Part shown: positions 1 through 37,816 of the stretch, piece by piece
Layout of the letters: every line of letters starts with the position of its first letter
How positions within the stretch are numbered: the stretch's first letter is position 1
Assembly (NCBI GenBank): GCA_023954635.1
Contig: JAGSHI010000023.1
Span: 1 to 37,816 of the forward strand
Length of the DNA: 37,816 nt
Direction of reading: 5' to 3'
From: Bacteriovoracaceae bacterium
GTDB lineage: Bacteria > Bdellovibrionota > Bacteriovoracia > Bacteriovoracales > Bacteriovoracaceae
Notes under the pieces: model-generated
What the model was told of the DNA's origin: nothing
The model's database searches: none
What the model saw: only the letters and a program-made list of their open reading frames with translations
Position numbers and translations under genes: made by a program

Positions 1-1385
1 GTACTTGCATCTATGGCCTCAGAAAAAGTGACTGTAAATTCTAGAGGGAGAGAAGCTGTTGGGTCATCTTGACCTACTTTTTGTTCGACTGTTGCATCAA
101 ATGTTGTGTGATATTTAACTTCGTTATCAATTGAAGTTGAATTTCCATTAGGTGTCGAGCTAGGATCAGCAACTCCGTTTGCAGGTATACTAGGTATCAC
201 AGAACCTTGTCCGCTTATCGCAGTGGCCTGTAGAGTAAAAACGGTATCGTCACCTGAATTTATTATGTTCCAAGTGATTCCTGTTGCAGTTCCATTTTGT
301 TGAATATCTAAGGCCGAAAATGTCGCGGGATCAATAGCATTTTCAAAAGTGACAGTGAACTCAACTGGAAGGGAAGAGGTTGGATCACTCTGACCAATTT
401 TTTGCTCAAGAGTAACTTCAACTTTGTTGTCGTAAAGAACAGAATTGTCACTTGAGTTTGAAATTATATTATTAGCAGCTCCTGGGTCTTGAACAGCATT
501 AGCTGAGATTGAAGGTTGTAAAGTACCTCCTGTCGTCACAGCAGTGGCCTCTAATGTGAAACTTATGTCATCCCCAGAATTGACAATATTCCAAGTGATT
601 CCACTGGCAGAACCATCTTGATTAATATCGGCAGTTGTAAAAGTCCCAGAGTTAATAGCTCGACAAAATTTCACATCATACGAAATAGGAAGACCTAGCG
701 CCGGATCTGCTTGAGCTAGGGCCTGTTCAATATTCACCGTTAAATCTGTAGTAAAAACAATATTATTATCTGTGCTACTTGAGGGAATATTTGGAACAAG
801 GGAAGTTGTCTGTGCAGCATTGGCTCCTAGAGACGGAATAATTGTTCCAGGAGTTGTGACTGCTGTTGCTTGAAGCGTGAAGTTTGTATCGTCTCCAGAG
901 TTGATGAGATTCCAGGTGATGCCACTTGCGGTTCCGTTTTGATTTATATCGCTTGTATCAAAAGTTGCAGGGTCAATTGCCTGTGCAAACACAATATCAA
1001 ACTCAATAGGCAGAGTACAAGTTGGATCATCTTGTCCAACTTTTTGATCAATAGAAACAGAGAGTGGATTATAGTTGTATGTGACTGAGTTATCTGAACT
1101 TGTAGAAGCTAAATTTCTATTCCCAAAAGTATCCATGACACTATCTTCAGCAATTGTGGGAATAATAGTTCCTGATCCTGTAGCAGATGCAAAAAGATTA
1201 TAAAAATTTCCATGGGGGCCAGTCATTGTCCATGTTACTCCGGTGGCCGTTCCTGATTGAGTAATGTCTCCAATAAAAAAACTACCCGGATCAATTGATC
1301 TACTGAAAGTAATTTTAAATTTTACAGGAGCTATCGTTGTTGGATCAGGTTGATTAAAAAATTGCTCAATTGATACAGACATTGG
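1..1385 (-). repeat. In-frame tandem repeat, period about 321 bp
   Basis: Equivalent points of the repeated 'GITW' segment (plus-strand caagtgatt and variants) fall at 271, 592, 913 and 1231, giving steps of 321, 321 and 318 bases. The period is a multiple of three and encodes the Ig-like units of the partial lipoprotein. The middle copies are closest to each other. The copy nearest the N-terminus (about 1231-1385) is the most diverged. A further copy begins at the left edge. Confidence 0.85.
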
Positions 1386-1517
1386 AGTTGTTGGCTGAGT
1401 GGAAGAATCTCCTCCTCCCGCTGGACTAACTCCTAAGGGATCGGAGGGAGCACCAGCTCCACAGGCAGACAATAAAAATGTGAGAAAAATGGTTAAAAAA
1501 CCACTCTTAATTCTCAC
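1..1517 (-). CDS. Tandem Ig-like-repeat surface lipoprotein (3' end outside window)
   Basis: This minus-strand reading frame is open from a GTG at 1517 to the left edge, so about 505 residues are seen and the C-terminus is missing. The GTG is preceded by GAGGAG with 8-base spacing. The N-terminus is a lipoprotein signal: basic MRIKSG, a hydrophobic run, then a lipobox ending LSAC-G. A Gly/Ser/Pro-rich linker follows, then at least four repeats of about 107 residues. Each repeat has the plan: 'VEQKVGQ.DPT..LP.EF.VTF..AIDP', then a 'DI.QNGTA.GITW' segment, 'NSGDD..FTL.ATA' and 'G.IIPSI.AN'. This resembles bacterial Ig-like (Big_12/Big_13-type) beta-sandwich modules seen in adhesin-like surface proteins. 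Family membership is inferred from pattern only. The protein is probably outer-membrane anchored and extended. Its ligand is unknown. Confidence 0.8.
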   Translation of the reverse strand, partial: MRIKSGFLTIFLTFLLSACGAGAPSDPLGVSPAGGGDSSTQPTTPMSVSIEQFFNQPDPTTIAPVKFKITFSRSIDPGSFFIGDITQSGTATGVTWTMTGPHGNFYNLFASATGSGTIIPTIAEDSVMDTFGNRNLASTSSDNSVTYNYNPLSVSIDQKVGQDDPTCTLPIEFDIVFAQAIDPATFDTSDINQNGTASGITWNLINSGDDTNFTLQATAVTTPGTIIPSLGANAAQTTSLVPNIPSSSTDNNIVFTTDLTVNIEQALAQADPALGLPISYDVKFCRAINSGTFTTADINQDGSASGITWNIVNSGDDISFTLEATAVTTGGTLQPSISANAVQDPGAANNIISNSSDNSVLYDNKVEVTLEQKIGQSDPTSSLPVEFTVTFENAIDPATFSALDIQQNGTATGITWNIINSGDDTVFTLQATAISGQGSVIPSIPANGVADPSSTPNGNSTSIDNEVKYHTTFDATVEQKVGQDDPTASLPLEFTVTFSEAIDAS

Positions 1518-1864
1518 GTGACTAGCTCCTCGTTTTCTCTCTCTTTACAGATACTTCACTAGCCTCATTATCGGCTTATTTAGAGATTTCTACGTCTTGA
1601 TTTCTTTACATTTAAAGAATTGAGGTTGGCTTTACATACTTTGTCCAACTAACTGAAAAGTTACATTAGAAACGAGTGAAGTCTAAATTTTGTGTGAGTA
1701 AAACTTGATTAAAAAACTTGTTAAGTTTTGCAAAAACATTAATTACATAATAGTGACAACTTTTTTTCTCAACTAATAGGTAACTTACTTAATATACATG
1801 AGGGAAAAACTTTCACTCTCATCTTTCAATATTTTTGCGATTACCATTGAGTCTGGAGTTATAT
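1518..1864. other. Divergent intergenic region, 347 bases
   Basis: This AT-rich spacer separates the divergently transcribed repeat lipoprotein and the small barrel gene, so promoters for both must lie here or close by. A GCCGATAA octamer (the FliA -10 consensus) lies on the minus strand at 1575-1568, but no TAAA sits at the matching -35 distance. The arms AAAACTT and AAGTTTT around 1701-1733 could pair across a long loop. No RNA gene or convincing sigma-70 promoter was recognised. Confidence 0.4.
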
Positions 1865-2449
1865 GTGAAAATAAAAAATTACTTACTTGTTTTGATTCTG
1901 ACATTTTCTTTTTCTTCTCTCTCCTTTGCTCAGCAAAGTTCAGGAGGAGCTACTGGAGGAGCTGGAGGCGGAGGTTATTTAAGTCTCGATTGGAATTTGG
2001 ATGTTGTTCAAAGTGATAGTGAGTTTAACAATGGCGCCAGTGGTGGATCACCCGGTTTTACTCTTGGTTACAAAATTTTTTCATTTAGTTTAGAGACCTT
2101 TTATAAAAAGCATGAACTCAATAATGAACATGTAACTAGTGCTGGAAGTTTTAATGTTGCAATAGAAACGAATACTCTTGGCTTTGGCCTTCGTTATGAT
2201 ATTTCTCCAAATTTTAACTTCAAAGCGGGGTATGCCATTCACAATGTGAAAGCGAAATATACTAACTCAAATGGTTTACTCTTTAAGTCAACTATTGATG
2301 GAACACATAGCGGTTTTTATCTTGGGGCCGGAGTTCAAGGAATGCTTTATCCAAATTGGCAAATGTATGCTGATGGAGGAATGTACATAGCTTCTTCTGA
2401 GTTCTCAATGTATGCCATGGAAATCGGAGTTCGTTGGTACTCTTTCTAG
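1865..2449 (+). CDS. Small outer-membrane beta-barrel protein
   Basis: The product has 194 residues. The GTG at 1865 is preferred over the in-frame ATG at 1835 because GGAG lies 7 bases before it and translation then begins directly with a good signal peptide (KIKNYLLVLILTFSFSSLSFA, cut before QQ). A Gly-rich stretch of about 15 residues follows the cleavage site. The remainder is alternating, aromatic-rich beta sequence with turns rich in Asn and Gly, and the chain ends in WYSF with a terminal Phe. Signal peptide, amphipathic strands and C-terminal Phe together fit an eight-stranded barrel of the general OmpW/OmpA-like porin superfamily. The exact family was not recognised. It may be a structural or small-molecule channel protein. 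Confidence 0.7.
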   Translation: MKIKNYLLVLILTFSFSSLSFAQQSSGGATGGAGGGGYLSLDWNLDVVQSDSEFNNGASGGSPGFTLGYKIFSFSLETFYKKHELNNEHVTSAGSFNVAIETNTLGFGLRYDISPNFNFKAGYAIHNVKAKYTNSNGLLFKSTIDGTHSGFYLGAGVQGMLYPNWQMYADGGMYIASSEFSMYAMEIGVRWYSF

Positions 2450-2587
2450 TTAAAATCAGGTCAATCTCAATCAAATTTCAACTACTAAGGGGTCAAATTT
2501 TTACCCCTACATTTCACAATCACTATAGAGGATAATCATTAGGAGTACTTTCTCTTTTTATCTGAGAGTAATACTCGGAGGTAATTA

Positions 2588-3553
2588 GTGTTTAGAAAAT
2601 TTACAAGCTTACTTTTGTTATTTTCATTCCTCCTCGTAGGCTGTGGTGATAAGTCTGAAGATGAGTTAATTGATGAAGCACTCGTTTCAGCAAATCAAGC
2701 ATTGTCTGTTGGAGACTGCCAAACCGCCATTGATCTTTTAGAACAACTAGGAAGAAAAAATGATAATGCGAGATATTTAATTGTTCTTGCTTCTGCTTAT
2801 GCATGTCGTGGTGGATACAATGAACTAACTCTTTTTGCGACAGATATAGCAAAAGTTGGAACTCCAAGTTCTCTTGGTGGCTTTATCAATTTTACAACTT
2901 CTGACGATATGACTTCACCAACTGATAGTGATTATGTCGATCTTCAAACAGCTATTGAAATTTTATTATTTGCAGGTGGCTTGTCTTCTGCTGCAAATGC
3001 TACTTCTGAAATGAGAAGAGCTATTTTTGGTAATGCTAAAGGTGGAGATATTGATGCATTTTTAATGTACATGGTTATGGTGCAGATGGGTCGCTTCCTT
3101 CGCTATTATGGAACCCCAGATGCTTCAGCTAACAAAACAAAATGTATGCTCAATTATGACAATGTTGCATTGGATGCAGGTAACCTCGATACAATTTTAG
3201 GTGGAGGACTAACTGGTCCATGTGTTGTTTCTGGAGCTGCTGTTGGAAATGCTGATCTTGGAGCTCAAAATGCTTATAACGAAACACGAGTATGCCAAGG
3301 TGTTGTTCTCTTTAATACTTTTATGGATGTTCTTCCTGCTGTTCTCGATTCCTATTCCGGAAATGAACTCACAGAAGTTTCCTTAATTCGAACTGGTATC
3401 GAGGCTCAAAAAACGGCCATGCTTGTAGCCAAAGCATCAACAGTTACGATTTCAAATACAACAAGTTTTACGAAGTGCGAAGCAGACAATGCTCCAAACT
3501 ATGATGATATTCAAATCTTTTACGCTTACATGTTTGAGCCTTTATACTTATGA
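2588..3553 (+). CDS. TPR-like lipoprotein coupled to outer-membrane barrel
   Basis: This 321-residue protein starts at a GTG preceded by GGAGG. The signal sequence ends in the lipobox LLVGC, with the modified Cys at residue 19, so it is a lipoprotein. Residues 27-100 look like helical hairpins (EALVSANQALSVGDCQTAIDLLEQL, then a second A/Y/C-rich helix pair), resembling tetratricopeptide repeats. The rest is helix-rich with several Cys, mostly towards the C-terminus. The stop codon overlaps the ATG of the next gene (ATGA at 3550-3553), so the two are translationally coupled. A TPR lipoprotein paired with an outer-membrane barrel recalls the spirochaete TatT-type arrangement, where the lipoprotein is thought to hand over a hydrophobic ligand. 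That parallel is inference. No ligand can be deduced. Confidence 0.7.
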   Translation: MFRKFTSLLLLFSFLLVGCGDKSEDELIDEALVSANQALSVGDCQTAIDLLEQLGRKNDNARYLIVLASAYACRGGYNELTLFATDIAKVGTPSSLGGFINFTTSDDMTSPTDSDYVDLQTAIEILLFAGGLSSAANATSEMRRAIFGNAKGGDIDAFLMYMVMVQMGRFLRYYGTPDASANKTKCMLNYDNVALDAGNLDTILGGGLTGPCVVSGAAVGNADLGAQNAYNETRVCQGVVLFNTFMDVLPAVLDSYSGNELTEVSLIRTGIEAQKTAMLVAKASTVTISNTTSFTKCEADNAPNYDDIQIFYAYMFEPLYL

Positions 3554-4680
3554 AATTTATTTTAGGAATTTTTCTATTCACACTTATTTTTTGTCTCCCC
3601 GTGGAGTCTAAAGAATTTCGATATCTGATTAGAGATCCTAATGCTTTGTTAATGGGGGATGCTTTTACAGCATCAGCTCATGGAAATTACACTCTTTTTT
3701 ATAATCCAGCTGCTCTTGGAAAAAATGATGAACTTACCATTAATCCACTTAATGGGTCTTTTGGTTTTACGAATGTTTTAGATGATCTTGATCGCTTTGA
3801 TAATTTTCCAAAAGAAGCTGCAGAGATCGCCGCTAGAGTCATGGAACTTCCTCTTTATGTAAATGCTGGAACTGTTCCAGGGATTAAGTTAGGTGGATTC
3901 GGTTTCAATCTTTATGCTAATTCATCAACGTCAATTGTCCTTCGAAATCAGACTCACCCTTTTTTAGATATTGATTATCGCTACGACAGAGGCTTCATCA
4001 TGGGTTACGCCCATAGCTTTGGTCTTGGTGGAAAAAGAGTAAAAGGAAAAATAACAGCAGGGCATAGGTTTAGTGTTGGAGCATCCGTAAAACACATAAC
4101 TCGAGAAGGTATGGATGAAAGCTTTAGTTTCTTTGGACCTGAACTTCTTAATGCTGTCGCCGACGCAAGTGACTACAGCACTATTAGAAGACGACTTGGG
4201 TACTCTAAAGGAAGTGGTTGGGGTGGTGACGTAGGTTTTGAATACGCCATGTCTTCAGGATCAACAACTCTTCTGACTGGTTTTTCCATCCTTGATATTG
4301 CTGACACTAGATTTAAAAGAGATGAAGGTTTCAAAAAAATTCCAAGACAAAAAATGGCCATGAATTGGGGAGCCGCTTTTGTTCAAGATTTTATGCTTTT
4401 CGATTACAGCCTTAACTTTGATATTCATCCCCTTAATGAGCCAACCATGGCGACAAAAAGTAAAATTCATCTAGGAGCAGAAGTAGGCCTTCCACTTTTG
4501 CGTTTTTATGCTGGATGGAATGGTGGTTATTTCAGTTATGGTGGGAAGATCAGACTTTGGCCCATTTCAATTTCAGCAGGTTTTTACGGAGTCGAACTTG
4601 GGAACTCATATCGGAAAAACAAAGGTTCTCGTGCAATAGTCTATGTCGAGCTCTTCGATATCGACGTCGACATGTTTTAA
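3550..4680 (+). CDS. FadL/PorV-like (UPF0164-type) outer-membrane protein
   Basis: The product has 376 residues and a cleavable signal peptide (MKFILGIFLFTLIFCLPVES-K). Directly after it comes the pattern 'LLMGDAFTASAHGNYTLFYN' followed by PAALG. This is the N-terminal signature shared by FadL/OmpP1, PorV/PorQ and spirochaetal UPF0164 barrels (G-A-x-T/A ... YNPAGLA). The remaining sequence alternates strands and Gly/Asn turns as expected for a barrel of about 14 strands. It is encoded in a four-base overlap with the upstream lipoprotein, implying equal production and perhaps one complex. Family members take up hydrophobic compounds or act as shuttle or plug proteins. Which applies here is unknown. 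The C-terminus (VELFDIDVDMF) ends in Phe as usual for BAM substrates. Confidence 0.7.
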   Translation: MKFILGIFLFTLIFCLPVESKEFRYLIRDPNALLMGDAFTASAHGNYTLFYNPAALGKNDELTINPLNGSFGFTNVLDDLDRFDNFPKEAAEIAARVMELPLYVNAGTVPGIKLGGFGFNLYANSSTSIVLRNQTHPFLDIDYRYDRGFIMGYAHSFGLGGKRVKGKITAGHRFSVGASVKHITREGMDESFSFFGPELLNAVADASDYSTIRRRLGYSKGSGWGGDVGFEYAMSSGSTTLLTGFSILDIADTRFKRDEGFKKIPRQKMAMNWGAAFVQDFMLFDYSLNFDIHPLNEPTMATKSKIHLGAEVGLPLLRFYAGWNGGYFSYGGKIRLWPISISAGFYGVELGNSYRKNKGSRAIVYVELFDIDVDMF

Positions 4681-4888
4681 GGTACGTCACACCTTTTACG
4701 GACTACGCATTATTTCCATCAAAAACTATACATACCTAAAATCATTACTTAGAATTTATGTATAAGTACCCAATGTATTTGAGCATTGTGGTCAAGAATT
4801 TCAAGGATGACATTCTTGTTTAAAACGCAGACCGTCCTGTTTACTAACCCTTTAACAACCCCTCATGTATTCATGTCTAGTGGTTCCT

Positions 4889-4921
4889 TGCAGGTGATAA
4901 ACCTGTATCCGGAGGTTTATT
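4889..4921 (+). promoter_or_regulatory. Two mutually exclusive hairpins controlling the phoH ribosome binding site
   Basis: Just before the phoH start the leader can form hairpin A, 4889-4895 pairing with 4901-4907 (CAGGT/ACCTG core plus a G-U and a U-A pair, loop GATAA). It can also form hairpin B, ATAAACCT (4897-4904) pairing with AGGTTTAT (4913-4920) around the loop GTATCCGG. Hairpin B buries the Shine-Dalgarno GGAGG (4911-4915) that serves the TTG at 4922. Hairpin A captures the same ACCT and frees it. This sequester/anti-sequester arrangement is seen directly. A regulatory role is inferred. Confidence 0.5.
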
Positions 4922-6238
4922 TTGGATAAGGCTTTTGTACTCGATACAAACGTAATTCTTTTTGATCCCATGGCAATTTTTAAATTCGGCAGAAATGAAG
5001 TTTATCTTCCTCTCGTCGTAATTGAAGAAGTTGACCGCTTTAAAAAAGATCAGAATGAAAATGGTAGAAATGCCAGACATTTTTCAAGAATCATTGATGA
5101 TCTCAGACACCAAGGAAGCTTGAACGCTGGTGTCGATTTAGAAAATGGTGGAAAACTGATCATCACTGTCGATAGAGAAGTTAAGTCTAATCCACATTTT
5201 GACTTAACACTTGCTGACAATAAAATTTTGGCCACGGCGCTCGCTTTAAAAGAAGAAGGCAAAAATACTCTTCTTGTTACTAAAGATATAAATCTAAGAC
5301 TTAAATCCGATGTCTTAAATCTTAATGCCGATGACTACGGGAAAAAAGATGTTTCCATTGATGAGCTTTATCAAGGGCATCGAGTTTGGGAAGTTGGTGC
5401 AAATGAACTTACTGAGTTTGAAAAAGATCGATTTCTAGATATGGACGATGCTGAGATTCATGGAATTTTTCCAAACGAATATCTCATTCTTCAAGAACAA
5501 GGAAATGATCGAAGAAGATCTCTTGGAAGATACTGTAAAAAGAAAAGAGGCATCGTTCCTCTAATTCCAATGAGAGAGGGAGTTTGGGGAATATATCCAA
5601 AAAATATGGAGCAACAGTTTGCTCTTGATGCACTTTTAAATGATGAAATAGCTCTCGTTTCTTTAGTTGGAAAGGCAGGAACTGGTAAAACATTACTTGC
5701 GATTGCCGCGGGACTTGAGAAAACAGTTACTGATGAGAAGTTTTCAAGACTTTTGGTTTCAAGACCTGTCCAGCCAATGGGTAAAGACTTAGGTTATTTA
5801 CCAGGGGATATTAACGATAAGTTAGGTCCTTGGATGCAGCCAATTTTTGATAATATGGATTTTCTTTTTGGGCAACAAAGTCAAAGGGGAGAAGGTTCAA
5901 GTAGTAGTTATGAAGATCTGATTAATCACGGTCTTCTTCACATCGAACCTCTTACTTATATCAGGGGACGATCTATTCCTGGTCAATATTTGATTGTCGA
6001 TGAGGCCCAAAACCTTTCTCCACACGAAGTGAAAACGATTATCACCAGAGCAGGAGAGGGAACAAAGATTGTTCTAACTGGTGACTGCCATCAAATTGAT
6101 AGTCCTTATTTAGATGAAGTTAACAATGGTTTAGCATATTGTGTTGATCGTCTTAAGAGTGAAGATATTATCGGTCATACAACATTAAAAGTTGGAGAAC
6201 GTTCAGCATTGTCTGAAGCTGCATCAAAACTACTTTAG
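4922..6238 (+). CDS. phoH: PIN domain-PhoH ATPase (YlaK/PhoH2-like)
   Basis: This is a 438-residue fusion of two domains. Residues 1-140 are a PIN ribonuclease domain with its acidic positions visible in FVLDTNVILFDP (D8), VIEEVDRFK, LADNKILATAL and LVTKDINLRL. Residues about 220-438 are a PhoH-type P-loop ATPase: Walker A GKAGTGKT at 250-257, Walker B YLIVDEAQN, then the sensor region VLTGDCHQID. PIN-PhoH proteins are ATP-dependent RNA-unwinding and RNA-cleaving enzymes in other bacteria. Translation starts with TTG at 4922, chosen because GGAGG lies 6 bases upstream and the PIN strand begins at residue 2. A PilZ gene follows after 2 bases, so the two are probably one operon. The leader hairpins suggest post-transcriptional control. 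Confidence 0.93.
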   Translation: MDKAFVLDTNVILFDPMAIFKFGRNEVYLPLVVIEEVDRFKKDQNENGRNARHFSRIIDDLRHQGSLNAGVDLENGGKLIITVDREVKSNPHFDLTLADNKILATALALKEEGKNTLLVTKDINLRLKSDVLNLNADDYGKKDVSIDELYQGHRVWEVGANELTEFEKDRFLDMDDAEIHGIFPNEYLILQEQGNDRRRSLGRYCKKKRGIVPLIPMREGVWGIYPKNMEQQFALDALLNDEIALVSLVGKAGTGKTLLAIAAGLEKTVTDEKFSRLLVSRPVQPMGKDLGYLPGDINDKLGPWMQPIFDNMDFLFGQQSQRGEGSSSSYEDLINHGLLHIEPLTYIRGRSIPGQYLIVDEAQNLSPHEVKTIITRAGEGTKIVLTGDCHQIDSPYLDEVNNGLAYCVDRLKSEDIIGHTTLKVGERSALSEAASKLL

Positions 6239-6240
6239 TT

Positions 6241-6807
6241 ATGGAAAATAGAAAGTTTAAAAGACAACACTTAAGAGCTCCGTTATTTACGGAGTTTCTT
6301 TTTGAAGATGATTCACATGTCTTAAAAGCAAGAGTGAATAATATTTCAGAAGGTGGTGTTTTGCTCGAGGCCCTACCTCACGTTCCCGAAATTAACTTAA
6401 TGCCACTTATGTTAGAAATTCCTGAATACCCAAGCTTTTCAAACTTAGGAAGAGAAAAACTTTTAAGTGTAAATCTCTATGGAATAGAGAGTAAAATTTT
6501 AAGAGTTCGTGCCAAAATGGTTCGAACTTTTGAGGCCAAGAGTGCTGTCGATCTCATCTTCGTCCCGAAAATCGGATGTCGATTTGTCACACCATCTGAT
6601 GAGTTTACTGAAACAATAAAAAACTATGTTTCGACCTTTTCAAAAAATATGATTTTTCTTTTAAATTTGTTTGAATCTTCATCTTCAAAAACACAGATCG
6701 ATATCATTAGACATGTATCAAGCTTTCTTGGTTATCAAAGTGATGAAAAAATTTCGATTCTAAGACAAAAGGTCCTGCACGATTATCAATCTCTTGAAAG
6801 TGTGTAA
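6241..6807 (+). CDS. PilZ domain c-di-GMP-binding protein
   Basis: The product has 188 residues. The N-terminus has both parts of the PilZ ligand site: R8-x3-R12 in KRQHLR, and N34-I-S36-E-G38-G39 in VNNISEGGVLLE. These are the two motifs that grip cyclic di-GMP. The PilZ fold covers about residues 1-120, and the C-terminal 60-70 residues are helical (ETIKNYVSTFSKNMIFLLNLFESS). No output enzyme is fused, so it probably acts by contacting a partner. It starts 2 bases after the phoH stop codon, with no visible promoter and no clear Shine-Dalgarno, implying translational coupling to the PIN-PhoH protein. Cyclic di-GMP controls motility, adhesion and, in Bdellovibrio-like bacteria, the predatory cycle (known biology, not visible here). 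Confidence 0.85.
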   Translation: MENRKFKRQHLRAPLFTEFLFEDDSHVLKARVNNISEGGVLLEALPHVPEINLMPLMLEIPEYPSFSNLGREKLLSVNLYGIESKILRVRAKMVRTFEAKSAVDLIFVPKIGCRFVTPSDEFTETIKNYVSTFSKNMIFLLNLFESSSSKTQIDIIRHVSSFLGYQSDEKISILRQKVLHDYQSLESV

Positions 6808-6826
6808 CAGGACCAAATTTAAAAAG

Positions 6827-7135
6827 TTACTTAACCATTCTCTGGATTTTTTCTTCAAGGTTACTCACCATTGAATTAAGCATTACCGTGATTTCATCTG
6901 AATAATGACTCATTCTTCCTGAAATTTCTTCGATCAAAAGTCTGGTTTTAAGGGCCAAGTCTTCGTTAAAGGGTTCTGTTTCAAGTTCTTGAACAACATC
7001 CTTAGACTCATTCATTAGGTCATGAAAACTAAGCACATTAAGGTAATCAAGAAGACTTTTTTCTTCTCTTCTAAGCTGAAGTGCCTGCTTCCAAGCATCC
7101 ATTGGGATGACATTTTCATTAATAGTTTGTTTCAT
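6827..7135 (-). CDS. Small helical protein of unknown function
   Basis: The product is a 102-residue, highly charged and predominantly helical protein without Cys, signal peptide or membrane segment. I prefer the ATG at 7135, which has GGCGG 5 bases before it, over the in-frame TTG at 7147, which has no ribosome binding site. Heptad-like spacing (LLIEEISGRMSHYSDEITVMLNSMVSNLEEKIQRM) suggests a C-terminal coiled coil able to oligomerise. It lies tail-to-tail with the PilZ gene (19 bases apart), and I see no terminator between them. No family was recognised. The ORF is supported by a good start, codon use like its neighbours and a sensible intergenic position. Confidence 0.55.
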   Translation of the reverse strand: MKQTINENVIPMDAWKQALQLRREEKSLLDYLNVLSFHDLMNESKDVVQELETEPFNEDLALKTRLLIEEISGRMSHYSDEITVMLNSMVSNLEEKIQRMVK

Positions 7136-7207
7136 TTTTTCCGCCAACTGCTAAATTTGTGGTGCTTAAGATCCGCCAAGATTCACACCGTGTTTCTCAT
7201 CTCGTTT

Positions 7208-7241
7208 ACACAATTTCTTGTGTGAAAGGGTTATCCCTTTC
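7208..7241. other. Two abutting stem-loops in the spacer
   Basis: ACACAA/TTGTGT (7208-7213 with 7218-7223) is followed without a gap by GAAAGGG/CCCTTTC (7224-7230 with 7235-7241). Each loop is four bases. Read on the minus strand the first loop is GAAA, a stable GNRA tetraloop. No T-run follows on either strand, so this is not a standard terminator. The pair lies in the 5' leader of the small helical gene and downstream of dedA. It may be a processing or stability element, or part of a small RNA. Confidence 0.45.
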
Positions 7242-7325
7242 GGGCCTCGCTTTGCCAATATGATGTGAAAAGCTTACAAGGTGTTGATAGAATTTGTTTT
7301 TTTGTGACGCGTTAGTGTCGGGAAA

Positions 7326-7970
7326 TTATTGTGGATTATCATCTGATTGAGGTACTTCATGGTCTTTCTTCTCGCGTTTTTTAACCCAGAAACCAAGTAT
7401 CGCCAAAATAAAAATACTGAAGATAACCACATTACCTTTTTTAACAATAGCAATCATGCTCTCACCAAAATTGTAATAGAGATAAAAGTAGGTAGAGACT
7501 GAGATAATAGTGGCGACAAAGTCAGCAAAGGCAAACTTTGGAAAACTAGATTTTGAAAGGCCTGAGGATATGAAAAGAGCATTTCTCACACCAAAAGGGA
7601 TAAATCGCCCTACAATGAGTACGCCCATCCCGTATTTATTGAAGTAGCCAGCGACTTGATCAAGTCGCTCTTGAGTCACCATGTTAGCAAAAAATTTAAT
7701 CTGGAAAAGTTTGGGGCCTAGAAATCGTCCAAGGGCATAGGCAATAAGGTCTGAAAAATAAGCTCCAGCAAAGAGCCCACAATAAAGAGGGACAAGATAG
7801 TCTGGATTTTTTGAAGCAAGGATAGCTGAAATAAAGATCATAAGGTCTTCTGGGACTGGAAGGTTAAATCCAGCAAAAAGAAGAGCTCCACCAATAATAA
7901 ATGGGGCAATCTCGACATTGGCCATTGCGTAGTCTTGGACTATTTGAATGTACTCAGCGAAAAAATCCAA
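7326..7970 (-). CDS. DedA family membrane protein
   Basis: The product has 214 residues. The family features are an N-terminal re-entrant segment with LPVPEDLMIF, a GxxxG-rich helix containing YALGRFLG, the conserved GRFIPFGVRNALFISSG, and several hydrophobic membrane spans, the last ending in a basic tail (VKKREKKDHEVP). DedA proteins are inner-membrane proteins, several of which act as undecaprenyl-phosphate or phospholipid flippases or transporters. Translation begins at the TTG at 7970, preceded by GGAG at 7-base spacing. A rho-independent terminator of the upstream peroxiredoxin gene ends just before this Shine-Dalgarno. The gene therefore depends on read-through or on a promoter overlapping the terminator. 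The precise substrate is not deducible. Confidence 0.88.
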   Translation of the reverse strand: MDFFAEYIQIVQDYAMANVEIAPFIIGGALLFAGFNLPVPEDLMIFISAILASKNPDYLVPLYCGLFAGAYFSDLIAYALGRFLGPKLFQIKFFANMVTQERLDQVAGYFNKYGMGVLIVGRFIPFGVRNALFISSGLSKSSFPKFAFADFVATIISVSTYFYLYYNFGESMIAIVKKGNVVIFSIFILAILGFWVKKREKKDHEVPQSDDNPQ

Positions 7971-7983
7971 TACTTAACTCCTG

Positions 7984-8015
7984 AAAAAACAAAGCCGCTC
8001 GTTAAAGAGCGGCTT
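7984..8015 (-). terminator. Rho-independent terminator after the peroxiredoxin gene
   Basis: On the minus strand AAGCCGCTC pairs with GAGCGGCTT (9 bp, 8015-8007 with 8000-7992) around a six-base loop, followed by a T-rich tract (7993-7984). It sits 27 bases after the peroxiredoxin stop codon and only 14 bases before the dedA start. Confidence 0.9.
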
Positions 8016-8041
8016 CGCATATAAGTATGATTTTAAATCAA

Positions 8042-8629
8042 TTACTTAACTTTTGAGAAGTACTCTTTTGATCCAACTGGATCTGGCTTCATAGTGTCTG
8101 AACCATTTGTCCAACCTGCAGGACAAACTTCACCGTGAGTCGCTGTATATTGGAAGGCCTCAACAAGTCTTGCCATTTCGTCTACGTTTCTACCAACACC
8201 TAGGTTGTTTACAGAAGCGTGTTGAACAACATTGTTGTTGTCGATTACGAAAGTTCCTCTGAAAGCAACTCCACCTGGATTTAATACTCCGTAGTCTGTT
8301 GCAATTTGCTTATTAACGTCAGCAAGAAGTGGGATTCTTAGTTCGCCAAGTCCACCTTCTTGTCTTGATTGCTTTGTCCACGCAAGGTGAGAAAATTGAG
8401 AGTCAATTGAACAACCAATTACTTCACAACCAAGCTTTTGAAACTTTTCTACATTGTCAGAAAAAGCTGTAATTTCTGTTGGACATACGAAAGTAAAATC
8501 GAGTGGGTAAAAGAAAAGTACTTTCCACTTTCCGTCGTAGTCACCAAGTTTTACTTCTTTGATTTCTCCATTAACTACCGCTTGAGCAGAGAATTCTGGA
8601 GCTGGGTTTCCAATAAGTCTTGCAGTCAT
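8042..8629 (-). CDS. Typical 2-Cys peroxiredoxin (AhpC/Prx1 class)
   Basis: The product is a 195-residue peroxiredoxin that reduces hydrogen peroxide and organic peroxides in the cytosol. The peroxidatic Cys49 lies in [10 protein letters not shown] and the resolving Cys169 in GEVCPAGW. Thr46 and the downstream Arg of the active site are present. The GGLG motif (QEGGLGEL) and the C-terminal YF motif (SKEYFSKVK) are both kept. Together they slow local unfolding and mark the form sensitive to overoxidation, common in eukaryotes and found in some bacteria. Translation starts at the ATG at 8629 after AGGAG. The gene is single, with its own terminator and no ahpF next to it, so the reductant (thioredoxin?) must be encoded elsewhere. 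A 15-bp palindrome upstream may be a control site. Confidence 0.96.
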
Positions 8630-8672
8630 AATAATCTCCTAAAAATAATTGACCATAATATATGGATAAAAG

Positions 8673-8687
8673 GGTTAAAAATTAACC
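8673..8687. promoter_or_regulatory. Palindrome upstream of the peroxiredoxin gene
   Basis: GGTTAA-AAA-TTAACC is a perfect 6-bp inverted repeat with a 3-base centre, 43 bases upstream of the peroxiredoxin start codon. Minus-strand TTGAAA just upstream could be a -35 element, which would place the palindrome in the promoter core, as for a repressor or redox-sensor operator. It does not match a regulator consensus I can name. Confidence 0.35.
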
Positions 8688-8825
8688 TATTTCAAATTTG
8701 CTACACATTAGAGCTAAATGGCCCTCAATTCAAGACCTGGAATGTTAAGGTATATACTTCATCTAGCTTAGGTGGATGGTTTTAGGAATACTGTTGTGCA
8801 ATGCTCAGAAAAGGAACCGCGTACC

Positions 8826-8853
8826 TTGCCTTTATTTCATTTGATATTATCCT
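8826..8853 (+). promoter_or_regulatory. Possible sigma-70-type promoter of clpPX
   Basis: TTGCCT (8826-8831) and TATCCT (8848-8853) are separated by 16 bases, each matching four of six consensus positions. It would give a leader of about 75 bases before clpP. This is the best candidate in the spacer but a weak one. Confidence 0.3.
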
Positions 8854-8935
8854 TTATTGTTAAAGATCAGGAGCTTAGTGCCCGAAAAGATCTAATGAAA
8901 TCAGAAATTTAACCTTTCTATAAAAGGACCAATAG

Positions 8936-9553
8936 ATGAAAGACCCACATGCGTACATTCCAAATCCAATTGTTATTGAGCAAACAGCAAGGGGAGAGCG
9001 TCAGTACGATATTTACTCAAGACTCTTAATTGATAGAATTGTCTTCTTAGGGACACAAGTTAATGATGTCGTTGCTAACTTGATAATCGCCCAGATGCTT
9101 TTTTTAGAACAAAGTGATCCTGAAGCACCAATTCATTTTTATATTAATAGTCCTGGTGGATCTGTTTATGCAGGTCTTGGGATCTACGATATTATGCAAC
9201 ATATTACTTGTCCTGTTCACACATACTGTGTTGGGCTGGCCGCTTCAATGGGCTCGCTTCTTCTAACTGCTGGGGAAAAGGGTTGTAGACATTCTCTTCC
9301 GCATAGTCGAATTATGATTCACCAGCCTTTAGGTGGTGCTCAAGGGCAATGTAGTGATATCCAGATTCAAGCTGAAGAAATCCAAGACTTAAAGAATCAA
9401 TTAAATGGAATTTATGTAAAACACTCTTCTGTTGGAATGACACTTGATAAGATCGAGAAAGAAACCGATAGGGATAATTATCTCTCACCATCTTTGGCCA
9501 TTGAGCTTGGTTTAATTGATGCAGTTATTGATAGAAGTGCTGAAAAGAAATAA
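8936..9553 (+). CDS. clpP: ATP-dependent Clp protease proteolytic subunit
   Basis: The product has 205 residues, the usual ClpP length. The catalytic triad is Ser104 (in [11 protein letters not shown]), His129 (in [10 protein letters not shown]) and Asp180 (in TDRDNYLSP). The Ser-His spacing of 25 residues equals that of E. coli ClpP. The oxyanion-side loop NSPGGSV is conserved. The protein assembles as a 14-subunit barrel and degrades proteins unfolded by ClpX, whose gene follows 58 bases later. Translation starts at ATG after AAAGGA at good spacing. The N-terminal stretch is short ([20 protein letters not shown]), so there is little or no propeptide. Only one ClpP gene is visible in this window. 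Confidence 0.98.
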
Positions 9554-9611
9554 TAAATTTGTAATTTGAAAGATAAATAAGAAAAAATTTTACCGAGTAA
9601 AAGGAAAATAT

Positions 9612-10925
9612 ATGTCTGACAAAAAAGGAAGTTATAACTCAACATTGCATTGTAACTTTTGTGGAAAGTCTCAAAAAGAAGTTAAAAAGTTAATTGCTGG
9701 TCCGGGTGTTTATATTTGTGACGAGTGTATCGAGCTTTGTAACGATATTATTTTTGAAGATTCAATGAAGACCAATACTAAAGCGGCTCTTGATAATGTT
9801 CCAAAGCCACACGAGATTAAAGCAAACCTTGATCAATACGTTATTGGACAAGAAAGAGCTAAGAAAATTATCTCTGTAGCGGTTCACAATCATTATAAGA
9901 GAATTTCTCATTCAACTAATGCTAAAGGAAGAAAGGGAGAAGAAGTAGAACTTCAAAAATCTAATATTCTTCTGGCCGGACCAACAGGTTCTGGTAAGAC
10001 TCTTATCGCTCAATCTCTTGCAAGATTTTTAAATGTTCCTTTTGCTATTGCAGATGCAACATCTTTAACTGAAGCAGGTTATGTTGGTGAGGATGTTGAG
10101 AATATTATTTTAAATCTTCTTCAAAACTGCGACTACGATGTTGAAAGAGCTGAAAGAGGAATCGTCTATATAGATGAGATTGATAAAATTGCTCGTAAGA
10201 GTGAAAACCCATCTATTACAAGAGATGTTTCAGGTGAAGGCGTTCAGCAGGCACTCCTTAAATTAGTTGAAGGAACTGTTGCAGCTGTACCACCAAAAGG
10301 TGGAAGAAAGCATCCACAACAAGAATTTATTCAAGTTGATACAAAAAATATTCTCTTTATAGTTGCCGGTGCCTTTGTAGGGCTCGAGAAAATTATTGAA
10401 AAGAGAATGACTCAAAGACCTATGGGACTTGTTTCAACGAAAGAGGATGTCGGACCTTCAATCACTGAAAAACTTGGTGGGATTGAGGCAGAAGACCTTT
10501 CAAAGTTTGGATTAATTCCAGAATTTATTGGGAGACTACCGGTAAATGCTCTTCTTCAAGAACTAGATGAAGATGCTCTGGTAAATATTCTTACACAACC
10601 GAAAAATGCTATTACAAAACAGTATGCGAAGCTCTTTGAGTTCGATGGGATAGAGTTAGATTTTGAAGAAGAGGCCCTTAATGAGGTCGCAAGAATTGCT
10701 CTTGCCAAAAAGACTGGGGCCAGAGGACTTCGAGCTATTCTCGAGCAAGTTATGCTTGATGTGATGTATGAAATCCCTACAAATGACAAAATTTGCAAAG
10801 TTTTAATCACACATGACTCAATTCTTGGAAAGACCTCTCCAGAATTGATAGAAGGGGAGAGAAAACTGAATACCCCATCAGAAGGGGCTGTCAAAGGTTC
10901 TAAAACAATTGAGAGTGCCTCTTAA
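9612..10925 (+). CDS. clpX: ATP-dependent Clp protease ATP-binding subunit ClpX
   Basis: The product has 437 residues. The N-terminal zinc-binding domain has Cys14, Cys17, Cys36 and Cys39 (HCNFC...YICDEC). The AAA+ module has Walker A GPTGSGKT at 123-130, the pore loop GYVGED, Walker [11 protein letters not shown], and the sensor/arginine regions including PEFIGRLP. The protein unfolds tagged or damaged proteins and feeds them into ClpP. The ClpP-docking loop, normally reading IGF, appears as MGL in RPMGLVST, so the central Gly is kept but the flanking residues differ. The last 30 residues are a polar tail. The clpP-clpX order is the usual one, and a strong terminator ends the operon. Confidence 0.98.
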
Positions 10926-10948
10926 AACTGACAAAATTTTCAACTTAC

Positions 10949-10976
10949 AAAAGCTGTCTTCGGACAGCTTTTTTTT
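10949..10976 (+). terminator. Rho-independent terminator after clpX
   Basis: AAGCTGTC (10951-10958), TTCG tetraloop, GACAGCTT (10963-10970), running into eight T residues (10969-10976). It ends the clpPX transcript 25 bases after the clpX stop. Confidence 0.96.
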
Positions 10977-10983
10977 GGACTTC

Positions 10984-11013
10984 CTTTAAAATCAACTGAT
11001 TAGACCCCCAAAT
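10984..11013 (+). promoter_or_regulatory. Possible heat-shock sigma-32-like promoter for lon
   Basis: CTTTAA (10984-10989) and CCCCCAAAT (11005-11013) are separated by 15 bases. This resembles the RpoH pattern CTTGAA-N13-15-CCCCATNT. lon is a classic RpoH target. The match is partial, and the resulting leader of about 160 bases would be long, so this is a tentative call. Confidence 0.3.
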
Positions 11014-11177
11014 TTGCTCGTGACACGCCTTGTTTAAACAATTTTTTCCTTAGGAAATAAACGCCTAGTTATTTGTTTTTTTTGAGAAATTTTCGTTTTC
11101 GTGGGACAATTTAGTTAAGAGTTGAAGGTTCAAGTAGTGGACCTTTAACCGGCTCATTTAATAGTGCAGGAGGTACT

Positions 11178-13589
11178 ATGCCGGATAAAAAAGCTGAAGG
11201 AACAAAAAAATTCCCACTTCTTCCCCTTAGAGATGTCATCATCTTCCCCCACATGGTTGTCCCACTTTTCGTCGGCCGAGAGAAATCAATTGCTGCTCTC
11301 GAGGAAGCTTCGAAAAACGACAATGAACTTTTTCTGGTTACACAGAAAGACGCTTCAGTTTTAAATCCTGAAAGGGAAGACGTTTACGACGTTGGAACTG
11401 TAGTTAACATCATTCAGATGCTTCGACTTCCGGACAACACTGTAAAAGTGTTAATTGAAGGAAAGTATCGAGCTAAACTCTCTGACTTTCATGCGAACAG
11501 CGAAGGTTATTGGGCCGATGTTGAGAAGTGTGCATCGACTATCGACGATCAAGTTAAACTTGAAGCGACGATGAGGTCGATCAAAAACGTATTTGAACAA
11601 TACGTGAAGTTAAACAAAAGAATTCCACCAGAACTATTGATGAGTATCTCTTCGATTACGGATCCATCTAGACTGGCTGACATTATCGTTGCTCATCTTT
11701 CGATGAAGATTCCTGAGAAACAAGAAATTCTCGAGGCGGTAAGTGTTGAAGATAGGCTTCATAAACTTCTTGAAAAAATGCAAGGTGAGATTGAAATCAT
11801 CAATGTAGAAAGAAGAATAAGAACTCGAGTGAAATCTCAAATGGAGAGATCGCAGAAAGAGTACTACTTAAATGAGCAGATGAACGCTATCCAAAAAGAG
11901 CTTGGTCAAAAAGACGAGAAGACAGAAATCCAGGAAATGGAAGAAAAGCTTCAAGCTAAGGATATGCCAGAAGAGGCTAAGTCCAAAACTGAGAAGGAAA
12001 TTAAGAAACTTAAGTCAATGTCTCCAATGTCTGCAGAAGCTGCAGTTGTTAGAAACTATATTGATTGGATGCTTAACCTTCCATGGGGTGAATACACAGA
12101 AGATAATAATGACGTAACTCATGCGCGTGAAGTCCTTGATGATGAACATTATGGGATGAATGATGTAAAAGACAGAATTGTCGAATATCTAGCGGTGAGA
12201 TCACTTGTCGGTAACGAAGGAAAAGGAACGATCCTTTGTATGGCAGGACCTCCTGGTGTAGGGAAAACATCAATTGCTAAATCTTTGGCGACTTCATTGG
12301 GGAGAAGCTTCCAAAGAATTTCTCTTGGCGGAGTAAGAGACGAAAGTGAAATTAGAGGTCATAGAAGAACATATGTTGGAGCTATGCCTGGTAAGATCAT
12401 TAACGCTCTTAAGAAAGCTGGAACTTCAAACCCTGTCATCCTTCTCGATGAAATCGATAAGATGACTTCGGATATGAGAGGTGACCCAGCTTCAGCAATG
12501 CTTGAAGTACTAGATCCTGAGCAAAACAAAAATTTTGGGGATCACTATATTGAAGTTGAATATGATCTTTCAAAAGTTATGTTTATTATGACAGCGAATG
12601 ATCTTTCTAGAGTACCTGGACCACTTAGAGATAGAATGGAAATCATAATGGTTCCTGGGTACACACCAAATGAAAAACTTCAAATTGGTAAAAAGTATCT
12701 TTTAAAGAAAGCTGTTAAGCAAAATGGACTTGATGAGTACACAGTGAATATGTCTGACAAAATAATGTTAGATGTTATCCGTGGATATACTAAAGAGAGT
12801 GGTGTTAGAGAGTACGAAAGACTTTGTAATACAGTTTGTAGAAAACTAGCTACAGAAGTTGTCTCTAAGAAGATTGAGACAGGTAAAAAGTTTACTGTAA
12901 CACCGAAACAGCTTGCTAAGTTTTTAGGGCCTAGAAAGTTTGAGAGTACAGATAGAGAACAAGAACCTCAAGTAGGTCTTGTAAATGGTCTGGCTTGGAC
13001 TTCTGTTGGCGGAGAAATGCTTAACATTGAAGTTATTACTGTTCCTGGTAAAGGAGCAATTCAAATTACAGGTAAGCTTGGTGAAGTTATGACTGAGTCA
13101 GCTAAAGCTTCGCTTTCATATGTGAGATCAATTTCAGATAAACTAGGAATCGATCCTGAATGGTATGAAAAGAATGATATTCATATTCATGCGCCAGAAG
13201 GTGCTACACCAAAAGATGGACCATCTGCAGGTGTAACTATGACAACAGCACTTACTTCGGCCATTACTGGTATCAAGGTAAGACAAGATGTTGCCATGAC
13301 TGGAGAAGTAACAATTAGAGGTAGAGTACTTCCAATTGGTGGGCTAAAAGAGAAGGTTCTTGCGGCTAAGCAATGTGGAATTACAACAGTTGTTATTCCT
13401 AAGAAGAATGAGAAAGATATCCCTGATATTCCAGAGGAAATCAAATCAGGAATCGAAATTATTCCAGTTGAGCATGTTGAAGAAGTTCTTAAGATTGCAC
13501 TAGATCTTCAGAACCCAGAAAAGTTTATGCAAGTTGTTGGACTCAAGAAAGTCATCGACAACACTGGCTCTATGGAAGTTGCAAACTGA
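11178..13589 (+). CDS. lon: ATP-dependent protease Lon
   Basis: The product has 803 residues, the normal size of bacterial LonA. The N-terminal substrate-binding domain begins FPLLPLRDVIIFPHMVVPLFVGRE. A long coiled-coil part follows (MERSQKEYYLNEQMNAIQKELGQKDE region). Walker A is GPPGVGKTS at 357-365, with Walker B VILLDEIDKM. The C-terminal peptidase has the Ser-Lys dyad: Ser683 in PKDGPSAGV and Lys726 in GGLKEKVLAAK, 43 residues apart as in E. coli. Lon degrades misfolded and short-lived regulatory proteins in the cytosol. The ATG is preceded by a strong AGGAGG. The gene is transcribed separately from clpPX, given the terminators before and after it. Confidence 0.99.
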   Translation: MPDKKAEGTKKFPLLPLRDVIIFPHMVVPLFVGREKSIAALEEASKNDNELFLVTQKDASVLNPEREDVYDVGTVVNIIQMLRLPDNTVKVLIEGKYRAKLSDFHANSEGYWADVEKCASTIDDQVKLEATMRSIKNVFEQYVKLNKRIPPELLMSISSITDPSRLADIIVAHLSMKIPEKQEILEAVSVEDRLHKLLEKMQGEIEIINVERRIRTRVKSQMERSQKEYYLNEQMNAIQKELGQKDEKTEIQEMEEKLQAKDMPEEAKSKTEKEIKKLKSMSPMSAEAAVVRNYIDWMLNLPWGEYTEDNNDVTHAREVLDDEHYGMNDVKDRIVEYLAVRSLVGNEGKGTILCMAGPPGVGKTSIAKSLATSLGRSFQRISLGGVRDESEIRGHRRTYVGAMPGKIINALKKAGTSNPVILLDEIDKMTSDMRGDPASAMLEVLDPEQNKNFGDHYIEVEYDLSKVMFIMTANDLSRVPGPLRDRMEIIMVPGYTPNEKLQIGKKYLLKKAVKQNGLDEYTVNMSDKIMLDVIRGYTKESGVREYERLCNTVCRKLATEVVSKKIETGKKFTVTPKQLAKFLGPRKFESTDREQEPQVGLVNGLAWTSVGGEMLNIEVITVPGKGAIQITGKLGEVMTESAKASLSYVRSISDKLGIDPEWYEKNDIHIHAPEGATPKDGPSAGVTMTTALTSAITGIKVRQDVAMTGEVTIRGRVLPIGGLKEKVLAAKQCGITTVVIPKKNEKDIPDIPEEIKSGIEIIPVEHVEEVLKIALDLQNPEKFMQVVGLKKVIDNTGSMEVAN

Positions 13590-13620
13590 TCTGAATATCT
13601 TTAAAATTATCAAATAAATT

Positions 13621-13648
13621 AAAAGAGGCTTCGGCCTCTTTTTTTTTG
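13621..13648 (+). terminator. Rho-independent terminator after lon
   Basis: AAAGAGGC (13622-13629), TTCG loop, GCCTCTTT (13634-13641), then continued T residues to 13648. The next gene begins only 10 bases after the T-run. Confidence 0.95.
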
Positions 13649-13658
13649 GATTAAAATT

Positions 13659-14681
13659 ATGAAAATGCTCATTTATCTAATTCTTTTAAGCTCAATATTA
13701 AGCTCTTGTTCATTCCTAGAAAAGCAGAGGAAGGAATCTCTAAAAAAGAAAATTAAAGCGAGTCCAATTCAAAGACTCTCATATTGGGATAAGTATAAAG
13801 ACTTACCTCTTGAAGAGAGAATAGTACCCGCGACTGATGAGATGATTAAACTTCTAAATTTACAAAATGAATTAGGTGGATTTGAAGAAAAGCCAAAAAT
13901 TCATAAATTGTCTAAAAGAGAAAAAGAAATTATTAAAAGAGTAGTTTCAAATATACCTGAAAAGCTCAAAAAGAAAATTGAGAGTAGGCTTGCCGGAATC
14001 ATGATCGTTGATAACTTAGGAGGTACCGGACTGGCTGATGCTGTCTTTGAGGGGTTCTCAAAAGGTTATATTGTCTTCGATAAATTAATTTTTAATAAAA
14101 AGGCCAATGATTGGTGTACATGGAAGGAATCATCACTTTTTAAGAAAGGTAAGATAAAGCTTAAATGTATTATTGCGAGTAAAGATTCTAATACTGTTGA
14201 AAGGGCCTTTGAATATATTTTAATGCATGAGTTAGGGCATATTTTAAATCTCGATAATCCACTCCTGCCATTTTGGGTTACAGATCCAGCTCTTAAAGTA
14301 GGCCCGGCTGAACAATATGATTATTTGAAACTTTCTTGGGTTAAACCTGGTGAAAATTTTGAATCTAAATACTTTAAAAAATATAAAAAGCTTAATAACT
14401 TGCCTTATTATAAGCCAAATCAAGCTCTTGAAAACAAGGCCATGTTAGAAGTCTATAACGAACTTGGTAAAACAAACTTTCCAAGTCTCTATGGGGCCAC
14501 AAACCTATGGGATGACTTTGCAGAAACATTTGTGACTTATTACCATTCGATCTATCATAAAAGGCCTTGGAAAATAGAGCTTCAAGAGAATGGAAAAGTC
14601 GTTAAGACCATTACTCCTTGTCTTAAGCAGGTAAGATGTCGAAATAAGATGAAAATAATCGAAGATCTCTATTTTAGATAG
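13659..14681 (+). CDS. HExxH zinc metalloprotease-like lipoprotein
   Basis: The product has 340 residues. A short signal ends in the lipobox ILSSC with Cys17 as lipid anchor. A highly basic, Lys-rich stretch (about 22-110) precedes a domain with the zinc motif H190-E191-L-G-H194 (YILMHELGHILNLDN). A probable third ligand, Glu289, lies in WDDFAETFVTYYHS. HExGH plus a later E/D-x-FAE-x-F helix is the gluzincin layout of the anthrax-lethal-factor-like (ATLF) peptidases and relatives. That placement is inference, without alignment. The protein should act on the periplasmic or outer face. The start lies 10 bases after the lon terminator with only a weak GGAT as ribosome binding site, so expression may come from read-through. 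ATG at 13665 is a possible alternative start. Confidence 0.75.
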   Translation: MKMLIYLILLSSILSSCSFLEKQRKESLKKKIKASPIQRLSYWDKYKDLPLEERIVPATDEMIKLLNLQNELGGFEEKPKIHKLSKREKEIIKRVVSNIPEKLKKKIESRLAGIMIVDNLGGTGLADAVFEGFSKGYIVFDKLIFNKKANDWCTWKESSLFKKGKIKLKCIIASKDSNTVERAFEYILMHELGHILNLDNPLLPFWVTDPALKVGPAEQYDYLKLSWVKPGENFESKYFKKYKKLNNLPYYKPNQALENKAMLEVYNELGKTNFPSLYGATNLWDDFAETFVTYYHSIYHKRPWKIELQENGKVVKTITPCLKQVRCRNKMKIIEDLYFR

Positions 14682-14741
14682 ACTGTATAGGCCTGCAATG
14701 ATTACCGAGGCTCTTGAGGAATTTCTAAATTAAGCGTACAA

Positions 14742-14760
14742 CTCCTGAAACTTCAGGGGG
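14742..14760 (+). promoter_or_regulatory. Hairpin enclosing the ribosome binding site of the small secreted protein gene
   Basis: CTCCTGA (14742-14748) can pair with TCAGGGG (14753-14759) around the loop AACT (one G-U pair). The 3' arm is the Shine-Dalgarno for the ATG at 14766. In the folded state the site is hidden, as in an RNA thermometer or protein-controlled start. Confidence 0.4.
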
Positions 14761-14765
14761 AAATA

Positions 14766-15233
14766 ATGAAAAAACTAATCGCAGTGGCAGCGCTTCTTGC
14801 TACAACTTCAATACTAGCTGCAGACTATAAAGGTTCATATGTTTGTATGGCCAAAGAACTAAGACAACATAGTTCAACATATAATGCAGACGGAAGACTT
14901 CATTTTACAAAATATCAAGAGGGTGAAAAGACTCTTTATAAGAATATAGTTGGTCACCTCATTACGGGTTATGATGATGAGCCTGAATATGCTTATTATG
15001 GTGTTTTCAAGTTTGATCAAAAAGAAGCTGATCCAAAATATCGTGGAAGAACATACAAGAATCATGACAAGTTAGATTTTGATGCTGTTGCTACAAATGG
15101 AAACGATGGTGGCGGAATGTGGGGTTACTTAGTCATTAATAAAACTACTGAAGCTGAATTCGATGCTCATTATGTTTTTCAAGCTGGTGACCATATGGGT
15201 GGAACAGTTGATTACACTTGTAAAAGAGATTAA
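14766..15233 (+). CDS. Small secreted protein of unknown function
   Basis: The product has 155 residues with a textbook signal peptide (MKKLIAVAALLATTSILAA, cleaved before DYKG). The mature protein of about 135 residues has two Cys, near its start (YVCMAKE) and near its end (DYTCKRD), likely joined by a disulfide that ties the ends of a beta-rich domain. The sequence is rich in Tyr, Asp, Gly and His (HDKLDFDAVATNGNDGGGMW; HYVFQAGDHMGG). No lipobox and no membrane anchor are visible, so it is periplasmic or exported. No family was recognised. It lies 84 bases after the metalloprotease-like gene, and its strong Shine-Dalgarno sits inside a hairpin. It is convergent with the cvfB-like gene. Confidence 0.7.
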   Translation: MKKLIAVAALLATTSILAADYKGSYVCMAKELRQHSSTYNADGRLHFTKYQEGEKTLYKNIVGHLITGYDDEPEYAYYGVFKFDQKEADPKYRGRTYKNHDKLDFDAVATNGNDGGGMWGYLVINKTTEAEFDAHYVFQAGDHMGGTVDYTCKRD

Positions 15234-15247
15234 TTCTAAAAAACTTT

Positions 15248-15271
15248 GGGGTACGAGATACATTGTACCCT
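15248..15271. terminator. Shared terminator hairpin between convergent genes
   Basis: GGGTAC (15249-15254) pairs with GTACCC (15265-15270) around a ten-base loop, with a flanking G-U pair. On the minus strand it is followed by a T-rich stretch including TTTTTT at 15243-15238, and on the plus strand by TAATGTTTTAT. It probably ends transcription from both sides, better for the minus strand. Confidence 0.5.
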
Positions 15272-15288
15272 AATGTTTTATAATAACT

Positions 15289-16128
15289 TTAAGACTTGAT
15301 CAGCTCTATTCCAGACTTCGATATGATAATTTTTTTATCTTTATAAAGCATTCCAATGGCGCTTTTGAAAGTGTTCTTACTCATTGAAAGAGCAGCCTTT
15401 ATTTCAGCAGGAGAGCTTTTATCATATAGCGGAGATTTTCCACCTTCTTCTTCTAACATTGTTAATATTTTTGATTTTGCATCATCTAGGTTTTTAACTC
15501 CATGTGATTGCAAAGATACGTCTACGAGTCCATCTTCTCGAATCTTTTTAACTGTGCCTTCATAGAATTTACCAAGTCGAATCTCTTCATATATTTCATT
15601 TGAGTAGATCATTCCAATAAAGGTTCGATTAATGATTATTTTAAAACCTAGTTCGGTTTCAAAGACAGGTTCAAATTTTACTTTATCACTTTCTTTAAAG
15701 TTAAACTCAGAACTCTCAATGTATTTTCCTAATTTTGTTGTTCCATAAACTCTATTTGTACCTTCTTCTAAACAAACTCTTACAATGTAATCTTCATGCA
15801 TTTTAACTTTAATTTTTTGTTCATTACCTGGAACGAGTAAGTCCTTTTCAATACCCCAATCAAAAAAAGCACCAAAATCTTCTACTCCAATAACTTTCAT
15901 TCGTGCATATTCTCCAACACAAGCGAATGGAGTATTTGAAGTTGCTATGAGTTTTCCTTGAGTATCGAGATAAACAAAGACTTCAATTTCTTCATTTTTG
16001 GAAATTCTAATTGGGCCCATGGATGGTGGCAGGAAAACTTCTTCAGAATTTTCTTCATCAGTAAGGTAGTAACCAGATTTCGTTTCTCTACTTACTATTA
16101 ATTTATTTATTTTTCCTATTTCAATCAT
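15289..16128 (-). CDS. cvfB: CvfB/YitL-like S1 RNA-binding protein
   Basis: The product is 279 residues from the ATG at 16128. An in-frame upstream start at 16212 would overlap the previous gene and adds a non-family, Lys/Arg-rich tail, so I reject it. CvfB proteins begin MIEIGK as here. Three S1-like OB segments are visible: about 1-60 (GYYLTDEE.. EVFLPP), 65-140 (YARMKVIGVEDFGAFFDWGIEKDLLVP) and 140-215. A C-terminal winged helix follows, containing the family signature SPAEIKAALSMSKNTFKSAI and IGMLYKDKKI. CvfB binds RNA and affects virulence-gene expression and translation in Firmicutes, but its role in this organism is unknown. It follows the VF530-type gene by 19 bases on the same strand. 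Confidence 0.85.
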   Translation of the reverse strand: MIEIGKINKLIVSRETKSGYYLTDEENSEEVFLPPSMGPIRISKNEEIEVFVYLDTQGKLIATSNTPFACVGEYARMKVIGVEDFGAFFDWGIEKDLLVPGNEQKIKVKMHEDYIVRVCLEEGTNRVYGTTKLGKYIESSEFNFKESDKVKFEPVFETELGFKIIINRTFIGMIYSNEIYEEIRLGKFYEGTVKKIREDGLVDVSLQSHGVKNLDDAKSKILTMLEEEGGKSPLYDKSSPAEIKAALSMSKNTFKSAIGMLYKDKKIIISKSGIELIKS

Positions 16129-16147
16129 TAATACACCAATTCTAAAA

Positions 16148-16402
16148 TTATTTTTTTTTCTTCGTTTTATGAACCTTAATCCTATCGATGTTATCTTTGT
16201 AGATAGTCTCAACTTTCTCTCGGGCCCATGGAGTCTTTCTAAGAAATTTTAAGACAGGGTTCAACCTAGGGTACTCAACTCCAAAACTTCGAATTTCGGT
16301 CATTTCATGTAATTTTTTGTATCCAAAGAAATCTATTACATCTGCGAGCATCATCTTTAAGGTGATACCGTGAAGTGGATCATTAGAGTTATTGTCTTTC
16401 AT
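16148..16402 (-). CDS. VF530-type (DUF2132) small protein
   Basis: The product has 84 residues. The core matches the VF530 family: DPLHGITLKMMLADVIDFFG, then EIRSFGVEYPRLNPVLKFLR and KTPWAREKVETIY. The canonical members share DPLHGxTLexIL and LKFLRKTPWAR. The Vibrio founding member has a helical fold proposed to bind DNA, though that function is weakly established. A basic tail (HKTKKKK) ends the protein. No strong Shine-Dalgarno is visible, so translation may be inefficient or coupled. A perfect 12-bp inverted repeat lies just before the gene, and the cvfB-like gene follows 19 bases later. Confidence 0.88.
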   Translation of the reverse strand: MKDNNSNDPLHGITLKMMLADVIDFFGYKKLHEMTEIRSFGVEYPRLNPVLKFLRKTPWAREKVETIYKDNIDRIKVHKTKKKK

Positions 16403-16417
16403 TAGTACTATTTAGCA

Positions 16418-16446
16418 CAGTTAACTATAATTGCTATAGTTAACTG
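16418..16446. repeat. Perfect 12-bp inverted repeat
   Basis: CAGTTAACTATA (16418-16429) and TATAGTTAACTG (16435-16446) flank the loop ATTGC. It lies between the stop of the 16453-17136 gene and the start of the VF530-type gene, both minus strand. No T-run follows on the minus strand, so it is not a classic terminator. It is a candidate operator for a dimeric repressor or an mRNA processing/stability hairpin. Confidence 0.7.
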
Positions 16447-16452
16447 ATCTGA

Positions 16453-17136
16453 TTAAGCAGCAATTCCTAAATTATTTTCAATCTTAAAACTAGTAATTTT
16501 ATTCATATAGAACTCAGAGACTCGCTCTTGACCTAGGTGTTTGTAAACAGAGGCCAAAATCTTCCAAATCGGAACAGGGCCTTCACTTACTTTAGAGGCC
16601 TTCGCCAAGTGTTTTAAGGCCCCGGGTAAATTATCTAAGCAGACTTCAACTAAGGCCTGATAAACAATAATGACTTCCATCGAAGAAGACTTAAATGTTG
16701 TTTGAAGACATTCATCTAGATAATGGCGAGAGAGAAAAAGCATATTTCTTTGTTCTTCTCTAGGGGAGTGGACGGCCTTCTCAAAAAGGATCACTCCCAG
16801 TGCAAGATGAGCCAGGGATTGAGTCTTCTTGCACTGAGAGTGATTTATCGACCAATCAAAGTAATCCATGATGCGGTCGAAATATTTGTCCAATAGCCAT
16901 GGGTGGTCTTCACCCATACCTAAATGGATACCAAGGGCAAGGGCTTCCCTCGGAGAGAGATATTCAATGGGACCAGTCTTCCACCTTTCACAATCGTGAA
17001 ATGTAATATCTTTTATAACTGAAAAAATTTTAGGATCAGATTGAAGGGTATAAAAACGCTCTTCAATGTATTTTTTCATATGCCTCGTAAAGAAGTGTCG
17101 GTATCTGTTAAACCGTATTTCTAAAGATCGATCCAT
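16453..17136 (-). CDS. Helical-repeat (TPR/SEL1-like) protein, function unknown
   Basis: The product has 227 residues, is soluble and has no signal peptide. Alternating helices rich in Ala/Leu with aromatic positions (SLAHLALGVILFEKAVHS, VIIVYQALVEVCLDNLPGAL, IWKILASVYKHLGQERVSEF) resemble TPR-like solenoid pairs. The typical W-LG-Y-A-F-P pattern is loose, so the fold is a suggestion. Start ATG 17136 follows AGGAG with 6-base spacing. It is the first gene of a minus-strand run (helical protein, VF530-type, CvfB-like). A scaffolding or regulatory role is plausible but not shown. Confidence 0.6.
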   Translation of the reverse strand: MDRSLEIRFNRYRHFFTRHMKKYIEERFYTLQSDPKIFSVIKDITFHDCERWKTGPIEYLSPREALALGIHLGMGEDHPWLLDKYFDRIMDYFDWSINHSQCKKTQSLAHLALGVILFEKAVHSPREEQRNMLFLSRHYLDECLQTTFKSSSMEVIIVYQALVEVCLDNLPGALKHLAKASKVSEGPVPIWKILASVYKHLGQERVSEFYMNKITSFKIENNLGIAA

Positions 17137-17308
17137 TCTAAACTCCTATCGAACAATGCATGCATAATATAGATCTTAAAATGGTGGTCAAATTAACTTG
17201 ATTTTGTTTAATGGGTAAAGACTAAGTGTATGTAATTACAATGACTAGCCATGGATTTTTGTCAGTATTTAGGGGTCGGCAGAAATTGTCACTCACTCGA
17301 AGTCCACT

Positions 17309-17335
17309 TAGTCCGTTTCTCCCTAGAACCGATAA
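17309..17335 (+). promoter_or_regulatory. Weak FliA-like promoter before the coiled-coil gene
   Basis: ACCGATAA (17328-17335) matches seven of eight bases of the sigma-28 -10 element. The -35 position 15 bases upstream reads TAGT instead of TAAA. It may link the coiled-coil gene to flagellar regulation, but the -35 is poor. Confidence 0.3.
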
Positions 17336-17393
17336 GTAATTGAAATAGTAAAAATGTATTGAGTAAAAAGTCTAATTATAGACTTAGGTGGAA

Positions 17394-18089
17394 ATGAAAA
17401 AGAACTCTATAAAAGCAACCATTAGAAAAAAGAGAGCAGTTATCACTGATCAAGTAAGTGATAAAAGTTCAATTAATGTTGTGTTTAAAACTCCAGAAGA
17501 GTTGCAAGAGAAAATCTGTTCATTACAAGAAGAAGCTTTAATGAATGAAAAAGATATTTCTTTGATCTCTGAAGATTGTTTATTAAAAAGTGATCAAATC
17601 GAGAACTTAGAAAAAATAGTTAACGATCAAACAATTGAGAAAAAGAAACTAGCTGTAGAAAATGTAACACTAAGAGATATTGTAGATAAAAGTATTGTTG
17701 CGAATAAATCTTTAAGAAGAGAATTAGAATCTGAAAGAAAGCTAAAGAACAAAAGCTCCGGTTTTTTTAATCAAAAACTTAAAACGAGAAATATAGAGTT
17801 AAAAGAAAATCTCTATAAAGCTCAGAAACATATTGAAGAGCTTGAAGAGGACTATGATAAAATCATTGAAGAAAAAGAAAACATTTTCAATGATTTCTTA
17901 ACTTCAAATAGAGCTCTCTCTGATGAAATTCTCAAAGTCGAAAACTTAAATTTAACAATCGATCAATTACAAGAAACATGTCTCATTCTTTCTTCTCAAT
18001 TAGAAGAAAAGAAGCTATCTCTAGCCAAATCTAAAAAAGTCAAAAGAAGAAATATTCATTTTACGAGAAGATCACAACTAACAAATTAA
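17394..18089 (+). CDS. Long coiled-coil protein, function unknown
   Basis: The product has about 231 residues starting at the ATG at 17394 (AGG 5 bases upstream). The in-frame GTG at 17388 is an alternative. The N-terminus is short and strongly basic (MKKNSIKATIRKKRAV). Residues about 40-215 form heptad-rich helix (EELQEKICSLQEEALMNEKD, then NLEKIVNDQTIEKKKLAVEN, LEEDYDKIIEEKENIF). The end is basic again (KSKKVKRRNIHFTRRSQLTN). There is no signal peptide. Basic ends around a long acidic/basic coil suggest a rod binding nucleic acid or membrane at its tips (inference). It is convergent with the flagellin gene: the two stop codons share TTAA at 18086-18089, leaving no room for a terminator. Confidence 0.65.
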   Translation: MKKNSIKATIRKKRAVITDQVSDKSSINVVFKTPEELQEKICSLQEEALMNEKDISLISEDCLLKSDQIENLEKIVNDQTIEKKKLAVENVTLRDIVDKSIVANKSLRRELESERKLKNKSSGFFNQKLKTRNIELKENLYKAQKHIEELEEDYDKIIEEKENIFNDFLTSNRALSDEILKVENLNLTIDQLQETCLILSSQLEEKKLSLAKSKKVKRRNIHFTRRSQLTN

Positions 18090-18910
18090 CCCAGCATTTT
18101 GGCCGCTAGAGCAGGATTTGCGTTCGCTTGTGAGAGGGAGGCTATATTGGCGTTAAGGATGATTTCATTCTTAACTTTCTTAGATGTCGACATGGCAAAG
18201 TCCGTGTCTCGAATTCTGGAGTTAGAGGCAGAGAGGTTAACTTCTGCCATATCAATATTTCCAATTGTAGAATTTAATCTTCTCTCAACTGCTCCAAGCT
18301 CTGATCTTCTCTCTGAAATTCGAGATATTGCCCTGTCAACTTTAGTAATGAGTTGTTGGCTGCTGGACTTTGATGAAAGGGTAGTACCAGAAAGACCCAA
18401 AGCACTCATACTGGTATTTAACTTGCTTGAATTATAATTGATTCGATCTGCGGCCCTATTTTCAGTGTCTACCTGAAAATTTAATTCTACTGAATCACCA
18501 CTGAGAAGTTTTTTACCGTTGAAGTCGATACTACCTGCAATTCTATTTACTTCTCTGGAGAGTTCATTGTACTCAAGGTCCATGAGACGCCTCTCATGGT
18601 TACTAATACTATCGTTAGCACTTTGTACTGAGAGCTCTTTGACTCGGACGAGGATATTGTTAACTTCGGTTAATCCACCGTTTGCAATTTGAAGAAATGA
18701 AATGGAATCGTTGGCGTTACGTCTGGCTTGGCCTTTACTTCTTATCTTTGCTCGCAAACCTTCAGAGATGGCCAACCCCGCAGCATCGTCAGCTGCTTTG
18801 GTTATCCTCGAACCGGAAGATAGCTCACTATAGGCCTCTTCAATTTTGCTTCCCGTCTGGCGCATCGTTCTTCTTGCGCTAATCGATGAAACATTGGTTG
18901 CTATTCTCAT
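18086..18910 (-). CDS. fliC: Flagellin (short, D0/D1 type)
   Basis: The product is a 274-residue flagellin, the flagellar filament subunit exported through the type III flagellar system. The conserved N-terminus (MRIATNVSSISARRTMRQTG, then SSGSRITKAADDAAGLAISE) and C-terminus (RIRDTDFAMSTSKKVKNEII, then LSQANANPALAAKMLG) are both intact. Between them is only a short linker (about residues 140-190), so the exposed D2/D3 domains are absent. This is common in Bdellovibrio-type bacteria, whose filament may be sheathed. A FliA promoter lies 88-114 bases upstream. The leader has no clear Shine-Dalgarno near the ATG and can form a bulged hairpin (AACCCTAG with CTAGGTT). The stop codon overlaps that of the convergent coiled-coil gene. 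Confidence 0.96.
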   Translation of the reverse strand: MRIATNVSSISARRTMRQTGSKIEEAYSELSSGSRITKAADDAAGLAISEGLRAKIRSKGQARRNANDSISFLQIANGGLTEVNNILVRVKELSVQSANDSISNHERRLMDLEYNELSREVNRIAGSIDFNGKKLLSGDSVELNFQVDTENRAADRINYNSSKLNTSMSALGLSGTTLSSKSSSQQLITKVDRAISRISERRSELGAVERRLNSTIGNIDMAEVNLSASNSRIRDTDFAMSTSKKVKNEIILNANIASLSQANANPALAAKMLG

Positions 18911-18997
18911 TCTGACGTACTGTCCGCGAACAACCTAGGACATCCTGAACTAGGGTTTTAAAGCGTAGAGATCGATAGTCCTTCCTCTACATTAGAT

Positions 18998-19024
18998 TTT
19001 TCGGTATTTGGTAGGAAAATTTTA
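18998..19024 (-). promoter_or_regulatory. FliA (sigma-28) promoter of the flagellin gene
   Basis: On the minus strand TAAAATTT (-35, from 19024) is followed, 15 bases after TAAA, by ACCGAAAA (-10, 19005-18998). The consensus is TAAAGTTT-N11-GCCGATAA, so 7/8 and 6/8 positions match at exact spacing. Transcription would start near 18990, giving a leader of about 80 bases. Confidence 0.65.
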
Positions 19025-19077
19025 CCCTTTTTTCAAGTACTTGGCTAAAACGGTAGAGAATATGTTAGTGATAACTT

Positions 19078-20181
19078 ATGAAAAATACGTACTTAAAAAT
19101 CCTGACTGTTTTAGTTGTTCAAATCTTTTTTTCGAAAGCTTTTGGAATGGTTGATCAAAAGGCCACTTTAGAAACCAAAACTCTTTATCAAAAATTGAGT
19201 CAAGTTTCAGGGAAAGGTCTCCTTTTTGGTCATCAAAATGCAGAAAAAGAAGGACATGGGTGGCTTCGTGATGGAACACCTGATGTGTATCGCGTGTCTT
19301 CAAAATATCCGGCCATCGTAGGTTTTGATTTTAAAGATGTACTCCAATACTACAATGTCTATTTCGATTTCTACTTAAAGAAAGTTAAAAAGGTTCATGA
19401 AATGGGAGGAGTCTCTACTTTTTCATGGCATACATATAACCCCGTTACGACAAGAAATTTCTACGACAAGACACCGGCCATTGCAGAAATTCTTCCAGGA
19501 GGAAGTAGGCATGAGTATTTTAAAAAGAGGTTAGATGTCGTTGCAAAGTTTGCCAAAAAAGCAGTTGATAACGATGGTAAACTGATTCCTATTATTTTTA
19601 GACCTTGGCATGAACATAATCACAAATGGTTTTGGTGGGGTAACTCCAGACTTTCAGGAAGAAAGGCAGAGATAGAGTTTATTAACCTTTGGAAGTTTAC
19701 AGTTACCTATTTACGTGACGAAAAGGGAGTTCATAACTTTATCTATGCATACTCACCAGGTAGACCAAGTGACAACGTTTCGAAACACAAAGGATATTTT
19801 TATAAATACCCTGGAGATTCTTGGGTCGATATTTTTGGTCTCGATGACTATAAAGCTTCCACCAAGGAGATGATTTCTTGGCTTAGATTTATGGTAAAAG
19901 AATCTCTCAAGAGGGGAAAGGTCGCGGCTTTAACTGAAACTGGAATCGAGGGTGTCAAAAATCACAAGTATTGGACTAAGGATTTTTTGAATCCCATAAA
20001 AAGAGATTCTTTGGCAAAAAAGATTGCTTACGTTATGGTTTGGAGAAACTCAAAAGATGATCCTAATCACCACTTTGCTCCCTACCCAGGGCATCCAAGT
20101 GTTCCGGATTTTCTTAGAATGGAAGAAGATCCTTATTCATTTTTCGCAAGAGATTGGCAGGACTTCATAACCGGAGATTAA
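19078..20181 (+). CDS. GH26 family beta-mannanase-like glycoside hydrolase
   Basis: The product has 367 residues with a signal peptide (MKNTYLKILTVLVVQIFFSKAFG). The TIM-barrel hallmarks of GH26 are clear: GHQNA near residue 51, FSWH at 115-118, the acid/base Glu179 in IIFRPWHEHNHKWFWWG, Tyr in FIYAYSPGRP, the VDIFGLDDY strand, and the nucleophile Glu287 in AALTETGIEG. GH26 enzymes retain configuration and mostly cut beta-1,4-mannan, with some acting on beta-1,3-xylan or mixed glucans. The enzyme is probably periplasmic or secreted. No carbohydrate-binding module is present. A creatininase-family gene begins one base after its stop, so the two are made together. The start ATG has only a weak ribosome binding site. 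Confidence 0.9.
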   Translation: MKNTYLKILTVLVVQIFFSKAFGMVDQKATLETKTLYQKLSQVSGKGLLFGHQNAEKEGHGWLRDGTPDVYRVSSKYPAIVGFDFKDVLQYYNVYFDFYLKKVKKVHEMGGVSTFSWHTYNPVTTRNFYDKTPAIAEILPGGSRHEYFKKRLDVVAKFAKKAVDNDGKLIPIIFRPWHEHNHKWFWWGNSRLSGRKAEIEFINLWKFTVTYLRDEKGVHNFIYAYSPGRPSDNVSKHKGYFYKYPGDSWVDIFGLDDYKASTKEMISWLRFMVKESLKRGKVAALTETGIEGVKNHKYWTKDFLNPIKRDSLAKKIAYVMVWRNSKDDPNHHFAPYPGHPSVPDFLRMEEDPYSFFARDWQDFITGD

Positions 20182-20182
20182 A

Positions 20183-21133
20183 ATGGATTTAAGTTTTGAA
20201 CTTTTCGGAATGCCTCATAAGAAAATGACTGAGACATTAAAAACGGGTGCACCCGTTTTTGTATTGGTGAATCCTGTTGAGTACCATGGTCCCCACCTCA
20301 GTTTATATACAGACGAAGTTCTTTCTATGACTCTTGCAAGAAAACTTCATGAAAGATTAAGTAAAACGAAGGGGGATTTTCCTTTTCTATTAGGACAAAA
20401 TCTTAGCTTGGGGGCAGGTCCAACTCCTGGACCGGGCTCAGTTCACACTCCTTATTTAGTTTTAAAGAAAAAAATTAGAAAGCTTTGTAAGTCTTTAGTT
20501 GCCGTAGGTGCACAAAAAGTAATTTTCATGACTTTTCACGGTGCCCCTCTTCATAATATGGCCATTCAAAGTGGAGTCGATTATTTGGAGAGTAAAGGCG
20601 TTAAATCTCTCAATCCATTTAATATAATTTTGCAAAAATTAATTGATTATAACCCTGGTGATTATCCACGCACTTCCGAGTTTATAAATAATGATGAGAC
20701 CAAAGAGTTTGTGAAGTCTAAATTGAATCACGACTTCCATGCAGGTATTTTTGAGACATCTCTGTGTTTATATCTATGTCCTCACACAGTAGATGACTGT
20801 TACTTGAAGCTTAAGGATTGTCCCGAATTGGTACCAGATAAATTTTTACTTGGGCTTTCAAAGGCCTCAAAACTTTCTGGCAATAAGCGATTAGCTAGAG
20901 AATTTGAATTTGCGGCCATTGGTATGGGCTGGGTCACTATGAAGCCACGATTAGGTTATTCTGGAAGGCCTAAGGATGCGTCTGCAAAATTAGGCGAATA
21001 TTATGCTGAGGAAAATATTCTTCCTACCTACGAAAAAGCGTGTTTAGAGGGACTTTGGGGGAGTGAAAAGTCTCCAGAGCCGGTCATGAAGTGGGTTAAG
21101 CAACTTACTCTCGCTGGAACCATCATGCCATGA
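20183..21133 (+). CDS. Creatininase-family amidohydrolase
   Basis: The product has 316 residues, is cytosolic by sequence (no signal), and belongs to the creatininase/MftE/FAPy-deformylase superfamily (PF02633 type). Metal-site motifs are visible: NPVEYHGPHLSLYTD (normally GS-E-HGPHLP--TD), MTFHGAPLHN (normally NGHGGN) and HDFHAGIFETS (normally HAGE-ETS). The second motif departs from consensus, and the usual GS before E-x-HG is NP, so substrate preference may differ from creatininase. Members hydrolyse cyclic amides, process peptides in mycofactocin synthesis, or open keto-inositols. The first gene of the pair is a GH26 mannanase, so a sugar-derived substrate is possible (inference). Translation starts one base after the GH26 stop, with GGAG inside the end of that gene. 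Confidence 0.85.
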   Translation: MDLSFELFGMPHKKMTETLKTGAPVFVLVNPVEYHGPHLSLYTDEVLSMTLARKLHERLSKTKGDFPFLLGQNLSLGAGPTPGPGSVHTPYLVLKKKIRKLCKSLVAVGAQKVIFMTFHGAPLHNMAIQSGVDYLESKGVKSLNPFNIILQKLIDYNPGDYPRTSEFINNDETKEFVKSKLNHDFHAGIFETSLCLYLCPHTVDDCYLKLKDCPELVPDKFLLGLSKASKLSGNKRLAREFEFAAIGMGWVTMKPRLGYSGRPKDASAKLGEYYAEENILPTYEKACLEGLWGSEKSPEPVMKWVKQLTLAGTIMP

Positions 21134-21215
21134 ATCTTTCTATGCGATGAGTTAATTGTAAATAGAATTTGAATGATTTAAACGCTTTATTATAAAATTA
21201 TCATCAATATGATGA

Positions 21216-21244
21216 TTGACAGATTCTTAGCTTTTTCTTATTCT
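21216..21244 (+). promoter_or_regulatory. Sigma-70 promoter of tRNA-Val
   Basis: A perfect -35 TTGACA (21216-21221), 17-base spacer, and -10 TATTCT (21239-21244). Transcription would start near 21251, about 15 bases before the mature tRNA. A small inverted repeat ATCATC/GATGAT (21200-21205 and 21211-21216) abuts the -35. Confidence 0.75.
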
Positions 21245-21265
21245 GGCCAACACTTGAAATCGTGC

Positions 21266-21342
21266 GGGCGTATAGCTCAGTTGGTTAGAGCACCTGCCTT
21301 ACAAGCAGGGGGTCAGAAGTTCGAATCTTCTTACGCCCACCA
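21266..21342 (+). tRNA. tRNA-Val (anticodon UAC), CCA encoded
   Basis: A complete cloverleaf is visible: acceptor GGGCGTA (21266-21272) pairs with TACGCCC (21332-21338), the D arm is GCTC/GAGC, the anticodon stem CCTGC/GCAGG encloses the loop CTTACAA, and the T arm AGAAG/CTTCT encloses TTCGAAT. The anticodon TAC at 21300-21302 reads valine codons GUA/GUG. The 3' ACCA is encoded. The tRNA stands alone here and has its own promoter. Confidence 0.97.
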
Positions 21343-21353
21343 TAATAATACGT

Positions 21354-22700
21354 ATGATTTCTTCTAGCACATTACAATCTCGTCCATTTAAGTACTTGTT
21401 TCATCTTTTAAATTTGATGTGCATCACTCTATTTGTTTATTCGGTCACTCATTTCATTATGAACCTCGATAACACTTTAGAAGAACATGGGATATGGGAT
21501 AGCGAAAAAATGCATTTGGCGATCCCTGTCGCTGGCTCTAGCGAGTTTTTTGAGAGTCTTGAGACATTGAAGGGTGGAAAGTTAAGAATGGGAGAGTGGG
21601 GTGGATATCAGCATCTGACCTGGAGGGCCTCTCAATATGATTTACCTTTAGGTTTCAATTTAACTCTTTTGCCTAAAGGAACATTTTCATTTTTTTTAGC
21701 AAGTTCAAATGAGGGATACTTTGGACTGAGAATATCTAGAAACAAGGCCATCCCTTCAGGCTTTTTTGAAGTGAATAATCAAGGACAATTTATCTCTTTC
21801 GAGAAACTAAATACAAAATGGGAATTCAGAGAAAACTCTGTTCGATTTCATTTCGATGGCAGCCATATTGTTGTAGGTAAAAGTATTGCCTCTGTTCCTG
21901 AAAGATTTAAAATAAACGGATTTAACTACCTTGGTTTTCGTTCTGGCGGTGAACAGGCCATAGTCTCGCATATGGCCATGGGAATTGAACCAATTTTTAA
22001 CATTAGATTCGACTTCTTAGAAGACCTTCTTGGATATCTCGTAGGCTTTTCTTTTTTCTTTGCGAGCCTGTATTTTGCAGTTCAATTAAATTTTCATTTT
22101 CGTCACGATAAAGTTTTTCTTGTCTTACTAGCAGTTTCCTTACTTAGCTTTGGCTTTAACCAGTACAAATCGAAAGCAAAAAATGATGTCTTTTCTGTTC
22201 ATATCAAAAAGAAATTATATGCGATGAAGATTCCTTCAAGGGAAGGGAAGAAAGTTAAAATAATGGGTAAGTATCAAGCATCAGGAAATGGAGCTTTATA
22301 CTTTCATCACTCAATCCCCATAAGGCTAAGCTTAAAAGAAAGTCTTAAGTCTTACGCATTTACTTTTAATAAAGATATTGAGCTAGATAAAGACTCTTTC
22401 TTAAATATAGTTTTTATAGACTCTAGCGAAACAATACCTTTAGTTAATAAAAAACTAAAAGGATTTGAAGGACTCGTTCTCATTGTGATTGAGGCCCGTC
22501 CCGCCGGGGACAAGATTCCTCTTCGAACAGAATTTGAATTACCTAACAATGTCAAAATTGCTAATCTCCACCAATTTCTTTGGAGTCAAAAAGAGACAGG
22601 ATTTCTTTTTTGGGGAGATGAAGAGTTAACGAGCTGGGGACAAAATTTAGCATCTCAGTTTTTAGAGAAAGAGATTTTAAAATTTAATGAAAATAAATAA
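21354..22700 (+). CDS. Membrane protein of unknown function with two periplasmic domains
   Basis: The product has 448 residues. A membrane anchor (about residues 14-36) is followed by a predicted periplasmic beta-rich domain (37-220) with W, G and F repeats (RMGEWGGYQHLTWRASQYDL), a hairpin of two membrane helices (about 222-243 and 250-267), and a second predicted periplasmic domain (268-448) ending GDEELTSWGQNLASQFLEKE. Topology is inferred from hydrophobicity only. No catalytic motif or known family was recognised. It begins 12 bases after tRNA-Val, with no obvious promoter between, so co-transcription with the tRNA is possible. It overlaps the next gene by 14 bases, so the two probably act together in the envelope. 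Confidence 0.65.
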   Translation: MISSSTLQSRPFKYLFHLLNLMCITLFVYSVTHFIMNLDNTLEEHGIWDSEKMHLAIPVAGSSEFFESLETLKGGKLRMGEWGGYQHLTWRASQYDLPLGFNLTLLPKGTFSFFLASSNEGYFGLRISRNKAIPSGFFEVNNQGQFISFEKLNTKWEFRENSVRFHFDGSHIVVGKSIASVPERFKINGFNYLGFRSGGEQAIVSHMAMGIEPIFNIRFDFLEDLLGYLVGFSFFFASLYFAVQLNFHFRHDKVFLVLLAVSLLSFGFNQYKSKAKNDVFSVHIKKKLYAMKIPSREGKKVKIMGKYQASGNGALYFHHSIPIRLSLKESLKSYAFTFNKDIELDKDSFLNIVFIDSSETIPLVNKKLKGFEGLVLIVIEARPAGDKIPLRTEFELPNNVKIANLHQFLWSQKETGFLFWGDEELTSWGQNLASQFLEKEILKFNENK

Positions 22701-23643
22701 AATAATTGTACCCATTTTTATTCTTTCTTTGATCTTTCCATTTTCTGGGGAAGCAAAAACTATTATAAAAGTGAAAGGTAATAAAATTGTTTTTTTATTG
22801 AAGAATCTAAAGCCGATTGGACCAGGTGGAGTGGTTATTATTCAGGACTCAGGTGTCCAGATAGGAAAAGCTAAAGTAAAAAAAGTCTCAAGAAAGAAAG
22901 CCCTTGCGATTGTTTACGAAGGACAAGGACTTGTTGACAAGGGATATACGGTAAAGGTTTTGGCGCCTGGAGCCGTTGGTAAGAAAAGGCTGAGGAAAAA
23001 GAAGAAAATTAAGTACAACAGAGGAAAAAAAGCATCTAAAAAAGAGAAAAAAGAAGAAGAGGAGGAAGAAGAGGAAGAGGACTCAACTTATAAATTTAGT
23101 TTTCTCTCTGGGGTTTCCTTTCTCAAGTTAGGAGAGCCTGTTAATGGAAGAGCCTATGATCCAACTGAATATGGGATGTATAAAGGTTTTAACTTTGAGC
23201 TAAATTATAAATGGAACTCATTATTTTCACTATTCTTAGGCCTTGATTATCATTTCGCTACAGGCGTTTCTACTTTACCTGCCCATTCGAAAAATGAAGC
23301 AACGGCAAAAGACTTAGATGGGAATCTTTCAGATGCTTTTGTAGGAACACATATTTCTACGACTGACTTTGGTTTGAAAGGAGTCTTTTTTACTTTAGGT
23401 TATATCTTTACAAGTGGGCACAAACTTGGAACTGCAACAAATGTAGTGATTCGCTATTCGGGTAGTGGAATTACATATGGAGGCGGGTATGAAATCGTAT
23501 CTGATCGTTGGCTGTATCAAATAAGTATTAGAATGAATAACTACTCTTATGGCCAATATGAGAATAATACTGAAGAAAATGAAACAATCAGTATCACTCA
23601 AAAATCTTTTGGGGTTAATTTTAGAATAGGTTATTTATTTTAA
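22687..23643 (+). CDS. Outer-membrane barrel protein with charged linker
   Basis: The product has 318 residues. A signal peptide (MKINKIIVPIFILSLIFPFSGEA) is followed by a small beta domain (about 24-95, KTIIKVKGNKIVFLLKNLKP, GPGGVVIIQD). Next comes a striking linker at about 97-132: first a Lys/Arg run (KKRLRKKKKIKYNRGKKASK), then an almost pure Glu run and DDS-like acidic end. Residues 133-318 are alternating beta strands ending GYLF with C-terminal Phe, as in an 8-10-stranded barrel. The beta domain could be periplasmic, with the barrel in the outer membrane. It overlaps the upstream membrane-protein gene by 14 bases and the convergent radical SAM gene by 9 bases. Function unknown. Confidence 0.65.
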   Translation: MKINKIIVPIFILSLIFPFSGEAKTIIKVKGNKIVFLLKNLKPIGPGGVVIIQDSGVQIGKAKVKKVSRKKALAIVYEGQGLVDKGYTVKVLAPGAVGKKRLRKKKKIKYNRGKKASKKEKKEEEEEEEEEDSTYKFSFLSGVSFLKLGEPVNGRAYDPTEYGMYKGFNFELNYKWNSLFSLFLGLDYHFATGVSTLPAHSKNEATAKDLDGNLSDAFVGTHISTTDFGLKGVFFTLGYIFTSGHKLGTATNVVIRYSGSGITYGGGYEIVSDRWLYQISIRMNNYSYGQYENNTEENETISITQKSFGVNFRIGYLF

Positions 23644-24870
23644 AAAATTTTCCATTTCTGGGAACAATTCTTTGTAGCTTTCACCACGTAAATTATCTAA
23701 GACATGAGTCATCTTTTTAAATGAAGAAAATTTATCCGAGAGGTCATCTTCATTCATGAACTGAATAATGCTTTCAAGTTTCGCCACAAGTGATTCTGAG
23801 TTCGGAATATTCTTAAAGACATTTTCAATTCTATCAGAATAAATTTTAGAAATTTCTTCTTTTACTTCTTTAGGAAAAATCTGAATGGAGTAGATCTCAG
23901 GCTGTCTTACAAGATCAATACTTATATTTTCAGGTTCTATTTTTTCTTCATTAATCCAAGCTTCATAAAAATCTAAGAGGTGAAGAATGTTTAGGCTACT
24001 TACAGTGCTTGTAATGATTACTTTTACATGAGGACATTCTTTCTTAAGTCTTTTCAGATTAGACTCAGCATCGCTCCACTTGAGTCCTTTTCGTATGAGT
24101 TCCCCTTGTGCTCCCATTCCATCGAGACTGACCCCTAGAGTTACGCTCTTAAACTTATTCCAGTACTCTACACAATCATAATTTCTATAAATAAGTGTTG
24201 AGAAGTTAGTCGTATAAAAAAGAGAGACATCATTTTTATTCTGATCAATAAGCTTATCTAGAAGAATATAATGATCATCTTGAAGTACAGGCTCTCCTCC
24301 AGCGAAGTAAATCTTCTCAAAATGGTTTAGATGCTTATCAATTTGCTCCCAGAGAATAATATTATCTTTTGTAGGTTTTTGAACCTTGTATCCAAAATGA
24401 TCCATTCCCAAAAACTTAGCATCGGAATACCAACCTGTACTTGCTACCGGTCGACATGTCCGACAACTTAAATTGCACTGATTAGAGAAACGAATATCAA
24501 GATAGCGAAGCTTAAATTCATTTAATGTTCCATCTGGATTTGTTTCTTCAACGATATCTCCAAATTCTGAGAGCTCTCGAGTCTCTAAAACTCTTTTGCT
24601 TGGAAAGCCATTATCTTCTAAAACTTTGCAGTAATGACATTCTTCACATGATTCACCTTTGAGCATCTTTTTTCTCATCTCGACTAATCGTGGAGAATTT
24701 GCAAGTTCTTCAAAAGTTTTATTTTCTAAATTTCCAATTTTAAATAGGTCAGTAGTTTCACAACAAGGATTGACACTGCCGTTTGAATTGATATTGAGGT
24801 GAAGCCAAGGTAAGAGGCAAAAAGACTTTGAGGATTTTAACCTTTTCTCAATTTCAGATTTTGTGGTCAT
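23635..24870 (-). CDS. Twitch-domain radical SAM protein
   Basis: The product has 411 residues. The radical SAM cluster is held by Cys132, Cys136 and Cys139 (SNQCNLSCRTC), with the SAM-binding GGEP in YFAGGEPVL. The N-terminal part carries Cys18, Cys36, Cys37 and a C75-x2-C78-x2-C81 set (FCLLPWLHLNINSNGSVNPC and CEECHYC), the 'N-twitch' arrangement for an auxiliary iron-sulfur cluster, similar to a SPASM domain placed first. Such proteins are widespread but mostly uncharacterised, and some modify peptides or sugars. No small precursor peptide is visible beside it. It follows the EEP-fold lipoprotein gene by 14 bases on the same strand, so the two share a transcript. Its start has no clear Shine-Dalgarno. 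Confidence 0.88.
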   Translation of the reverse strand: MTTKSEIEKRLKSSKSFCLLPWLHLNINSNGSVNPCCETTDLFKIGNLENKTFEELANSPRLVEMRKKMLKGESCEECHYCKVLEDNGFPSKRVLETRELSEFGDIVEETNPDGTLNEFKLRYLDIRFSNQCNLSCRTCRPVASTGWYSDAKFLGMDHFGYKVQKPTKDNIILWEQIDKHLNHFEKIYFAGGEPVLQDDHYILLDKLIDQNKNDVSLFYTTNFSTLIYRNYDCVEYWNKFKSVTLGVSLDGMGAQGELIRKGLKWSDAESNLKRLKKECPHVKVIITSTVSSLNILHLLDFYEAWINEEKIEPENISIDLVRQPEIYSIQIFPKEVKEEISKIYSDRIENVFKNIPNSESLVAKLESIIQFMNEDDLSDKFSSFKKMTHVLDNLRGESYKELFPEMENFLK

Positions 24871-24884
24871 ACATTATGATAACA

Positions 24885-26075
24885 CTATTTTATTTTAAAA
24901 TGACCCCATAATGGGTAATGATCACTTGCGTCTTTAAGGGTTTGATAATACTTATCGACAAGTGCCCAGCACTCTTTCTTGTTTTGCCTATAGCTCACCA
25001 GGGCCATATCACTTGCTGGTAGCAACTTTGGCATACCATTACATCCAAGCTCTCTTCTTTTGTTCCAGTTCGGATGAATAATTCCACCCGCAACTGGCTC
25101 TAAGTTTTTACTTGAAATGATATAATCCAATAATAGCCGAAAGGGTTTTGGAGAATAGGAAGACCCTTCATTAGTGAAGGTCATATCTTTTTGCTTGATC
25201 CATGTATTAGATTTTTCAAAGAGCCTCCTAAGTACTGCACTACCTGGGTTCTTTAAGTTTTTAATGTCTGTATTGAAGTCACCCATCGCGATATAAGTCG
25301 CTTTAGGCGATAGTGGCTTTATCGAGCTTAAGTTAACGTCTATATCTGTTGAGCCTGTCAAATACCATTCTAAGAATCTAAGTTGATCTGCGTTTCTAAT
25401 GTAGTTAGGAGATTTCTTATTTCCAAAATGATAAGAGGGGACAGTATGAAGAAAGATAAAGTGAACTTCGTGCCCATCAACATCTGCAACAACATCAGTA
25501 AAGTTCTTATCAAAAAGAGAAATATCTTTTGGAATCCTTTTCTTGTTACCCATTCTAAACTTAGAGAGATCAATTTTAGGATTAAAGTCCTTCCATTTTA
25601 AATCTTTAATGACGATTTCACTGATAATTCGATATTTGAGTAAAGCACCTGTTGAATATTGATGGGGGAATACTCCAAAGTTTTCTTGATCTGCATGCGC
25701 TCTAGCTACACTTGTTCCTACATTTTGGAAGTAACTCCCATCTTTTTTCTTCTTTGCCTTTTCTCCTGTATTAGCTGGGTGAAAAACATCATTAAAGTCG
25801 GTTAAATCAAACTTGGTCGCAAGTTTTTTAAGATTTTCACCTTTGCTTGTTTGGAGAAGAGTGGGGACTCCTTGTTGATCAAACTGAATTTCATTTAGGG
25901 AGAGGATATCAAAGGAGTGACCTTCTAAAACTTTCTTCACATTTCTTATTTGATGGGTGTCTTTATCAATCTTTGGAGTAGAAAGTTCTTTGATATTATA
26001 GTGAACCACTCGAATGGTTGGAGAGGAACAAGAGGTAATTACTAATAACAAAATTAGAATAGTATAAATTTTCAT
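24885..26075 (-). CDS. Endonuclease/exonuclease/phosphatase-fold lipoprotein
   Basis: The product has 396 residues. The lipobox LVITSC places Cys16 as the lipid anchor. The EEP (DNase I-like) fold is shown by its ordered motifs: VVHYNIKEL, ILSLNEIQ (metal-binding Glu), HTVPSYHFGNK, YIAMGDFNTD (catalytic Asp and Asn), LLDYIISS and finally DASDHYPLWGHF (catalytic Asp-His). Members cleave phosphodiesters in nucleic acids, phospholipids (sphingomyelinase-like) or inositol phosphates. Being lipidated and outside the cytoplasm, it could degrade extracellular DNA or host/prey lipid head groups (inference). It is co-directional with the radical SAM gene, 14 bases apart. Confidence 0.85.
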   Translation of the reverse strand: MKIYTILILLLVITSCSSPTIRVVHYNIKELSTPKIDKDTHQIRNVKKVLEGHSFDILSLNEIQFDQQGVPTLLQTSKGENLKKLATKFDLTDFNDVFHPANTGEKAKKKKDGSYFQNVGTSVARAHADQENFGVFPHQYSTGALLKYRIISEIVIKDLKWKDFNPKIDLSKFRMGNKKRIPKDISLFDKNFTDVVADVDGHEVHFIFLHTVPSYHFGNKKSPNYIRNADQLRFLEWYLTGSTDIDVNLSSIKPLSPKATYIAMGDFNTDIKNLKNPGSAVLRRLFEKSNTWIKQKDMTFTNEGSSYSPKPFRLLLDYIISSKNLEPVAGGIIHPNWNKRRELGCNGMPKLLPASDMALVSYRQNKKECWALVDKYYQTLKDASDHYPLWGHFKIK

Positions 26076-26115
26076 AAGAAAAGTTTTACTAAATACCTAA
26101 GCTTTAAGACAAGCT

Positions 26116-27045
26116 CTAACTTCTTTCTTTTCGGATGTAAGCAACTGCATTGTGAGAGTGAAGTGATTCAAAATGCTCTACACTGGCTTCCCAATCAAGA
26201 ATTCGCTTCTCTTCATCAAGTATATGGGTAAGTCTTCGCGATGCATGCTCAACAAACATAGGATATTCAGCGTTAAGTATGGCAAATGCTTGTTCATCTA
26301 GTCTTTTCACCATCGGCTGAGTTTCAGTCGGAAGAGCTGCTCTTAACAGATCTACTAGTTCTTCAATTCTGAAACCTGATGCTGCATCAAAAGTAATTTT
26401 ACAAACACAAAGAGATCTTTGACTATGGGCCGTGGCGATTCCACTACCTTCAGTCGTTCTTCCTTCTCGAAAGTCTTCTTCATATTGTTTGGCCATAGAA
26501 AGTGAGCATGGGCAAGTTGATGAATACTCAAAATTAACAGTCATATTCATTGTGATTTGACCTGTAGGATTACATGAGCCCTCTACTTCAACGGCATAGT
26601 ATTGCCATCCCCAGTTATCACTCTTTAAAGATTTTTGTTTTACAGGGTAGTTAAACTTCAATTTCAAATAAGTATAATCAACTGGAGATTCATGTTCATA
26701 ATCTCTAAGCTCAAATCTTAATCTATTGAGTAAATTTTTAAAAAAGAGGTTGTTGACAGGAGCTTTTGAAACTTCTTCCTGAAGAATATTTACAAATCGG
26801 CTCATGTTCACGCCCGTTTTATCGGCGCCCAAGTAAGCATACATACTGGCTTCGGCATCATGAGATAAAACAGTTCCATCAAGATGTTCAAAGTTAAGAG
26901 GAACTCTGAATCTTTCAATTCCAACTTTTGGGATTGCTGTACCGTGCTGGTTAGGAAGTTTTTGGAAGTCATTGAGACCGGTTTGGTCTTGAACTTCACA
27001 CTTCATTATCTTCTCAGGATTATTGTTTAGAGTTTTAATATTCAT
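26116..27045 (-). CDS. folE2: GTP cyclohydrolase FolE2 (type IB)
   Basis: The product has 309 residues, the usual size for FolE2. It makes 7,8-dihydroneopterin triphosphate from GTP, the first step to folate and a source for queuosine-type deazapurines. Family motifs are VGIERFRVPL near the start, the metal/catalytic Cys region STCPCSLSMA (Cys178, Cys180), AHSQRSLCVC, and QPMVKRLDEQAFAI then YPMFVEHASRR. FolE2 can use metals other than zinc and in many bacteria is switched on when zinc is scarce. No FolE (type IA) gene is in the window. The ATG at 27045 lacks a clear Shine-Dalgarno; an in-frame ATG at 27006 is possible. A 7-bp inverted repeat lies upstream. Confidence 0.95.
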   Translation of the reverse strand: MNIKTLNNNPEKIMKCEVQDQTGLNDFQKLPNQHGTAIPKVGIERFRVPLNFEHLDGTVLSHDAEASMYAYLGADKTGVNMSRFVNILQEEVSKAPVNNLFFKNLLNRLRFELRDYEHESPVDYTYLKLKFNYPVKQKSLKSDNWGWQYYAVEVEGSCNPTGQITMNMTVNFEYSSTCPCSLSMAKQYEEDFREGRTTEGSGIATAHSQRSLCVCKITFDAASGFRIEELVDLLRAALPTETQPMVKRLDEQAFAILNAEYPMFVEHASRRLTHILDEEKRILDWEASVEHFESLHSHNAVAYIRKERS

Positions 27046-27077
27046 AACTTATACGCTCATCTATATAGGTCTTTTTT

Positions 27078-27101
27078 TAACCCAATTAATAAAATGGGTT
27101 A
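27078..27101. promoter_or_regulatory. Inverted repeat upstream of folE2
   Basis: TAACCCA (27078-27084) and TGGGTTA (27095-27101) flank a ten-base AT-rich spacer, 33 bases before the folE2 start. Neither strand has a T-run after the downstream arm, so it is not a terminator for pyrC. It could be an operator. It does not match the usual Zur box or preQ1 riboswitch patterns I know. Confidence 0.45.
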
Positions 27102-27190
27102 CATATATATCGCTTTTTTGCTGTTTTGCAAAATGGAGATTGGTAAAATATTCTTTATTAATACTTATACAGTATTGTAAAAACAGTAAC

Positions 27191-28507
27191 TTAACGTATT
27201 GGAGACCCTTTAAATTCTTCATTCACAATTTTTCCATCCCTAGCGACGACAACTCCTGAGATGATAGTGACCTCAGGCCAGCCCTGAATCTCTTTCCCCT
27301 TAAAAGGAGTCCAGCCGACTTTTGACATCATAGCGCTGTCTTCAACAGTCCATTTTCGTGTTAAATCAACCATCACGAGGTCAGCATCAAGTCCGACTTG
27401 AATTTTTCCTTTTGTCTCTAACCCATAAAGTTTCGCTGGGTTTTCTGAGAGGAGTTGGACACATTTTTCTAAACTTAATCTTCCCTTATTCACATGATCG
27501 AGCATGATTGGGAGCATGGTTTGAACACCAGGCATACCACTTGGAGACTTAGGATATCCTTGGTCTTTTTCCTCTTTAGTATGGGGAGCATGATCAGAAC
27601 CAATGACATCTACAGTTCCATTCTCGAGTCCAACCCATAATGCATCAGTATTTTCTTTAGTTCTAATTGGCGGATTCATTTGAGCATAAGTTCCTATTTC
27701 ATTGTAAATATCAGGAGCAAATAAAGTCAGGTGCTGTGGAGTGACCTCAACTGTACAAAAATCTTTGTTGTCTTTTAGAAACTCAATCTCTTTTTTACTA
27801 GTGATATGAAGAACGTGAACTTTTCGTCCTGCTTCTTTGGCAATCTCAATTACTCGAGTCGTTGATGAGAAAGCAGTTTCAACATCACGCCATTTATAAT
27901 GAGCATGAACATCTGTTGCATTTTGTTGAATACTTTTATTTTCCTTTAACATCTCTTCATTTTCTGAATGAACAGCGATCATTGATTTTGTACCCTTGAA
28001 TACTTCGAGGAGTTTCTCTTTGTTGTATAAAAGAAGGTCTCCTGTTGAGCTTCCAAGAAATATTTTTATTCCACAGCAACCTTCCATCGTGGGAACTTTC
28101 AAAAGTTCATCAAGGTTTTCTCCTGTGGCCCCAATAAAAAAACCAAAGTGGGTATGAGATTTCGATTTAGCAAGTTCTACTTTTTTTGCAATGGCCTCTG
28201 CTGTCGTTGTCGAAGGGTTAGTGTTTGGCATTTCTAAAAAAGTTGTAACACCACCGCAGGCCGCTGACCTTGAACCACTTTCTAAATCTTCTTTGTGAGT
28301 AAGTCCTGGTTCTCTAAAATGAACTTGGCTATCAATAACTCCAGGAAGAAGATGCTTACCAGTTCCATCGATGACGGTTGTAGCTGAGTCGTTTTCAGAG
28401 GCCTCGAGAGAGGCTATTTTCCCATTCTCAATTCCGACGTTACAGGTCTTAATACCTGAGGGAAGTTGGGCCTGAATATTTTTTAAAATGACGTCGTAAG
28501 TGGCCAT
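27191..28507 (-). CDS. pyrC: Dihydroorotase
   Basis: The product is 438 residues from the ATG at 28507, which has AAGGAG at 7-base spacing. The longer in-frame start at 28579 adds 24 residues with no family match and is rejected. The enzyme closes carbamoyl-aspartate to dihydroorotate in pyrimidine synthesis. Class I motifs are present: PGVIDSQVHFREPGLTHKED, LEMPNTNP, the KIFLGSSTGDLL loop, HSENE, HVLHITS, and the catalytic Asp in GSDHAPHT. The first His of the metal motif HxH is Gln here (SQVHFREPG). I recall the same Q-x-H form from Bacteroidetes-type dihydroorotases, so it is probably a subfamily trait rather than loss of function. It precedes folE2 by about 145 bases. Confidence 0.93.
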   Translation of the reverse strand: MATYDVILKNIQAQLPSGIKTCNVGIENGKIASLEASENDSATTVIDGTGKHLLPGVIDSQVHFREPGLTHKEDLESGSRSAACGGVTTFLEMPNTNPSTTTAEAIAKKVELAKSKSHTHFGFFIGATGENLDELLKVPTMEGCCGIKIFLGSSTGDLLLYNKEKLLEVFKGTKSMIAVHSENEEMLKENKSIQQNATDVHAHYKWRDVETAFSSTTRVIEIAKEAGRKVHVLHITSKKEIEFLKDNKDFCTVEVTPQHLTLFAPDIYNEIGTYAQMNPPIRTKENTDALWVGLENGTVDVIGSDHAPHTKEEKDQGYPKSPSGMPGVQTMLPIMLDHVNKGRLSLEKCVQLLSENPAKLYGLETKGKIQVGLDADLVMVDLTRKWTVEDSAMMSKVGWTPFKGKEIQGWPEVTIISGVVVARDGKIVNEEFKGSPIR

Positions 28508-28672
28508 ATTTTTGCTCCTTAGGGCTTGAAAATTACTGGCTTTCTGGTATCTTGTTTCCATGGACCAGCGCTTCAACACAAATCCATTCTTTTTTTACTG
28601 TTGCCCTTAGGGGGCTATTCAAATTCGTATCGAAACGACATCAACTTATCAAAAAATACTAATAAATAAAAC

Positions 28673-28684
28673 GAGGAAAGCCTC
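28673..28684 (+). promoter_or_regulatory. Short hairpin at the cysS ribosome binding site
   Basis: GAGG (28673-28676), AAAG loop, CCTC (28681-28684) directly abuts the cysS ATG. The Shine-Dalgarno GAGGA forms the 5' arm. With only four base pairs it would be a mild damper. Confidence 0.3.
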
Positions 28685-30142
28685 ATGAGCATACAACTTT
28701 ATAACACCCTGACCAAAACGAAAGAACCTTTTAAGCCCTTGGAAGAAGGTAAGGTGAAACTTTATCTCTGTGGTCCTACTGTTTATGACTTACTTCATAT
28801 TGGAAACTTTAGAGGAGCGATCTTCTTCAATCTTCTTAGAAATTGGATGGAGCTTTCAGGGCTAGATGTCACATTTGTGTATAACTACACAGATGTAGAT
28901 GACAAAATTATTAAAAAGGCCAACGAAGAGGGTGTTGAATCCACAGTTATATCTGAAAGATATATTAAAGAATTTGAACAAGACTTTAATAGGCTGGGAC
29001 TTAAAAAGCATGATCACAACCCAAGGGTTACTGAGTTCATGCCTCAAATTATCAAGTTTGTAGAAGACCTCGTTAAAAACGAAAAGGCCTATGTTATTGA
29101 AGGAGAAGTTTTTTATTCAATCGATTCTTTTGATACTTATGGAAAACTTTCAGGCAAAAACATAGACGACTTAGAGGCCGGTCAAAGAGTTGAAGTTGAT
29201 AAAAGAAAAAAGAATCCATTTGATTTTGTTCTTTGGAAACCTTCAAAAGATGGTGAGCCTTCATGGGATTCTCCATGGGGTGGAGGGAGACCGGGTTGGC
29301 ATATTGAATGTTCTGCTATGATCCAATCTCTTCTTGGTGACACAATTGATATTCACGGAGGAGGAATTGATCTTATTTTTCCTCATCATGAGAACGAAAT
29401 TGCTCAAGGGGAAGGCCGAACAGGTAAATGTTATTGCAATACCTGGGTACATAACGAATTCATTAATTTAAGTGATGAAAAAATGTCTAAATCTTTAGGT
29501 AATGTCATCACTGGACGGTCATTTATGGATAAATGGCACCCTGAAATATTGAAATATTTATTTCTCTCTGTTCACTATCGAAGTCAGTTAGCAATAAATG
29601 ATGACAAAATTAGAGGTGCAATCTCTGCTCTTGCAAGAATTTACACAGCTCTAAGTAATGCTCATCAGGTAACTGAGTTTGAAGGTGGAGGAGTCGTAAA
29701 TAAATCCTTTGCAAATACCTTGTCTCAGCATGATGCCAAAATTAAAAAGAATCTTGATGATGACTTTAATACAGGTGAAGTTGTCGCCTCAGTATTTGAA
29801 GTTGTACGGGCCTTTAATTCTTTGAATCTTTTGAAGAAGGCCAAAGATAAAAATTCAAGGCCTACAGCAGAGGCTTTTTTAGCTTGGTTAAAAAAATATG
29901 GGGATATGATGGCCCTTTTTGGTCAAGACCCGTCAAAATTTATGCTCGAGTTGGATGATATACTCATCAGCGATCGAAAACTTGATAAGTCTTTGATCGA
30001 AGAACTTGTGGCAAAGAGAAACGAAGCACGTGACTCTAAAGATTGGGCCTTGGCCGATAAATACCGAGACGAATTGTCGGGAATGGGGATCGAGCTTCAG
30101 GACGGCAATCCGGACAGACAGTGGTGTGTTTCGAAGTCGTAA
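28685..30142 (+). CDS. cysS: Cysteinyl-tRNA synthetase
   Basis: The product has 485 residues, a class I aminoacyl-tRNA synthetase charging tRNA-Cys. The zinc/Cys-binding start is KLYLCGPTVYDLLHIGN, with the HIGH-type signature as HIGN. Downstream are GWHIECSAM (zinc ligand Cys), FPHHENEIAQ, and the KMSKS loop at residues 266-270 (EKMSKSLGN). The C-terminal region contains DALY-type helices and ends normally (KRNEARDSKDWALADKYRDE). Length and motif order are standard. It is divergently oriented from pyrC across 177 bases that hold both promoters. The FliA-dependent LysM-M23 gene starts 84 bases after its stop. Confidence 0.98.
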   Translation: MSIQLYNTLTKTKEPFKPLEEGKVKLYLCGPTVYDLLHIGNFRGAIFFNLLRNWMELSGLDVTFVYNYTDVDDKIIKKANEEGVESTVISERYIKEFEQDFNRLGLKKHDHNPRVTEFMPQIIKFVEDLVKNEKAYVIEGEVFYSIDSFDTYGKLSGKNIDDLEAGQRVEVDKRKKNPFDFVLWKPSKDGEPSWDSPWGGGRPGWHIECSAMIQSLLGDTIDIHGGGIDLIFPHHENEIAQGEGRTGKCYCNTWVHNEFINLSDEKMSKSLGNVITGRSFMDKWHPEILKYLFLSVHYRSQLAINDDKIRGAISALARIYTALSNAHQVTEFEGGGVVNKSFANTLSQHDAKIKKNLDDDFNTGEVVASVFEVVRAFNSLNLLKKAKDKNSRPTAEAFLAWLKKYGDMMALFGQDPSKFMLELDDILISDRKLDKSLIEELVAKRNEARDSKDWALADKYRDELSGMGIELQDGNPDRQWCVSKS

Positions 30143-30164
30143 TTATCCCTTAGATTGCTGATTT

Positions 30165-30191
30165 TAAAGAGATTTTCTTCTATGCCGATAA
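30165..30191 (+). promoter_or_regulatory. Consensus FliA (sigma-28) promoter
   Basis: TAAA (30165-30168), exactly 15 bases, then GCCGATAA (30184-30191). The -35 (four of four) and -10 (eight of eight) core elements match at the optimal spacing, and the base after TAAA is G as in the consensus TAAAG. It lies in the cysS/M23 spacer and points to the LysM-M23 gene at 30227; transcription would start near 30198. Confidence 0.8.
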
Positions 30192-30217
30192 GTTCAAGAC
30201 AGGCGCAAGTCTTGAAC
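30192..30217 (+). promoter_or_regulatory. Perfect 9-bp inverted repeat in the M23 gene leader
   Basis: GTTCAAGAC (30192-30200) and GTCTTGAAC (30209-30217) flank AGGCGCAA. The repeat begins right after the FliA -10 and ends just before the Shine-Dalgarno GAGG (30218-30221). It could be an operator covering the transcription start or a hairpin at the 5' end of the mRNA. Confidence 0.6.
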
Positions 30218-30226
30218 GAGGCGTAG

Positions 30227-30925
30227 ATGAAGAAACGTACTATTTTACTTTTACTACTTACATTATTTGTCACATCTTGTGCTCAGTTAATGAGGTCCGG
30301 TCACTATATCCAACTTCGGATAAATGACACTGTCGAAAGAATAGCCAAAGAATTCCAAGTTAATGAAGCTGAAATTTTAAATGCCAATCGCGGGAAAAAA
30401 TTTCGTGAAGGTGAGTGGTGGTTTGTACCTCTCAAAAGAGGAATTGCTCAGCTCTTTGGGAGTGGTAGTGCAAGTTATGCAAACATTAATTACTCAGCTG
30501 AATTTTTAAGTACTGGAAAATTTCTTTGGCCAGTTCCAAGCACTACAAAAATTTCCTCAAACTTTGGAAGACGATGGGGTAAACCTCATCAAGGTATAGA
30601 TATTCCTGCTAAGAAAGGAAAGGACATTATTGCAGCGGATGATGGAATTGTTTCTTTTAGTGGAAGAATGCGAGGTTATGGAAGAATTGTAGTCTTAAAA
30701 CATGCCGGTGGTTTTAGTACAGTTTATGCTCACAATAGTAAAAATAGTGTTAAGCGTGGGGCAAAAGTTTACCGAGGACAAGTTGTCGCAAAAATTGGCA
30801 ATAGCGGAAAATCTACAGCTTCTCATCTGCACTTTGAAATACGAAAGAAGGAAAAGGCCGTAAACCCAATGGCCTTTATCAGAAAGTCTAGAAACTATAT
30901 GCTTGCCTACCAGAAAAACCGCTAA
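30227..30925 (+). CDS. LysM-M23 (LytM/NlpD-like) lipoprotein
   Basis: The product has 232 residues. The lipobox LFVTSC puts the lipid on Cys18. A LysM-type peptidoglycan-binding segment follows (about 26-70: HYIQLRINDTVERIAKEFQV, ILNAN, REGEWWFVP). The M23 domain spans about 98-220 and has all zinc ligands and catalytic His: H121-x3-D125 (HQGIDIP), H169 in VYAHNS, and H200-L-H202 (HLHFEIR). It is therefore likely an active endopeptidase that cuts peptide cross-links in peptidoglycan, unlike E. coli NlpD, whose site is degenerate. The promoter is a consensus FliA site, so its job may be to open the wall for flagellum assembly or remodel it during motile phases (inference). The stop is followed by a new transcription unit. 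Confidence 0.93.
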   Translation: MKKRTILLLLLTLFVTSCAQLMRSGHYIQLRINDTVERIAKEFQVNEAEILNANRGKKFREGEWWFVPLKRGIAQLFGSGSASYANINYSAEFLSTGKFLWPVPSTTKISSNFGRRWGKPHQGIDIPAKKGKDIIAADDGIVSFSGRMRGYGRIVVLKHAGGFSTVYAHNSKNSVKRGAKVYRGQVVAKIGNSGKSTASHLHFEIRKKEKAVNPMAFIRKSRNYMLAYQKNR

Positions 30926-31053
30926 GGAGTAGATGACCCCTTGCGCACGCTGTTAAACTTCATAGATTTTATTTAATTCAGAACATTTTTACATTTTGGT
31001 TACATTAGAAGGCCTTAAAACCTATTCACAAGGGGCTTTCATTTGTAGAGTGT

Positions 31054-32190
31054 ATGGACAAAATACTGATGGAGTACGACGTGGAATTGAATGTTCTAGA
31101 TTCAGATAAATATGAAACAGGTAATATTATGACTGAAAATGTAAGTCCAGAAAATCAGCCTAACTCTAATAAGATTGAGTACAAGACTTTGAGCCAATAT
31201 AATCAAGAACTATCGGCCGTACTACCAAAAGAAACTTTCAAAAGAAGTCCTATGAGGGCCGCGTGGCTACTAGTCCATACTGGGATAATGGTCTTCTTAG
31301 GTTATGTTGTCATGACCTACGATTTGTCATGGTACTCTAACTTGGGTCTCGCTATTTTATTTGGAACTTTCTCAGCTCGAAATACATTTTTGGCCCATGA
31401 GGTATTACATGGCGCCACAGTAAAAAATCCTCTTCTGATGAAATTGACTGGCTTTTTAGGATTTACGAATTGCATGATCTCTCCGACATATTGGGCCTTT
31501 TGGCATAATAAACTTCATCATGGAAACACTCAGCTTCTTTATAAAGATCCTGATGCCTTTCCAACAAAGTCAGTTTGGAAGAGAAGTAAATTTATGCAGT
31601 CTGTTTTTCGTTTAGCTCCAGGCTCCGGTTACCTTAGAAGCTTCTTCTACTTCTTCTATTGGTTTTCTTTTCAAGCATTTCTTAATCAAGTTTCCATGAG
31701 GTTTGGAAATAAAATGTGGGACAAGCTTGATCACAAAAAAGTCTCAATTGAGTTTTCAATGCAGATTGTTCTTGTTGCAGCTTATTTGTATCTTATAGGT
31801 CCTTCAAATTGGCTTTACTTAGCTGTTATTCCTTTCTTTATTCAAAACTATACTCTTACTAGTTATATCGTTACGAACCATAATCTAAGTCCTTATACTA
31901 AAGTGAACGATGCTTTAGTGAACTCGTTAACGGTTACGAATAATCCAATCTTAGAATTCCTCCATATGAATTTTGGTTATCATACTGAACACCATATTTT
32001 TCCAAATATGCCGATGTCGAATGCCAAAAAAGTTAATGCTAAACTTCATGAACTTTATCCAGAGAAGTTTAAGCAAATGTCGAAGTGGAAGGCCATGACG
32101 TTACTTTACTCTACCCCTAGAGTTTATAAGGACAGAACAACATTGGTTAACCCTGAGACAGGACGAGAAGTTTCACTTCCTATAAGTTAA
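31054..32190 (+). CDS. Membrane fatty-acid desaturase
   Basis: The product is up to 378 residues; an in-frame ATG at 31129 (removing 25 polar residues) is an equally plausible start. The three histidine boxes of integral-membrane di-iron desaturases are present: HEVLH (115-119), HNKLHH (151-156) and HTEHH (310-314, in NFGYHTEHHIFPNMP). Two pairs of hydrophobic segments lie at about 68-107 and 230-275. These enzymes introduce a cis double bond into acyl chains, adjusting membrane fluidity, and use oxygen plus ferredoxin or cytochrome-type electrons. No fused cytochrome b5 domain is present. The gene is convergent with the GNAT gene, only 3 bases apart. Regiospecificity cannot be read from sequence. 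Confidence 0.9.
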   Translation: MDKILMEYDVELNVLDSDKYETGNIMTENVSPENQPNSNKIEYKTLSQYNQELSAVLPKETFKRSPMRAAWLLVHTGIMVFLGYVVMTYDLSWYSNLGLAILFGTFSARNTFLAHEVLHGATVKNPLLMKLTGFLGFTNCMISPTYWAFWHNKLHHGNTQLLYKDPDAFPTKSVWKRSKFMQSVFRLAPGSGYLRSFFYFFYWFSFQAFLNQVSMRFGNKMWDKLDHKKVSIEFSMQIVLVAAYLYLIGPSNWLYLAVIPFFIQNYTLTSYIVTNHNLSPYTKVNDALVNSLTVTNNPILEFLHMNFGYHTEHHIFPNMPMSNAKKVNAKLHELYPEKFKQMSKWKAMTLLYSTPRVYKDRTTLVNPETGREVSLPIS

Positions 32191-32193
32191 GCT

Positions 32194-32703
32194 TTAGAGT
32201 TCGATCCAATAGCGCCATTTGTCGATTTTACCATCGAGGCTTTTATCTCGAACGCCACCATTACTTAGAATAACTTTTTGAGAAGGAATATTGTCTTCAT
32301 CTGTTGTGAGTAAAACTTTTTCTAGATCTAAGCTTTCTTTTGTATATTTCAAAATCTCTTTGAGGGCCTTTGTCGCAAGACCTCTCTTTCTAAATTTTGG
32401 ACGAATTACATAACCGATATGGCCACCATAGGTTTCAAGGGCTTCTGTAAGTCTATGTCTAACTGAAATTCTTCCGGCATACTCGCCGTCCTCAATAATC
32501 CAAAATGTGGTTTCATTTACATATTTTTCAGGAAGAGTGGTACTTGTTTCAAAATCAAGCTTTCTATTAACGTGATCAATAAAAACTTGTTCAGAAGTTA
32601 GCTCATCCGTTACAAGATGGCCTTCTGACTCTTGCCCCTGCATCTCTTCAGCTGCTTCATAAAATGATTTTTTGAATTTGATATTTGGTCGAACAAGTTC
32701 CAT
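32194..32703 (-). CDS. GNAT family N-acetyltransferase
   Basis: The product has 169 residues. It shows the GNAT fold of the RimJ/RimL-like class: a conserved beta strand FWIIEDGEYAGRISVRH, then the acetyl-CoA loop in IGYVIRPKFRKRGLATKAL (R-x-x-G-x-A form), followed by LEKVLLTTDEDNIPSQKVIL and SNGG. Such enzymes acetylate protein N-termini, antibiotics or small amines; the substrate is not deducible. It is soluble with no signal. The gene shares 3 bases of spacer with the convergent desaturase gene, and the terminator of the giant coiled-coil gene lies just upstream, so the GNAT gene needs its own promoter or read-through. No strong ribosome binding site is seen. Confidence 0.85.
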   Translation of the reverse strand: MELVRPNIKFKKSFYEAAEEMQGQESEGHLVTDELTSEQVFIDHVNRKLDFETSTTLPEKYVNETTFWIIEDGEYAGRISVRHRLTEALETYGGHIGYVIRPKFRKRGLATKALKEILKYTKESLDLEKVLLTTDEDNIPSQKVILSNGGVRDKSLDGKIDKWRYWIEL

Positions 32704-32716
32704 TGAAATATTGAAT

Positions 32717-32744
32717 CAAAAAAAAGGCCGGTTATCAACCGGCC
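32717..32744 (-). terminator. Rho-independent terminator of the giant coiled-coil gene
   Basis: Minus strand GGCCGGTT pairs with AACCGGCC (8 bp, 32744-32737 with 32733-32726) around a three-base loop, followed by eight T residues (32725-32718). It begins 7 bases after the stop codon. Confidence 0.96.
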
Positions 32745-32751
32745 CAGGAAA

Positions 32752-35700
32752 TTATTTTGTTTTAATAGAAACGATATGTTCTTTTAGAACCTCACCGTCA
32801 TACTCAACCTTAAGCTTTAGCTTAAGATTTTTGTCTTTTGCTTTTTTGATAAAAGTATATTTTAATTTGGCCTGAGCTGTTTGTCCTCGCCCTATAGGGC
32901 TTGTCTCTACTGCTGGAATATCAAGTTTGATATATTTTGCACCTTCTAAGACTTCAGCTGAAACAACATAACCATCAGGGATATTATTTCTAAGACCTGT
33001 TAGGTTTACTTTTACTTCGTGGCTTCTGAATTTCCAACTAAATGGGAAGACTCGCCACTTTTTCCACTTCACTTCTTTTTCTAGGTCAAAAGCACTCTGA
33101 ACTTCTGGATTCACTTTTACTTTCTCTTTAAAGAAAACGGTTTCATTAAAAGAAGAATCGATATCATCCCCAGGGTAATAAACTTTAGCTCTTACTTCAA
33201 TTGGCGAGCCTGGAAGAGCATCTTCTTTAACTTTTATTTGGAAGATATTTTTTAAATCAACATTCTTTCTTTTTGGAAGAGAAGTAAGTGTTGTTTGTGT
33301 TCTGTCTAGAACAACATTTGAGGTCGAGCCAAGTACTTTAATAGTAACTTCACCTCTAGAGGTCTCTCTATAACCGAAGTTGGCTAACTTTAAACCAAGT
33401 TTTGCATTAGAGCCTTGGATGAGACCTTTTGGATTTTGAGCTTCAACAATAGTGGCCTCTTCAACTCTTTTTCTTACAACACCATTAGTTTGAAAGAACC
33501 CTGAAGCTCTATTCACTCCACGATCTCTAGCGAGTCTGTTCTGCTCATCAATATTGTCATTAAAACCTTGATCTTGACCCTCTTGAGCTCCACGGTTTCT
33601 TGCAACAACTGCACCTTTCGCTTTAGCTTCTGCAAAAACAACTGGGTATGCTTTTGACTTAGCCGTCGGAAAAGAGTCGTTTCTGTGAAGAGTAAAAACT
33701 TCTTTTCGTTTTGCTGAGTAAAGAATTTCGTAATCAGAGAAATAAAAGTTCTTATGTGATCTCAGATAAGTAGATTTATATTCTCTAGAGAAACTATTGG
33801 CACATGCATTCTTAAAGTCTGGGATGTTTTTGTATACTTTTGTACAATCGACTCTTGAAACATCTACTGGAACATTTCTTGGAGTTGAGTATACTACTTC
33901 TGGTTTGCTAAGTGATCGGTTCGGATCTTCAAAGTCAGTAAGTTTTCTTTCTATTAAAACAATTTCTGTATCTATGGCAGATTCAATCTCATCCGCTCGT
34001 CTTCTTTCTTCTTCAGAGATCTCTGTTTCATCGCCATCTTTAACGATTCCACCACCGTCAACGCCCATTTTATTGAACATCATGAGTTCAATATCAAATG
34101 GTGAACCAAATGTAGGAGCTCTATTATCGATGACTAAAAGTCCTCTTGGGTTATCTCTAAGAAGGTCTTCTCTTTTATTTCTATAAGATCTTGGAAACTC
34201 TACAGACTGGGCCTGTGATCTTGCCATTTCGAGACCAATTTCTAGTCCTTCTGAAAAGCCTGCATCGTAGTCTGGTTGACTATTAACACCGGCATCGTAA
34301 CCTTCATCATTACCCGAAAGTTTTCCTCGGAGTAGTCCTCTTAATGTCCCATCTAAGTTTGCAACTTCAGATCCAATACGAGCACCATATTGCTGAGCTT
34401 CAATGAGAACAAGTCTTTCTCCAGATATTCCACCTTCCTCATCACCAATAGCTTCACCTTGTGCTTGACCCATTCTCTTGGCCTCTGTGAGGTATTGATT
34501 ATAAAGATCTTGTCTTGTTCTGTATTCAGCAAGGTCTCTAGAAGTTACTTCTTCAAAACTTCTAGCAATACTATCAGCGCTATCAAAATCTCTTTGTTGA
34601 TCGGCCAGTATTCCTCTTAGACGTTGAACTTCCATCTCCATAGAAGCAATTTCGCCTTGAAGTCTTGTGATATCACCTTCAAGTTGATCTTTTCTTGCGA
34701 GGTTATTGGAAATCTCACTACTCATTCCATCAATGCTATTTCTATTTTGATTGATTGTTGAAATTCTTGAGTCGATATCTTGATTAAGATTACCCGCTCT
34801 GTTTTGGAGGTCCTGAAGTCTATTTAGAATAGAAGCGACAAGATTCTCTTGAAGTCTAACTTCTTCATCAAGTCTTGCAACTCTTCTTCTTACGTTTTGA
34901 AGTTTGTTCCTTGCTACTTCTACTTCATTACTTCTCGCGGCAACTTCTTGCTTAAGTCCACCAATCGCAGAACGTTGCTTTTGTATTTTAGCTGTTAGCC
35001 TTTGAACCTTTTGTCTTAGTGTCGGTAGCCTTCTTTCAGCATCTGTAAGTTTTGTTCTCGTGCTCGAAAGTTTACTTTGAGTTTGACTAACTTTTTGAAT
35101 AACTGAATTGAGCTCATTTTGAGCAGTATTTACTTCTGATTTTTTAGCAGAGAGTGCAGACTCTGCAGCAGAAAGTCTTTGTTTCGCTTGGTTAAGCTTT
35201 TGTTTGATTCCTGCTATCTGTGACTCAAGAGTGTTTACTTCACTTTGTTTTACTGAGACTTGTCTTTCAGAGTTACTTATTTGACTTTCAATCCCTGGTT
35301 TTTTGCCTTCTAAGTTTCTAATCGCTTGAGCAAGAGTTGATTTTTTCCCTTGGAGAGCCGTTATCTTTGAATCATTTTGACGAATACGGTTTTGCTTTCT
35401 TCCAATCTCAGAATTCTTCTTTTTAATGGCCATTGAAGAATCACGAAGTCTTGAGTTAACTCTTTGAAGTTGTGCTCTAAGTTGTCTTAGCTTTTGTTGA
35501 ACTTGTGGAGTTTGGGGCCCAGAAGATAATGTTGAAATCTCAGACTTGATTGAGTTGGCCTTGCTTCTAAGATTAGATACTTTACTTTTTAACGAATTAA
35601 TTTCTACTTGAAGAGTCGAAACTTCACTCTTTAATGTTGAGTTCGCAGACTGCAGAGCTGAAACCTTTCCAGGTATTGCATTAAGTTCACTTCTTTTAGA

Positions 35701-36594
35701 ACTAATCTCTGAATTGATCGATGAAAGCTTAGATTTAAGATTAGATATCTTCGATTTAAGGCTTCTTATGTCAGAATTCAAAGCATTTATTTTTGACTGA
35801 GCTGGAGCAATTTGGCTCTCTAGGTTTCTCACTCTGTCAGCAGCACGGTCTCTTTTTTGTTTAAGAGGGGCGAGCTGGGCCTTTAGTGAATTAACTTTTT
35901 GCTCTAATCTACTTTTCTTCGTTTGTAGTTGACCAAGTTTGGCTTCAAATTGAACGATTTGAGCTTTGAAGTTTTGAATATTAGTTTGAGTTTGTGTGAT
36001 CTTAGATTCTGTTTGTTGTTTTTCTTGACTAAGGTTTCTAAGATTATTTTGAGCTTGGTTTAACCTATCTTGAGATGCTTGAAGTTGAGCCCCCGCTTCT
36101 TCAAACTTGCGCCTTACTCTTTTAAGCCGTTGTCTAGCATCTTGCATCTTGAATCGTAGGTCTTCAAGCCTTCTCTCTTCGGGCTGAAGCTCGTCGTTAG
36201 TTCTTCTTATTCTTGCTTCAGTAATTTGAAGTTCTCTTTCGAGGTCCCTGACTTCGCCGTTCAGACGTTGGTTTTCGTATTGAAGGTTTGAGATTCTGTT
36301 CTCAAGGTCGTTATTTCGATTCTCAAGATTACTTATTTCATTTCTATTCGTTTGAATTGAAGATCTTGATTCATCTATAGAGCTGAGGTTTTGGTCTATT
36401 GAAGACTGAGTATCTCGAACCGTATTTAACAATCTATCAGCAGTAGCTCTTTTTTGATCTGAGGCCTCTTTACTTGCTTCATACTTGCTTAGATATGTGT
36501 TGATATCAATTTCATCAGGTAGGCCTTGGGCCTTTGATACAAATGAAGTTATAAGTAGAAGACCAGCTAGTAGTCCCGGATTTAAAATGTTCAT
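32752..36594 (-). CDS. Very long exported coiled-coil protein with beta-rich C-terminus
   Basis: The product is 1280 residues from the ATG at 36594 (GGAGAG just before it); the in-frame ATG at 36609 lacks a ribosome binding site. A signal peptide (MNILNPGLLAGLLLITSFVSKAQG) exports it. Residues about 30-710 are almost continuous heptad repeats (Lys/Gln/Ser/Leu-rich, such as LESQIAPAQSKINALNSDIR), one of the longest coiled coils expected in a bacterium (roughly 100 nm if unbroken). Residues about 715-800 and 990-1030 contain Gly-spaced motifs (YDAGFSEGLEIGLEMA; GAQEGQDQGFNDN). A small domain with two Cys lies near 915-930. The last 225 residues look like two Ig-like beta domains. It is a single-gene unit. 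The domain order suggests an envelope-spanning or surface fibre or tether, inferred from architecture. Confidence 0.8.
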   Translation of the reverse strand: MNILNPGLLAGLLLITSFVSKAQGLPDEIDINTYLSKYEASKEASDQKRATADRLLNTVRDTQSSIDQNLSSIDESRSSIQTNRNEISNLENRNNDLENRISNLQYENQRLNGEVRDLERELQITEARIRRTNDELQPEERRLEDLRFKMQDARQRLKRVRRKFEEAGAQLQASQDRLNQAQNNLRNLSQEKQQTESKITQTQTNIQNFKAQIVQFEAKLGQLQTKKSRLEQKVNSLKAQLAPLKQKRDRAADRVRNLESQIAPAQSKINALNSDIRSLKSKISNLKSKLSSINSEISSKRSELNAIPGKVSALQSANSTLKSEVSTLQVEINSLKSKVSNLRSKANSIKSEISTLSSGPQTPQVQQKLRQLRAQLQRVNSRLRDSSMAIKKKNSEIGRKQNRIRQNDSKITALQGKKSTLAQAIRNLEGKKPGIESQISNSERQVSVKQSEVNTLESQIAGIKQKLNQAKQRLSAAESALSAKKSEVNTAQNELNSVIQKVSQTQSKLSSTRTKLTDAERRLPTLRQKVQRLTAKIQKQRSAIGGLKQEVAARSNEVEVARNKLQNVRRRVARLDEEVRLQENLVASILNRLQDLQNRAGNLNQDIDSRISTINQNRNSIDGMSSEISNNLARKDQLEGDITRLQGEIASMEMEVQRLRGILADQQRDFDSADSIARSFEEVTSRDLAEYRTRQDLYNQYLTEAKRMGQAQGEAIGDEEGGISGERLVLIEAQQYGARIGSEVANLDGTLRGLLRGKLSGNDEGYDAGVNSQPDYDAGFSEGLEIGLEMARSQAQSVEFPRSYRNKREDLLRDNPRGLLVIDNRAPTFGSPFDIELMMFNKMGVDGGGIVKDGDETEISEEERRRADEIESAIDTEIVLIERKLTDFEDPNRSLSKPEVVYSTPRNVPVDVSRVDCTKVYKNIPDFKNACANSFSREYKSTYLRSHKNFYFSDYEILYSAKRKEVFTLHRNDSFPTAKSKAYPVVFAEAKAKGAVVARNRGAQEGQDQGFNDNIDEQNRLARDRGVNRASGFFQTNGVVRKRVEEATIVEAQNPKGLIQGSNAKLGLKLANFGYRETSRGEVTIKVLGSTSNVVLDRTQTTLTSLPKRKNVDLKNIFQIKVKEDALPGSPIEVRAKVYYPGDDIDSSFNETVFFKEKVKVNPEVQSAFDLEKEVKWKKWRVFPFSWKFRSHEVKVNLTGLRNNIPDGYVVSAEVLEGAKYIKLDIPAVETSPIGRGQTAQAKLKYTFIKKAKDKNLKLKLKVEYDGEVLKEHIVSIKTK

Positions 36595-36744
36595 GCTCTC
36601 TCCATTCACGAAAAATATTTGATACAGGATTATGATTTACGCGATCACAAGTAAAGCCATTGGAAAGGACTACACGGTGATGTAAGGTTTTTTTGAGCTT
36701 TTGTAAGAATTCCCCCCGTCTGGGGGTCTATTTGACCCTAGTGA

Positions 36745-36773
36745 TTGACAGTGAGCGCACTGCATGGTCTAAG
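36745..36773 (+). promoter_or_regulatory. Promoter placing transcription start at the start codon
   Basis: TTGACA (36745-36750, perfect), 17-base spacer, TCTAAG (36768-36773, four of six). A start 7 bases after the -10 is exactly the A of the ATG at 36780. A CCCCC-GTCT-GGGGG palindrome (36713-36726) lies just upstream. Confidence 0.55.
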
Positions 36774-36779
36774 CAAATT

Positions 36780-37271
36780 ATGGATAATCGTCAAATTGTA
36801 ACTAAACTACCTAAAGAAGGTGGACTTGAAGTCAGCCTTAATAGCGACACGCCTTGGCTTGTTGAAATCTTAAGTGATCTCAATGGAGAGTTAAGAGAAT
36901 CTGACTTTGAAGGTGATGAGAAATCAACTATTTCCTTCCAAGGTGAGCTCATTAGAAAATGGAATGAGCGTTTCAATGATTACATTATTTTAGAAGGTGA
37001 GGTGAAGGCTACTTTCTTCACTTTAGAAATCAACTCAGGAGATGTCATTCTTGAGCATATGAATATTCCAGTAAAGGCCTGCTGGATTCAAGAAGAACTA
37101 AAAGAAAAACTTGGTTATGAAGACGAAACTGAGATTTGGTTTGATGAAGATGAGTATGATCTTTATTACTATACGAGAAATAATGTCGAGCTAAAGCCTG
37201 TACTACATGAGTACGTCTTTTTGAATAAGGATCCATACCCAGGACTTTCTGAGCCGAATACAGATCACTAA
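36780..37271 (+). CDS. DUF177/YceD-like protein
   Basis: The product is 163 residues from the ATG at 36780. Longer in-frame starts (36693 ATG, 36741 GTG) lie upstream of or inside the best promoter and read through a G/C palindrome, so they are unlikely. The order LPKEGGLEVSL, then alternating charged strands (ISFQGELIRKWNERFNDYIILEGEVKATF), then an acidic middle (GYEDETEIWFDEDEYDLYYY) and the end YPGLSEPN resembles DUF177 (YceD), linked to 23S rRNA accumulation. The usual CxRC motif is absent: the expected place reads FFTLEINSG, and only a single later Cys (KACW) remains. No rpmF gene, the usual neighbour, follows. The family call is moderate. Confidence 0.5.
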   Translation: MDNRQIVTKLPKEGGLEVSLNSDTPWLVEILSDLNGELRESDFEGDEKSTISFQGELIRKWNERFNDYIILEGEVKATFFTLEINSGDVILEHMNIPVKACWIQEELKEKLGYEDETEIWFDEDEYDLYYYTRNNVELKPVLHEYVFLNKDPYPGLSEPNTDH

Positions 37272-37280
37272 AAAAAGAAA

Positions 37281-37307
37281 ATAAAAATGCCTCCCATCCG
37301 GGAGGCA
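37281..37307 (-). terminator. Rho-independent terminator of the DksA-like gene
   Basis: TGCCTCCC and GGGAGGCA (8 bp; plus-strand 37288-37295 and 37300-37307) flank a four-base loop, and on the minus strand a T-rich tract follows (rc of 37271-37287). It lies between the convergent DUF177-like and DksA-like genes and may also slow plus-strand transcription. Confidence 0.85.
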
Positions 37308-37340
37308 GGACCTTTTGTGTTTAAAAGTTATTAATAATAA

Positions 37341-37724
37341 TTAAGCGGCTTGTCTAAAGTTGCCTAATTGTTTCTCGATTTCCTCAGCTGCCTCAATAGA
37401 AAGTTTCGCCCAGGGCATTTTCTCTAAACGTTTCTTTCCAATCGGCTCATCTGTCTCTTCACAGATACCATATGTCCCATCTTCTACTTTTGCTAGGGCA
37501 ATATCAATATCTCTTAGACGTTGATACTCTCTTTCCCTTAAACCAAATGCAACACTTTGATCTTGATAGGCTTGGGCCTGATCTCCATCCTCTGTGGTTT
37601 GATCTTTTTCAACATGAAACTCTTCATTACCATGCTCAGCAATTTGATTAAGAATCTCATTCTTCAGATCGAGAAGTTTTGATTTCTGTGAATCCAAAAA
37701 CTTCTTATCAAAAGGTGATCCCAT
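37341..37724 (-). CDS. DksA/TraR-like protein lacking the zinc finger
   Basis: The product has 127 residues. It has the DksA plan: two long helices forming a coiled coil, an acidic tip (DGDQAQAYQD; the Asp-x-Asp-x-Ala type that reaches the RNA polymerase active site), then the globular end GTYGICEETDEPIGKKRLEK and MPWAKLSIEA. In classical DksA four Cys bind zinc. Here only Cys88 remains: the others are Thr91, Ser109 and Ala112. The fold must hold without zinc, as in the zinc-independent DksA2 type. DksA tunes transcription from stable RNA and stringent-response promoters with ppGpp. Start ATG follows GGAGG at 6-7-base spacing. A terminator lies downstream. Confidence 0.88.
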   Translation of the reverse strand: MGSPFDKKFLDSQKSKLLDLKNEILNQIAEHGNEEFHVEKDQTTEDGDQAQAYQDQSVAFGLREREYQRLRDIDIALAKVEDGTYGICEETDEPIGKKRLEKMPWAKLSIEAAEEIEKQLGNFRQAA

Positions 37725-37816
37725 AACGTACCTCCATTTTCACCATTCTGGCCCGCCATTAGGGCAAAAGTATTTTACGACGGTGCCGAAGTTCTTCATC
37801 GGTATATCTGGGAAAA

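Follow-up and report, generated by a model that had tools for sequence, protein, structure and literature searches.

A predicted CsrA-binding hairpin in the leader of the PIN-PhoH gene of a Bacteriovoracaceae bacterium

Results and Discussion

The PIN-PhoH locus and its leader

The window analyzed here is a stretch of 37,816 nucleotides of DNA from a member of the Bacteriovoracaceae, and the gene at the center of this work lies on its forward strand at 4922 to 6238. It starts with a TTG codon at 4922 and encodes a protein of 438 amino acids that matches both Pfam PIN_4 (1.2e-29) and Pfam PhoH (2.1e-47), bearing out its identification as PIN-PhoH in an earlier note on this DNA. A PilZ-domain gene (6241 to 6807, +) follows directly on its 3' side after a gap of 2 bases, and a PilZ homologue was found in 49 of the 59 phoH loci examined. 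The PilZ-domain gene probably shares an operon with PIN-PhoH, and a PilZ protein of the c-di-GMP type may come under the same control. The Shine-Dalgarno (SD) sequence of PIN-PhoH is GGAGG at 4911 to 4915 (+), in the context CCGGAGG, which lacks the A required in CsrA hexaloops.

The region from 4681 to 4921 holds no open reading frame (ORF) of at least 80 amino acids, in agreement with the gene-free leader of about 210 bases previously described, and no ORF for a small antitoxin of the PhoAT type was recognized directly upstream of PIN-PhoH. An Rfam scan gave no match in the leader, the sole match in the window being a tRNA. In the mycobacterial phoAT-phoH2 system, the PIN-PhoH protein has the same architecture, RNase plus helicase, but there a small upstream PhoAT is cotranscribed with it (PMC7390352), whereas we recognized no conserved small ORF at the present locus, where control is apparently exerted by an RNA hairpin. 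A 16-codon ORF (MYLSIVVKNFKDDILV, 4773 to 4823) overlaps the two upstream hairpins described below and differs by 1 residue in the nearest relative; it shows no sign of translation and is not an evident PhoAT.

A GGA-loop hairpin conserved in the genus

Between 4793 and 4818 (+) the leader is predicted to form a CsrA-binding hairpin, CAAGAAU-u-UC[AAGGAU]GA-c-AUUCUUG, with its hexaloop at 4803 to 4808. The core of this structure, UC[AAGGAU]GA at 4801 to 4810, lies within a 9-pair hairpin and presents the A-N-GGA loop that characterizes CsrA/RsmA targets. The CsrA consensus obtained by SELEX is RUACARGGAUGU, in which the loop is ARGGAU, and GGA in CsrA sites is found in a loop that usually has six bases (PMC7652899). 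The AAGGAU hexaloop fits this consensus, the second pair below the loop being U-A in the window and A-U in the consensus. A further hairpin, P1 (CCAATG...CATTGtGG, 4770 to 4791, +), is predicted just 5' of the GGA hairpin; its sequence is identical in the nearest relative (locus L002), so that variation cannot speak to its pairing.

When the leader of the window was aligned with that of L002, positions 4770 to 4828 proved to be much better conserved than their flanks. The loop, as AAGGAW, is retained in all three species of the genus that were sampled, one genome each, and in the third of these (locus L003) the counterpart AGAAGU-a-UUC[AAGGAA]GAA-g-AUUUCU has the same loop and architecture on a stem of different sequence. 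A conserved loop on a varying stem, the pattern expected of CsrA targets, is thus seen within the genus (n = 3) and also among the SD hexaloops of the family as a whole. ARGGAW hexaloops with at least 9 pairs occur 4 times in 1.6 Mb of family strand-bases, or 0.0004 times per 160-nt leader, a rate that serves as an indication and not as a formal probability, since the pattern was defined after the window had been inspected. In the genome of the window, TCAAGGATGA was counted 16 times, as against 11 for the reversed pattern, a comparison that is uninformative on its own. The predicted probability of the GGA hairpin was 0.94 to 0.99 in folds ending by 4960 and dropped to 0.05 when folding extended to 4985 or 5020 (at least 60 coding bases).

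Five Halobacteriovorax-like leaders carry AATAATCAAGGA within a longer, bulged stem, and a formal covariation analysis of these five gave an unfavorable covariation term. Two leaders of genus g6 (L013 and L015) share GACCATT(A/G)TGGTCAAG, about 100 nt upstream of the phoH start, with the CATTGTGGTCAAG of the window; both retain a following hairpin with altered stems, that of L013 having the loop AGCCAA and no GGA. We considered whether 4755 to 4840 might be a dispersed repeat and rejected this, the only good matches being to the region itself and to the L002 leader, with all others short and weak. A scan for intrinsic terminators in the leader found none.

Promoter candidates and the extent of the transcript

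A promoter scan identified a candidate sigma70-type promoter, TATACA-17-TAGAAT, at 4727 to 4755 (+), with a predicted transcription start at about 4762. The scan returned 2 matches in this stretch where 1.1 would be expected by chance, so that the candidate is weak when taken alone; at the aligned place L002 has TATACA-17-TAAAAT. Among the Halobacteriovorax-like leaders, the equivalent hairpins directly follow a promoter-like sequence, TTGCA(A/T)-17-TACAAT, as in L007 and L012, where TTGCAA-17-TACAAT lies just 5' of the hairpin. An mRNA made from the promoter at 4727 to 4755 would include the GGA hairpin.

A nearer candidate lies at about 4855 to 4882 (TTTAAC-19-TCTAGT in the window, TTTAAC-17-TATAGG in L002), and transcripts from it would lack the GGA hairpin. 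If phoH were transcribed mainly from this site, its mRNA would begin at the SD-proximal hairpin H1 (see below) and would carry neither an aptamer nor a CsrA hairpin. The hexamers and spacing in L002 look reasonable by inspection, and in many other genera the promoter seems to be placed so as to give a short leader. Set against this, the copy in the window is poor and was missed by the scan, and such a transcript would leave the strongly conserved upstream block unexplained; we therefore think it unlikely that the nearer site is the main promoter.

GGA hairpins in phoH leaders of the family

We compared 92 phoH leaders from the family, after removal of duplicates, with 662 control genes taken from 40 stretches, each of 20 kb, in genomes of the same family. 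Where the SD region contains ANGGA, 34/50 phoH leaders and 22/196 controls formed a hairpin with a loop of six or seven bases on a stem of at least 4 pairs (p = 3e-15), and ANGGAN hairpins with stems of at least 6 pairs were present farther upstream in 11/92 phoH leaders and 14/662 controls (p = 5e-5), both p values being inflated by the relatedness of the leaders. Averaged per genus, the phoH rate was 0.40 (45 genera), compared with 0.094 for control genes. Of 31 distinct pairs of SD arms, 13 had at least 4 pairs; when the arms were re-dealt, the mean was 3.8 and none of 2000 deals reached 13. A C-G pair closes the loop in 25/40 versus 5/92, and the outer positions use many pair types.

The first base of the loop is informative. 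With ANGGAG as the SD sequence, a stem of at least 5 pairs was found in 20/40 phoH leaders; with an SD sequence starting with C, G or T, it was found in 1/44 (p = 3e-7), and the same split among controls gave 4/92 and 4/113. CsrA requires A-N-GGA, whereas for structures that form generally at SD sequences the identity of the first loop base should be irrelevant. The dependence on A thus contradicts a general SD structure, and its family-wide occurrence at loop position 1 fits CsrA specifically. Motif thresholds were set while the data were being inspected; the first-base comparison and the flagellin control described below were run afterwards as checks.

The position of the site differs between lineages. 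In many other genera it lies on the SD sequence itself, and in genus g5 (L129/L053 and L131) the hairpin GAAAACC[AATGGAC]GGTTTTC is followed after about 20 nt by the SD sequence GGAG, within the 10 to 63 nt over which CsrA is known to bridge two sites (PMC7652899). With CCGGAGG as its SD sequence, the PIN-PhoH leader of the window falls among those that have no SD hexaloop and carries the upstream hairpin instead. A second GGA at the SD sequence and within bridging range, common though not obligatory in CsrA targets, was not found in the window, where about 103 nt separate the SD GGA (4911 to 4913) and the hexaloop. The strict scan found no qualifying hairpin in 42/92 family leaders, including all of the Halobacteriovorax-like ones with their bulged CAAGGA hairpin, and there was no enrichment in other families (5/55).

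CsrA, FliW and flagellin leaders

The genome from which the window comes encodes CsrA (contig C70; PF02599, 3.3e-25) with the RNA-contact residues L4 and R44 retained (MLVL...IHR44, locus L286), and csrA exceeds the family cutoff in this genome and in 56/69 genomes. FliW is encoded in this genome as well, fliW being found in 34/43 genomes, and csrA and fliW are neighbors here. The csrA leader in L286, with fliW directly 3' of csrA, contains CAGAAC[AGGAAG]GTTCTG just above the SD sequence, a sequence pattern that suggests CsrA autoregulation. Neither csrA nor fliW was matched in the assembly of the nearest relative (G002), which is rated complete; the two genes being neighbors elsewhere, a single missing stretch may account for both absences.

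Flagellin mRNA is the classical target of the CsrA-FliW system, with GGA hexaloops upstream of and at the SD sequence (PMC4894983; PMC7652899). The identical scan, applied to 37 flagellin leaders from the family, found SD hexaloops in 17/33 and upstream GGA hairpins in 24/37. The flagellin leader of the genome under study (L284) contains ATGAAGG-AAAGGATT-TTCTTCAT together with AATATC[AAGGAG]GATAGT, and across the flagellin loci (L284 and L255 to L282) an upstream GGA hairpin lies near -37 and an SD hexaloop near -12, on stems that vary between genera. As a positive control, these leaders indicate that the scan recovers expected CsrA targets, and the phoH leaders resemble them. A DksA/TraR-like gene in L247 (ORF at 17337, +) has two leader hairpins with GGA loops, AGTTAGC-AAGGAA-GCTAACT and GCCTTTAAGAAGGATTTTGAAGGT, and is a candidate for a further CsrA target on the strength of these motifs.

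A model for CsrA control of PIN-PhoH

Taken as a whole, the comparisons suggest that the PIN-PhoH leader is a CsrA-controlled 5' untranslated region, a reading to which we assign a probability of roughly two in three. The earlier note had proposed a regulatory leader, and a leader mediating posttranscriptional control does seem likely, with the difference that the element would be the GGA hairpin at 4793 to 4818, outside the interval (4889 to 4921) that had been put forward. Transcription would start at about 4762, and the mRNA would fold at 4793 to 4818 to expose the hexaloop as a high-affinity site; motif and conservation are as described above, and CsrA is predicted to bind there. The bound CsrA dimer would most likely lower PIN-PhoH translation or mRNA lifetime, the direction of the effect being uncertain, and the GGA of the SD sequence might provide a weaker, second contact. 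Free CsrA would be set by FliW and flagellin, as in other CsrA-FliW bacteria, so that PIN-PhoH, and probably the PilZ-domain gene too, would track the state of the flagellum. In the genera that have the hairpin on the SD sequence, ribosome occlusion would be a straightforward mechanism.

Several characterized leaders offer points of comparison. Like those of Campylobacter jejuni flaA and Bacillus subtilis hag, the present system combines hairpins with ANGGA hexaloops, both at the SD sequence and upstream of it, with csrA and fliW in the genome; the same SD hexaloop occurs on phoH in many family members, and the flagellin leaders of the family are of the two-hairpin kind. The target here differs in being an RNase/helicase gene, and the window has the motif only in the upstream hairpin. 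Escherichia coli glgC, which CsrA represses, likewise combines a high-affinity upstream hairpin with a GGA at the SD sequence, and the g5 leaders come closest to this layout, whereas the spacing in the window is too long for documented bridging. Intervening helices would shorten the path between the two sites, and an effect on mRNA stability or activation of the flhDC type is conceivable.

In E. coli flhDC, CsrA protects the 5' end of the mRNA (PMC7652899), and by that precedent CsrA bound near the 5' end of the phoH mRNA could shield it from decay and activate expression. In the window genus and the Halobacteriovorax-like relatives, the hairpin indeed sits near the predicted start of transcription, a long way from the SD sequence. 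flhDC has two sites, whereas a single strong site is predicted here. Most other genera with the site have it on or just before the SD sequence, which predicts repression, and activation would thus call for a lineage-specific reversal; we regard it as improbable.

CsrA might also be uninvolved, the conserved block at 4770 to 4818 acting instead as an operator in the DNA, as a weak terminator or as the site of another RNA-binding protein. The near-identity of the window and L002 leaves room for this, for two of the three genus members cannot separate constraint on DNA from constraint on RNA. L003, with the same loop and architecture on different stem sequences, argues against it, as do the lack of a terminator-like site and the family-wide need for A at the first loop position, which fits CsrA, and we consider such an explanation quite unlikely.

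In a literature search that covered mostly papers available without subscription, we found no paper treating phoH as a CsrA target, and none pairing CsrA with Bacteriovorax or with PhoH-like proteins and GGA. PIN-PhoH in the Bacteriovoracaceae is a predicted CsrA target that is apparently new to the literature searched. Nothing in the comparisons pointed to autoregulation by PIN-PhoH itself, an option raised in the earlier note.

Hairpins at the Shine-Dalgarno sequence

Three further hairpins adjoin or include the SD sequence. H1 (TGCAGGT-GATAA-ACCTGTA, 4889 to 4907, +; 7 bp with one G-U) lies directly 5' of it, H2 (ATAAACCT-GTATCCGG-AGGTTTAT, 4897 to 4920, +; 8 bp) is an alternative that hides it, and H3 (AUCCGGAG/UUUUGGAU, 4907 to 4927, +), with arms at 4907 to 4914 and 4920 to 4927, draws both the SD sequence and the start codon into pairing when certain stretches are folded. 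The earlier note had H1 and H2 competing for one ACCT, and the two are present and mutually exclusive, sharing the ACCT at 4901 to 4904. Its statement that H2 hides GGAGG holds for the AGG, which is paired, and not for the first GG, which sits in the loop of H2.

In ensembles calculated at 15, 25 and 37°C for several plausible transcripts, H1 had a probability of 0.74 to 1.0 and H2 one of at most 0.05 (0.00 to 0.03 at 15°C). Where pairing of the SD sequence was predicted, it arose mainly through H3 and not H2, the probability of H3 lying anywhere between 0.03 and 0.96 depending on the stretch and the amount of coding sequence folded. H1 alone folds at -8.5 kcal/mol, matched by 1 of 200 shuffles, in a test on a short stretch that had been chosen for being a hairpin; for the complete leader, the gain in stability over its shuffles is slight (z = -1.23). 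Hairpins of at least 7 bp just before the SD sequence occur in 12 to 15% of control genes, and general hairpins of this kind, enriched only about 1.5-fold before phoH, were rejected as the signal there. Overlapping pairs of the H1/H2 kind were found in 11/370 control genes (3.0%) and 4/83 phoH leaders (4.8%; Fisher p = 0.49).

Comparison of the leader among relatives, one of the checks that had been proposed, told H1 and H2 apart in L002 (protein 92% identical): H1 is kept there as TTGCAGT/GCTGCAA, with one pair altered on both sides, a single compensatory change, whereas the 5' arm of H2 is lost. H3 is weakened in L002 by one A-A mismatch and shows no sign of conservation, and inspection of L003 by eye revealed no H1 or H2. 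We found no conserved aptamer with two retained alternative folds, as a translational riboswitch would have, and H2 is not the dominant SD-hiding hairpin in the cold that a thermosensor would melt on warming; a sensor built on H3, which is not conserved, is conceivable. Because H2 is improbable and lost in L002 and the base rates of such pairs are ordinary, the translational switch proposed for 4889 to 4921, which also has no Rfam match, is probably not real, and we hold it to be very improbable in spite of the mutual exclusion of its hairpins and the compensatory change in H1. H1 is plausible as an ordinary SD-proximal hairpin, and H2 is best read as a chance match, a complementary stretch overlapping an ordinary pre-SD hairpin.

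Conclusions

PIN-PhoH proteins, which occur widely, remain poorly understood, and to our knowledge little is known of their control outside the mycobacteria. CsrA is best known for governing flagella and lifestyle decisions, and the Bacteriovoracaceae are predatory bacteria that switch sharply between swimming and growth. If correct, our reading would place an RNase/helicase under CsrA in a family of predatory bacteria, and the candidate site is directly testable through a single GGA triplet (4805 to 4807). Comparison across the family also offers a route to listing CsrA targets where the literature searched gave no binding data. Extended to the family, the proposal is that PIN-PhoH and its PilZ neighbor may be direct targets of CsrA in a CsrA-FliW-flagellin circuit, with repeated shifts of the hairpin between the SD sequence and upstream positions; we see this broader proposal as evenly balanced, and under it RNA decay capacity would be tied to the flagellar state of these predators.
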